Assembly (NCBI GenBank): GCA_022828595.1
Contig: JAKGHH010000005.1
Coordinates: forward strand, 62,119,655-62,183,654
Length of the DNA stretch: 64,000 nucleotides
Source of the DNA: Nelumbo lutea
Taxonomy: Eukaryota > Streptophyta > Magnoliopsida > Proteales > Nelumbonaceae
Direction: 5' to 3'
The notes under the pieces are model-generated. The model did not search any database and was not told where the DNA came from. It saw only the letters and a list, made by a program, of their open reading frames with translations. The position numbers were made by a program, and so were the translations under genes. How positions within the stretch are numbered: position 1 is the first letter of the stretch; each line of letters opens with the position of its first letter. Below are positions 1 to 64,000 of this stretch, piece after piece.

Positions 1-740
1 TTGGCCCAACCCCTTGGCCACGCGCCACGTGGAAGCAACAGAGTGTGACTTGGCAGGAGCACCAGCTCGGCACAGCGGCATGCCCAACCTGAGCTCCCCC
101 GAAAGGAACCCACACTTCCCAGGAGGAAGAGCCCGAGCTTTCCCTTGGAGACCCCGAGCCTTACAAGGAACACCGCAAAAGGCAAAAGCCCGAACTGGCC
201 CACCTCGGGTCAGTTCGGGCCACACTTCTATTCGAACTCAAGGCCACCTCGCGAACCACCCTAGCACTTCGGCTCCAGGTCACGTGACTGGACAAACCGT
301 ACCTCACACCGTAGAAATCCGTACCCGGAGGCAGCGTGCTTGACTGATTAGGGGTCTGACACATGACAGCCGCACTTCAACGGCCACCTGCTACCACCAT
401 CTCAGTCGTTGGAGAGACGGCCCTGACAGGAAAGACAATGGCGGTTATGTCTGTCCCCGCAGAGGTGACGACACCCGATCTGGTAGAATTTGGGAGTGAG
501 TGTACCTGGGTGGTTATAAAAAACCTTCTTCCCCCAAAGAAGGAGGTATGTGATTTTTGTGCTCTCTAGTCTTGAAACCCATTGTTTTCCTTGCCTCCTC
601 AAGAGTAATAACTTGAGTTTCGGAGTGGCCTACTGGATTCCTCCCCGTAAATCTCTAGTTTCTTCCTTGTTTCGGGCATCTCCAGCTCTGTCAAAGGCAA
701 GGTGACTGGTAGCTATGACTGATCGGATTGCGCATCATCA
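1..740 (+). repeat. 5' LTR of Tat-type copy 1 (first ~14 bp outside window)
   Basis: Bases 1-740 align end to end with 9274-10015. The 3' LTR starts 14 bases earlier, at a TG, so the missing left end is about 14 bp. It ends in CATCA at 740. Scattered substitutions separate the two LTRs (mid-90s percent identity by eye), so the insertion is not very recent. A TATA box lies at 515-521. Confidence 0.93.
515..521 (+). promoter_or_regulatory. LTR TATA box (TATAAAA), copy 1
   Basis: The string GTGGTTATAAAA is shared with the 3' LTR (9789-9796) and, on the minus strand, with both LTRs of copy 2 (32278-32285 and 22689-22696). Its conservation between otherwise divergent LTRs and its place about 70% along the LTR fit the U3/R promoter. 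Confidence 0.7.
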
Positions 741-742
741 TT

Positions 743-760
743 TAGTGTCGTCTGTGGGAA
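743..760 (+). other. Primer-binding-site region, mutated
   Basis: Directly after the LTR the sequence reads TTTAGTGTCGTCTGTGGGAA. It resembles the TGGCGCCGTCTGTGGGAA motif known at this place in many plant gypsy elements, with changes of the C-to-T/G-to-A kind expected from decay of methylated CpG. Copy 2 has a closer match at 32056-32074 on the minus strand. Confidence 0.6.
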
Positions 761-818
761 GACTTCAAAAAGCCTCCCCTAACGTTTAATTCTCTCTCTC
801 AAAGAAACCTTAGCTTCC

Positions 819-2300
819 ATGGCTTCCTCCAGCAATAACACGCACAACGCCGATTTGAATGCTGTAGGGGAACACCCTTAGCCCGCCGTTGTATGCATCG
901 AATAGTTCACAATCCCCCTCTCGACGGATGGAATCCCTAGTCTCAATGCGTCAAGCATGGTGGCCCCTATGAGTGTTCCCCTTCCCCTCCCTATCGAGAC
1001 AACCTTCGTCAAACCAACCGTTGTCCCTATGGCGACCAGCCAGAATCAGCTTGATGACTTGATGCAATGCATGCGGGCCATGCAAGCCCAAATGCAACAG
1101 TTCCAGCAACATCAACTCCATCAGTAGCAAGTACTACACCACATTTCTCAGTATCACTACCAACAGCAGTTCCCCCAACTGCCTCTAAATCAACCGCAGC
1201 TCCCACCTCGACACCTTGCTGTCAAGCCAGTCAAGCCCTCTCCTCAGGGTGGGCGCCTTCGCTGAGGGGAAGCTTCTCAACTGTAGAACCCCTCCAGAAG
1301 CCAGGCCTCATCCCTGAGCAGGAGGGAAAGACTAACTACCCCTGCCTCGCATTTCGTCGGTAGATCAGGAACCTCCCAGCCAATCAAGTTGGCACCTTGG
1401 CACTCTAAGTTTGGGCTCCCACTCGCAGAGAACCAATTCGGCGTCCTAGCTATGGACTACCACCAGCAGTTCAGACCCATTGAGCTTGGCAGTGCCAATA
1501 CCGGGCCTTCCAAGCAGTAGAAGAGGCACCGACAAAGTTGCCGAACTACCACCCCCATCCTGCCCGAGCTCTCCGAGGTAAAGAAAAAGAAAGCTCGGAC
1601 GAGGTAAAAGTTGCCCCTATTCTTTCAGTCCCTTCCCCCCTGTCATCAGAACTCCTCGTGGTTCCCATGCCCAAAGATTTCAAACTCCCTCCACTAGACA
1701 AGTATGATGGGTCATTTGATCCCAGTGACCATGTTGATGCCTTCCAGTCCCAGATGCACCTAGCGAGGGCCAGCGAGTCCTGCATGTGTGTGGCCTTCAC
1801 TACCACCTTCAGAGGAGTTGCCCACACCTGGTACAGGAACCTGGCCCCCGGGTCAATAAGGAGCTGGACCCAGTTTGTGCAAGTCTTCACCGCACACTTT
1901 GTTACCAGCAAGCAATGTCCCCGAACCGAGGAGATCAATCAAAGGACTGAGGGCAGGTTTAACAAAAGGAAGAGGGAAACCAAACTCCCCAACGAGGATG
2001 ATAGGAGGAAGAAAGACTCAACTCGGGTTGCGAAGCCAAGTCAGCCGTTCCGAGCTTCCATGGTGGATCAGGTGGACTACACACCCTTGAATGCAAAGCA
2101 GGATGAGATCCTGATGACGATCAATGATGCTCCGTACGTGAAGTGGCCCCCTCGTCTGAAAGGGAACCCGAATTAGATGAACAAAAATTTGTAATGCTGC
2201 TTTCATAGATACCACGATCATAGCACTGAGCATTGTAATAATCTCTACAACGAGATAGAGGAACTTATCCGTCGCGGGTACCTAAGAAATTTTGTACAAC

Positions 2301-2373
<73 letters not shown>

Positions 2374-2672
2374 TAAGATAGGTCTGCAGGGGGAGCACAA
2401 CAAAGATGCCCCCAAGTCCAGCAGTCGGCCAGCAGAACAGTCACAGAAACAACCCCCGGAGGAAAAGGCCAGTTCGGAGAATGATCCATGTGATCGTTGG
2501 AGGATCGATTGTAGTAGGATGCACCTCGACAGCAGCTCGGGCATCAACCCGTGAGGCCGCCAGAGAAGAGAAAAATCCCCCAAAGCGGCCAAGGACGGAA
2601 GACCCCATATTCTTCACCGAGGACGATGCGCGCAGAGTTCACTACCCCCACGACGACGCCCTCATCATAAAG
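819..2672 (+). pseudogene. gag, broken (copy 1)
   Basis: The probable start is ATG 819 in the context CCATGGCTTCC, but the frame meets a TAG about 20 codons later. A Pro/Gln-rich N-terminal part follows in mixed frames (about 960-1360). The retrotransposon gag core lies around 1670-1940, with the motif LDKYDGSFDPSDHVDAF and a downstream HTWYRNL. Relative to copy 2 about 215 bp are missing where CCGAGGAG meets ATCAATC near 1933. The C-terminal part (about 2110-2280) holds the WPPRLKGNPN motif and a decayed zinc knuckle, then a run of 22 Asn codons (2303-2368). A frameshift near 2470 moves the rest to another frame. Gag would form the virus-like particle; this copy cannot give a full protein. 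Confidence 0.85.
2303..2377 (+). repeat. (AAT)22 microsatellite inside gag
   Basis: Twenty-two uninterrupted AAT units run from 2303 to 2368, followed by AAA AAT AAG. The tract is in frame with the gag C-terminal part, just after the codons for FVQH. The same place in copy 2 encodes only four Asn after a Ser, so copy 1 has an expanded trinucleotide tract. Confidence 0.95.
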
Positions 2673-2675
2673 TAA

Positions 2676-3043
2676 TGATCAATGACTTCGAGGTCAGGCG
2701 CGTAATGGTTGACTCGGACAGCTCGGCAGATATTCTCTTCAAAGCCACGTTCGACCAACTTTAGTTGCAGGGAAGTGACTTGAAACCCGCAAACACTCCT
2801 TTGGTGGGCTTCAGCGGAGAAGAAGTCAGGCCCATCGGGAAAGTGACAGTACCTGTGGAAGTTGGCACTTGGCCCTGCGTAGTCAGGCTCAACCACGACT
2901 TCCTGGTGGTCGCAGCCCCCTCCCCATCCAATGCCCTAATAGGTCGGCCGATCACCCATATCCTACGAGCAGTGGTCTCCACTTATCATTTGGCAATGAA
3001 GTTCCCTACAGACTTCAGTGTGGGGGTAGCGCGAGGCGACTAG
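2676..3043 (+). pseudogene. Retroviral-type aspartic protease, broken (copy 1)
   Basis: The frame from 2676 aligns along its whole length with the copy 2 protease. It starts with NDFEVRRVMVDSDSSADILF, so the catalytic D-S-G triad reads D-S-D: the essential glycine is replaced. An in-frame TAG near 2763 interrupts it, then the LKPANTPL and NHDFLVVAAPSPSNALIGRP stretches follow (flap and second-half region). It ends in TAG at 3041-3043. This protease would cut the Gag-Pol precursor; it is almost certainly inactive here. Confidence 0.82.
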
Positions 3044-3392
3044 CTTGAGTCCCGCAAGTGCTATGTTGTCGCCCTAAAGGGAAAGACCAAGGTGGCCGGC
3101 AACCTCAAACTGGAGCGACCTACAGAGCAAGGCGAAAAACGAGTTGCGCCCATGGAAGAAACAGTCGTTGTTCCAACCTCAGCCGCAGACCCAGCTCGGA
3201 CGCTTCAGACCGGTGCTTCTATCCAGGAAACCCTACGAATCGAACTGGTAAGTTTCTTACTCCGAAATTTAGACGTTTTTGCGTGGTCCGCAGTAGAGAT
3301 GCCCGGTATAAACCCCGACCTTATAACTCACAAGCTGAATAATGACCCTGTAGTTAGGCCCATTAGACAGAAAAAACACAACCTATCCCCAT
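3044..3392 (+). other. Protease-RT linker of the polyprotein (copy 1)
   Basis: This stretch has no catalytic motif. In the frame open at 3092-3394 it encodes a charged linker ending in ITHKLNNDPVVRPIRQKK, matching copy 2. The VRP(I/V)RQKK phrase commonly comes just before RT in plant gypsy polyproteins. Confidence 0.7.
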
Positions 3393-4249
3393 AACGCTGG
3401 AGGGAGGTCGATGAGGAGGTCGAGAAGCTCCTCGCAACAGATTTCATAAGGGAAGTTCATTACCCGAGCTGGGTGGCCAACCCTGTTCTGGTAAAGAAGG
3501 CAAACGGCAAGTGGCGCATGTGCGTCGACTACACCGACCTAAACCGAGCTTGCCCAAAGGATTGCTTCCCCCTCCCCAGGATTGACCGCCTAGTAGACGC
3601 GACCTCGGGACACGAGTTGCTATGCTTCCTGGATGCCTACTTGGGCTACAACCAAATCAGGATGGACCCAGCCGACGAGGAAAAAACCGCCTTTGTAACC
3701 GAGTTCGGCCTGTCTTGCTACAAGGTTATGCCCTTCGGACTGAAAAATGCTGGGGAAACCATTCAAAGGTTTGTGAATAAGTTGTTTCGACCCTTAATTG
3801 TTATTAAGATAGAGTGTTATGTAGACGACATGGTCGTCAAGACACGGTTCTCACATGAATTAATACAAGATTTGCATTTTGTCTTTCAAATTCTGCATCA
3901 ATTTAGCATGAAACTAAACCCAAACAAGTGTGTCTTCGGTGTCACCTCGGGTAAGTTCCTAGGGTACATCATTAATCGGTGCGGTATTGAGGCTAACCCG
4001 AACAAAATAAAGGCCATCCTAGATATGAGACCACCCCGAAAAGTGAAAGAGATTCAGAGATTAAACGACAGAATAGCAGCTGTGAGTCATTTTATGTCTA
4101 AATCAGCAGACCGTTGCTTGCCCTTCTTCAAGGCAATGAAAAGCAAAGGGTTCGAGTGGAACCCGGAGTGCCAACTCGCATTTGATGAGCTCAAAAGATA
4201 CCACGCCAGTATCCCGATTTTGACCCGCCCGAAGAGGGCAATGTTTTAG
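3393..4249 (+). pseudogene. Reverse transcriptase domain (copy 1)
   Basis: Nearly all of the RT is open in one frame (3473-4249, continuous with RWREVDEEVEKLL from 3393 apart from a stop just upstream). Motifs in order are: KANGKWRMCVDYTDLN, PLPRIDRLVDA, FLDAYLGYNQIRM, KVMPFGLKNAG, the catalytic CYVDDMVVK, KCVFGVTSGKFLGYI and the thumb/connection start WNPECQLAFDELK. The YVDD aspartates are intact. Lys/Gly-rich finger and palm spacing is normal for Ty3/gypsy. The role is copying element RNA into cDNA. This is the best preserved domain of copy 1, but stops on both sides prevent a full polyprotein. Confidence 0.93.
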
Positions 4250-4620
4250 AACTGTACCTCTCGGCAAGCGACGAAGTGGTCAGTTCGGTACTGGTAAAGG
4301 AAGAAGATCAGGTTCAATGACCCATCTATTATGTTAGCAAAGTATTGTAGGGAGCAGAAACGAGATATCCAGAGATAGAAAAGCTAGCCTATGCACTAGT
4401 CATCGTGGCCCACAAACTCCGTCCGTACTTCCAAGCCCATACCATCATCGTCCTCACTGATAAACCCTTAAGGCAAGTATTGCTTAGGCCCGAGGTCTCT
4501 AGTCAATTGACAAAGTGGGTCATCAAACTCAGTGAGTACGACCTCCAGTACAAGCCACGAACCGCTATCAAAACCCAAGCCTTGGCGGATTTTGTTGTAA
4601 AATGCACGTTCAGCTCCAAA
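4250..4620 (+). pseudogene. RT-associated RNase H, broken (copy 1)
   Basis: Continuing after RT, the sequence gives ELYLSASDEVVSSVL, then PIYYVSKVL, ETRYPEIEKLAYALV, LRPYFQAHTIIVLTDKPL and SEYDLQYKPRTAIKTQALAD. These are the usual RNase H blocks of a gypsy polyprotein. In-frame stops lie near 4248, 4318 and 4350, before the open stretch that starts about 4405. The domain would degrade RNA in RNA/DNA hybrids. Confidence 0.85.
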
Positions 4621-5342
4621 GTCCTTAGCCCGGTTAAGCACGAGGCTCCCAGTTCAGGTGAGCTCGTTGCTCCCAGGCCGGTTGAGTCGGAGCCCCGTGA
4701 GGTCGCACCCAGTTCAGTATCTCTCCTGGTCAAGCCAAGCACGAACTGGGATGAAGAGCCCTGGATCCTTCACGTTGATGGCTCCTCAAATCATCAGGGC
4801 AGCGGAGCCGGTGTAGTTCTCCACGGTCCGAGTGACACGAAACTGGAGTACGCGCTACGCTTCGAGTTTGCGACATCCAACAATGAGGCGGAATATAAGG
4901 CATTGATAGCCGGGCTAGCCTTGGCGCGAGAGGTAAAAGCAAAACCCAGTTATTTGCAGCGATTCCCAACTCGTGGTCAACCAGGTTATAGGCGAATACG
5001 AAGCCCGCGAGCCAACTATGACTGTCTACTTGGCAAAGGTGAAAGAGGCTTTGCTTAGCTTCCAATCACACTTCATCAGGCAAATCCAATGTCGGAGAAT
5101 GCCGAGGCTGATGCCCTGTCCCGGTTAGCCAGCACTAGTGATAACACCATGAGGACCGTGTACATAGAAGACTTACCTCGGTCCAGCATTCTCGGAGGGG
5201 CTGAGGAGGTTGCTCCTATTGTCCAAGCAGAGCAGAGCTGGATCGATCCACTCACGAGCTTCCTGCTACATGGGACTCTCCCTGCAGACCGCAATGCCGC
5301 CAGGAGGGTAGAGCGCCAGGCAGCCAAATACATCATAATAGA
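4621..5342 (+). pseudogene. Second, archaeal-type RNase H (aRNH), broken (copy 1)
   Basis: After a Pro/Ser-rich linker the reading frame enters WILHVDGSSNHQGSGAGVVL and then EYALRFEFATSNNEAEYKAL. This is the aRNH fold that plant Tat elements carry in addition to the normal RNase H. The first catalytic Asp (HVDG) and the Glu of NNEAEY are present. A frameshift near 4950 follows, and the DALSRLAST stretch with the last catalytic Asp is in another frame (from 5089). The part up to about 5342 links to integrase. Confidence 0.85.
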
Positions 5343-6462
5343 CGGACGGTTGTACTGAAGATCCTACACGCTCCCCTACCTGTGCTGCTTGCGACCTCCC
5401 GAGGCCGAGCTTGTACTCCACGGCCTTCATGAGGGCTTGTGCAACGGACACCTGGGGGGTAGGGCCCTCGCTCAAAAAGCACTAAGACAATGGTACTATT
5501 GGCCAACAATGAAAGCAAACGCCGTTGAGATAGTAAGAAAATGTGATAAGTGCCAGAAGCATGCCAATATCCACCATCAGCCCGCCGCCGGTCTCAAGTA
5601 TCTCACTAGTCCATGGCCCTTCGCACAATGGGGCATCGACCTACTTGGGCCATTCCCGCCAGCAACATGTGAGAGGAAGTTCCTAGTAGTGGCGGTAGAT
5701 TACTTCACAAAGTGGGTAGAAGCTGAACCTCTCGCAACAATCACAGCTCGAAACGTCTAGAACTTCTTTTGGAAGAACATAGTGTGCTGCTTCGGATTAC
5801 CTCGGGTATTGATTTCCGACAATGGCAAGAGTTTGAGGATATCAAATTCCATGAATGGTGCCAAGATATAGGGATTCGACAGAACTTCACGTCAGTCGCA
5901 CACCTGCAAACAAACGGTCAGGCAGAAGTCACGAACAGAGCTATCCTTCGCGGACTGAAGGCTAGACTAAACCGAGCAAAAGGATTATGGGCGGACAAAC
6001 TACCCAGCGTTCTATGGGCCTACCGAACTACAAAGAAGACCGCCACCGGAGAAACCCCCTTCAACCTCACCTACGGTACGGAGGTAGTGATCCCGGCTGA
6101 AATCGAAATCCCCTCATTACGACTGGAAGTGTACTGCGACCGGACCAATGAAGACGAGCTACGTACCAACCTCGACCTGCTCGACGAGGTGAGAGACCTC
6201 GCCTACATCAGGACCACAGCGTACCAGCAAAGGATAGCTCGGTACTACAATGCCAGAGTCAAGAGGCAATCCTTTCGCATCGGTGACCTGGTTCTCCAAG
6301 GTCATGGTACCTGAGCCCGACGTTGGCAAACTCGGACCAAACTAGGAAGGACCCTACCGAGTAAAGAGAACACTCGGGGGAGCGTACGAGCTCGAAACCC
6401 TGGAGGGTAAACAGATACCCGGGGCATGGAACATCGTCAACTTAAGATGATATTACCTATAA
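5343..6462 (+). pseudogene. Integrase, broken (copy 1)
   Basis: The N-terminal zinc-binding HHCC motif is visible (HEGLCNGHLGG, later CDKCQKH). The DDE core starts at QWGIDLLGPFP (first Asp) and runs through VVAVDYFTKWVEAEPLAT. A TAG at 5758 and a frameshift in the stretch after ISDNG (second Asp, about 5815-5850) break it. It resumes in the frame 5769-6314 with SVAHLQTNGQAEVTNRAI (Glu), WAYRTT and the GDLVL of the C-terminal domain. A stop at 6312-6314 and a TGA near 6448 precede the usual end WNIVNLR..YYL and the TAA at 6460-6462. The enzyme would insert cDNA into the genome. Confidence 0.88.
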
Positions 6463-6865
6463 ATTATCAAACTAAGTGGGCTATGAGCCACTACTAGAGC
6501 CTAAGGGCCAGAACGCCGAGCTAACAAGGACCTCGGCACCATAAGACCCAGTCGCCTCTTCGGCATGGGCAAGCGAAGGCCAAGTGCTAGCACCGAGCTG
6601 GCGATGACCTCGACACCTCATTAATGAACTCTAGCCTATGTTAACCCAAGCGGAGAACATATCAGGTGTATAGCCTTACTATGTTAACTTGCCTCGGGGC
6701 CCAATTCTAGCAGTTCGGAAATTTAGTCAGTTCAGTAAAAAAGAAAAATGACAGTGCACAACACTTAACCAAAAAAGGGACATTTCATTGCAAAATATCT
6801 TGTTTACATTTCATTCCAAAAAAGAGAAAAAACAAACAAAAACGAGCTCGCAGGCTCGGCATACA
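6463..6865. other. Spacer between integrase and antisense gene (copy 1)
   Basis: No ORF shared with copy 2 was seen. It is the place where the sense pol and the antisense gene converge tail to tail, so transcripts from both strands would have to end or overlap here. Confidence 0.6.
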
Positions 6866-8794
6866 TCAACTCGGGGGTACATCTCCCTTGCCTTCAGAAG
6901 GAACCTCAACAGCACTCGGAGGGTCCGCTTTGTCTTCAGAGTCCGCATCATCATCGATCGCGGCAGCAATCTCCGAAGTGATGTGCGAAGTGGTTATGGC
7001 ACTGGTTTCAAGCTCGGGGCATGCATACCTTATCATCCATCGGCTCAACTTGAAACCCCTCCGGTACGAGCCCACCATCAGGTCATCGAAGCGCGCTGAA
7101 GCAATGTAGTCGTCAACGACCTTCACCTTAGCATCCTTGAGGCCCTGGAGGAAGATCTCGGTCTTCTCCTTGAAGTCGTCCTGGAGGTATTCGACCTCGC
7201 ACTCCAAGAACCCTTTCGAGGTCGCGAGGTTCTTCACCACAAGCCTCAGAGCCCCGTTGTCCCTCCGAAGCCTCTCCAGCTCGGTCTGTTGAGCCGAAGC
7301 ATCGCCCTTAAGACAATGAATCCACTCCCGAGCTACCTCCAACTCAGCCTGCACTACATGGGAAGCCTCCTCGGCAGCTTGTGGCCACTTCAGGCTCCTC
7401 TCCGCTTGAAGAGTTAGGGTATGGATGGAGGAGTTTAACTACCAAGCGAGAACAAGTCAATCCAACAAGAAGAGAATAATAGCACAAAGGAAAACACCAA
7501 GAGAAACCACTACAACTTACCACCATAGCATGTGACACAGCGCGCGCCCCAATGTGACTTGGAGGAAGGTCAGCCCATGCCACAACCTCCCCAAGGTTGA
7601 AAGCCTTCTTGCTCTTGCGAAGAGCGTAGCTCGGCATTAGTATGCTACCAACCCCCTCCTGGCTCCCCGAGTTGGAGAGCACCGTCCGAGTGTGGGAGGC
7701 TGTGGTATCGATATCCCGAGCCTCTGCTATCTCGGGCTCCGCCGCGGCCTTTGGAGCAGGCACAGCCACCTCGGGCTTCCTAGGAGACTCCAGGTCGATG
7801 ACTGGGGGGCGGCTTTGGGCTTCGAGCTCCATGGTCCGAGGAGATCCAGCGCGAGCCCGCTTGGTAGCCCGCTTTCGCCTCTTCATCCCTTCGAGCAAGT
7901 TGGCACATCGGGTCTTCTCTGCCTCCATGACACCTGCAAAACGAGCGCAGCATCAATAAAAAAAGAAGAAGAAGAGAGAGGAGAAAAGAAACTAAGCAAG
8001 AAACCTACCCAAACTCATACTGACATGGATAAACTTAGCCTCTGCAAGATAACCTTTGCACTTGAGCCCGAGTTGGGCCCAATCCTGGAGGCCCTCCAGC
8101 GTGTCTTTGTCTAAAGTAACGCCGGGGTCAGGAGAAGCCGCCCTCCAATCAGAAGGAAATGGCCACCCCGTAGCACTTCGAACTATGAACTAGTCCCGCT
8201 TCCACGCCGGTACCTTACTCGGAAGCTCGTGCAGGAGTTTTAACCTCGGGCGGGGAGACAAGTAATAGGCCCACCTACCCCCAAGGAGGGAACCCGCTTG
8301 CTTCTTAAGCATCAGGATGGCGGAGAACATTTCTAAGTCTATCGGAAGGTAGTGTGTGCAACAAAGGGAGATGGTCCCAACGACGTTCTGGATAGAATTC
8401 GGGTGAAGCTGACCAATGGTAACGCCGAAGTGATTCAAGAGTTTGACAATATGGGGATGAAGAGGAAGGCACAGCCCGGCAACGAGCTGCTCCCGAAAAA
8501 TCACGATCTCATCTGACCGTGCTCCCAAGGGAAGTCGCCCGTGGGCAAACCATAAGTGTACTCCCCGGGCAGGTTGAACTAACGAACAAGAGATCGAAGT
8601 CTCTCCAACATCATGATGGAAGGTCTGAACTTGTCTGGCATCCGAACTCGACGAGAAGTGGATGCTAGGCTACCCGAACTGGACCGGCCCGAAGGCTCTA
8701 CCTCGGGCCCACCCAGAGGGCTGCCGGAAGTAGCCCGGGTTGAGGTCCCCGCCTCAGACCCTAAAAGACGATCTAAACTACCCGAACTGGACAT
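6866..8794 (-). pseudogene. Antisense three-exon gene of the Tat element (Transposase_28-like), copy 1
   Basis: On the strand opposite to pol a gene can be traced as exon 1 (8794-8009), intron 75 bp, exon 2 (7933-7521), intron 82 bp, exon 3 (7438-6866, stop at 6866). Both introns have GT..AG ends and identical phases to the gene in copy 2 at 24056-25953. Exon 1 starts MSSSGSLDRL and contains LNHFGVTIGQLHPNS, FSAILMLKKQAG and YYLSPRPRLKLLHELP, which recall the Pfam 'putative gypsy type transposon' family (Transposase_28). Exon 2 is basic (MKRRKRATKRARAG); exon 3 looks coiled-coil and ends in FKLSRWMIR plus an acidic tail. Exon 1 is damaged: a TAG after RSLVR, a frameshift near the DEIVIF motif and a TAG after AWKRD. 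Exons 2 and 3 are intact. Function is unknown; extra antisense ORFs are known in this lineage. Confidence 0.8.
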
Positions 8795-8924
8795 TGAGGA
8801 AAGAAAAGGAAATGGAAAGAAGCTAAGGGGACTCACCAAGAAAAAAGCTACCGAGCTAAGGAGAGAGACACGAGCTCAGGAAGCATACTGAGAAATGGCG
8901 AAGGAAAAGTGACCAGGGCCCCCA

Positions 8925-8933
8925 CTATTTATA
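8925..8933 (-). promoter_or_regulatory. Antisense TATA box (TATAAATAG), copy 1
   Basis: The minus strand reads CTATAAATAGTGGGGG, about 130 bp before the antisense ATG. The same TATAAATAG followed by GC and a G run lies at 23858-23866 before the antisense gene of copy 2. Conservation at the same relative place supports a real internal promoter. Confidence 0.65.
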
Positions 8934-9246
8934 GCCGCTGTAATCGCGCATCAACGGCCGGGATTAAAGCCATCCAATGGCTCTCAGGAAAACTGACTGC
9001 ACGACCCCCGAGGTGAAATCAGTTTAGCACGAATTTTTGACATCCGTAAACTAATAACATTTGATGTCTGTGCGTGAGCTGTACGCGACCCGGGTTGACC
9101 CTTGGTCGGGCCAGGCCGGTCCCGGTCGAGCCAAAAGAATGAGAATGTCAGACCGATGGCTCTTCGAACCGGACGAAGCGTGCCACGGGGCAAATCTCCT
9201 CGTCATCCCGTGAACTCCCAACGTCGGGTCAAGAACCCGAGCACGG

Positions 9247-9259
9247 GTGTGGGGGCAAT
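9247..9259 (+). other. Polypurine tract (copy 1)
   Basis: GTGTGGGGGCAAT directly precedes the TG start of the 3' LTR. Copy 2 has a matching AGTGGGGGGCAAT on the minus strand at 23388-23400. This is the plus-strand primer in reverse transcription. Confidence 0.75.
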
Positions 9260-10015
9260 TGATGGAGGGAGATTTGGCCCGACCCCTTGGCCGAGCGACA
9301 CGTGGAAGCAACAGAGTATGACCTGGCAGGAGCGCCAGCTCGGCATAGCGGCATGCCCGACCCGAGCTCCCCCAAAAGGAACCCACACTTCCCAGGAGGA
9401 AGAGCCCGAGCTTTCCCTTGGAGACCCCGAGCCTTACAAGGAACACCGCAAAAAGCAAAAACCCAAGATGGCCCACCTCGGGTCAGTTCGGGCCACACTT
9501 CTATCCGAACTCAAGGCCACCTCGCGAACCACCCCAGCACTTCGGCTCAAGGTCACGTGACTGGACAAACCGTACCTCACACCGTAGAAATCCGTACCCG
9601 GAGGCAGCGTGCTTGACTGATTAAGGGTCTGACACATGACAACCGCACTCCAATGGCCACCTGCTACCGCCATCTCAGACGTTGCAGAGACGGCCCTGAC
9701 AGGGAAGACAGTGGCGGTTATGTCTGCCCCCGTAAAGGTGATGACACCCGATCTGGCAGAGATATGGGAGTGAGTGTACCAGAGTGGTTATAAAAGGCAT
9801 TCTTCCTCCAAAGAATGAGGTATGTGATTTTTGTGCTTTCTGGTCTTGAAATCCATTGTTTTCCTTGCCTCCTCAAGAGTATTAACTTGAGCTTCAGAGT
9901 GTTCCTACTGGGTTCCTCCCTGGAGATCTCCAATTTCCTCCTTGTCTCAGGCATCTTCGGCTCTGTCAAAGGCAAAGTGACCGGTAGCTAGGACCGACCA
10001 GATCGCACACCATCA
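9260..10015 (+). repeat. 3' LTR of Tat-type copy 1
   Basis: The LTR is 756 bp from TGATGGAGGG to CATCA. It contains TATAAAAG at 9789-9796. The following five bases are AAGGA; whether they repeat before the 5' LTR needs sequence left of the window. Confidence 0.93.
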
Positions 10016-10575
10016 AGGAGTGTTAAAACTCTTAATGGTGATTGGTTACTTGAATTACTTTGTTCAATTTTTATTTTAAAATTAGAAATTTCAAAAAAAG
10101 AAAAACCAGAAAAAAAAAGATAAGCAACATTGAGAATAAAGCACAAAGCATAAAAGTGCCACCTTGGCACATTGCATCTATACATATATATATTAAACTG
10201 CAATGCTCATAACTAGCACATTGTTGCACTCTAGTTTGCTACTTCTTGTTTTTTTGAGTTTTTTTTTTTTTGAAAAGATTCTTATATTGATTCTGTTGCT
10301 ATGCTAATGTTTTTTAAGTTTTCAACATTTTTCTTAAACTCACTACAACTTTTCAAAATGTCTAAAACTCACCTATAAGTAGCTCTCTATTCCATGGCAA
10401 TGCATTAATGTTTCTTCTTCAACTGTTTTTAGGAATTGGAGACCTCATGCATAGTTGAGTGTTTGAAAAAAAAAACAAAAAGAAACGTTTGGCGTTGTGA
10501 TATTTGCTTCAATGCTTATGAAAAAACAGACTTCATAATTAGAACCACTTTTTGGTTCAACTGTCCGGTCTGAAT
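10016..10575. other. Gene-free AT-rich DNA
   Basis: It contains T and A runs and no ORF with protein-like composition. I see nothing recognisable. Confidence 0.6.
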
Positions 10576-11161
10576 TAGAGCTGTAAAACGGGCCATGTTG
10601 GGTCAGCACGACATGGCTCTTGTGTGGCCCGTGCAAAGTGCAGGCTTTTCCTCCTTTTTTTAGGATATTTTGGGGGGTCGGCCCAGCCCATGGCCCGAGC
10701 CCACATGGGCTTGTGCCGTGCCACGGGTCGAGCTAGTCTGTGGACCGAGCCTTAGGTTAGGTTGGGTCGTGGACAAGACCAAAACTATTTATTTAATTGA
10801 AAAAAAAAATCTTCAAATTTTTATTTTATATGAATTTGATGTATACAATTGTTTATATATAACAATAATCAAATAAAAAGTATAATAAAATTGAAAATAA
10901 TTATTTATTTTATTAATATATTATATATTATATATATAATAATGTATAAATATATTATATATATTATATATAAATGGGTCGTGCCACGAGCCGCAGGTGG
11001 CATGGCCCGCTCAGTCATGTCATGCCGGCATCGACCTGCCAGACCCAAAACCCCAAGCCCAGCACGACAAATCGTGTCATGCCCAGCATGGCTCATGAAC
11101 CATCATGTCAGGCCGGACCGAGACAACTCAAAATCACAGCACAGCTCGATTTACACCTTTA
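10576..11161. mobile_element. hAT-like non-autonomous element
   Basis: The ends are inverted: TAGAGCTGTAAAACGGGC at 10576 and, reversed from 11161, TAAAGGTGTAAATCGAGC. Flanking 8-mers GTCTGAAT (10568-10575) and GTCTAAAC (11162-11169) match at 6 of 8, which fits an aged hAT target duplication. The inside is GC-rich at both ends (GGGCC and GGCC words) with an AT-rich core of TATATA palindromes at 10840-10975. No transposase was seen. Confidence 0.72.
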
Positions 11162-11675
11162 GTCTAAACAAAATCAATTTGTGATGTTTTAAACATTAAA
11201 AAAAATAAACAAATAAAAATGCGGCATGGAAACCATTGTTTGGTTCAAATAGATTGATAGTTTGATGGCTTTGATCAGTGGATCTCTTGCCAATTCAATG
11301 ATTTTTGGCCTTTTGGGAAAATAGCATTTAAGGGTGAAAAGAAAATTGGTACCCTAATTAGTATCTGAGACAATTGTCCAAGTCAACGATGGTTACAAAA
11401 TCAACTATTTAATTCATAAACTAACTCATATGGAGATGTCATCTATGCTTTTTAGTTCAACTATTAATTAAGCACATTCTTCATATTAATTATTTGAATT
11501 TTAGATATATTATAGTTAAGATAGAAATTGAAAATTAATAAAAGTAAAAGTATGGTTACAAAACGTAAATATTTATTATCCAATTATGACATAATGGGTT
11601 TCTTTAAAAAGTTGGACCATTGGCCCACCATCTAGATAAGAAAATAGCATTGCTTTTGGATTAGTTTGAAATTAA
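11162..11675. other. Gene-free AT-rich DNA
   Basis: No ORF or repeat end that I can name. It may be flanking Helitron-type sequence continuing past the Mutator-like insertion. Confidence 0.5.
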
Positions 11676-12265
11676 GGAAAATTATAGTCGGAGTTGGCTG
11701 TACATTTAAAATTAGCTACAAGTTGGTCCATAAACCAGCAAAACTCTAACAACTGACTCTACATTTCAAATTATAAAAACCCTCGCCATGTCATCGAAGG
11801 CTTATGTGGTTGTTGCCAACATGGGACTTTTAATCCATGTTGCATACAACAAAAAGCTTATACTAAAATTGCCCTTTAATGTTGGGTGATTGGAAAATAA
11901 AAAAAAAAAGTTTTTAGTCTCTCTCTCTCTCTCTCTCTCCCCCTCACAATCTCTCACAGTCATCTTCATCAGCTCAACGACTATGTGATTTAAAAATAAA
12001 TAAATATGGTTTTTGATTTTTGTATTTACACTCTCTATATCAAATTATCTCATTCTCTCTCTATACCTATCATTCACCCCCAATCTCTTTCATTCTCTTT
12101 CTTGGTTGATCTCTCCTTCTCCCTTAATTACTATCATTCTCCCTTAGTTTCTCTCCCGCTCCCTCTCTTATTTTTTTAATGGTATTAATCAGGTCGTATA
12201 AAAGAACATGATACCAATGTTGAGGGAAAATGAGATATTGACCGAAGGGGAGAGTGAGAGAGAGG

Positions 12266-12310
<45 letters not shown>

Positions 12311-12649
12311 AGAGAGGTTTTGATTTGGCTACAGACCGAAGCTGAGAAAGCGGGAGAGACAAAGGGAGTGGAAAACCGAGAGATGACTATGAGAGTGAGA
12401 GAGAAGGGAGGGAGATCAAGAGACAGAGGGAGTGGGAGAGAAACTGAAAACCTATTTTTGATATAGGTTTTTCGTTGTGTCCAACATGGACTAAGAGTCC
12501 CATGTTGGCAATAGCCACATAAGCCTCTGATGACATGGTAAGGGTTTTATAATTTGAAATGTAGAGCCAGTTGTTAGAGTTTTGTTGGTTTCTGGAACAA
12601 CCTACAACCTAGTTTTAAATGTACAGCCGACTTTAACTATAATTTTTCC
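11676..12649. mobile_element. Mutator-like element with ~180-bp terminal inverted repeats
   Basis: The left end starts GGAAAATTATAGTCGGAGTT and the right end, reversed from 12649, GGAAAAATTATAGTTAAAGT. The inverted arms stay alignable for about 180 bp, through ACTCTAACAACTG, TTTCAAATTATAAAA and GCCAACATGGGACT in both. Long TIRs are typical of Mutator-like elements. The flanks (TTTGAAATTA left, TTTAAATTA right) look like a decayed 9-10-bp target duplication. The core is low complexity: CT runs at 11920-11940 and GA/G runs at 12266-12309. No transposase is visible, so it is non-autonomous. Confidence 0.8.
12266..12309. repeat. (GA)n followed by poly-G
   Basis: A perfect GA repeat runs into about ten G. 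The surrounding 70-codon open frame is only this repeat translated. Confidence 0.95.
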
Positions 12650-13907
12650 TTTAAATTATATATTTCATTTACATTATATAAAATATTTTTACTTATCACA
12701 CTTAACTTTTGTTTGTCTATGGTATCATTTGACTCAAACCACTAAATCACCATCTAAAAATAAAAATTGTTTGATTTTTAGGTTGACATTAAACTTTGTA
12801 TTACATTTTCGTCATTGATAAAATTATTTATTATGTATAAAACTTATTTTTATTCATTATAATGAATGCACAATATTAGAGATGTACCCAATATATTATT
12901 TTTAATAAATATATAACATTAGATATGTGCCTAAAATTCTCTATATCTTTTTTTTTTGTGATTCTTTGCATTTTCTATTATTAAATTTTTTTATTATTTG
13001 ACTATGACATCATTTAATTTTCGGGTAGATTTTGAATTTGAAATTCCATTTTCATCATTAAAAAAATATTTCTTAGATTTCATAGTTATTTATTTTAATT
13101 TTTTATTATTTAATTATGGCATTATTTATTAATCCATTTGACCCCAAATGGTCGAATTGATACCCACCCTTAGGAGGGAAGAAAATGGTTTTGTTTTCAA
13201 ATTACTTTTCAAAAATATTTATTTTTATACTATTAAAATTAATATTGTGGGTTTAATTACAAGAACTTAATGATGAGAAAAATACATCTTAAATATAGGA
13301 TTTAATGAGAGAGAATAGGAAAATATTTTTATTTCCATTTGGTTTTAAATTTTGCATTCCATTTCCATCATTAATAAAATTTTCTTATTTATCATACTTA
13401 TTATTATTTAATATGTATGTTAAAAAAATCTCAAATTTTTAATTCCTTTTTTTTCATTTTATCTATTTTTTAATTTTATTATTTAATCATGACAACATGG
13501 ATTAACCCATTTAACTCAAAATGATTTAATTTCTTACCACCACCTAGATGAAAATACTATTTTTGATAGGTGGATTTTAAAAGTATAAGCTTTTATGTTA
13601 TTGGAATTATTAATTTATTAAGTATGGATTTAATTAATAGAACTTAATGATGATAAGAAACAAAAATGACTTAAATATATGATTCAATGAACATGAATGC
13701 ACGTTAATAACTTAAATGTTGGATTTAATGAAAGAGAATTGAATATCTTTAAATTACATCTTCTTAACTCATTTAATATCAAGAACTGATTACCCTATTT
13801 GCCCTCATTTTTATTGTCAATAAATTTAAATATAGAGGCATAAATTTTATCCTCAGAAAATTCCAAAAATATTCTTAAGAACATTCATTCTTTTTAAAGT
13901 AGTATAG
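12650..13907 (-). mobile_element. Helitron-like fragment, reversed
   Basis: Read on the minus strand, it begins at 13907 with TCTATACTACTTTAAAA after an A, like the Helitron 5' ends at 38057 and 45661. It then shares the word order of those elements: a shortened ACTAAAATA stretch, CATCTAGGTGGTGG and a sequence related to CAACCATTTGGGTCAAATGG. No CTAGT 3' end was found on the left, where the Mutator-like element interrupts. No Rep/helicase coding was seen. Confidence 0.5.
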
Positions 13908-13987
13908 ATTTGCTAATTGGGCCATACGGTGCTGGATTAGTTTAACTTAGACCTATTTAGAAATTAACATGGAATAATATTAGTTAT

Positions 13988-13988
<1 letters not shown>

Positions 13989-14032
<44 letters not shown>
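13989..14032. repeat. (AAT)n microsatellite
   Basis: About 14 AAT units. The same place in block B (17309-17350) is AAT units followed by ATC units, so the repeat changed unit after the duplication. Confidence 0.95.
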
Positions 14033-15034
14033 TAATTTGATATAAAACTTAATTAAAATATTTAATTAATGTGAACAACAAAATAGGTTACTACCTAATT
14101 AATTTAAAACTTCAGAAAATTAAAAGTAAAATTATATAATTAATTAATATAAATACGTTATATTAATATAACTACATATAAGATAGTTAACATTTCATCT
14201 ATAACTTATGCAAATTAAAATTACAATTAATTATTATAAAAATAATACTAAAATTAAATACTAATATATGATCACATTAAGTGTTAATATTCATATATTA
14301 ATAATAGTAATTATATAAAACTCAATTAAATGTTAAAATTTAGTAATTTAAGATTAATTATTATTTTTGGCAGAAACAAAATTAATTATTCTTGACCTAA
14401 AATCTGTTTAAATGCTATTTATAATAATTAATACAACTTAAGTTCTAAAGTTAAAAATATTTTAAATTAATCATAGACAAATAAGTTACCCAAAAATAAC
14501 GTTTGGATGGATAGGGACCAGCTCTACCCAAATGAGAATGTCATAACACTTCTACTTCAATTTCGCTTAATAAAATATGTGCATCACAGCACTGATAAGA
14601 GCGCAACAATGACGTGGAGTTAGTGGTTCAAATTTATCCAAAGTTGCAAACGCTTCATCAAACTTCACTTTTTTTTAATAAATGCATAAGTTTTGAAAAA
14701 CAGAAATAAAAAAAAAACAACTAAAAATTTAAAAAACAGTGAAAAAAGGTCTCATATGACCCGGTGCCCGTTTTAATGGATCATTTCACAATGGCCCATT
14801 AAAAATGGGTCTATTTCAACCCATTATGGTTATCATTATAATAATTGAAACTTTTCTTTTGATTCTCTTAAATCGGAGTATAAGTTTTTATTGTTTAACT
14901 CTTGCTTGATGAAACCCATGCAGGAATGGCAACGGGGTGGGGTGGGGTGGGGCGGGTTTTGCCTTACCCCGTAGCCAACCCTGAATTCAAATTCTCTGCC
15001 CTGTTCCAACCCAAAATTCCAATGGGGCTAAAAA

Positions 15035-15571
15035 TAGGGGTGTTCATGGGTCGGGTTGGGTCGGTTTATTGGGGTTTTCCCAACCGATCCGACCTAGTCA
15101 GGTTACCTGAGGTGGAAACCGAAACCGACCCACTGATAGGCCAAACCGACCTGGTCGGTTTGAGCCTGGTTGGATCGGTTTGGGTCGGTTTCGGTTTTGC
15201 TCTTGTACAAAGGGACACTTAATTGAATTCTAATTGTAATTGTCTAATGGGTTGCCTATTTGGTGTAAAAGATTATAGAAAGTTAGAAGCTAGGATAGAT
15301 TGTCTATTCTAATTGTAATTGCCTAATGAGCCTTCTAGTTCTAGTAGAAGACTAGTTATAGTTAAGTAGGAAACTACTCAAACTCGGGATTACCGAACTA
15401 GTAGAAGACTAGTTTGGTTCGGGTCGGGTTGGTTTCGGTTTTCACACAAGAAAACCGAAACCGACTTGATATATCGGTTTATATATTTATCCAACCCGAA
15501 ACCGATCGGTATTAGTGAAAACCCGCCCGACTTGAGTTGGGTCGGGTTGGGCATTCTTATGAACAGCCCTA
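15035..15571. mobile_element. hAT-like element inserted in block A
   Basis: Ends are TAGGGGTGTTCATGG and, reversed, TAGGGCTGTTCATAA. A perfect 8-bp target duplication GCTAAAAA flanks it (15027-15034 and 15572-15579). The matching place in block B, about 19450, has a single GCTAAAAA, which is the empty site. The inside is made of GGGTCGGGTT and ACCGAAACCGAC words without an ORF of interest. Confidence 0.9.
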
Positions 15572-16440
15572 GCTAAAAATCTTAACCCCGTCCCCATCCC
15601 CATGGGGAACAAGGATCCTCGACTTTGCCCTACCCTGCCTTGGTCATTCTTACTTGTAATATAATATATACTATAATAAAATATATATTAGCACATATTA
15701 ATAATTACATATATATTAGGTCTTAAAATATAGTAGGGGCAGGGTGGACAAATACCGTCCCCGACACTAGAGTTTTGGGTTTTCCTCGAACCCGCCCTGA
15801 AACCCAATCAATGTTAAAAAAACCCGCCCCGATCAGGGCGGGGCAGAACCTCACAGGAAAGGGTGAAATTGCCATCTCTAGACCATTGCATGGGTCCCAT
15901 TAGTTTTAATATATAGATATAGAAGCACAAAGCCGAAGGGCCAGTCTAAGAGGGCTAAACCTTCGGTTGAATCACTTTATTTAGTTTCTTTGGCCACTAA
16001 AAGAAGTTTCATGGAAGGCCCTTTTTTTTCGCTGAAATCAGGGCTACAAGTTAGGTCGGATTGAGGCCAACCCTAGCCCAACCCTAAGTTCTAGACCCCC
16101 AACCCTAACCTTAACCCAACCTGACCTTCAACCTGATCTACCCAACCCTAAGTTCCAAAAGTCAGAACTCATAAGTGAAAAGATGCTACATCAAAACCCT
16201 CTCAAACGGATATTAATATTGGGGTTGTATGCCCTTTTACTTTAAGCTTATCCAACACAACCTAAATTGGGTACCCGATTTGAAGATGTAGACAACATGG
16301 GTTTTGGGCAATTGGGCCATTGAATGAGTCTATTTAAATTTTAATGAATGCTTAACAAATCCACCCAAACTACTTTATTTGACTTCTTAAATAAAAAAAT
16401 GTAATTCACACCAATCTGACTTCTTAAAAGTTAGAAGCCT

Positions 16441-16924
16441 TTAAGCAAGGTTTAAAGTATCAAAAACTTAAGGTGTATCGGAAAGATAATTTTAAGAGAC
16501 GTATCGGGATACGCTTTGGATACGTATAGATATGGACGAAAAATCAAGATACGCATAAATATGCCTAAAATACTCAAATAAATCCTAAAAATATATTAAT
16601 AACGATAGTTACGAGTTTTATATGATTGTAAATAAGTTATTTAAAAGTAGAAAACTATAATTTAATGGTCTATATAAAATTCTAGATATCATGACACACT
16701 TAGTAACTATTCACAAATGATGGAATAACTAAAACATGAAAAAACAAAAAAAAACTAAAATGTATATTGATATATATTAGTTTTAAAACAATCAATATAA
16801 TTTATTGTTATATTTATTAATACATAAATTTTAATAATTAATTCTAACATTTATTGATAAGCGTACACTAAAAAAAAGAGAATTTATTTAAAAATAAAAA
16901 TGCATAAACCTATAACAAGCAAAT
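16441..16924. other. Gene-free spacer between duplicated blocks
   Basis: The start (AAGGTTTAAAGTATC at about 16448, with GTATCGGGATACG) resembles the ends of the small TIR element at 48034-48258, so it is likely a scrap of that family. The remainder is AT-rich with no gene. Confidence 0.5.
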
Positions 16925-17035
16925 GGGCGTGGCTTAGTGGTGAACCTCTAGTTGTTAAAGCCTAATGTCTAAGGTTCAAATCTTGCTATTGCTAAGTTTG
17001 TATTTCTTTACTAAATAATAATAATAATAATAATT
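16925..17035 (+). mobile_element. tRNA-derived SINE candidate
   Basis: GGGCGTGGCTTAGTGGT holds a polymerase III A box (TGGCTTAGTGG, 16930-16940), and GGTTCAAATCT (16973-16983) fits a B box 33 bases later. The region ends in an AAT run (about 17018-17033), a simple tail as in SINEs. It cannot be folded as a normal tRNA cloverleaf, so a SINE head is more likely than a tRNA gene. No target duplication was found. Confidence 0.5.
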
Positions 17036-18393
17036 TAAAAAGATGAAAACACTTAAAAGTATAAAAAAATACAAAAAAAAAAATTGTAGAAAAGATTTAA
17101 GCACATCTCTGATCGTATTTGCCCTCATTTTTTTGTCAATAAATTTAAATATAGAGGCACAAATTTTGTCTTTAGAAAATTCCAAAAATATTCTTAAGAC
17201 CATTCGTGCTTTTAAAGTAGTATAGATTTGCCAATTGGGCCATTAGGTGGTGTATTAGCTTAACTTAGACCTATTTAGGAATTAACATGGAATAATATTA
17301 GTTATTGAATAATAATAATAATCATCATCATCATCATCATCATCATAATAATATGATTTGATATAAAATTTAATTAAAATCTTTAATTAACGTGAACAAC
17401 AAACTAGGTTACTACCTAATTAATTTAAAACTTCAGAAAATTAAAAGTATAATTAATTAATTAATATAAATACGTTATATTAATATTAGTTAACATTTCA
17501 TCTATAACTTATGCAAATTAAATACTAATATATGATCACATTAAGTTAAGTGTTAATATTCATATATTAATAATAGTAATTATATTAAACTCAATTAAAT
17601 GTTTAAATTTAGTAATTTAAAATTAATTATTATTTATGGCAGAAACAAATTTAATTATTCTTGACTAAAATCCATTTAAATGCTATTTATAATAATTACA
17701 TACAACTTAAGTTCTGGAGTTAAAAATATTTTAAATTAATCATAGACAAATAAGTTACCCAAAAATAACATTTGGATGGATAGGGACCTGCGCTACCCAA
17801 TTGAGAATGTCATAACACTTCTACTTCAATTTCACTTAATAAAATCTGTGCATAAAGAACAGATCAGAGCGGAGCAATGACGTGGAGTTATTGAACAGGT
17901 TTGAGGTTTCAAACTCTTCAAAAGTTGCAGGTTTTTTGAGCCTTAGAAGGTATATTTTGGGTTAAAAAGATTCAAATCTACAAGTTTCAGATGTTTTCAA
18001 GTTCTAAACTCTGAATGAAAATTTTCAGATTATCTTACAAAGCTATAAACATTTTAGACTTTTAACGGTTCAAACTTCACTTTTTTTAATAAATGCACAA
18101 GTTTTGAAAAAAAAAAACAACTAAAAAATTTAAAAACAGTGAAAAAGGTCTCATATGGTCGGGTCGACACGGTGCCCATTTTAATGTCCGGGTGAAGAAG
18201 ATGATAGGAACAATTCATACACACAAGTTCACAATGGCCCATTAAAAATGGGTATAATAATTGGACCTTTACTTTTGATTCTCTTAAATCGGAATATAAA
18301 TTTTTATTGTTTAAGTCTTGGTTGATGAAACCCATGTGTCGCAAAGGAATGGCAACGGAGTGGGGCAGAGTCGGGTTTTGCCTACCCCGTAAT

Positions 18394-19390
18394 TAGGGGT
18401 GGCAATTTTTCACCCAACCCGCCCATTTATTTGGCGGGTTGTGTGATCAACCCATCACCTAATCTGTCTATTTAAATGGGTTGGGTTGGGGATAACTATT
18501 GGATTAACCATTATAGATATAAGTATTAATTCCTTAGCCTTTTTTTTTTAATTTCTTCGTTTGAATTAAATAATTTATAATTAATGCATTAACTTTCTAT
18601 TAATTATTGACTAAATTTAGTTTTGTCTTGAATCAACATACTTCACCCAACATAAATCCAAATCAATTTGACCCAAGTTCAGACCAGTTCAACGCGACCT
18701 GAGCCGATCTGGGTCTATTCGAATCTGAAATAGACCCCGAGTGGGATGGTTCAGTACTGCTTACTCTGCCCGGCTTGGGTCGTTCGGTCCAACCAGTATT
18801 CACACAGCCCGACCAGACCCGACACAAGATTCAGGTCGACTTGAATTCGAAGTAGACCCCGGGCAGGATGGTTCGGTACTGCTTGCTCTGTCTGGTTTGG
18901 ATCGTCTTGTCCAACCACTATCCACACAATCCGACAGGACCTAATACAAGCATATTCGGGTCGACCCGAATTCAAAATAGGCCACAGACGAGATGGTTCG
19001 ATGTTAGATTTCTCTGCCTGGTTTGAGTCGTCCATTCAACTAGTATTCACACAACCCGACCTGAATATGGACTGACCCGATTTACTTACGTTGACCCGCT
19101 ACGAGTTAGTTGGTTTGGTTCCAAACCCGTGCACAAGCTTGATATGGTCCAGTCCGATCCGACCGGACTGATCTAGTTCTAAGATAATCCAATTAGATAG
19201 TTTAAGTTGGTCTGATCGGTTTGAACCTAAGTGGTTCGGTCAAACCCAAAATCTGAACATAGTCAAATGGCTTCGCCGCTTGTATAAAAATAACATGCAT
19301 GTAATATGATTTGAACCTTCACTACTTGTGTAGAGCGCGTTAGATGGATTGGATTGAAGATCAACCCAACTTGCCCAATTGCCACCGCTA
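18394..19390. mobile_element. hAT-like element inserted in block B
   Basis: Ends are TAGGGGTGGCAATT and, reversed, TAGCGGTGGCAATT. The flanking 8-mers CCCGTAAT (18386-18393) and CCCGTAGT (19391-19398) match at 7 of 8. Block A has the uninterrupted site CCCCGTAGCC near 14968. It carries a three-unit tandem repeat (18720-19075) and no transposase. Confidence 0.88.
18720..19075 (+). repeat. ~122-bp tandem repeat, three units
   Basis: Units start near 18732, 18853 and 18977, each with the order TAGACCCCG, GATGGTTC, TCTGCC and a following GTATTCACACA-like or CACACAATCC word. The third unit is the most diverged. It lies inside the hAT-like element. Confidence 0.8.
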
Positions 19391-19967
19391 CCCGTAGTCG
19401 ACCCCAAATTCAAATTCCTTGCCTCGTCCCAACCCAAAATCCCGATGAGGCTAAAAATCTTAAGCTCATCCCCATCCCCATAGGGAACAAGGATCCCCGA
19501 CATTGCCCTACCCCGCCCCAATCACTTTTACTTGTATACATATTAATTAATTTTTTTTAAACCTACCTAGAACTATTTTATATAATGCAATATAATATAT
19601 ACTATAATAAAATATATATTAGCATACATTAATAATTATATATATAATGTTTTAAAATATAGTTGGGGCAGGGTGGACAAATACCGTCCCCGACCCTAGA
19701 GTTTTGGGTTTTCCTCGAACCCGCCCTGAACCCCAATCAATGGTAAAAAAACCCGCCCCAGTTAGGGCGGGGTGGGCCCCCACGAGAATGGGTGAAATTG
19801 CCATCTCTAGGCCATTGCATGGGTCCCATTAGTTTTAATATATAGGTATAGAAGCACAAAGCCGAAGGGCCCGTCAGAGAGGACTGAACCTTCGGTTGAA
19901 TCACTTTATTTAGTTGCTTTGGCCGCTAAAAGAAGCTTCATGGAAGTCCCTTTTTTTTTGCTGAAAT

Positions 19968-20462
19968 TAGGGTTGCAAGTTGGGCTGGGTTAGGTCGGGT
20001 TGAGGCCAAACCTAGCCCAACCCTAAGTTCTAAACCCCTAACCCAACTTGACCTTCAACATGATCTATCCAACCCTAACCCTAACCTAATTAAATTCTTC
20101 AACCATAACCCAACCCAACCCAATCCGAAATTGACTTCGGGTTGGGCTGGGCTTGAAGAGATGGAGAATACAGTATTCAAAAATCATAAAATATGTTATT
20201 AAGGTTTTAGTCATTTCATTTAGGATTAAGTGAAGTGATTATCTTAAAAGAAAGGCATGATAATATGTAGTGAGGGCTATACAACTATCGTACATCTAAA
20301 AAAATCAATGTGTGATATATAATATATATAATATATATATTTATATATGATATACACTATAAAACTGGGTTCGGGTTGAGTTGGGATGCCCAAGGGTCAA
20401 CCCTAACCCAACCCAATTTTTTTGGGTTTGGTTAGGGCCAACCCAGCCAAGTTGCAGCCTTA
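19968..20462. mobile_element. hAT-like element with perfect 8-bp target duplication
   Basis: Ends are TAGGGTTGCAAGTTGGGC and, reversed, TAAGGCTGCAACTTGGC. GCTGAAAT occurs on both sides (19960-19967 and 20463-20470). Telomere-like CCCTAACC words inside belong to its low-complexity termini. Block A keeps the left target copy (16031-16038) and about 110 bp of the element. Confidence 0.9.
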
Positions 20463-20660
20463 GCTGAAATACAGTTAAGTTGGGTCTTTTTATATTTTTC
20501 ACCAAACATTATTTATGGGCTGTCTGGGTGCGGCCCCACTTCACAAAGCCAAAAGCGTGAAAGCTCTCCAAATAGGCACTAAAGGCCCCTTTGGTAGCAC
20601 TTCAGTAGTGTTGATGAGCTGCATTTAATGAATCACTTCTAAGAAGCTACCAAAAGTCAA

Positions 20661-21763
20661 GGTTTTTAAAAATGAATCGGAAATAGAACCGGTAAGGGGA
20701 TCGGTTTCCGGTTAAGCGGTTCAACCATCCGGGTCAAATGGTTTGACTTGTCATATCATAAATAAATTAAAAATAAAATATATATTTATAAATAAAAATC
20801 TACAAATAAAAAATAATTGCAAAACAGGGGCTTCACATCGGTCAAAAGAATCGATTGATTCTTTGAACTCTAGGATAGATCACCATCACTAGCAAAAGTT
20901 TTGGATGTACCCAAAGAAGAATCCACGCCGCCATCCCCTCCTAGAATCCATTGGAGCCAACACCACCCACCACAACGGCAGCTTAATCATAGCCAACACC
21001 TTCTAGAATCTGATCACCTGTAAGCAGTGCGGGGCAGGATGGATAAGAAAAAAAGTGGCGAGAAGGAGACAAATGGAGGGAGGAAGGGGGACTTGTTTCA
21101 ATTGATCCACCTTCTCTTGCAAGGCAATAACCTTCCTGATAACCTTCTTCCACTCCCTAACCCTAAAATCAATGTCTCGAACTAAACCCAGCCAAAAAAG
21201 CAAAACCATTAGAGTCTCATTCACTTCGCATCCATAGGAACCAAATCCACCATCTCCCTCATCGAAATCCGCTGTTCAACTTCATCTACCTCTTTCTTAA
21301 TCTCAACAATTTTCTTCACGCTCTTTCTAACCAAGAATCCCCATAAATAGCTCTGAATCTTCAAAGCAGCAGTCAGTCGTTTCTCCTCCGACACGAAGTG
21401 AATCAGAATAGAAATGACGTTCATAGACGGCAACTTCATGTGATGCCGAATGGGGATGATGCGGGGATTCGGCAAGTAGTAGCAAGGGTGAGTTCATTTT
21501 TGTTCTAACCCTAACGTAAGGCTGGAATCGGGGGATTGGGGACATGAATGGCATTTTTTCAAATGAGGGGAAATGAATTTTGCTACTCACGAAATGCTGC
21601 TTGGATCAAATGGTTTAGCGGTTTGACTGCCTGAGTCAACGGTTATTTAACTTTTTCAACATTTTTTAATAAATAATGATTTATAGTAAAACAAAACCCA
21701 AGGGGCTGAACGGTTATTGGTTTTTCCGATCTGATCATCCGGTCCGGTCCAATTTTGAAAACC
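20661..21763. mobile_element. Candidate TIR element carrying a host gene fragment
   Basis: The left end starts GGTTTTTAAAAATGAATCGG and the right end, reversed, GGTTTTCAAAATTGGACCGG. Both are followed by CCGGT-type words and then by AAACCATTTGA-like sequence, so the similarity extends inward. I could not find a clear target duplication. The inside includes a BAG-domain fragment on the minus strand. This arrangement is like Pack-type transposons, which pick up gene pieces, but it could also be two separate repeat scraps flanking a pseudogene. Confidence 0.5.
21003..21475 (-). pseudogene. BAG-domain (IQ + BAG co-chaperone) gene fragment, broken
   Basis: Two minus-strand frames together read like a plant BAG5-type protein. 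The first (21475-21221) gives ISILIHFVSEEKRLTAALKI and FLVRKSVKKI, an IQ-like calmodulin-binding motif, then VDEVEQRISMREMVDLV, the start of the BAG helix bundle. The second (from about 21224 to 21003) continues with NETLMVLLFWL and ALQEKVDQL, the later BAG helices that contact Hsp70. The frames meet at a one-base shift around 21222. The N-terminal part upstream (to about 21590) is in a different frame again. BAG proteins are Hsp70 nucleotide-exchange partners; this fragment lacks a full protein and has low-complexity surroundings. Identification rests on motif order, not on a search. Confidence 0.7.
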
Positions 21764-22478
21764 ATGCCAAAAATAGCTTCACTACAAAGTTAATTTCTCA
21801 ATTCAATGTAAGCTTTATTGGACTTTCCTAGTTTTTCATCAACATACCTTCATGGCTTTCAAAGGGCCTGCTTGAGAGGGCTTAATTGAGTTGTTTTCAC
21901 TGAGCCGCTTCCAAGAAACTACAAAAACTAGTTTCGTTAGAAAACCAATATATTAGTTGAAGAAACCATATTTGAAGTTCTCGTGTGAGACCTATTTTCC
22001 AAAACTCAAAACTCAGAAGTGAGAAGCTGCTACATGAAAACCCTCCCAAACGGGTATTAAAATTGGGGTTGTATGCCCTTTTACTTTAAGCTTATCCAAC
22101 ACAACCTAAATTAGATGAAGATGTAGACAGCATGGGGTTTGGGCAATTGGGCAATTGGGCCATTGGATGGGTCAATTTAAATTTTAATGAATGCTCGACA
22201 AATCCACCCAAACTACTTCATTTGACTTCTTAAATAAAAAATGTAATTCACGCCAATCTGACTTCTTAAAAAGCCTTAGAACCGGCCGGTCTCTTACTTG
22301 ACTTCAAAAACTATTTTAGGGTACGTTTGGTTTGCAGTAATAGGGGTTTGGTATCGGAATCGAAATGGGCTATTCCGATTCCAATTGTTTGGTTGGGCGG
22401 AATTAAAGTCTCATTCTCATTCCTATTAGAATGGCATTCTCTCATTTGAGGGAATGGCCATTCCCTGCCCCTCCCTGG

Positions 22479-22483
22479 AGAAT
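22479..22483. repeat. Target-site duplication AGAAT, left copy
   Basis: Identical to 32972-32976 on the other side of copy 2. Confidence 0.9.
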
Positions 22484-23387
22484 TGATGATGTGCAATCCG
22501 AACGGTCTTAGCTGTCAACGACCTTGCTTCTGAACTAAGTAGCAGGGAACCTAAAATGGAGGAGATGAGGAAGCTCTGGGGAGAACCTGGTGTAAAGGCT
22601 CCGAAGCTTAAGTTAGAATCCTTCAAAGGCAAGATAAAACCAAATAGCGCAAAGTTTAACATACCTCCTCTTTGGGGGAGCGGAGAGCCTTTTATAACCA
22701 CCTCGCGCACTCACTCCTAGACTTTTGTCAGGTCGGGAATGATTATTTCCGTGCTTCTGCCAGTTCGGGCGTCATCGCCTCTGTTGGGGCAAAACCGTCA
22801 CTGCTCTTTTTGTCGGAACCGTCTCTGTAACTGGAGGTGGTGGTGACAGGTGACGGTGGCAGGTGGCCGTTCGAAGTGCGGCCGTTAAGCGTCAGATCCC
22901 AAGTCAGTCAGGTGTGCTGCCCCTGGATACGGACTCCTTCGGTGTCAGGTACAGTGTGGTTTGTCCAGTTCAATGCTCTGGAAGTGAAGTGCCTGGAGCG
23001 GTGCGTGAGGCGAAGCCTTGAGTTCGGATAGGGGGGGGCCCGAACTGTCATAAGACGGGCCAGTTCGGGTCTCTAGTTTGTGTGACTTGGGGCCAAAGGG
23101 AGAGTTTGGGCTCCTCGTAGGGAGTTCTCACTCTAAGTAGGGAGCTCGGACCCCTTGTAGGGAGTTCGGGCTCCTCGTAGGGAGTTCGGGCTCCTCGTAG
23201 GGAGTTCAAGCTCTAAGTAGGGAGTTTGGGCACCTTGTAAGGAGTTCGGGCTCCTCGTAGGGAGTTCGGACCGCTGGTCTCTTCCCTTTGGTGTTTGTAC
23301 CCTCGGTACGCTGTTTTAAGTGCCGAGCTATTTTGTTTTCTGCCACGTGGCGTGATTTGCGAGGTCGGGCCAAATCTTCCTTCATCA
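22484..23387 (-). repeat. 3' LTR of Tat-type copy 2
   Basis: 904 bp; on the minus strand it starts TGATGAAGGAAGATTT and ends CATCATCA. TATA box at 22689-22696 (minus). Contains the 20-bp minisatellite at 23102-23277. Confidence 0.95.
23102..23277. repeat. 20-bp minisatellite in the LTR, nine units (3' LTR)
   Basis: The unit is GAGTTCGGGCTCCTCGTAGG, and starts fall exactly every 20 bp at 23102, 23122 and so on to 23262 (last unit partial). Variants alternate CTCCTCGTAGG with CTCTAAGTAGG and CACCTTGTAAG. The 5' LTR has the same nine units in the same variant order (32689-32865). It lies in U3, upstream of the TATA box on the element strand. Confidence 0.93.
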
Positions 23388-23400
23388 ATTGCCCCCCACT
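23388..23400 (-). other. Polypurine tract (copy 2)
   Basis: The minus strand reads AGTGGGGGGCAAT directly before the 3' LTR start TGATGAAGG, matching copy 1. Confidence 0.75.
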
Positions 23401-23857
23401 CCTCGTGCTAAGGGTCTTGCCCTGGCGCGGGGAGTTCGGAAGGTGTCAGGTAGATGTGCCCTGCATTTTGAATATTGGTTCTGCCGGCACGAGGTGCATT
23501 GTCCGGGTTTCTTGGGCTTCTTTCGAGCGTCCATTAGGCGGGAAGTGCGCCGGCCTGCCTAAACGCTGATAGATGTGGCGGCGCGCGCTTTATTTCAAAA
23601 TTTCAAAAAAAGCACGCCACTTGGGGGGGCGCGATAGCGGGCACCTTTTCAAATTTGAAAAAGACGTGCTGTTTGCCATTTTTTCTGAGGAGACGTGCGC
23701 TGGCGTTCCGTCAGTTTCGAAAAGATGTGCGCCGGCACTGTCAGTTTCAGGAAGACGTGCGCCAATCATGTCTCAATCTCGGGGGACGTGCGGTCAGTGC
23801 GGATGTAGGCCGTCGGATTGGCTTTGATCTAAGCCGTTGCCTTTCGGTCACTGTGAG

Positions 23858-23866
23858 TATAAATAG
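23858..23866 (+). promoter_or_regulatory. Antisense TATA box (TATAAATAG), copy 2
   Basis: GAGTATAAATAGCGGGG lies 190 bp before the antisense ATG at 24056. Copy 1 has the same TATAAATAG plus G run at the matching place. Confidence 0.65.
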
Positions 23867-24055
23867 CGGGGGGGGGGGGGACCCCAGTTGTTGTCACTTC
23901 TGTATTTCTCTCGAGCTCACGTCTGAGTTTCAGCTTGCATCCAGTTCGCATCCAGGTTTTTTCAGTTCGCGCTCAAGGTCTTCCGCTCATCCGAGCTCCT
24001 GTGGTCTACGGCTTTTGTTTGGGTGAGTACTTTCCTGAATCTCATCTCACTCCCG

Positions 24056-25953
24056 ATGTCTAGCTCGGATGGCTCAGATAGTCCTTTCAGCGGGTCTGAT
24101 GCAGGTTCTACGAACCGAGTTGCATCCTCCGATAGCCCTAGCGAGCCGGAGGTAGAGCTCGAGGAAGAGTTCGAGCTTGTAGGCCGCGGCGCTTCGGGTA
24201 GTCTGGCGTTCACCTCTCGTCGGGGTCGGATGTTAGACAAGTTCGGCCCTTCGACCATGATGCCCGAGGGCCTCTAATCCCTCATTACTTACTATAACTT
24301 GCCCGGGGAGTACGCTTATTTCATACCTTCGGGTAGCTTTCCTTGGGAACATGGTCCTGACGGGATCGTGATATTCCGGGAGCAGCTCGCCGCGGGGCTG
24401 CGATTGCCTTTCCATCCCCTCTTTGTCGAAGTCTTGAATCACTTCGGCGTGACGGTCGGCCAGCTTCACCTAAATTCCATTCGAAACTTGGTGGGGACAA
24501 TCTCCTTATTTTGCGACGAGAGCTTTCCTTTGGACTTGGAGATTTTTTCTTCAATCTTGATGCTTAAGAAGCAAGCGGGTCCCCTCCCTGGGCGTAAGCG
24601 GGCTTACTAACTGTCTCCGCGCCCGGGCTTTAAGCTTTTACATGAGCTCCCCAACAAGGTCCTAGCATGGAAGCGGGACTATTTCGAGGTGCGAAGTGTG
24701 TTGGGGTGGCCGTTTCAGACCGGGTGGGGGATGGCCGCTCCTGACTCCGGGGTCACGCTTGACAAAGAGACGGCGAAGGGCCTCTGGCAATGGGCGCGGC
24801 TTGGGTTGAAGTGTCAACAGTATCTGACGGAGGCCAAGCTTACTGCGGCCGGCCTGAGTTCGGGTAGGTTCTTCACTTAGAGACTCTTATCTTGCTGTCT
24901 TCCTTGCTTTTTACTGATGGCGAACTTCTTTTCGCAGGTGTGATGGATTCGCGAGGGACCCGGGCGCGGGCACTTGTTTCAAGGTATGAAGAGGAGAAAG
25001 CGGGTTGCCAAGCGAACTCGCGCCGAGATGCCGCAGGGTGCGGAGCCCAAGGTACTGGACTATCAGTTAGAAGATCCGCCCAAGGAGCCCGAGGTGGTCC
25101 CTCCGATGCAGGAGCCGGCAGGGGTCCTTATGCTGAGACTACATACACAAGGGCTCCTACATACTCCAGTGCTCTTGCTTACTCCGGGTCTGCTCATACG
25201 CGAGGTGGGCCCTCGGGCTCGGGCCCCGGGGGATTTCAGGAGTGTGTTGACGCCGACCCATGCTTTTCAGAAGAGTAAGGAGGCTATCTTCCCCGAGGAG
25301 GTCGCGGCGTTGACTGATCTCCCTCTGCATCAAGTGGCCTGCCGTGCCGTTACCCACGCCATGGTGGTAAGTGTTCTCCCTTTTTTAGAGCTCTTTGGCT
25401 TTTGTTTTGTTGGTTATTTTGATCAATCGGTCTCTTTTGGTAGGTGAATTCTTCTATTCACGCCTTGGCGGCTCAGGTGGAGAGGAGCTCGAGGCAGGTG
25501 CGAGCTGCCGAAGAGACTGCTCGTTTTTCACGGATCAGGCAAGCGAGGTCTCAGAGAGATGCCGAGGCCATGGGAGTGGTGGTGAAGCACATGGCGGATT
25601 TGAGGCTGGATCTGCAGCATCAGGTCGAGTACCTTCAGGAGGACATCAGAGAGAGGACGCAGATCTTTTCTCAAGGTATCGAAGATGCCAAGAAGAAGGT
25701 CGTCGATGAGTACATTGCTTTGCCGGGCTTTGATGATCTGATGGTGGATTCATATAGGAGGGGTTTTAAACTAAGCCGGTGGATGATCCGGAATACATAC
25801 CCCGAGCTCGATGTTAGCGCCATATCCACTTCGCGCATAACTCAGGAGATGGCTAATGCTGCTGACGCTGAGCCAGACTCCGAGGGCGAGGCGGGGCCTT
25901 CGGGTTTTGTTGAAGTGCCTTCTGATGATGAAGAAATAGCTCCAGGCTTGTGA
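24056..25953 (+). pseudogene. Antisense three-exon gene of the Tat element (Transposase_28-like), copy 2
   Basis: Opposite to pol, the gene reads exon 1 24056-24863, intron 74 bp, exon 2 24938-25366, intron 77 bp, exon 3 25444-25953. Donors GTAGGT and GTAAGT and CAG/TAG acceptors match copy 1, and so do phases 1 and 0. Exon 1 starts MSSSDGSDSPFSGSDAG and holds LPGEYAYFIPSGSFPWEHG, LNHFGVTVGQLHLNS, FSSILMLKKQAG and LLHELPNKVLAWKRDYFEV. This last half recalls the Pfam Transposase_28 family. Exon 2 is basic (MKRRKRVAKRTRAE). Exon 3 has heptad-like ALAAQVERSSRQVRAAEETA, then SYRRGFKLSRWMIR and an acidic end. Two in-frame TAA stops (24275-24277 and 24608-24610) and one single-base indel early in exon 2 disable it. 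Function unknown. Confidence 0.82.
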
Positions 25954-26224
25954 TATATATATTTTTTATGTACTACCTTACTTTTCAAATGGAACGACTT
26001 TTGTTTAAGTGCTGATTATTCTTTCTCCCGAACTAAGCATATTTGCCGAACTGACCATACGTCTGGTCTGTTTTTTGCCCGGGTTATCGATGTCCCTATT
26101 GGTACATTGTCTCCGTTTCGCCTTTGGCTGACTTTTCTTGCTTGCCTGTGCCGAGGTTCCTTCGTTAGCTCGGCATCCTAGCCTATAGGCCTTGGTAGTG
26201 ATTTTATCCACTTTGCTTGGCGGT
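25954..26224. other. Spacer between antisense gene and integrase end (copy 2)
   Basis: No ORF shared with copy 1. The antisense gene and pol converge here. Confidence 0.55.
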
Positions 26225-27480
26225 CTATAGGTAGTATCGTCTTAGGTTGACAATGTTCCATGCTCAGGGTACTTGTTTTCCCTCTAGGGTTTCGAGCTCG
26301 TATGCCCCCCGAGTTTTCCTACGTCGGGTTCGGGTACCATGATCTTACGGAGAACCAGGTCGCCGATGCGGAAGATCCGCTTCGTTACTCTGACGTTATA
26401 GTATCGAGCTACCTTTTGCTGGTAGGCCGCAGTTCAGATGTGCGCGAGGTCTCTCACCTCGTCCAGTAGGTCGAGGTTGGTGCGTAACTCGTCTTCGTTT
26501 TGTCTCATCGTATGCTTCTAGTCACAACGTAGGTACTTCAATTTCCGCCGGGATCACCGCTTCGGTGCCGTAGGTGAGGTTAAAAGGGTCTCTCTTGTGG
26601 CGGTTTTTTCCGTGGTTCGGTGAGCCCATAGAACACTTGGAAGCTCGTCTGCCCACAACCCTTTGGCTCGGTCTAGTCGTGCCTTCAGTCTGCGGAGGAT
26701 GGCTCTGTTCATTACTTCTGTTTGGCCATTTGCCTGCGGGTGTGCGACCAACGTGAAGTTCTGTCTAATTCCCATACTTTAGCACCATTCTTGGAACTTG
26801 ATATCCTCAGACTATTTGCTGTTGTCGGAGAACAGTACCTGAGATATCCCGAAGCGACATACTATGTTCTTCCAAAAGAAGTTCTGTATGTTTTGGGTTG
26901 TAACCGTTGCTAGAGGTTCAGATTCTATCAACTTTGTGAAGTAATCTACTGCCACCACTAGGAATTTTCTCCCACCTGTCGCTGGCAGGAATGGCCCCAG
27001 AAGGTCGATGCCCCATTGTGCAAAGGGCCATGGACTGGTGAGGTACTTAAGGTCGGCAGCAGGCTGATGGTGGATATTGGCATGCTTCTAACACTTGTTG
27101 CATTTTCTGACGAGCTCGACGGCCTCTGTCTTCATCTTTGGCCAGTTGTATCCTTGTCGAAGTGCCTTTTGAGCGAGGGCTCTGCCCCCAGGTGTCCGCG
27201 CACAAGCCTTCATGAGTGTCGCGGAGTACGAGCTCGGCTTCGGCGGGTCGCAAGCATCGCAGGTAGGGGAGCATGTAGGATCGTCGGTACAATCGTTCGT
27301 CTATTACGACGTATTTGGCTGCTTGGCGCTGCACCTTCTTGGCTGCATTGTGGTCCACAGGGAGGGTTCCATTTAGCAGGAAGCTCGCGAGTGGGTCGAT
27401 CCAACTCGGCTCTACTTCAGAGACGGGAGCGACCTCTTCTGCTCCATCGAGAATGTTGGGCCGAGGTAAGTCCTCTATGT
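26225..27480 (-). pseudogene. Integrase, broken (copy 2)
   Basis: The linker and zinc-binding start lie at about 27480-27047 (DTHEGLC; the second His region is lost by a frameshift). The core on the minus strand gives QWGIDLLGPF (first Asp), VVAVDYFTKLIESEPLAT, NFFWKNIVCRFGI and then SDNSK, where the Gly after Asp-Asn is changed, followed at once by a TAG. The end of the core, NFTLVAHPQANGQTEVMNRA, is open at 26775-26554 with its Glu. The C-terminal domain is out of frame and closes at WNIVNLRRYYL with TAG at 26225. It is non-functional. Confidence 0.85.
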
Positions 27481-28419
27481 ACACGATTCTCATGGCGTTG
27501 TGACTCGTGCTGGCTAGTCGGGATAGGGCGTCGGCCTCAGTGTTCTTTGACCTCGGGATTTGCTTGATGAAGTGTGACTGGAAGTTGAGCAGAACCTCCT
27601 TTACTTTTGCCAAGTATGCAATCAAAGTGAGCTCGCGTGCTTCGTACTCGCCTGTAACTTGGTTGACCACGAGCTGGGAATCACTGCAGATAACTACGTG
27701 CTTTGCTCCGACCTTATGCGCTAGGTTCAGCCCGGCAATCAGTGCCTCGTACTCCGCCTCGTTGTTGGATGCCGCGAACTCAAAGCGTAGTGCGTATTCC
27801 AACTTTGTTCTACTCGGGCCGCGTAGCACTATTCCAGCCCCGCTGCCCTGCTGGTTCAAGGAGACAACTACGTGAAGGATCCAGGGCTCCTCATCCCAGT
27901 TCGCGCTTGGTCTAACCAGGAGAGATGCTACACTGGCTGCTACTTCACGGGGTTCAGACTCTATTGGCTTGGGAGCTCCGAGCTTGCCCGAACTGGGGAT
28001 CTCGTGCTCGACCGACTCAGGGGCTTCGAGGCTAAACGTGCACTCGACGATAAAATCTGCCAAGGCTTGGACCTTAATAGCAGTTCTTGGCTTGTACTGC
28101 AAGTCGTACTCGCTGAGTTCGATGGCCCATTTCGTTAATCGACCAGAAACCTCGGGTTTGAGTAAAACTTGTCTCAGAGGTTTGTCAGTCAGGACAATGA
28201 CGGTGTGAGCCTGGAAGTACGGGCGGAGTTTCCGAGCTGCTATCACCAGTGCGTATGCTAGGCTTTTCTATATGCGGGTACCTTGTCTCTGCTACCTTCA
28301 AAATTTTACTAAAATAATAGATGGCTCGCTGGACCTGTTCTGTTTCTTTTATTAGTACCGAACTGACCACAACATAGCATGCCGAGAGGTAAAGATCTAA
28401 GACCTCGCCCTCCTCGGGC
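27481..28419 (-). pseudogene. RNase H and archaeal-type RNase H (copy 2)
   Basis: The RT-linked RNase H begins near 28419 (VVSSVLIKETEQ, AIYYFSKIL) and is frameshifted before KLRPYFQAHTVIVLTDKPL. From 28246 one long frame covers the end of this domain, a Pro/Ser-rich linker and the whole aRNH: WILHVVVSLNQQGSGAGIVL, ASNNEAEYEALIAG, VVICSDSQLVVNQV and EADALSRLAST. The first catalytic Asp, HVDG in copy 1, is lost here (HVVV), while Glu, second Asp and last Asp remain. The dual RNase H is a hallmark of Tat elements. Confidence 0.87.
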
Positions 28420-29260
28420 CGGGCTAAGGTCGGCACACTAGCGAGGTAACCTTTTAGCTCGTCAAATGCGAGCTGGCAGTCTTGGGTCCACTCGAACCCT
28501 TTGCCTTTGATTGCTTTGAAGAAAGGTAGGCAGCGGTCTGCTGATTTGGACACGAAGCGGCTTAGAGCGGCTATGCGGCCGTTTAGCCTCTGAACTTCTT
28601 TTACTTTCCGAGGTGGTCTCATATCTAGAATGGCTTTTATCTTGTCCGGGTTGGCCTCAATACCGTGTCGATTGACAATGTAGCCTAGGAATTTGCCCGA
28701 GGTGACGCCGAAGACACATTTGTTGGGGTTCAATTTCATGCTAAACTGACGCGGGATTTGGAAGACAGAATCTAAGTCTTGTATTAATTCTTGTGAAAAC
28801 TGTGTCTTGACGACCATGTCGTCTACATAGCACTATCTTTGTGCCAATCAGGGGCCGAAACAGCCTATTTACAAGTCTTTGGAAGGTCGCCCCGGCATTT
28901 TTTAATCCGATGGGCATGACCTTGTAGCAGTACAGGCTGAACTCGGTTATGAAGCTGGTTTTTTCCTCATCGGACTGGTCCATCCGGATTTGGTTGTAGC
29001 CCGAGTAGGCGTCCAGGAAACTTAGCAACTCATGTCCTATGGTCGCATCCACTAGGCGGTCAATTCTGGGGAGGGGGAAGCAATCTTTCGGGCAAGCTCG
29101 GTTCAGGTCGGTGTAGTCGACGCACATGTGCCACTTGCCTTTCGCCTTTTTTACCAGCACTGGGTTGGCCACCCAGCTCGGGTAATAGACTTCCCTTATG
29201 AAGCCTGCTGCGAGGAGCTTCTCGACCTCCTCGTCGACCACCCTCCAGCGTTCTGGGGGC
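28420..29260 (-). pseudogene. Reverse transcriptase domain, broken (copy 2)
   Basis: The RT runs in two frames. The first (29241-28741) has KGKWHMCVDYTDLNRACPKD, FLDAYSGYNQIRM and KVMPIGLKNAGATFQRLVN. A 2-base loss just before the catalytic motif moves YVDDMVVK into the next frame (28817-28185), which continues with KCVFGVTSGKFLGYIVNRHG and LAFDELKGYL. The YVDD bases themselves are intact. It aligns with copy 1 throughout. Confidence 0.9.
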
Positions 29261-29646
29261 TAAGTTGCATTTCTTCTGTCTAACGGGTCTGACTACAAGG
29301 TCAGTATTAAGTTTGTGAGTTATCAGGCCGGGGCTAATACCGGGCATGTCGGCCGCGGACCAGGCAGAAATATCTAAATTTTGAAGTAAAAAACTCACCA
29401 GTTTGGTTCGTAGGGGTTCCTTGACGGAAGCACCGATCTGAAGTGTGCGAGCTGGGTCCGTAGCCAAAGTCGGGACTGCGACCGTTTCCTCTATGGGCGA
29501 AGCTCGTTTCTCGCCTTGCTCCGCAGGCCTCTCCAGTTCGAGGTGGTTGGCTGCCTTGGTTTTTCCCTTCAGGGCGGCAACATAACACTTGTGGGACTCG
29601 AGCTGGTCGCCCCGCGCTACCCCCACACCGAAGTCCGTAGGGAACT
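29261..29646 (-). other. Protease-RT linker of the polyprotein (copy 2)
   Basis: Open on the minus strand as part of the frame 29674-29060, starting LAMKFPTDFGVGVARGD and passing LITHKLNTDLVVRPVRQKK. It lies one frame away from the protease, so a frameshift near 29660 separates them. Confidence 0.75.
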
Positions 29647-30699
29647 TCATGGCCAAATAGTAGGTGGAGACCACCGCCCGTAGGATATGCGTGATCGGCC
29701 GCCTATTATGGCATTGTATGGGGAGGGGGTCGCAACCACCAGGAAATCATGGTTGAGTCTGACCGCACAAGGCCATGTGCTGACTTCCACAGGTACTATT
29801 ATTTTTCCGAGGGGCCTGACTTCCTCTCCGCCGAAACCCTCTAGGGGAGTGTTCGCGGGCTTCAGCTCGCTCCTCTGTAGTTGTAGCTGGTCAAATGCTG
29901 ATTTAAAGAGGATGTCCGTTGAGCTGCCTGAATCTACGAGTACGCGTCTAACCTCGAAATCGTTGATCCTTAGTTTAATGACAAGCGCGTCATCGTAGGG
30001 GTAGTGGACCCCTCGCGCATCGTCCTCCGTGAAGAAGATTGGTTCTTCGGTCTTTGGTCTTTTTGGGGGGTTCCGTTCCTCGAGAGCCGCTTCGCGAACT
30101 GAAGTCCGGGCTGCTTCCGAGGTACACCCTGCTACCACCGAACCTCCTACAATTACATGGATGGTTCCCCGAACTGGCCTCTCTTCCGGAGGCTGTCGCT
30201 GCAACGGTTCAGCAGGTCTGCTGCTAGATTCGGGGGCATCCTTTTCGTACTCCCCTTGCCGACCTGCCTTATTGTTATTATTGCTGTGTTGTACAAAGTT
30301 TCTCAAGTATCCGCGACGGATGAGCCCCTCTATCTCGTCCCGGAGATTATTACATTGCTCGGTACTATGACCATAGTCTTTAAAGAAACTACAATACAAA
30401 TTCTTATTTCTCTCATTCGGATTTCCCTTTAGGCGAGGTGGCCACTTCACGTATGGGGCGTCCTTGATCGTCATTAAGATCTCGGTCCGCCTTGTGTTTA
30501 ACGGCGTGTAATCCGTCCGAACTGCTAGGGGAGCTCGGAACGACTGGTTCGGCTTCGGCTCCCGGGTCGGGTTTTTCCTGTCTACTGCGTTGGAGAGCTC
30601 GCCTTCCCTCTTTCTTTTCTCATCCCCGCCTTCGGTTCGTTGGTTGATTTCTTCCTCTGTCTTCATGAACTTGTCCGCGAGCTTGAGGAATTCGGCCAT
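29647..30699 (-). pseudogene. gag C-terminal part plus protease (copy 2)
   Basis: One open frame of 350 codons. Residues 1-40 are charged (FLKLADKFMKTEEEINQRTE). YCSFFKDYGHSTEQC at residues 102-116 is the one-cysteine-short zinc knuckle seen in Tat gag proteins. Four Asn at about 140-143 mark the place expanded in copy 1. Protease follows: DSGSSTDILF from residue 256 has the intact aspartic-protease triad, and HDFLVVATPSPYNAIIG is the second half. The frame is lost to a shift after the GGRSRISYGR stretch and ends at 29647. The gag N-terminal part lies upstream in other frames, so this is a fragment of the original polyprotein. Confidence 0.87.
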
Positions 30700-31995
30700 G
30701 GTTGCGGCCTAGTTAGCTACTATGTGCCATTTGAATTCTTTGTGCGTTACCCCTCTTTTGGCCGCCGCGAGCTGCACCGCGGTATCTGCAAGCATGCTTC
30801 ATTGAATCGCTTGATGTAGCCCCGGATGGATTCTCCTTCCCTTTGGACTACTCCGAAGATGCTTTCCTCTGTTCTGGGGCACCGTTTGCTGATGACAAAG
30901 TGTGCGGTGAAGACCTGCACGAACTGGGCCCAACACTTTATCGACCCGGGGGCCAGGTTCCTGTACCAAGTGCGGGCTACTCCCCTATAGGTGGTGGTGA
31001 AGGCCATGCACATGCATGATTCGTTGGCCCTAGCGAGGTGCATTTGGGAACTGGAAAGCGTCAACGTGGTCGTTGGGGTCGAAGGACCCGTCGTACTTGT
31101 CCAGAGGTGGGAGCTTGAAATCTCTAGGCAAGGGGACCGCCAGGAGTTCTGATGCAAGGGGGAAGGAACCGAGAGAATCGGGGCAGCTCCTACCTTGTCC
31201 GAGCTCATCTCTTCTTTGCCTCTGAGCTCTGAAAAGACACGAGTGGTGGTTCGGCAACTTCGCCAGGGCCTTCGTTGTTGAGTGGGCCTTGTACTGGCGC
31301 TGCTGGCCTCCGTGTTGCCGAGCTCGATGGGCTCGGAATGCTGGTAGTCTGCCGCCAGGGCGCCGAATCGGTTTTCCGTGAGCGAAAACTCGGGCTTGGA
31401 GCGCCGAGGTGCCGATCTCGCGGGCGAGGTTCCCGAACCGCCTGCGAGCTGCGAAGCGGGGATGATTTTTTTCTCTCTTCGGCCTGGGGACGAGGCCTGT
31501 TTGTTAGGGGGGTTCCGGGCCGGGAGGCCTTTCCTTGGTGGGGGCGTCCATCCTGCGAGGGGGCCTTGACCGGCCTCGGAGCAAGGTGGCGAGGTGGAAG
31601 TAGTGGTTGGTTCACTGGCAATTGGGGGAACTCTCGTTGATAGTGATAGTGGGAGATGTTGTGCAGCACTTGGTGCTGGTGAAGCTGGTGTTGCTGGAAC
31701 TGTTGCATTTGGGCTTGCATTGCCCGCATGCACTGCTTCAGGTCGTCCAACCGGTTTTGGCTGGCTGCCAGGGGGACGACAGTCGGTTCGGTAAAGGTTG
31801 TCTCAATAGGGGGAGGAAAGGGGATGCTTGTGGCAGGAAGGTTTATGGGCGCCACTGTTTGTGGCCATTCAAGCTTGGGATCCCATCCACCGAAAGGGGG
31901 ATGGTGAACTGTCCAACGCACACCACGGGGACTTGAAGTTGTTCCCCGGTGGTGTTTGTCTCTGTGCCACGTCCGGCGTTGGTGGAGGAGTCCAT
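30700..31995 (-). pseudogene. gag N-terminal and core part, broken (copy 2)
   Basis: The probable start is the ATG at 31995 (MDSSTNAGRGTETNTTGEQL), stopped by TAA at about 31845. The next frame (to 31205) holds LDDLKQCMRAMQAQMQQFQQ, a likely coiled coil, then a Pro/Arg-rich part. The gag core lies near 31140-30870 in two frames (LPPLDKYDGSFDPNDHVDAF, then HTWYRNL as RTWYRNLAPGSIKCWAQFV). The segment 30870-30650, with VQREGESIRGYIKRFNEA, is missing in copy 1. At least two frameshifts prevent translation. Confidence 0.83.
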
Positions 31996-32055
31996 GAGTG
32001 TTGGGTTTTTTGAAGAAAAGGGGTTATGAGAGTTTGGAGGGAGGCTTTTTGAAGC

Positions 32056-32074
32056 GTTCCCACAGACGGCCAAT
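32056..32074 (-). other. Primer-binding-site region (copy 2)
   Basis: On the minus strand, ATTGGCCGTCTGTGGGAA follows the LTR end directly. It is closer than copy 1 to the TGGCGCCGTCTGTGGGAA motif of plant gypsy elements. Confidence 0.65.
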
Positions 32075-32277
32075 TGATGATGCGCAATCTGGCCGGTCTT
32101 AGCTGTCAACGACCTTGCCTTTGAACTGAGTAGCAGGGTACCTGAAACGGAGGAGGTTAGGAAGCTCTGGGAGAACCCGGTGTAAAGGCTCCGAAGCTTA
32201 AGTTAGAATCCTTCAAAGGCAAGATAAAACCAGATAGCGCAAAGTTTACATACCTCCTCTTTGGGGGTGCGGAGAGC

Positions 32278-32285
32278 CTTTTATA
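32278..32285 (-). promoter_or_regulatory. LTR TATA box (TATAAAAG), copy 2
   Basis: The minus strand reads GAGGTGGTTATAAAAGG, sharing GTGGTTATAAAA with the LTRs of copy 1. The 20-bp minisatellite lies upstream of it in U3. Confidence 0.7.
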
Positions 32286-32688
32286 ACCACCTCGCGCACT
32301 CACTCCTAGACTTTTGTCAGGTCGGGAATGATTATTTTCGTGCTTCTGCTAGTTCGGGCGTCATCGCCTCTGCTGGGGTAGAACCGTCACTGCTCTTTTT
32401 GTCGGAGCCGTCTCTATAACTGGAGGTGGCGGTGACAGGTGACAGTGGCATGTGGCCATTTGAAGTGCGGCCGTCAAGCGTCAGATCCCAAGTCAGTCAG
32501 GTGTGCCGCCCCTGGATACGGACTCCTTCGGTGTCAGGTACGGTGTGGTTCGTCCAGTTCAATGCTCTGAAAACGAAGTGCCTGGAGCGGTGCGTGAGGC
32601 AAAGCCTTGAGTTCGGATAGGGGGGCCCGAACTGTCATAAGACGGGCCAGTTCGGGTCTCCGCTTTGTGTGACTCGGGGCCAAAGGGA

Positions 32689-32865
32689 GAGTTCGGGCTC
32701 CTCGTAGGGAGTTCGCACTCTAAGTAGGGAGATCGGATCCCTTGTAGGATGTTCGGGCTCCTTGCAGGGAGTTCGGGCTCCTCGTAGGGAGTTCGAGCTC
32801 TAAGTAGGGAGTTTGGGCACCTTGTAGGGAGTTCGGGCTCCTCGTAGGGAGTTCGGACCGCTGGT
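32689..32865. repeat. 20-bp minisatellite in the LTR, nine units (5' LTR)
   Basis: Same nine units in the same order as at 23102-23277, with scattered point changes (for example GAGATCGGATCC in unit 3). Unit number was therefore fixed before insertion and has not changed since. Confidence 0.93.
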
Positions 32866-32971
32866 CTCTCCTTTGGTGTTTGTACCCTCGGTACGCTGTT
32901 TTAAGTGCCGAGCTATTTGTTTTCTGTCACGTGGCGTGATTTGCGAGGTCGGGCCAAATCTTCGTTCATCA

Positions 32972-32976
32972 AGAAT
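32972..32976. repeat. Target-site duplication AGAAT, right copy
   Basis: Identical to 22479-22483. Confidence 0.9.
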
Positions 32977-33118
32977 GAAATTCCATTCTTGCTGATTTTA
33001 ATTTCCACTCCCATTCTTGTCTGAACCAAACGGACTATGGGAATGGATAATTCCGATTCCAATTCCAAAGGATTTTGATTCCGATTCTGATTCTGACTAC
33101 GACCCAAATGAACCCTTA

Positions 33119-34172
33119 GATTTAATTTTATTAAAGGAAACGAACTAACTTTCATTTTTTCAAAGCAAAAAAAAAAAATTATTTAGCCTCATTTTCTGAG
33201 TCGGAGGCCGAGAGGGAACCTGGGTTCAGTCCAAGCATACAACACTGTAGCCATACGCTTTGGAGACCTTACACAGCATAGTTGGATGACTTATATCCCT
33301 AGTTCCCTACTTTGGCTCCGGCTATTCCCTGCATTTTCTTTCAAACCAAATATAGTTTTACTAAAAGTGCATACTACTATTAAAAGTGTGAATGATAGTG
33401 TAGAACTTTTGTTGGACTAAAATAATAGTGTGAAAATCTATACCCCTTTTTTTTTTTAAATTTGGTATCTCTCTAATTGTAATGATGAAAATGTAATTTG
33501 AATAACTTTTCTCCTCATTAAAATCCCTCTTGGTAAATCTCATATTTAGGGTATTAATTTCCATTAACATTCATTTAATCTTCTTCTTGATTAGAATACC
33601 CCTAATTTTGAATTTTGTTCATCTCTAAGGGCACAAAATGTAATTTTAACTATTATATTCAACTCTTATTCTTTCATTAAATCCTATATTAAAGAAAAAC
33701 ATGTGTAATATAGAATAATTAGTTTTATTGATAGTCGCAATAAAATTCAAATTTAAAACCAATCAAAAAATAGAGTTGTTTTCTTTTCTCGTGGTGAATT
33801 AAAAATTAAGCCTTTTAGGTCAAATGTGTCAATCCTAAATGTGATAGTTAAATAATAATACAAATTAAAAAAGATGAAAACACTTAAAATTATAAAAAAA
33901 TATAAAAAAGTTATAGAAAAAATTTAATCACATCTCTAATATTGTATATTCATCTTAAATAAAAATAAGTACGACAAATAAGAATAACTTTTATAGACAT
34001 AGATATACATAAAAATTATAAAAATTTTAGAAACAAATCATTTATTATTATTATCATCATCGTCATCATCCATGGATCACTTTGGTTCAGTTTAGCATAG
34101 TTTTTTTTTTTTTTTTCCTTTAGACAGTTCTCTTGGGACCAAAGCGTCACGAGTCCGCGTTCCGTGCACCCA
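33119..34172. other. Gene-free AT-rich DNA with a Helitron 5'-end-like piece
   Basis: TACTACTATTAAAAGTGTGA at about 33374 followed by ACTAAAATAATAG matches the start of the Helitron-like elements at 38057 and 45661. The rest is AT-rich, with a TTATTATTATCATCATCGTC run at about 34043, the kind of microsatellite seen near the 3' end of that family. No CTAGT end and no gene found. Confidence 0.5.
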
Positions 34173-35353
34173 TGGTGCACTGGATGCGTGAACCGCCAAT
34201 AGGAAGCGTGCACGTCGACTCCTTTGCACCAACCGTAACATAACGGGTGTTCAACGTTAACTTCTATCTGTCTGGTTGAACCGGACGCTAAAAGAAGAAA
34301 ACCACAGTGAAAAAGACCACCGGCGATTTTCCTGCACAAACGACAGTGAGAAGACCACCAACGATGTTCAAAAGAGAGGCAACCCTGTTTTGACCACGGG
34401 CGCTATAAGAAGAAAACGATGGTGGTCTTCTCACCGTCGAGACCACCGGCGACATTCAAATATTCCTCACTGTCATTTTGAACAGGTGGCCAACGCGTGA
34501 ACCTCGTTTTGAACAATTTGAACTTTCCCTCCCATTCTCCCAAATCCGAGCCTAACCCTGGCCAGTGAGAAGACCACCGACGATTTTCCTAACGACAGTG
34601 AGAAGACCACCTCTTTAAATGCGTGATTGCCCCAAGCGTAAATATTCAACCAAGTCTATTCCAACAGTAATAGATGAGGGAAAGAGAAGGAGAGGAGCAA
34701 ATAGAATCAACTAACTAGGAATAAAAATCAAGAAATCAATCGAAAACCATAAAATTACACCACGCATAGAGAAAAAATCTTTCGTCCATGGTGGTTACGG
34801 CTCCTTCACTTGCTGCACCGAAAAACCAGGAAGGAGAAAAAATCTTTCGTCTCTCAACCTTCCTTCCTTTTTCCCTTTTCCGTAGTGTTATTACTTATTT
34901 GAACTGTCTCTATCGTCAGCCTGAAACCACTATCGTACCAAAGCCAGTTTATCGGCGAGAAGCTAAAACGTCAAATCTGGCGCATTAACGCATAGATGGT
35001 TTTCCGACATACCTTAAAAAAGTCTAGTCCTCAGTTTAGCTTACTGGTAGCGGTCCCTTGACTAGTTGACTTATCACCGGTTAATTTTTTTTTGCTGCTG
35101 ATTGATTCCTTGCCATCTGATGTCGCTTGCGCAGGAAAATCGCCGGTGGTCTTTTTACTGGCCAGAGTAGGCTCGAATATGGGAGAATACGAGAGGGAGA
35201 GTTCAAATTGTTCAAAACGAGGTTTTCCATTTTTGTCTTTTAGCGTCCAGTTCAAACGGACAAATGGAATAAACACCCGTTAATATATTAAGATTGGTGC
35301 AAAGAGTCGACGTACACGCATCCTATTGGCGGATTCACGCGTCCGGTGCACTC
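34173..35353. repeat. Large inverted-repeat element
   Basis: The left arm (from 34173: GTGCACTGGATGCG, then ACCGCCAATAGGAAGCG) is complementary to the right arm ending at 35353. Arm similarity covers GTCGACTC, GCACCAA, ACGGGTGTT and GACCACCGGCGATTTTCCTG; it continues at 34501-34570 against 35160-35230 (CTCGTTTTGAACAATTTGAA). The left arm has an extra block with repeated GAGAAGACCACC words. The loop, about 34620-35090, has a 66-codon ORF I do not recognise. It may be a Mutator-like or foldback element; no target duplication was identified. Confidence 0.7.
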
Positions 35354-36323
35354 AAAGTGTCAGTATTTTACACAGAAAAAAGTGTCATGGGAAAATTAAT
35401 AGCATCCGTCACACTAAAAGTAGTTAAAAACCATTTCAATAATAAGCAGTTTTTTATTAATATTTTGCCTCATCTGCAATGTAATAGTATTAATTATAAT
35501 TAATCCTCCCAATAAGTTTTGTATTCCAATATTGCCCTTGAACTGCAAATTCGTTTTCATGTCTTAAATGGAAGTTCAAAGTGCAGTCTTGAAGAAGTGT
35601 ACCATGCCCTGTTCTCGTTCAACAGTATTAACCATAATTGATTGTCCTGAAATTCGCTCAGTAATTAATTTTGTCTTCCTTGCACGTCAATAGAACTTGT
35701 GTCATGTTATTTGTTATATGTTTCTATCGGACTCTCTTCAAATCCTTGTACCCTTCACGGATCCACTGCAACCGCACAACTTTATTCCTTTTGTTATTAT
35801 TTCACGGTTATATACATTGTGTTTCATTTAGATTCGGTGTAGTGTAAAACGTCATCACTTGAACCATATAATAGATTATCCTTATATTTGGAAAATCATG
35901 ATAAAAAGCGTAAAGTTTTGCAAACTGTATGCTTGATGAAATTTTACGTCATTCACAATGCAAAATTCTACTCCATCCAAGCACCAATAAATTTAAACCG
36001 GAGTAAGTGAAGTTTTGTATCGACCATATTCATTTACACTTCTTTCAAATACGCCAATAAATCCAAACCGGTGTAAACTTTTACATTATTCTTGATTTAC
36101 ATCGATTCCAAACACACCTCAAGCATTTTTGAGCTGAAACTTAAAAAAAGACATTGTTTATACTCAAAAGTCAAAACACATGTAATATGTGTTTAGTTGA
36201 ATATGTGCTTAATATGAAATGTGTTTTCATTTAGAGCAAAGACATCGATTTAATGTTTCTCGAAACACTCCTGCCTTTTGTAACTCCCTCTCACTTTTCT
36301 ACAAAACACCTATGTGACAATAA
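35354..36323. other. Gene-free DNA
   Basis: No ORF of note. 36040-36115 resembles the right end of the MITE at 36324-36682 (TTCTTGATTTACATCGATTCC against TTCTTGACTTACATCG), so it is probably a decayed relative. Confidence 0.5.
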
Positions 36324-36682
36324 GGCTGCGTTTGGAATCAGTTTTAAAATGTCATCGGTGTAAGAATACATCAATGACATTTTACACTGAACCATAAAAG
36401 TGACCGTTACTTTTTTAAAAATAGTGATGGGTAGAAGAGTGTAAGGTTTTACATCGATAAAACTGATGTAGTTTTTACATCAATTATCGATGTAAAATTT
36501 AGAGCTGATGAGGATTTACATCGATAATCGACATAAAATACCACTTCATTCAATACACGCAAAACTGAATCAGAGTGGGGTTTTACGTCGATAATAATTA
36601 CACCCTCTTTCCAAACACCTACATAACCGAACTGATATAAATTTTACACAATTCTTGACTTACATCGCATCCAAATGCAGCC
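36324..36682. mobile_element. Harbinger/Tourist-type MITE
   Basis: Ends GGCTGCGTTTGGAATC and, reversed, GGCTGCATTTGGATGC; target duplication TAA at 36321-36323 and 36683-36685. 359 bp, non-coding, with repeated TTTACATCGATAAT words inside. Confidence 0.88.
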
Positions 36683-36780
36683 TAAGGTCAACACTCTTAA
36701 CACCCCGTTTCTACTGAAAACAAACGCGATCACACAATACCAACACCACAATAGTTTCTATGACTGTAATTGAATTGCTT

Positions 36781-36907
36781 GTTTGCCCACAGAGTGCGTG
36801 CCACAGCCCATCCCTTCCGTGCACTGGAAACATCTCCTGTGATTGTCATGGTGAAATACTCCCAATGCACGGATGGGATGGGCTGTCGGGTGGGCTCAGT
36901 GGGCAGC
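36781..36907. other. Hairpin-forming foldback, ~48-bp arms
   Basis: The left arm 36781-36829 and right arm 36860-36907 are largely complementary, centred on ACAGCCCATCCC...CCGTGCA against its reverse. The loop is about 30 nt. Complementarity stops outside the arms. A very small MITE or a small-RNA precursor are both possible. Confidence 0.55.
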
Positions 36908-37492
36908 TGATCCCGTCCCTCTACGACTTACACCTATTTATTTATAAATGTCATAAACTGGTTTGGGCATAGACTTCGGCCCAGCCCAACCAGAACTCCA
37001 GAAGTATGACAAAAAGGCACTCTTGAACTTGAGATGGAAGGCTAATATAGTATAGTTAGTTTCTACTTTCTACCAAATAAAAGAAGTAAATCCATGATCG
37101 GATGGTCTATTCTCTCTTCAAGCTGGGCCATACTAATGATGTACAAATTCAAGTGGGAATGTATGTTAACAAAAAAGGTAGGAAACATTTGATGCGAGAA
37201 TGAAAACTAACATTTATATCTATAAATCCTAATGGGATACGGTGGGTAGTTGAGCACTTGACCACACCCCTCTCGTAGACCCATAAGGCTATATGACCTA
37301 GAGAGAGAGATAAGAGACGATTCATTCCATTCCAAGTCTCCCATCTGATATGTCCATTGTCTACATTTATTATATGCAGGTGATGAGACGAGTTTGGGAT
37401 ACATGCATTAGCATTAATGCATTAAGGTGTGTATTTTATGGTTCATTCTGTTGCACAAAACCAAAAGGGTAGCTTGGCTCTTGTTTTTTTTT
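36908..37492. other. Gene-free DNA
   Basis: Nothing recognisable. Confidence 0.5.
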
Positions 37493-38031
37493 GGTCATTT
37501 ACTAGAATACCCCTTATAGTTTTATAGTTTTATTTAAAATTATCCTATCATTTGCATTTTATTAAAACACCCCTTATAGTTTGCAACCTATTTACTTAAT
37601 CGGCCTTTCATTAAGAACTATTTGTTTTGTTATATGAAAATAGAAACATGATCACCTAAACTAAGTGGAAAGGCATGAACTTAGGGTTGTTTATTCCAAA
37701 AATACTCTCAAACTAAGTGGAAAATGTTCAAGGGTATGGATCCATCCATGGTTGTTTATTCCGAAAGAACCCCCGACACTTTTTTTTGTATAGAAAATAA
37801 AATTGACCAAACAAACAAAAATAAAGTTATTGTTTGTGTTTTACTAGGGGTAACAATGGCATTTTGGTTTTTAGTTTCTTTTGATTAAATTTATTTGAAT
37901 GGATGTTACTGTTAAAACTGTCATTTTCCACTTTCATCTAATGGAAGGTTGATTAAGTAAATTAACTGCAAATTGTAGGGTAGGTTTTAGTAAATTCATG
38001 AAACTATAGGTGGTGTTTTAGTAATTGACCC
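37493..38031. mobile_element. TIR element with ~110-bp inverted ends (Mutator-like?)
   Basis: Left GGTCATTTACTAGAATACCC and, reversed from the right, GGGTCAATTACTAAAACACC; similarity continues through TATAGTTT, a TTTACTAAAAC-like word and TTACTTAATC. The flanks are T-rich, so a target duplication cannot be judged. No coding capacity. Confidence 0.65.
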
Positions 38032-38907
38032 TTTTTTGGGTAAAAAAACTACATTATCTATATTACTTATAAAAGTGTGAATGAGGAGCTATTGGCTTAT
38101 GGAATTTTTCTTTACTAAAATACTCCTCTTAAATTAAATTCATGACCATTGAAAGGGCAGAAAATGTAATTAAAAGAATACCATTAAGTACATTCAATTA
38201 CATTTCACTATGTCTCATATTTAAGTTATTAAAAAAATCAAATTCTCTCTCATTGAATCCAACACTTATACTTTTTGTTTATCATCATTAAATTTCACTA
38301 AAAAAATCCATACACAATAATTATTAATAGAATGAAATTTTATATTTTTTTAAAATAAATATAGAAATGAACTCATAATTTTCATCTAGGTGGCGGGTAA
38401 GTTATTCAACCATTTGGGTCAAATGGATAATTTCATGATGTCATAAATAAATAATACAAATTTAGAAATATAGACAATACTTTTGATTAACATCACTAAA
38501 TTTTAGTAATAAATCCATACACAATAATTATTAATAGAATGCGGTTTTATATTTTCAAAATAAACTTATAAATGAAATCAACTTTTTCATTTAGGTCTTG
38601 GGTAAGCACTTCAACCATTTGGATCAAATGGATAATTTTATAATATCATAAATAAATAATACAAATTTAGAAATATAAAAAATACAAAAAATATATATAT
38701 AAAAAAAGAATTTTTGTAAAAAATTTGACACATTTCTATTATTATATATTTTTCATATTAAAAAAATAACTATGATAAAATAGAAATAATTTTATTAATG
38801 ATGGACATCAAATAAACAACTTAAAACTGATCGAAAATTAAACCATCTTCCAATCTAGTGGTGGGTTAGTGGTTCAACCTTTCAGGTCAAATATGTTAAC
38901 TCATGAT

Positions 38908-39318
38908 TAGATTTGTTCATGGGTTGAGCCGGGTCGGGTTCGGGTTGGGCTTTGTATATGTATCAACAGAATACACTCAGGCCTAAGCTCGAGCCCAACC
39001 AGAAATTTAAAAACAGATTTTTTTATTTTTTTTATTCAATAAAAAGTGTTTTACTTATATTAAAAACCTCCAAAATTCAAAAATAATAAACATCTCACTA
39101 TTACTTAAAAAAAGAGAAGAACAAAGAAAAATATTATATATATTATTAAATAAAATATATTTTTATTATTTAATATATAGTATCAAGTCGGGCTCGGGCC
39201 AGGCTTTTTTGAGATAGCCCGAGCCCAAGCATGTGGGCCTAAAATTATGACCAAGCCCGACTTAATAGCTGTCGGGCCGGGCTAGCCCATCGAGCCACTT
39301 GGCCCATGAACAAGTCTA
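38908..39318. mobile_element. hAT-like element inside the Helitron-like element
   Basis: Ends TAGATTTGTTCATGGGTTGA and, reversed, TAGACTTGTTCATGGGCCAA. Flanks CTCATGAT (38900-38907) and CCCATGAT (39319-39326) match at 7 of 8. The GGGCCGGG-rich ends around an AT-rich core resemble the element at 15035-15571. Confidence 0.87.
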
Positions 39319-39639
39319 CCCATGATGTATAATTAAAAATAATTTTTTTAAAATAGAATAGTAAAAAATGAAACAATTTTGGGCACATCTATAATATTAT
39401 ATACTAATAATATAAACAAAAATAAGTTTGGTAAACAATAATTAATTTATCAATGATATAAACGAAATGCAAAATTTAAAACCAGTTTGAAAATGAAATC
39501 GTTTTCATATTTAGATGGTAGGTAGGTCAATGATCTGGGTCAAATGGGTCAATCTATGATATCATAACTAAGTAACAAGTATTAAATAAATAAATGAAAA
39601 TGGTACACATGATTTAAAATCAACCAAAAAAGCAAAATG

Positions 39640-41715
39640 GTTTTTCAATCCACGTGGTGGGTTAGTGATTAAACTATCATGGTTAAATGGATGCCATCAT
39701 TAAATAATAAAATACATAAAATTCTAGAAAATGTAAAAATTTGTCGATAATTTTAGGTAAATTCTATAATATTATATATTCATTATATAAAAAAGTGTGA
39801 TTAATGAGAATTATTTTCATTAATGACAGAAATTGGATAAAAAGTTAGGATAAAAAAATAAAGAGCATTAATGTCTAACACATGACCCCACTAACCAAGT
39901 CAAATGGCTTAATAATTTAATTAGCTACTCATCGTAGGCAAGTGGTTTGGTAGGGATGCAAGCAGATCAGATCAGACCAGATCAAATCCAAAGATTCGGT
40001 TGGATCTCATAAATATTTATTCAAATCCGAATCCGATCAAGATGTCAGATATTTGAATATGATACAACCTGATTTATTTTTTTAAAGTAATAAATTATTA
40101 AAAGAAAAAGGAAAATATAGTAATTGAAATTAGAAAATACAAAATTTAAGTATTTTTTCAACTATTTCCATCATATAAAAAGTAAAAAAAAATGCAATAT
40201 AAATAACATATTTATAAATAAATAATAAATACCATATATATTATAAATAAATAATATATAATATATATAAATAATTGATTTGATCGCAATATAAAATCCA
40301 ATGTTCAAACAATATATTGGAATTGCATTACCTGTTGATAAATAAGTAATTTTTATTATCTCATAAATTAAATAATAAAAAGTAAAATATAGAAATTTTA
40401 TAAAAAAGTGAACATACATTTATAATATATATTCTTCATATTAAACAAAAATATGTTTTAAAAAATGAGAATTATTGTTAGAAAAGATAGAAATGGCTAA
40501 AATGCAATGTAAAAATGAATTTATGTCTTAATCATAGTCCATTTTCCTGGTTAGATAGGTCAACGGTTCAACCAGTAAGGTCCTTTGGATATTGATTATT
40601 GTCATCATCATCATTTGATGTTGCCATGTGCAAAAATAAATGTGAAAATAAGAATTACATTTATTGATAATGAAAATGTAATACATGATTTAAAATAAAC
40701 AAAAAAAAAAGGTTTTTCCATCCAAGCGGTGGTGGGTTAGTGGTTCAACTATTCATGTCAAATGGATCAACACATGATGTTGTTATTAAGTAATAAAATA
40801 CATAAAATTCTGCAAAACGTAGAAATTTGTCGATAATTTTGGGTACATTCTATAATATTATATATTCATCACATAAAAAAAGTGTGATTAATGAGAATTA
40901 TTTTCATTAATGATAGAAATGGGATAAAAATTAGGATAAAAAATAAAGAGCATTAATTTCTAATACATGACTCCACTAACCATGTCAAATGGTTCAGTGA
41001 TTTAATTAGCTAGGTAATTGTAGACAAGTGGTTTGGTAGGGATGAAAACAAATTGAATCAGATTTGAATCAAGGTATATTCAAATTCGATTTGATGCAAA
41101 GATCTGATCGGATCCAATAAATATTAATTCGAATCTTAATCCAATCAAAATGTTGGATAACCGAATCTGATATGGTCTGATTTAATTTTAAAAAATAATA
41201 AATTATTAAAAGGAAAATGAAATATAATAGTTGAAATAAAGAAAAACAAAAAGTATAAGTATTTTTTCAACTATTTTCATCATGTACAAAGTTTACAAAA
41301 ATGCAATATAAATAACATATTATAAATAAATAATAAATAACATATATATTGTATAATTGATTTGACCACAATATTAAAAACCAATATTCAAACAATATAT
41401 TGGAATTGCATTTCCTCTTAGTAAATAAGTAATTTTTATTATCTCATCAATTAAATAATAATAAATAATAAAAAAAAATATAATTTTTTTTTTATAAATT
41501 TTATAGAAAATATATATTCTTCATATTAAACAAAAATATGTTTGAAAAATAAGAATTATTTTTAGTAATGATAGAAATGGCTAAAATACAAAAAAAAAAA
41601 AAAAACAGAATTAATGTCTTAATTGTAGTCCATTTTCCTAATTAAATAGATTAATGGTTCAACCAGTAAGGTCATTTAGTTGTTGACTATCATCATCATC
41701 ATCATCATTCGATAT
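39640..41715 (+). repeat. 1.09-kb tandem duplication inside the Helitron-like element
   Basis: 39640-40630 aligns with 40725-41715 at an offset of about 1,085-1,087 bp. Shared landmarks: GTGATTAATGAGAATTATTT (39797 and 40884), CAAGTGGTTTGGTAGGGATG, AACAATATATTGGAATTGCA and a CATCATCATCAT run just before each 3'-end-like word. Confidence 0.9.
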
Positions 41716-41865
41716 TGTCACGTGCAATGTACGTACACTTTTACTAGTATATAGCAAAAGACCTTACATTAGGGACCCTAGGGGTAATTAGAAAAGAAAA
41801 AACTATCCTGGGAAGAAGTTTTAGACCTTTGAGGCTTTGAGCTACAAGATGGGCTAGGACATTAA

Positions 41866-42915
41866 GGCCATGTTTGGTTCCTTGCTCTAGGCCTCATTCT
41901 CTTAATTTTTGCTCATTCTCGGTAAGAATGAATAACATTAGAGTATTTACAAAATTCATGACAAGGGCCACATTCTTTTTAGAATGAAAAATCAGTCCCA
42001 TGGCACAAAATTTGAATAGTTTGTAGCATGAAAAATAATCATGCCCCATCCTGCTCATTTCATTCTTTGAGGAAGCTCTACCTATAAAACTATTACCATA
42101 GATGTTTACTTTTGTGAAAGCACTTTTACAAAAGTATTTTTACGAAAGTACTTTTACATGGAAGCACTTTTATGGAAGCACTTTTACGAAATTACTTTTA
42201 TAAAAACACTTTTACGAAAGCACTTTTGCAAGAGTACCTTTATAAAAGCACTTTTACGAAATTACTTTTATAAAAACACTTTTACGAAAGCACTTTTATA
42301 AAAGTACATTATTAAAACAAAGCACTTTTATCAAAGTACTTTTATGGAAATACTTTTATGAAAGCACTTTTGTGAAAGTACTTTACAAAAGTACTTTTAT
42401 AAAAACACTTTTATGGAAGTGCTTTTATGAAAGCACTTTTACGGAAGTACTAATATAAAAACATTTTTATGGAAGTATTTTTACGAAAGCATTTTTATAA
42501 AAGCACTTTTGTGGAAGTACTTTATAAAATCAATTTTATGAAAGTACTTTTACGAAAATACTTTTATGGAAGTACTTTTATGACATCACTTTTATGAATG
42601 TAGAAAAACACTTTTACAAAAGAATTTTTACGAAATTACTTTTATAAAAGCACTTTTACAAAACATCTATGCCAATTGGTAAACATTGACTATTGGAGAC
42701 CTAAGTTGGCGGTTTGTGAATATCAACACAATTTTTTTTGAAGAATGAAAATGAACAACATAGGACACTTGTCAATCTGAAAAGAATTCATTTTAGTAAA
42801 AAAGTATTTGGTTCATACAAATATTTTCTCATTCTGCCTATTACCCATTCTTTTCCATTTTAGAATTTCATCTTGGTAAGAATGAGAAAGAATGAGAATT
42901 AAACCAAACATGGCC
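41866..42915. mobile_element. Harbinger/Tourist-type TIR element filled by a minisatellite
   Basis: Ends GGCCATGTTTGGTT and its exact inverse, with TAA on both sides (41863-41865 and 42916-42918). At 1,050 bp it is longer than the other Harbinger-type MITEs here; about half is the 14-15-bp repeat at 42100-42660. No transposase ORF. Confidence 0.9.
42100..42660. repeat. 14-15-bp minisatellite, roughly 37 units
   Basis: Units read like GCACTTTTACGAAA or GTACTTTTATAAAA. Each unit is itself nearly palindromic (CTTTTATAAAAG), so the tract can form many small hairpins in either strand. Confidence 0.9.
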
Positions 42916-42939
42916 TAAAGTTTCTATTTAAATGACTAA

Positions 42940-43675
42940 AATCTAAAAATTGAGAATGTTTTAAACAACCCTGGATCTTCAATAATAACCAACAACACGA
43001 CCAGGGGAGAGAAGATTTCATTTCAAGAGCTTTAATTACTGAGATTGAGTCCAAGCAAATCAGCAGATGCCCATTTTTGTATACTCGATTGCCAACAAAA
43101 TGCCACACAAAATAAAGTTGAGTTCAACTTCTTCCACAGTGCCCAGGTCCTTTGACATACCCCCTACAGTACCAAGGCAAGAGAGAGAGATAGACAAATT
43201 TCTCCAAATGTTCGTTAGGATGAAGATAGCTTACCTCCATCAGCAAAATTGACTAAATCAATGTTTGGTTGAGACCTTAGCAAGACATTATGTTGATTCA
43301 TTGGACTCATAGACCCCATGACATTCAACAAATTGTTGAGAGGAATGAGAAGATTGAAAAATATTGTTAATTTTTGCAAAATATACCGAGCTGGCATCTG
43401 TTTATCCTTAAAGCATCTTTCATTCCTAGCAAACCAGATGTAATAAGGCCTTATATCATACCAACTTATGACTTCCTGCATCAAAATTCTATCAGGCAAA
43501 GAAGAAAACAAATTACTCAAACAATTTAGCCAGGATGCTTGAAAGATGTTTTGTAAATTAATGTTTCAAGGGGCCGCAAATAAAATAGTTTGAGCAAAAG
43601 GACAATCAAAAAACAAATGCCTAATAGATTCCAATTCTCCATTACACTGACAACACTGTATCCCACAAGGGACTT
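42940..43675 (-). pseudogene. LINE (L1-type) C-terminal fragment: zinc-binding RT tail and RNase H piece
   Basis: The minus strand from 43675 encodes CCQCNGELESIRHLFFDCPF, the Cys-His pattern of the zf-RVT domain at the end of plant LINE polyproteins. A TGA near 43560 replaces a codon, after which the same frame gives PYYIWFARNERCFKDKQMPA and RYILQKLTIFFN, typical for the region between zf-RVT and RNase H. Further on, in another frame (43108-42959), CLDSISVIKALE and LPWSC recall the RNase H-like domain. It has no start, no RT core and several breaks, so it is a dead 5'-truncated insertion. Confidence 0.72.
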
Positions 43676-43855
43676 ATGCAAGTTATATATCTTCATTAAC
43701 ATGCTGAGTAGTAATTCACCCCGATTATTTCCCTAGACTGACACTGATTATTATACATCTACTCTACCAACTATACAAAGGCTAGAGTGCTAAAACAGCT
43801 CTCAATTCATTATGGTGAAGGTCTATGATTTTCCCCAAGTTAAGTAATTTATTTA
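43676..43855. other. Short gene-free spacer
   Basis: Part may be further LINE sequence on the minus strand (ACTTGCATAAGTCCC, just upstream of the zinc-binding motif), without a clear frame. Confidence 0.4.
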
Positions 43856-43982
43856 GGCTGCATTCGGAATTTCTTATTTTAAGGACTTATTTTCTGTTTT
43901 GGATAAAATGCCTCTATGAATACTAAGTATTTAACAGCTAAAAAAAGATAAGACCTTAAAATAAGGAATGCCAAATGCAACC
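43856..43982. mobile_element. 127-bp Harbinger/Tourist-type MITE
   Basis: Ends GGCTGCATTCGGAATTTCTT and, reversed, GGTTGCATTTGGCATTCCTT, continuing as ATTTTAAGG on both sides (about 29 bp in total). TTA flanks it at 43853-43855 and 43983-43985. Confidence 0.88.
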
Positions 43983-44644
43983 TTAGCTTTGCACATTTTA
44001 TATATTCATTGACATTACTCAAGAATAAATTTTCCATAATTTATGAAAACTTGGTAGCGGTGGTGGTGTTGCTGCTAATGATATGGCTGTGATTATATAT
44101 TATTATAATGCTAAAGCCATGGCAAGCAGAAAGCTATGTAAATGTATGTATTTATTATATCATACGAATATGCTTACCTTTTCTTTCTTAACTTAGGAAA
44201 GGTTACTAACAATTTCAGTTTAATATGAGCTGATCATCTTTCTATTGTATTACATTTATTTTTGAAAGACCTTGACGGTGTTGGTGATATCCCAAAAAAC
44301 GTGTGTATGTATATCAAGTTTGAAAGTCCAAACTTCTTCAAGAACCCAAGTTGAGGCAATGTTTTTCCACAACTAAAATTGCTAAGAATTAATAAAAGAA
44401 AGAGAATATGCTAAGAGGGAAATAAGATCTCAGTAGCATAAGTGTGTTCCTTGTTCCTCATTAATTTGGGTTCTATTTATAGATCATTCTATATATGACT
44501 GTAGGGTTTGTTCTAATATATGGGAACTGCCCACAAATTTCTTTAAATAGCTTTAGACACTTGTGTCATAACTTGTTGAGACATTTTCTCAACCAATAAC
44601 TACTCTAGTGGACAAGTTTAAACAACAACAATAATAATAATAAC

Positions 44645-44691
<47 letters not shown>

Positions 44692-45660
44692 GGGTGTTGA
44701 TAATGTGTGCATGATAGTCCACATAGAACAAATACTCCACCACTCGTGTGGTTATTCCCATTGGCATACAAATGGTCCTACATGTCGAGGATGATATCAA
44801 GGACCATAGGCCATTCGGTTCAACAATTTTGTCCTTTTAATTGTGGTTTTATATATTGCATATGGTTTTCATTCATTGTGTTTTTATCATATACATATTT
44901 ATTAGAGTATTATAGACTAGATAGCTGCTTTAGTAATTTGGGCAACTTCCCCCACCCCCACCAAAAAATAAAAAAAAAAGAAGAGAGAGAGAGAGATTGG
45001 GCCCACATCTTATATGTTATCATTAATAGATTAATTAAAAAGATTAGAATATCATATATCATTAATAAAGTGAACTAGAAATGACTTGGATATTGTACAT
45101 CATGAACAAAATAACTTAAAAATAGTTTTGACAAAACCTGAACCATGACTATTTAGCAACCATTCATTATTTTAAACCACCTTTACTAATAGATGCATAT
45201 TAATTCAATGTATAAAAATATATATTTAAATATTAACTTATTAGATTGGGGTGGATCCATATTGGATCCAATTATAAATGGATCAAATATTTAACCTAAA
45301 GGTATTGAATTTGAATTCAAGGTTAGACAGATGGATAATATTTGCATCCCTACCTAATGTTCTTCCTTAATTCTTTGTTAGAAGAAAACTCTGCCTTTGG
45401 TTGCATTTATTTCAAAATAAAATAGGGCAAAATATTTTTTTCTAGTTGGAATACTTGAGCTATATTTTCACCCTTTTACAATGAAATTTTTGTTTTATTT
45501 TTCATTTCCATCAGAACAAATTAGCAAGGTGAAAAACAAATTTTTTGCAGCCAAAGGGATGGAAAGTAACAGCTGAAATATTTCAGTTTGCAACATTTTT
45601 TTCAAGCCAGTTTGCAAAATTTTAGGTCCATTTTACATAGAAATAAATGCATACTTTATA
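43983..45660. other. Gene-free DNA with repeat scraps
   Basis: On the minus strand ATCTATAAATAGAACCC (about 44469-44485) is a good TATA box, and the sequence around it (44330-44610) could be a solo LTR or promoter, but I found no LTR ends. TTTGCATCCCTA near 45344 looks like a hAT right end related to TAGGGATGCAA at about 39953. No coding sequence. Confidence 0.4.
44625..44692. repeat. (AAT)n then (CAT)16 microsatellite
   Basis: Short AAT run, then an uninterrupted run of about 16 CAT units at 44645-44692. The open frames over it are only the repeat. Confidence 0.95.
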
Positions 45661-46515
45661 TCTATCTATAAAATATACTACTATTAAAAATTTGGGAAGA
45701 GGTTCATTTTCTGGACTTTTACTTGACTAAAATATCCTTATTTTTGAATTTGGTCTATCATTAATATGAGGGCAGGACAAATAATTTGAGCTACTACTTT
45801 TAGTACGTTCTATCCCCTCTAATTAAGTCTTATATTTAAGTCATTCCTTATCTCACAAAAAAAAAAAAAAAAACTCTCATTCCTTCTCATTAAGTCCTAT
45901 ATTTAATGGATATTAAATAAATTAGCTTGGTGAACTTTTTGTTAACTAAAATACTTCCACATTTGAATCTGATCCTTCTCTTAACTATGATGGAAGAATG
46001 CAATTTAAAGCACTACTTTTCACTTCATTAAGTTCCTTTTCATTTGCTTCTATGTTTATGTTGTTAACTCCTACTCCCCCTCATTATATCCTATACTTAA
46101 ATCTATATCCAAAAATTTTAACAATAAAAAAAACTTATGTTTTTAAAGCTAACTTTAAAATGAAACCATTTTTTGTCAACAAGTAAGTAGTTCAACCATT
46201 TGGATCATATGAATTAATACATGATGTCGTAACTAAATAATAAAAATATTAAAAATATAATTTTTTTTTTGTGAAAATTTTGGGCACATATAGTATTACT
46301 TTTATAAATTAAGGAAACAAAGTAGAAAATTTAAAGCCACCCAAAAATGAAAGCATTTTTCTTTTGAGTAAAATGGGTTAACTCATGACATCATAATTTT
46401 ATAACAAAGTTAAAAAAAATATAGAAATAAAAGCAAAATAAATACAAAAAAAATTATAGAAAAAAATTGAACACACCTCTGAAATTATATATTTGTCATA
46501 TTGAAACAAAAGTAA

Positions 46516-46803
46516 GGGTCCGTTTGGTTTGCCGCCAGAATTGGAATCGAAATCGGAAGGGTCCATTTCCATAATCTGTCTGGTTCAGACAATAATAGGT
46601 ATGAAAATTAAAATCAATAGGAATGGAATTTCATTCACAAGAGAGGGACAGGGAATAACCATTCCCTCAAATGGGACAATACCATTCAAGAAGGAATAGG
46701 AATGGGAATGGGATTCTGATTCCGCTCAACAAAACAGTTAGAATTGGAATAAACCATTCCGATTCCAATTCCAAACCTATATTCCTGTAAACCAAACAGA
46801 GCC
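46516..46803. mobile_element. Harbinger/Tourist-type MITE (intact relative of the split one)
   Basis: Ends GGGTCCGTTTGGTTT and, reversed, GGCTCTGTTTGGTTT, with TAA at 46513-46515 and 46804-46806. 288 bp. Its reverse complement matches 22319-22483 plus 32972-33115 and runs without a break across the place where copy 2 inserted (GTGAATGAAATTCC here, AGAATGAAATTCC there). Confidence 0.92.
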
Positions 46804-48033
46804 TAAATATGACAAACAAGAATTAATATTTTTATTGATAATGAAAATGGAACACAAAATTTAAATCCACCATCACACTATCTTTTATTACTTATCTTTA
46901 TTTTATGGATTCTAATTATAAGGATAATAAAATTATTATTATAATTATTGTTGTTATTGTTATTGTTATTTGAAACTATCATGTACGTGATGCATACATA
47001 AATATAAAATAATATAAGAAAACAAATAAATCGAATGATATTTACAGAATATTATTAAATCTTCATATATGAACGCTGGAATACCTGGAGTTTGGACTCC
47101 AATAGTCCATTATATAGAAGGCATGGAATTCGGGTCATTTTCCCAAATTTTACTGGTAAATTACTTACTTTTCAACAAAGACAAATAAATGCATCTATGT
47201 CATTCTTGAGGTGCCCAACAGAGAGGATTGCTTAATTACGAGTTGTCCGTTTGTCTTTTGTGATGAACGGCCTCAGGAAAGACAATTAAGCTTTTGAAGA
47301 TTTCATGAGCAACATAGAGTGAAACTTTGCGAGGGAAAAGAATGTTGATAACTTTGATATATATATATACACGAAAGGGTGGTCTCCCTTTTCGTCAAAT
47401 GGCAGTAATTTAATTACTGATCAGTATTGTTATTATAAATAATTAACAATTATAGGTATTATGAATATTGGAATTATAAATAATTAATTATAATTAATAA
47501 TTACTGTTATATTATTAATTATTTATTAATAATTAATAAATAGATATTTACTTTAGTTTTACTTTAAATTAAAATTATAAATACTATTAATAAATTTAGT
47601 AAATATTGTTATATTAAAAAAATTAAAAACGTTATTAAAAGTATTGTTATTGATTATTTAATAAAATATTACAATTACAGACTATTATTGATAAATACTG
47701 TTAATTTAGTTTAATTTTGGTAATTATTAATTTAACGAATATTGTTAATAAATCCTATTCATAAATTAAATAATTACGGTTATATTAAAAATAACTAAAT
47801 AATATTATTAAAACTATCATTACTGATTATTTAATGAAATATTATAATTACTTACTATTCTTGATAAATGCTGTTAATAATTAAATATTTAATAAATAAT
47901 ATTAACAAAAATTAGCAAAAATATTGCTTGTCTTTTTGCCTATTGAATTTCTTTAGTTTATATTTTTGAGTTTTGTTTTGAATATTGTTACATAATGTTA
48001 GTTAAAAATGCTATTTGCATTTAATGAATTGCT

Positions 48034-48258
48034 CCAAGGTTCTAAATATCGATACAAGCCGATATGCCCCATGTCGGTGCTTTCTTTTATGTTTTACTTA
48101 TTTTTTTCGAAATCGGTTCAGAGGGGCCAGTTTAAGGCCTGGCTACCATCTGAAATAGTGGCTGACCCGATACAACCCTTGTAGGGGCGTATCAGGAAGC
48201 CACTGACACGATACGTCTTGACCGATACGAGCTGAAACATGTCGATACTTTGAACCTT
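48034..48258. mobile_element. Small TIR element (Mutator- or hAT-type MITE)
   Basis: Left CCAAGGTTCTAAATATCGAT; the right end reversed is AAGGTTCAAAGTATCGACAT. GAATTGCT flanks both sides (48026-48033 and 48259-48266), an 8-bp duplication, or 9 with one mismatch. Confidence 0.8.
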
Positions 48259-48589
48259 GAATTGCTTTGGTTTACATTTTACATTTATAGATTATGTGCT
48301 TTGAAGATTGTTACATATCGTAAGTTAAAAATATTGCTATTTGATTTTTTTTTTAAATTTGATAAGTGTGTACCTAAAATTGTCAAATAATGTAACAATA
48401 ACAATTGTCAAATAATTATAAAAATTATCAAATATAAATTAAAAGAAGTTTCCATTATTAGACATAAATTACCAATATTTATAAAAAATTACTAAAAATA
48501 AATCAAAAGAAATTATCACAAATTAGTAGACTTTAGGATGATAATTACTTGAAATTATCAAATAATATAATCCTAAATACATTAAAATA

Positions 48590-49070
48590 ATTTTCCAAAA
48601 ATCATCATAAATTAGTAGAAATGTCCAAAAATAGCCACTAAATTCCATAAAATTGATAAATTACTAGAATTTACCAATAAACTAGCATATAATAAATATA
48701 ATACACTAGTATATGTTTACTAAGAAATTAGTATATAATAGAAATTAGTAGAAATTATATAATAGAACTAATTTCCACTAATTTGATCAAGAATTCTCAT
48801 AAATTAGTATAATAGAAATTACCTGAAATTAGTAGAATTTAGCTAAAAATAACCACTAATTTCCATAAATATTATATTTACCAAGAATTATCATAAATTA
48901 TTATATAATAGAAATTACCAGAAATTAGTAGAACTTAGGGAAAAATAACCACTAATTTCCATAAAATATGATAAAATAGATGAAATTAGTATTACTTTGT
49001 ATAAATAACCATTAAATTCCAAAAATTAGTAGAACTTAGGGTGATAATTACTTCAAATTATCAAATAATA
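48590..49070. repeat. Degenerate AT-rich tandem repeat
   Basis: Units of about 90-100 bp built from GAAATTACC, GAAATTAGTAGAA, TTAG.., AAAAATAACCACTAATTTCC recur at least four times with indels. Confidence 0.6.
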
Positions 49071-49118
49071 TGAACCTGAATAAATTGCAATAATTTGTTA
49101 AAAATTGCATTTCATTTT

Positions 49119-49146
49119 CCCGTGCACCGCATGGGTCCCCGCTAGT
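49119..49146 (+). other. Helitron 3' terminus (hairpin + CTAGT)
   Basis: Seven-base-pair stem with one G-T pair, 3-nt loop, six bases, then CTAGT. Confidence 0.65.
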
Positions 49147-52100
49147 ATTTGGAAAATTGTGTAAAGCTAAGTTTGTTGGGTGTTTGTTGTTTTATTCGTT
49201 GGTATAAAAGCATTACTATCTTTCTGGTCAACTACTTCTTTTTCAAGTTTGAAATAGAAATTTGCTAACTTTGCTTAAATTACATATCAAAATCTTATTC
49301 AACCCTAAGGGGCATCCTTTTTTTTGGATTTTGAGAGGGGGAAAGTTGGTCATAAGATTTTGGCTCCCATTCACCAAGAATTCGAAGTTTTTTTTTATCA
49401 GATTTATGTGGGGACTAGGGAAAGTTTATTTTCTTGGATACCAATTACCCGAGTAAGTACTACCCATCTCCTAGGTGGGAAACCTTGGGGGGAAGTCATT
49501 GTCACTTGAATGAGACAAAAATTATCATTTTAATAATGAATTTTAATAGCTAAAATGGTCATTGACTTATTTAATTGGGAAATAAAAGAACATGAATAAA
49601 TGCACTTATTAAGATAAAACTTTTGTAAGAAATACTTATTTACCTGGATAAGTGCATTTACCTAAATAAATAACTTACCAAAAATCGAACGGGGACTAAA
49701 AGACATGTAAAGAGAAACAATCGTGGATACATTTCAGCAACACCATCAATTCTTTTCAATTTGGGCTACTTGAATTGTGTCTCTCTCATTTTTGTCTCCA
49801 TGGACCATTTACCTACCAATACTCGCTAGCGGAGTGTTTAATTGAGTAAGAGCCTAATAAGTATTTTGCCCATTTTGGGGTAGCCATTGGGGTTGGAATA
49901 AAGACACTGAATTCAGACATCAGCTTCGTTATGTGAGTTAATGTGGTCCATTGACTCAGAACCGAAACGTCAGTAAGAATTAGCTAGAAAGCTATGGTCC
50001 ATTGATCATAAATTCGGCTGGATTGGATTGGGTTGGGTAATTTAATTCAAAAACATTTTGGTTGGATCCTGTGGCCAGGTTCGGTTTCGTTTGGACAGGA
50101 CTAGGGACTAGGGAGGTTCGCAACTGCAAGATACCGTGAACTCCATGGTGCATTCGCCTTTTCTGATCCGATGACCAAGCGCGTATGGTTACAACGAAGG
50201 AACTAGGAAGCCCATAAGCTGCTTCTCAGGATACCGTGAACTGTGTTATTGTGTTTTCTGTTGAGAGAATCTTTTCGCAAGTTGAAGACGGAGAGAGAAA
50301 TGCTAAAAGTCTACTGCAGGTTGATAAGCCACGTCAATCATGATAAGCCACGTCATCTCCGTATCAAGTGGGTCCCGTCCCATACGTCAGGCTGGTGTTG
50401 TGCATCATGATTGGCCCCGTAGACCGTAGATCCATTCGAACTGGAATTAAACTTCTGTCACATCCACTACAACTAGGCTGACTGATGAATTCTTACGTCG
50501 TGATTCTGCATTTCTGTTCTCCAAAAAGGTTTGAATCTCTTCCATGGACATTGCTGGGGGATACCCATTTATCTGGTTTGACTTTCTGACTTTAATAATA
50601 TAAACGTCGTCATCCTTTTTCTCTCACCATGAAAAATTACAACTCTTAATTTGAGTCCGCATCTACCCTTGTCCTCACCTCTTCTCACCGGCATATATTT
50701 GCATTCCCACATGCAAAGTCTATAAGGTGAAGAGAAAAATCTTATGGCGTCCATCAAACATCCAGATCCCGACTCACTGGTATCAACTCCCTCAATATTT
50801 CGATCTCTCTGTATTATATATACTTGGAACTTGGAACTTGGAATGAGAGAAGAAGAAGAAGAAGAATAGAAGAGAAAGAGAAAATCTCTATAAATCTCTC
50901 TATTGATTCTTTGAAGTATGATTGGAAGTGCTCGCCAAACTAGTACAGGGGCAACGTCTTGGGGTGTTTGGTATCATGGCCGCGGATGATAGTTTCAAGT
51001 TTCAACCAGACCATCTTGTTGAAGAATGCTTTCATCGCTGATTCTGCGGCAACAAACTTGTGTGCTTCATTGAAGTAATTGGGTACTCAAAGCTTGAGTC
51101 TATTAATTACTCTCAAGAAGGCCTCTCTGAAACCCCATGACGCTGTCTCTGCTACATTTGACGACAAAGTATGATTTCCTTCTTCCTTCTCTCCTCCTCT
51201 TTAATTCCTTTGTTTCCTGCAATTTTGGATCGTTTCTCTCATTATGCTGACAAAGTCACTGTCCTAGTTCACTCATTTGACATGATGTCGACTAGCGTCC
51301 CTTGTCCTCTGGTAATAAACAAATGCAGGAGAAGAGGGAGAGCAGCTAGAGAAAGGAGAAACAAGGGGAAAGATTAGAATGAATTGAAGAAGCCATGGTC
51401 TTTCTACGAGGAAGAGATCGAATGGATAGAGAAAAGTTAGAAGACTGTTAAGTGCTCGCTCTATTTTGTACTTACGGAAGAAAAAAATAAATAAATAAAT
51501 AACAACAAACGAAAAGGACTACTGGTGTGTAACTATTGGAATGAAGGAATTAATGTGGGACTCGGGCCCTTGCTCCAAGTAAGTTGCTTATCAGTTAGGT
51601 CCCAACCGCTGAACTTGGACCAAGTACCAATCAAGTTATACTAGAGAAAATATGATGAATCAAAATATATATCTTCAGACTGGATGTTGATCAGCTGTTT
51701 CTTATCATTATATTCTAATTGTTACTAGAGAAGATATGAATATAATCAACCATGCATAAAATTAATGCAATTTTTGTAATTAGGTTTTAAAGGGCAGAAA
51801 AATCTAATTTAGGTTGTTTGGACATGGACATTGATGAATGCACCCATTTTTTTTTCTCCTCGAAAAGGCTTATTTTCTTCCAAAATTTCATGGTTACTAA
51901 AATTAAACTGGAACATGTTTGATGATATCATTTTCTGAAAGGAAAGTGACATTTCTTCCAATTTTATGTAAGCCATTTTTCAAATAAAGGTTGGTCCTCC
52001 ATTATGTTTCAAGTATTCAGGTTTGTTTTTCAAGTCAAGCAATGCACCAATCGAGTAAATTCAACAATATGATTTATTTTCTTATTGAAAATCTCTTTCC

Positions 52101-55100
52101 AAGGAAATCATTCATGTTCCTTCATTTGAACCTAAGCCATTTGCAGTTACACTTTTCAACCCTGGAAAATAATTTGGTCTTGCTCTTGCATCATAGCATT
52201 CTGGGTTCTCATGGAAAAGGGGTATTATTTAGTAATTAGTATGCCACTTTAATTGAATATGCAAGTTTTGCCAGGTTCAGGCAGTTCTTATTAATTAGTT
52301 TGGAAGGAGTGCAAATTAAATACAGTTTACAAATACAAAATACAAGGCTTTGCACTCTACATATTTATATTTCTATTTGTACTCTTTAATTTTCCAAACA
52401 AAGCCTTAATGGATATAAATGTTATTCTTATTTAGAAAAATTGGAGGGTTGTTTTCAAAAACTGAAAGTAATACATATTGATAGATGAGTTCAAATAAAA
52501 ACAACAATAGGAAAACGGCTGTGGGTAGTGAATGGGGCAGGAAAAGAGAAATTGACTATGCATCTTTAATGCAAAGGAAAAAAAAAAAATCGACGGAAAA
52601 ATCTAAGTCTAAACTCTAAACATGATTTTGGTTGCAGTTATTTTGTGGTCCAAAATTTTGGGATATAAAACCATAACAACGAAATTTCAAAAAATTTCGA
52701 CACAGAGAATCACAGATAGGAACTTGGGAGAATTGGGGATAATAAGGCATAGATTCTAATCCGGCAATTTTCTACAAGTTGTGAGGTTCAAGTAGTTGTA
52801 TATATATTATGATTCATTACAAGAAATGCAGCCAAGATGAAGCCCTGCTTTCTGTCAACCTGTAGAGCATTTACCTAACTTGACTATCGGATGTCAAATG
52901 GGTGAGTGATAATTGCTCCAATTGCATCAAAATTAAGGCCTTCATCAAGATAGAGTTGAGGCAACATTATGTCATCACTAATATATAGCTTTCAACATGG
53001 GTGTATATAATCTCAAGTTAGTTTTTAGGTCCCTCTCATATTAGATGGATGCTTTTGGTATTCGTAATGTTAGCTTCAGAAATAGCAAAACACCCTTGCA
53101 TTCCAAGTTTTGAAGCCCATTTTCACATTTTGTTATAATAATAATAGAATATATATATTCCTTATATTTCTTACCCTATTTATGTCATTAATTTGTAGGA
53201 CGGATGTGTCCAAATGTGTCCAATTCATAGAGGCCATCCATCAAAGAAGGGGCTATCTTAGATTAATCATGTTTTCACTTTCCCTATCCATGATAGTTTG
53301 GAGAATATTGATTTCTTTGAATTCCTCTTCATTTATAATTCAAGAAAGCGTAAGGATATTAGGATAATGGCTCAGATTAGGTACATGTTGCAAGTGTTTT
53401 GGTTGGAGCTTGCTCCATGGATAGAGACTGGCTAGGAAATCTTGTAACTTGTTTGCCCTTCCTCTTATAAAGGGTATTCTGGTATATAAGTAACTTGTAG
53501 GTACACAATAATTGCTTCTAGTAAATTCAAGGAGATGTACCATGATGAAGATATGTGCAAAGTAGTTAAGGAATGGATTTCATTGTGCCAACACAGGAGA
53601 GAGAGAGAGAGAGAGAGAGAGGTAGTTGCGCATGCAGGGTCATGTTTAGCACAAAAACAAAACATATATAGAGAGTGTGCGGAAATTGAAGCCAGTGGAA
53701 GCAGAAAAATCTTAGTTTCTAAGAAGTAAGAACTGAACTTCATAATAAAGATGCATAAAGTTAATAGAAATTTGTACAAAAAAAGTGGCATGGTAGGGTG
53801 CATCCAATGCACGAGAAAAGACTTGACACGATAATTAGAGAGTAAAAATGCACCAAACATGAGAGTTTTTAATGACTTGTGCTCTAGTACGTAGAGCAAA
53901 ACTACAGTAAAAGATGATTTCACTGTACGTTGCAATCCAAAGCCCAAACAGGCTCTAGTGAATGAGTTTTGTCAAAGAGTTAGCTTGTGATTTAATTTTT
54001 TAGGAGAACTGGTGCTGCTTGTGCAATATGCTCAGAGAAAACGCGTGCATAAACAATGGAGACAACACGTGGAGCTATTAGCTGTCGTTGATTAACTGAC
54101 ACTCCGTTGTGTCTCCGGGGAGGATTCTTCTATGTAATGTTCTTATTAATCTTTTTTTATATCAACAATGACAGTCTCAGTCTACACTAGGGTTTCAACT
54201 TTCAGGTATTTTGTATGCACGGAGGAGAAAACTATGAAGGATATTTTAGTAATTAACATACCAGTTGTTCTATAACCTCTATGGGTTAAATAATGAAAGA
54301 AGAATTGAACGAGAGAGAGAGAGGGAGGGAGGTGTCCTTGCATCACCATCACCATCTATTATCTCGATTGTACTTTGGGAGGGGGTTTATATTAAATAGA
54401 ATGCACCCTCCTGCACGCAATAGCTCACCAACACACTGGCTCATCAGGGACTCTGCAGTGCAGGCCGAGTGGCTGAGTGGGTGAGTGGGTGAGGGTGAGG
54501 CAGTCTGTCCTCTCACCTCCTTCCCTCTCTTTTGTCCCCCCCAAGTCTGGCCGTCTCTCTGGTGTCTGGTCCCTTCCCAAATGTGGGTCCCACTCCGACA
54601 CCAAGGCACAACGACTTCCCATCTGACGCCATCTTCGCTTGCAGCTGACGGACGCCCTTTCGCCTTTCGCTAGCTAGTTTCTCCTCTTCCACCACTCCAT
54701 ACACCCCACACAGATACCGCTGCATTATATCCTCCCGTCCAAGGAAAAGCATCCCCCTTCGCGGTCCACCTATTTTCATTTTGATATTTTCCTTCTCCTT
54801 GTAATTATTATCTGTCATTGTCTGCCAAACAAGAAGAAGCAGGCCCTTGACTCATTTTAATAATATTACATGGTTTAAGTTTAAGCTGGCTGGAATATTA
54901 GAACTTATAAGATACATGTATAATAATCTCTGAATCTCTCTTCTTTTCAATGAAGTCAATAGCCCGACGAAAGATGAAACACGTGGCATTTAAGTCGGAC
55001 GCGTTATAGTGGTGAAACTGAAGAAGAAAAATAAGGAAAGAAGAAACCGGAAACGGCGATTAGTTGGATCCTTGGTGGAAAATATATACTCCACCGAATG

Positions 55101-55909
55101 ACCCAATGCTGAAAGGCTAACCGGTAGTAGGGGTGGTGGTGTTTAGACCTGACGGCTACGGGTTTCCCAGTGAGGAGGGTGGAAGCTTAAGGTTTTGTCA
55201 CTTCGACTTGAATGAAAAGGCAGCTCGGAAACAGGTCAATCAAAGAGACTGTTCGCAGGTGTTCAAAAAGAACCGGTACTCATTGTCTGTCCGTACGGAT
55301 TCTGACCGGGAATAGCAGGTCTCAAGTCCCACTAATCTTTCTTCTATGTCCTTCGTAATCCGTGCATGAGATATATCGCTCCCTGGTGGTGAGTAGAGGG
55401 ATGGCGAAGGGGAAGCGGAACTGGGGAAGGGGAAAGTATTATTGTATCAAAATGGACGAAACCGTGAAACGATGTGCTCATGTCAGACTATTTTACCGAA
55501 ATACCCTTCTCCCCCTCGGAAGAGGATCCAGACGACTCGCCTATCAGATCCTAATTACGATATTAGCCTAATGAGGGAGATTGATTACCCTTAAGGTTGG
55601 TTAAATAACCAAAATACCCTCCTGTTTCGTTTTTGTTTTAGTAAATTTTGTTGCCTTTTTTTATTGTTGTTTCGAGCATAATAATTTTCATAGTTTTTTT
55701 TTTGCTTGTGTCACAAAGGTTATTTTTTAATGTAAATGCATTTTTGGATTAGTTTTGCATTGATAGATTTTATATTGATTTTGGTTACACCGTGAGAAAG
55801 AAGCGATCAAAGTGTGTGTTTGAATTGTTTTATTTGGGGTGGATACTCCGATGCTTAATTCAGTAAACGAATAATATGATTGTAAGAATATAAAAGAGTT
55901 GTATGTGCA
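49147..55909. other. Low-copy DNA without a convincing gene
   Basis: Open frames here are short or are microsatellites read through. Noted pieces: the direct repeat GATAAGCCACGTCA twice near 50320-50353; GATACCGTGAACT twice (about 50131 and 50231); a TATATATA-type box at about 50814-50822 followed by AG-rich sequence, which could be a promoter; a GA repeat at 53597-53622; and a GC-richer patch at 54420-54760. None comes with an exon I can defend. Confidence 0.5.
53597..53622. repeat. (GA)n microsatellite
   Basis: About 13 GA units. The 160-codon minus-strand frame across it has no recognisable protein. Confidence 0.95.
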
Positions 55910-56100
55910 TGGGTGGAGCTAAGAAATTTTTATAAGGGGGCCAAAACCTAAATGAAGTATGAAGAGGGAGGGGGGGGGGGCAACCATTCAGGTGGAGAGT
56001 GGGGAGAGGGGAAAATTTACATAGAACACTATATTATTGTGGAGATTTTCTGAACCATAAGGGGCCATGGCTCCCCTGGGTCCCCCTAGCTCCGCCCCTA
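55910..56100. mobile_element. Small TIR element, hAT-like
   Basis: Left TGGGTGGAGCTAAG, right (reversed) TAGGGGCGGAGCTAGGGGG. This GGGGCGGAGCTA end is common in plant hAT-type MITEs. It contains a poly-G run at 55969-55980. No target duplication is preserved. Confidence 0.6.
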
Positions 56101-57093
56101 AGTCTGTGAGAGGTAAATTGTGCCTACCTTTTTTTTGTGAATGGGGATGCCCTTATATAGGCTAATTGTCATGAGGCTCACGAAGAGCGTCCAAGATCTC
56201 TGGCCTGTTTAGTTCGGAGGTGGTTTCATGCATAAAGATGGACTCTATGTAAGCGGGTAGTGCGTATTCAGTTGCACCTAAAGCGGGCATGGTGATAATC
56301 GGTTCTTCCAATATGGCATCGTGATCCCTAGAAAGTTGGAAACGATAACCCACTCGTGGAGGTGGTCATCCAACACGTTAGATAGGTTGCTAACCAAACT
56401 TGGGTCAGGTCGATAGAAGCAGGTTGCCTCTTACGCCGACCTAATGTCTTGCCAGGCCGTTAGGCCATTCGTATTTTGGCCTGCCGAAATAATGCTGAGG
56501 TCATCAAGGCGGGTGTGAGATATTTAAGGTGCCATGTGCTATCATGTCATTGGATGGCCAAATTGCCCCTCATCATTACCTATATAATGTACTTTTTTCA
56601 TATTGACCAACTTTGAATACAAAAATTAGCGTTCATTTTCAATATAAAGATTTATTCTTACCAAACAATTGCAAGAAAAATTATGCATTTGCACTCTTAC
56701 TAAACACAAGCAAAATTTTGAGATGATTATTCCATTTAATGTGAGGTTAAAGACGATATCAGAATTATACAATTAGAAAAAGATGATAATAAATTTTTAA
56801 TTTATTTATGCCTTCAATGTTTTTTTTTGGTTAATGCCCTATACCGATAATAAACTTACTAATTTCATGAAAGATTGCAATTTAAAGACATTTAGCCCTT
56901 CAAGTATTACAACATACAAGTGCAAATATAAGGTGTTAAAGAAAATCCATTGAAACATTATATAACATACTAATTGCAGCTGATCATTTGAAGGACCCTA
57001 ATGGTGTGAAGTTTTCGGTGGAGTTGTCACAACAGTATGTGACTTTGAAGGATACACTACTACAGTATGCTAATGCACTAGCCTTAGGTTTCT
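56101..57093. other. Unassigned DNA with a minus-strand TATA box
   Basis: On the minus strand, AGCCTATATAAGGGCATCC (about 56145-56163) is a good TATA box. The sequence to about 56570 is more GC-rich than its surroundings, with a 63-codon minus ORF at 56353-56162 that I do not recognise. It could be part of an LTR, but ends were not found. From 56580 to 57093 the DNA is AT-rich without features. Confidence 0.4.
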
Positions 57094-57306
57094 TGTAATC
57101 GAAGATTAAGATTTGCTAATAGAACTGCACATTGTCTAGCTAGAATTGCTACTACTTTTTTTAGACCTTGTACTTACTCTAGTTGTCCTGATTTCCTAGC
57201 ATGCATTGTTGCATCTGATGTACTGAAACCCAGACGGATGAATGAAATGTTCTTAGATAAGTATTTAGCAAATTTTACATTATTCTCCAACCCAATTGCT
57301 TATTAA
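57094..57306 (+). pseudogene. LINE RNase H C-terminal fragment
   Basis: The frame 57094-57306 reads RRLRFANRTAHCLARIATTF and later PDFLACIVASDV. RxANxxAHxLAR followed by a P..L...V..D block is the usual end of the RNase H-like domain in plant LINE polyproteins. It ends in TAA at 57304-57306. Upstream sequence (57000-57090) may be more of it but is out of frame. Confidence 0.65.
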
Positions 57307-57462
57307 TTAATTTTATCATCATCATCATCATCTTAATCATATTTCGTTCACCTGCATATATCACTTTTAAATTATTAGTGTTTAAATTATTTATTACGAT
57401 TTCTACTTATATAAGTCCACCCCGAGCCCTATTAATCACTTTAAATTGTAACAAATCATTTA

Positions 57463-57789
57463 GGGCCCGTTTGGTGCATCTTTTTTTGTGCAGTCATTTA
57501 GCTGTTTACAAGCTACAAAGGTCGATTTTCGTCTATTTCTATTTGACACGTGACAGATCTAATTGCCAAAAAACGGAACACTGAAAAGATGCGAGAAGTT
57601 CAATTTGGGCTGATTTCAGGAAGCTCCAAATGAAGTTTCTTACGTCTTTTGCATTTTAATTTGTAGCGGAAAGACACGCATCTGCCAAACGTGCTTTAAA
57701 CTGCTCAGATCTTCATGCAAAAGCTCAATGTGTCTTTTACATATAAAATTATCACAAGATCTTTCCAAAAAGATGCATCAAACGAAACC
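57463..57789. mobile_element. Harbinger/Tourist-type MITE
   Basis: Ends GGGCCCGTTTGGTGCATCTT and, reversed, GGTTTCGTTTGATGCATCTT, with TTA on both sides (57460-57462 and 57790-57792). 327 bp, non-coding. Confidence 0.9.
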
Positions 57790-57792
57790 TTA

Positions 57793-58805
57793 TTTTTAGT
57801 GATGATGGTGTTATATGCATGTTATTCTATATAAAAATTGATGATTTACTTGAAAGGTATTTAGCAAATATGTACATCAATTCTTTCATCATTACAAAGT
57901 ATTTTAAGTAAGCATGTCTTTCATCTTCTAAGGCATGAAATAGTGTTGGGCTCTCTTATTGGACACTCTATGCCATAAGTTGCAAAGTTAATGAGATTTA
58001 TTTGTATTTGGAATAGTTAGGAATCTTCTTAAACGAGCAAATTTGGATGAAGGGAGAGCTGAATTCTCAAGTCGACTTAAATGAGAATCATGACATATGC
58101 AGATTTTGATTCAAGATGATTTAATTTGGAAACAATTTCTAATTTTTGGCCAAGGTTTGAGAACTTACTTGAAAACGTAGCAAGCAATTAATAAAATAAA
58201 CTTTAAGTATTAGATGGACCACAAGCTTCTAAGTTAATTGCTAAGGAAGAATTCTTTTCAATGGGTTGCAGAAGAAACATTTTAATCAAAATTAATCAAT
58301 GGGTGTCATGGGACTATGACAGTTGTGGTTTCCTCAAATTAGCCTAAATATATCAAGAAATAAGCCTAAAATTAAGTGGATAATTATTACTTGGGTAACA
58401 AGAAACTAAGGCTTCTCAAAGAAACAATGAAAGAATTTCCTACACCATTCAAAGGGTTGATAAAGATTAAATCACACGTGCAGAGGGTAAGGAATTGTGA
58501 ATTAGGGGTGAGAATCTGAGAGAGGATATTTTGGTAATTACACAAAGCAATAGACGGCTAGTGAGACAATCAGTAGTTGGGCAATAAGAACATATCCTAG
58601 AGGGGGGGCAGTTATGCCATTGTGCAGCAGAACAACTGAGGGACAAATTAGGAACTCAGCCACGCATTTAAATGCTCAGAAATCAGTACCGGAGGACGTA
58701 AAAATAGGAGATACTGGTGTTAATCGGACGGCCCATGTGACTCGCTGCAAATCTGGACGAGGGACAATAGTGCGCACTTTGGCGTCCCACATCAGGTCAC
58801 CTAGA
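57793..58805. other. Upstream region of the LBD gene
   Basis: No gene. The closest 200 bp (58600-58805) are less AT-rich and hold CACGCATTT, GTGACTCG and GACGTC-like words (TGACGT at 58814 lies just past the TATA box). The MITE at 57463-57789 ends about 1 kb before the likely transcription start. Confidence 0.5.
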
Positions 58806-58812
58806 TATAAAG
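58806..58812 (+). promoter_or_regulatory. TATA box of the LBD gene
   Basis: TATAAAG in CTAGATATAAAGTGACG. About 32 bp downstream begins a CT-rich stretch (58838-58859), a usual start region in plant leaders. No other good TATA box lies between here and the ATG in a fitting context. Confidence 0.55.
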
Positions 58813-58941
58813 TGACGTCTACTCGATGCTCAAGACTTCTCTCTCTCTCTCTCTCTCTTTTTCGTTTCTCTCATTTTCTTTTACCTTGTTGTAATTTTTT
58901 TTTCATTTTGATTTTTTTTCATTTTTCCCTTCTTTTTTTAG

Positions 58942-59187
58942 ATGAGTTCATCTTCTCGTGTGCTTGGATCCTTAAAGTCTGAAATCCATTTCCATTCAAA
59001 GGAGGCGAAGAGGAAGATCCGATCGAAGACGTTCCTTCTGCGGAACCAAAGCTTCTCGGCACGAACACAAAGGCGACGATCTAAGGCCATTTTCAATCCA
59101 TCAAGAGACGCAGACTCTATCACTCTCTTTGGACCGGGAAAAGATCGATTGTTAGTTTGTTTCAGTTCTTATTTGATGAAGATTTAA
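58942..59187 (+). CDS. Possible upstream ORF in the LBD leader (81 codons)
   Basis: ATG 58942 opens a frame starting MSSSSRVLGSLKSEIHFHSK, basic and Ser-rich, ending in TAA at 59185-59187. If the 59151 intron is used the peptide changes its last dozen residues and ends at a TAG near 59347. I recognise no family. It could be a translated uORF that limits LBD expression, or chance. Confidence 0.25.
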   Translation: MSSSSRVLGSLKSEIHFHSKEAKRKIRSKTFLLRNQSFSARTQRRRSKAIFNPSRDADSITLFGPGKDRLLVCFSSYLMKI

Positions 59188-60228
59188 CCACGTATTAGTG
59201 ATTCGTAATAGAGATATCTGGCATGAAAATAGGCTCTTTGGAATTATTGTATATACTTTTTCATTTCTAGAATTTCTGGTAGGATTGAATTTCTTGTTCT
59301 TGTATTGCAGATGTTCTCGGGGCATTAGAAGCAAGAGTTTGATCTAGGAGGTGAGATGAAGATCTTGATATTTTCCTTTCCTTTTTCCCTTTCGACGATG
59401 CATGAAATAAAAGATTTTCAGAGAGAAACATATATGATACGGAAATTTGTCATCTGATTTCAGTTACGGGCGATGATTTCTAAATTCAATTTACAGGATA
59501 TGGTTTTTGAGTCCGATGATTTCTTCGTTTCAATCCTGAAACAAGGTTTCATATAAAGAAAGATACGAACTTTAGGTTTTGAGCGAGGTTTGTTGAAGTA
59601 GAAAAACATCTCCCAGCTGGGCCCTTCGATATTATCTTACTCTTTTCAATTGATGTCTTTGCGAGTTTCTACAGACACGGAGCGAGAGAGATAGAGAGAG
59701 GTGGGTGAGAAAAAAATTTGTTACAAAGAAACGGTTTTTAGGGATATGTACGATCTTTCATCAAACACCACATCATACACGAAAAGGCCAGCGTCGTCGC
59801 TGTTTAATACCGATAAGCCATCTTTGATTCGTTTTCTAATCGTGGTCTCTCTCTCTCTCTCTCTAAAATCTATATTTTCCCAGTTTTTTTCTTTTTTTTT
59901 TTGTTTTTTAGTGCTTTAGAAGTTTATATTCTTGTGAGTTTTTTCGGCTCTCTTATATCGCTCTCCACTCCTCGTAATATAGTTGATCGCATTTGGCAAA
60001 AATTCTTTGGTCGGAAATAGGAAACCCTTGGCTACTCGGTTTGCTAAAGTTGGTACATAAATCTCTTCAAACCTAGAAAATATGAAGCTTTCCTTCAAAG
60101 CTTCTTACTATTTAATGTCTGCAACTCTGCCTTTGTGTCTGTGTGTGCCGATTATCCATGGCACTTCTTTGCATTGGGTTTTGTGATTTTCTACCTTTCT
60201 GGTGCAAGTATGCAGACGCAATTTTTGA

Positions 60229-60252
60229 TATATATATATATATATATATATA
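60229..60252. repeat. (TA)n microsatellite
   Basis: About 12 TA units in the presumed leader intron. Confidence 0.9.
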
Positions 60253-60396
60253 TTTCTTCTGCTGCTCGCTCAAAGTTCTACCTGACTAATTGACAAGATT
60301 GTTGAATGGGAAGACAGTGTTATCCAATTTATTTTTTGTCTTTCGGACTGATTTTTTTTTTCTTTTTGTTTCGTTTTTTCGCCTGAACAATCAGCA

Positions 60397-61314
60397 ATGG
60401 CGTCGTCGTCAAATTCGCCCTGTGCCGCCTGTAAGTTCCTCAGGCGCAAATGTACGCAGGAGTGCGTATTTGCCCCCTATTTTCCCCCTGACAATCCTCA
60501 GAAGTTTGCAAATGTACACAAGGTGTTCGGAGCAAGCAACGTTGCTAAGCTCCTCAATGAGCTTAGCACAACCCAGAGAGAGGACGCCGTGAACTCGCTG
60601 GCCTATGAGGCGGAGGCTCGTCTTCGCGATCCTGTGTACGGCTGCGTGGGCCTCATTTCCGTCCTTCAACAGAAGCTGAAACAGGTCCAACACGACCTCT
60701 ACAATGCCAAGAAGGAACTCTCCAACTACATTGGCCCCTCCGCGATGCTCCCCATCACTCACCAACATCATCACCACCTCTTGCACCACCACCAACAACA
60801 CCCGTCTCCGTCCATGGGTGGCCCGTTCGGGATGTCCTCGGTTGGCATGGGCATGTCTCCTGGTCCTTCGGCACAGGCCCAGTTTCTGATACGGGAGCAA
60901 CAGCAGATGATCGAGGCTCAGCAACTGGCAGGAGTTATGCCTATGAGAGATCAGCATGAGATGATGAGGAGATTTGAACAACAACAGCATGACCTAGTAA
61001 GGTTTAACAGCGGTTTTGATGTTCCCGCCGGGGCCGGAGGCGCGGGTAGTAGCAATGGTAGTGGTGGTGGTGGTTTTACCGACGTGCCTAGTGGGGTTGG
61101 TGGTGGTGGATATAATCAGATGAGTGCGGCATTGCCCTCTTCACTAGCTTTGGTACCGTTTGACAACCCATTTCAGGTTCAACAACCGCAACCAGAGCAC
61201 CCACAGCAACCGCATCCACCGCACCTACAGCAACACCTACAGCAACACCAACAGCAACAACAACAGCACAGAACTGGAAGCGATGAGGGTAGGAGCGTTG
61301 GTCCTTCATCTTGA
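60397..61314 (+). CDS. LBD36: LOB-domain transcription factor, LBD36/ASL1-like
   Basis: A 305-residue, single-exon protein. The LOB domain fills residues 8-108: zinc motif C9-x2-C12-x6-C19-x3-C23 (DNA binding), the GAS block around FANVHKVFGASNVAKLL (37-53), the conserved DPVYGC with Pro79, and a leucine-zipper-like L90-x6-V97-x3-L101-x6-L108, so class I. Val97 in place of Leu is tolerated in the family. Among class I proteins the TQEC in the zinc motif, KKELSNYIGPSAMLP after the domain, EAQQLAGV and DLVRFNSGFD later on favour LBD36/ASL1 over AS2/LBD6. The tail is low complexity: His run at about 122-132, Gly run at 224-237, Gln/His/Pro run near 265-290. Family members act in the nucleus in organ boundary and leaf polarity. 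ATG 60397 is the only start giving the full domain; no damage is seen. Confidence 0.93.
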   Translation: MASSSNSPCAACKFLRRKCTQECVFAPYFPPDNPQKFANVHKVFGASNVAKLLNELSTTQREDAVNSLAYEAEARLRDPVYGCVGLISVLQQKLKQVQHDLYNAKKELSNYIGPSAMLPITHQHHHHLLHHHQQHPSPSMGGPFGMSSVGMGMSPGPSAQAQFLIREQQQMIEAQQLAGVMPMRDQHEMMRRFEQQQHDLVRFNSGFDVPAGAGGAGSSNGSGGGGFTDVPSGVGGGGYNQMSAALPSSLALVPFDNPFQVQQPQPEHPQQPHPPHLQQHLQQHQQQQQQHRTGSDEGRSVGPSS

Positions 61315-61752
61315 ATCTAGCAGAAGCATGGTTTAACCTCTTTCACAAATCTGCTCCCTACTCGGTATGCTCTCAGCCTCTGAACTCTCACTCCTTTGAT
61401 TCATAATCTTGCCCTTGCACTTGCAACTACGCCGCCCTTGTGCAGTGTGAAAAAAAAAAGATGGTATTAGAAAATTGGGACGTTGCATGTGTGCGTCATT
61501 TCAATGAATTGACTAGAATGCCCTGAAGCCTGAAGGTGTTGTTCTTTTTTTTTTTCAATTTTTATCCTTACACAAACAGGGCACCCCTTCCTGAGAAAAA
61601 AATGTTTTCCAATATAAAACTCCAATCCAATATTGTTTTGGGATGGGCCACGATAATTCATTGGTTTAGAATTTTAGGATTAATGAGTATGAGATGCCAG
61701 ACCGAGAAAGCAGGATCTCAGAAATAACATCATTACCCAGAAAAGAAGAGAT
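61315..61752 (+). other. Probable 3' untranslated region of the LBD gene
   Basis: Follows the TGA at 61312-61314. T-rich tracts at 61540-61562. No other ORF of note. Confidence 0.5.
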
Positions 61753-61758
61753 AATAAA
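61753..61758 (+). terminator. Possible poly(A) signal AATAAA
   Basis: First exact AATAAA after the stop, 439 bases downstream. Plant signals are loose, so an earlier site is possible. Confidence 0.35.
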
Positions 61759-64000
61759 GAACCCCGATATTGTTGTGGCTTGCCTGAGTTTTGAATTTGA
61801 AAAAACCGGAGAAGAATTAAAACGCAGAAACGTGGTGGTGATCAGGGAATAGTACACCGTGGTAATCCATATCTCTTGATTTCTCAAGATCTAAACGTAT
61901 TTATTGTTTCCACGTCTACACTCAAAAAGTGATATTACCCGCTTCTACCAAAATAAAATTCCATTTCCACAAATTAATAGAATTTCCTTTTTTGCTTAAT
62001 ATGAAATTGTGTAAATTAAAGATTCTGATGGGAACTGTTACATAAACTGGTACTTTGTATATCTTTGGTACAGGTTAAAAATTGAACATTCCCAGCTCCA
62101 GGGGCAAAACGGACAAATCAAAGCAAAGGAAAAACAGAGAGAACAATGAAGACGGAATCCTGCTGGACTTGAAGTTTTGGTTATTGATACATATATTTTT
62201 TTTTATAATTATATCTCTTTTCTCTCTTTGACCAGTTTGAAGAAAGGTAGGAGGAGGAGGAGGAGGAGAAGAAGGGTATATCTTGGAAAACGCGTTTAAA
62301 AGAGAAAAAAATTACTTTGTTTGCTCTGATCTCAATCTCAATTAATATCCTTTTGTCTTTTATTTATTCGTTCATTAATTTAATCTCTCTCATCTTTGAA
62401 TGGTAGCCGCTCCCTTCTCCTTGACGTCACCGGCGGATCTCTTTTCTTTATTTATGTCCTGCTTTTTTTCTTTTATTATATATCGTATGGACTCGTGTAG
62501 GTTTTTTGAATGGTTGTTTAATTGTTTTAAAGAAGACTAGACCTTACCCTCACCACCCTTTTTTTTTTTTTTCTTTTTCTTTTGATCGATGATCATCATA
62601 AGAGATTTTGTTAGTGTTAGTTACAAAAGTCTCTTTTTCTGGACACTTGTAATCTGTAGTTGGTTACAATTTTTGCAAATCTCCTTTCTGTCTGCCTCCA
62701 CTTTTCAGTTAGATTAGTATTAAGAGACCCGCGCAGGTTGTATGCACAGTGCACCGAGCCATGGCTGATGCCGTTTTTTTAATTATGTTTATCAATTAGA
62801 GGAAGGTATTAGCGAATAAAAAGAGAAGGAAACTGAAAAAGATAAAAGCCCAGAAAGGCAAAAGCATGCAACGGTGAGTGAATGGTCGTGGATTTTTGTT
62901 GCGTTCTTTTATTATTGATGCCCTTCATTTTCATGATAAAAATTTGACAAGGGTTGAAGCGATGGTTGGAATCATTTCAAAAATGTGCGGCCGGGGATGG
63001 GCAAACCGAAATGGCAATGATGTGATAGTACACTTCACTATTATATTACACAAATGCGTTGTTTCCCAGTACATGCCTTCGCACCGACCCACACCCCGTC
63101 ACCCCCTACCGCAGACATAGGTAGGTCACAGTCACAAACTCACAATCCCTTATCCCACCTTTGAATGGGTTAGTGCAAAATTTTCAAAACATACCACCAC
63201 CACTATGTTCTAAATCCACCTCAGCCCATGTGATGTGATTAATTCGCTGGTACATGTTTGACCACCACTTCAGTTTTTACTCCGATTAGTCAATTGATCG
63301 TATGGCGAAGGATGTCTCACACTTCGTTGGTTTCTATTACTTTCTTGGGTAACATGCCATCGAGGTATGTTACTTTGATCCCAGCGGTCTATTGGTAGCA
63401 TTACTCCTGCAGTTACAAAGCATGTGCACTAACCGTACGGTCCAAGCTGTTACCATACGATCTATAGCCCCTCTTTCGCTCTGTGGAGTGGATCACTTTA
63501 TAATATATATATTAAACTAAGAAGGCACAGGTGTTGCCGCTTATATATTTTTATTGTATTATATAATCACCGAATGCAGTGCAATTGCGATGGGAAGAGG
63601 CAGCATATGTGGATTGGAAATGAGGAACCAGTTTGGAAGCATATGAGAAGGGTCGGGAGTTGGGACGACGAAGATGTATTATACTATACGACAGGAATAC
63701 TGAATTTTATAAAAGGGAAAGGGATGGTTCTCTTTCTCTTTCTCTCTCTCTCAATCTTTATCTCTGAACAATAAAAACCCGGAGTGCAGAACAGAGCCAT
63801 TGTTTGGGGTTGCTTCTTTGCACGGATTTTCACAACAAATCAGTGAAAGAAAGTAAAGAAAGAAGAGACAAAGTCAAAACGAGTGTTGCATACATGCTAT
63901 CCCTTTAGTAAACAAACGAAGTTTTTAAGACGAAATGGACATGATTGAACAAAAAAAAAAAAAAAATTGATGTCAGGTGGCAGTAGAGACAAAAAGGGAG
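61759..64000. other. Gene-free DNA
   Basis: Short open frames only. AGG repeat at about 62250-62275, T/C tracts and A runs. I see no exon or transposon end. Confidence 0.5.

Follow-up and report, generated by a model that had tools for sequence, protein, structure and literature searches.

How can an element that multiplies through RNA own a gene with introns and keep them? This question is raised by a 64,000-nucleotide stretch of Nelumbo lutea DNA (hereafter the window), in which two Tat-like LTR retrotransposons, copy 1 and copy 2, each carry a three-exon gene on the strand opposite to gag-pol. The explanation that we favour, with a probability of roughly 0.6, is an accessory gene of Tat-type (Retand-like) elements that is read antisense from its own TATA promoter, contains two spliceosomal introns and encodes a nuclear regulator. 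The gene structure, the common introns, the purifying selection and the domain content can all be read from the DNA letters; promoter use, splicing, the nuclear site, dimerisation, DNA binding and regulation are inferred.

Two retrotransposons and their antisense genes

Copy 2 occupies positions 22484..32971 on the minus strand, with its ends read by eye, and is flanked by what appears by eye to be a 5-bp target duplication, AGAAT. Its two LTRs of ~900 bp each, the left one at 22484-23388 (the element's 3′ LTR) and the right one at 32075-32971, differ by a K2P distance of 0.060 over 896 aligned bases. Profile matches place the gag-pol ORF pieces at 27047..31733 on the minus strand, including gag (30747-31733), the reverse transcriptase or RT (28741-29241) and an RNase H plus a second RNase H (within 27047-28817); the profiles matched by these minus-strand ORFs are RVT_1, RT_RNaseH_2 / RT_RNaseH and, for the second RNase H, RVT_3. 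An additional RNase H domain is named for the Tat lineage in the literature (PMC6317226). Since a second RNase H follows the RT-linked one in this Ty3/gypsy pol, copy 2 fits the Tat clade by its sequence, while the narrower name Retand is applied on the grounds of the PF04195 gene and the layout only.

Copy 1 has the opposite orientation, and one of its LTRs begins at or before the first base of the window. Two further features of the neighbourhood are worth recording. Short tandem-like units, GGGAGTTCGGGCTCCTCGTA and variants of it, can be made out by eye in the LTR of copy 2 at 23110-23270, and two 300-nt direct repeats with 91% identity, 3.9 kb apart, delimit positions 15709-19937, where they are perhaps the LTRs of a further element.

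The antisense gene of copy 2 lies on the plus strand at 24056-25953, between pol and the 3′ LTR. Exon 1 (24056..24863, 808 nt) encodes the Transposase_28 domain (PF04195) and is interrupted by stops at 24275 and 24608. It is followed by intron 1 (24864..24937, 74 nt, GTAGGT...CAG, phase 1) and by exon 2 (24938..25366), which has an ATG at 24943 in the frame entered from exon 1, encodes the basic stretch KRRKR and, at 429 nt, is out of frame in this copy. Intron 2 (25367..25443, 77 nt, GTAAGT...TAG, phase 0) then leads into an uninterrupted exon 3 (25444..25953) with the conserved C-terminal block SYRRGFKLSRWMIR. The gene of copy 1, at 6866..8794 on the minus strand, is broken by frameshifts and stops; its introns, at 7934-8008 (75 nt) and 7439-7520 (82 nt), fall at the same codons and in the same phases.

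An earlier note on this DNA had the outline of the gene right: the coordinates, the intron lengths of 74/77 nt in copy 2 and 75/82 nt in copy 1, the GT-AG ends and the common codons and phases. Its impression that exon 1 recalls Transposase_28 is likewise borne out, as a profile search matched PF04195 to the piece 24278-24610 at 39.1 bits (E 9.1e-10), above the curated cut-off of 26.2. A donor for intron 1 at the GT of 24868 instead of 24864 was considered and rejected, for exon 2 would then leave the frame, and one group of copies has GC at that site. Five copies (L053-L057) have GC, not GT, after the GTAG at the start of intron 1, and the upstream GTAGGC donor is kept in four of the five.

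Introns and coding constraint across the genome

All DNA evidence comes from one genome, searched over 843.7 Mb in 63 contigs. Of the loci cut out, the 30 nearest formed a close set (L009-L038), the first being copy 2 itself and the others 88-93% identical; a diverged set comprised copy 1 and 20 copies that are 73-88% identical to it (L039-L058). A further 20 PF04195 loci were fetched, among which groups F6 and F8 were viewed with six copies each. Splice sites could thus be tabulated in 63 copies from seven related groups, 51 scored by script and the 12 of F6 and F8 added, with the acceptor of L073, missed by the script, judged by eye. We labelled the groups F1 to F11 ourselves; they are related, so that they do not amount to independent trials.

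Donor 1 reads GT in 58 of the 63 copies and acceptor 1 reads AG in 55; at intron 2, the donor GT is present in every copy (63/63) and the acceptor AG in 59. All four sites are kept in 37 of the first 51 copies. Over 28 aligned copies, the six bases of the intron 2 donor are all invariant, compared with 8 of 68 columns in the intron body. At intron 1 this contrast is weaker (fully invariant columns: donor 2/6, acceptor 0/3, body 7/65), because single decayed copies have lost their sites. Divergence between groups amounts to 43% of sites in intron 2 and 27% in intron 1. Both introns, first noticed in the two elements of the window, are therefore common to other groups of copies in the family.

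More diverged copies were inspected by eye in groups F10 (29-42% protein identity to the exon 1 queries) and F11 (49-62%). Two F10 loci (L001 and L006) contain intron 1 as GTGGGT...CAG at the same codon and in the same phase, with only the acceptor of intron 2 left in L001 and a deletion at intron 2 in L006; a third (L008) has GTAAGT at donor 1, a mutated acceptor 1 and an intron 2 reading GTTTGT...GAG. In F11, both introns are complete at the expected places in L092. In L091, acceptor 1 is gone, and a shortened exon 2 precedes intron 2. By their letters, both groups support the structure, with decayed sites. L004, also viewed, is rearranged at the intron region; L002, L003, L005, L007, L060, L064, L065, L072 and L075-L078 lie outside this intron view.

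Single copies show peculiarities of their own. The intron 1 acceptor has changed from CAG to CAA at the same site in five of the 30 close copies (L010, L015, L018, L022 and L028), as decay at methylated CHG sites might produce. A local duplication in L070 repeats the end of exon 2 together with intron 2 sequence, and at G000:C7:20646008 (L094), a locus matching exons 1 to 3, an open frame of 916 codons surrounds the exon 3 match.

Is the frame itself under selection? dN/dS was calculated from 25 of the 28 aligned rows (L014, L032 and L046 were left out), skipping codons with gaps or stops. In the gene's frame, the means between five groups are 0.25 for exon 1, 0.34 for exon 2 and 0.20 for exon 3, and group-by-group values range from 0.17 to 0.43, so that the ratio, proposed earlier as a check on the gene, is well below 1 between groups. 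Within groups it rises to 0.27-0.74, highest in F1, in keeping with decay once the copies had inserted. In the other frames the ratio lies at 0.84-1.27, save for one minus-strand frame per exon at 0.32-0.43, which we read as a mirror with coinciding third positions. This mirror frame has 2.9-4.6 stops per 100 codons versus 0.5-0.6 in the gene's frame, and a low dN/dS is combined with few stops in one of the six frames only.

The lengths of the exons tell a similar story. In a set of 22 copies from several groups, division by 3 leaves a remainder of 1 for the length of exon 1 in 16 copies and a remainder of 2 for that of exon 2 in 19, whereas the lengths of both introns spread over all three residue classes. 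The constraint is weaker among the 30 close copies (exon 1 class kept in 18, exon 2 class in 15), as is expected of decaying copies. Between copy 1 and copy 2, dN/dS is 0.11-0.47 for the gag-pol ORFs and 0.24-0.32 for the exons, meaning that the constraint on the gene is similar to that on gag-pol and no stronger. The suggestion in the earlier note that the gene had been kept while pol decayed is not supported: both are constrained, and both are broken in the window.

Might these be chance frames in decayed repeats, with no gene behind them? In all 30 nearest copies the spliced frame is interrupted by stops or frameshifts, which speaks for such a reading. Yet it has to contend with the PF04195 match, the dN/dS values, the phases and the common introns, and we give it next to no credence. 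Introns that are common to other groups, a single frame with low dN/dS and few stops, and an invariant intron 2 donor take the pattern beyond chance: the antisense gene is real, selected and widely common in the genome studied.

A second alternative accepts the gene and regards its introns as relics of capture, the gene now being read without splicing, one ORF at a time. In many copies exon 1 and exon 3 are indeed each open alone, and a 2025 survey, in the portion used here, counted 104 antisense ORFs without invoking splicing (PMC11963269). However, a relic intron sits poorly with a donor 2 that reads GT in 63/63 copies beside an intron body in which 43% of sites differ from group to group, and with exon lengths that hold the residue classes needed by both splice phases. 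We therefore judge this alternative very improbable.

Predicted proteins and copies lacking the intron offer another view of the junctions. Protein database searches returned 3, 2 and 6 matches, all from Nelumbo (the 3- and 6-match searches scored the best 7998 and 7995 candidates by common words); the six proteins, all named Nelumbo nucifera, are predicted NCBI gene models. The letters of P0002, P0003 and P0004 fit the exon 1-exon 2 junction, P0004 in a shifted frame there, and those of P0001, P0005 and P0006 fit the exon 2-exon 3 junction; P0003 retains part of intron 2. When P0001 was compared with the genome, 213 matches were obtained; among those listed, many begin or end near residues 121-128, the position of intron 2, and others are shorter pieces.

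Among five loci in which the P0001 match runs through the intron 2 position (L089-L093), none is intronless: the whole of intron 2 is present in L092 (where it is short) and L093, in L091 its donor stands at a shortened exon 2, in L090 the donor is seen, and from L089 part of it is missing, including the acceptor. A joined-exon pattern for the intron 1 junction matched the genome three times versus five times in a backward control. For the intron 2 junction there were 18 matches versus none in the control, but 14 of the 18 read GTGAGT, that is, the unspliced donor. Two of the remaining four were examined (L095 and L096) and two were left out (C1:1771572 and C3:82740917). In L096, the junction is not followed by exon 3. 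In L095 (G000:C6:69276600-69280300), at ~1695, intron 2 is exactly absent and element sequence continues around the gap. The group to which L095 belongs has a direct repeat, GGTGA, at the donor and acceptor of intron 2, and the locus is either the trace of a spliced antisense cDNA or a deletion between the 5-bp direct repeats; because such a repeat permits simple deletion, L095 is not counted as proof of splicing. Intronless copies were set aside as proof of splicing.

Putative promoter, leader and predicted protein

Upstream of the gene in copy 2, a TATA box, TATAAATAG, lies at 23858..23866 on the plus strand, between the LTR with its polypurine tract and the ATG and 198 nt upstream of the latter; it would be the promoter of the antisense gene. 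In copy 1, the TATA is found at ~8933. In the 17 loci measured, TATAAAT precedes the ATG by 126-198 nt, and its distance from the LTR edge, seen in 8 loci, is 257-484 nt into the element; no such box was seen upstream in the pieces from L068, L001 and L004 or close to the gene in L008. Eleven of the 30 close copies contain the exact TATAAATA, and seven of the remaining 19, when aligned, read CATAAATAG. HBZ of HTLV-1, an antisense gene that also exists in a spliced form, has its promoter in the LTR, whereas the TATA box here lies inside the element.

Between TATA box and ATG, the leader contains a third potential donor. This donor 0, GGTGAGT (24022..24028 on the plus strand, with its GT at 24023), stands 34 nt upstream of the exon 1 ATG in copy 2, has a counterpart in copy 1 with its GT at ~8836 and precedes the ATG by 23-64 nt in the loci measured. 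It is present in nine of ten groups sampled (12 leaders; the F4 leader reads GGTGATT) and in 5/6 further loci, and GGTGAG is kept in 28 of the 30 close copies, L014 reading GGCGAGT and the match of L026 starting at gene base 129. Within the last 75 nt of the leaders, GGTGAGT is the most widely common 7-mer; in 300 shuffles, which ignore the kinship of the groups, the best common 7-mer reached at most 6 of 10 groups. Judged by its letters, GGTGAGT is a strong donor that may be used in splicing, and its conservation in the leader is new here.

What could such a donor be for? One extension of the favoured explanation, possible though on the unlikely side, is that alternative 5′ splice sites yield two proteins from one gene. 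Donor 0, which is strong, and donor 1, which is weaker and reads GTAGGT in most groups, would compete for the acceptor of exon 2. Use of donor 1 would give the long PF04195 protein, and use of donor 0 would skip exon 1 and start translation at the exon 2 ATG, producing a short protein of linker plus helix that could antagonise the long form. The conservation of GGTGAGT above shuffles is consistent with this idea, as is the conserved opening ATG of exon 2, which is in frame in all nine groups viewed and lost in the single copies L031 and L058. Conversely, another ATG is present in the presumed exon 0 of 5/16 loci, and a leader donor can serve transcription unspliced. A lenient test (AG kept in at least 22 of 28 copies, with a pyrimidine-rich upstream stretch), moreover, accepts five AGs inside exon 1 along with the two intron acceptors, although by eye none of the candidate acceptors for donor 0 inside exon 1 is alike in all groups. 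Two of the gene models, P0001 and P0006, begin with a Met further into exon 2, and this does not settle the matter.

Turning to the protein itself, an AlphaFold2 model of P0001 (4 sequences, mean pLDDT 62) has a disordered exon 2 part and then one long helix, the form predicted for exon 3, at ~residues 110-276, with a pLDDT of ~90 over most of it; the helix is probably a coiled coil. The structure model of exon 1 is poor (mean pLDDT 50), and its comparison with the PDB gave 29 weak matches, none at E 0.001 or better. For this reason, the case for DNA binding draws on the published prediction for the PF04195 domain (PMC11963269).

In the explanation that we favour, transcription would take place in the nucleus, driven by a TATA promoter that belongs to the gene itself and sits between polypurine tract and ATG, and the two spliceosomal introns would be removed from the pre-mRNA. 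Splicing would join exon 1 (PF04195), exon 2 (a basic disordered linker) and exon 3 (the helix and the C-terminal block) into a protein of ~590 residues, whose likely role would be that of a dimeric, DNA-binding regulator acting on the element in the nucleus. As the element copies itself via sense-strand RNA, in which antisense introns go unrecognised, the introns would be handed on at every transposition. The protein, in turn, would come only from integrated copies, after nuclear splicing. The logic of the earlier note, by which introns in antisense orientation outlast replication via sense RNA, is supported.

Alternatively, the antisense RNA might be the working product, pairing with the sense RNA and tuning silencing or reverse transcription, as has been proposed for the antisense transcripts of such elements (PMC7264820). 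Codon-level selection in three exons, frame-preserving lengths and conserved splice sites point instead to a protein, and we consider an RNA product improbable as the main explanation. These signs of a protein nonetheless leave room for an added RNA role.

Known antisense genes and the place of the lotus gene

Extra antisense ORFs of Tat-type elements, to which the earlier note points, are known, and an antisense PF04195 ORF has already been published. PF04195 ORFs in Retand are named in both Neumann 2019 (PMC6317226) and Vicient and Casacuberta 2020 (PMC7264820), and antisense TRP28 (PF04195) ORFs are reported in 97% of Retand clusters (Vicient 2025, PMC11963269). These TRP28 ORFs have the same place between pol and the 3′ LTR, the same orientation and the same domain as the lotus gene; they are treated as ORFs in that survey (PMC11963269), whereas in the lotus gene the domain ORF makes up the first of three exons. 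The 2025 survey, which found its ORFs with ORF Finder, spread its antisense ORFs over 63 clusters and gave some of them Smc-like and similar labels (PMC11963269); many of those so labelled may correspond to the helical exon. The regulatory role of the antisense ORFs is a proposal in both the 2020 and the 2025 paper, which state that function and origin of the Retand ORFs are open (PMC7264820, PMC11963269).

The 2020 review called it necessary to look for antisense and spliced transcripts (PMC7264820). The word 'intron' has no occurrence in the main text of the 2025 survey (PMC11963269), and among the matches listed in a search of the open literature, judged by title and start of abstract, none reports introns in antisense PF04195 genes. 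Within the open literature, this suggests that the antisense PF04195 gene is known and its conserved introns are apparently new. A 2013 paper on gene23 of the Grande element may already have described splicing; gene23 also lies antisense between pol and the 3′ LTR and, as told in the 2020 review, has its own promoter and encodes a nuclear protein (PMC7264820).

Parallels exist beyond the Tat clade. HBZ of HTLV-1, named in the 2025 survey (PMC11963269), is an antisense gene of a retroelement and a nuclear regulator, the role proposed here for the lotus protein. An intron reporter of retrotransposition also exploits the strand dependence of splicing, but its intron is placed in the sense of the element and lost on transposition, whereas the lotus introns are in the sense of the antisense gene and kept (PMC12786077). 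A search of viral contigs for relatives gave 92 pattern matches, none of which is a relative.

These comparisons invite a broader scenario, which we offer tentatively and regard as rather doubtful. Retand-type elements across flowering plants would carry one conserved, intron-bearing antisense gene, a chromosomal gene captured long ago with its introns, and the published separate antisense ORFs would be its exons. Through the choice of 5′ splice site, it would encode two nuclear proteins, a long PF04195 protein that binds DNA and a short helical one that dimerises with the long form and restrains it.

If the antisense ORFs are exons of one gene, surveys based on ORFs cut that gene apart, and the spliced protein is the one to test. 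Its introns would favour descent from a chromosomal gene over uptake of a transduced mRNA, and the arrangement illustrates a way for a retroelement to possess a spliced gene and yet keep the introns.
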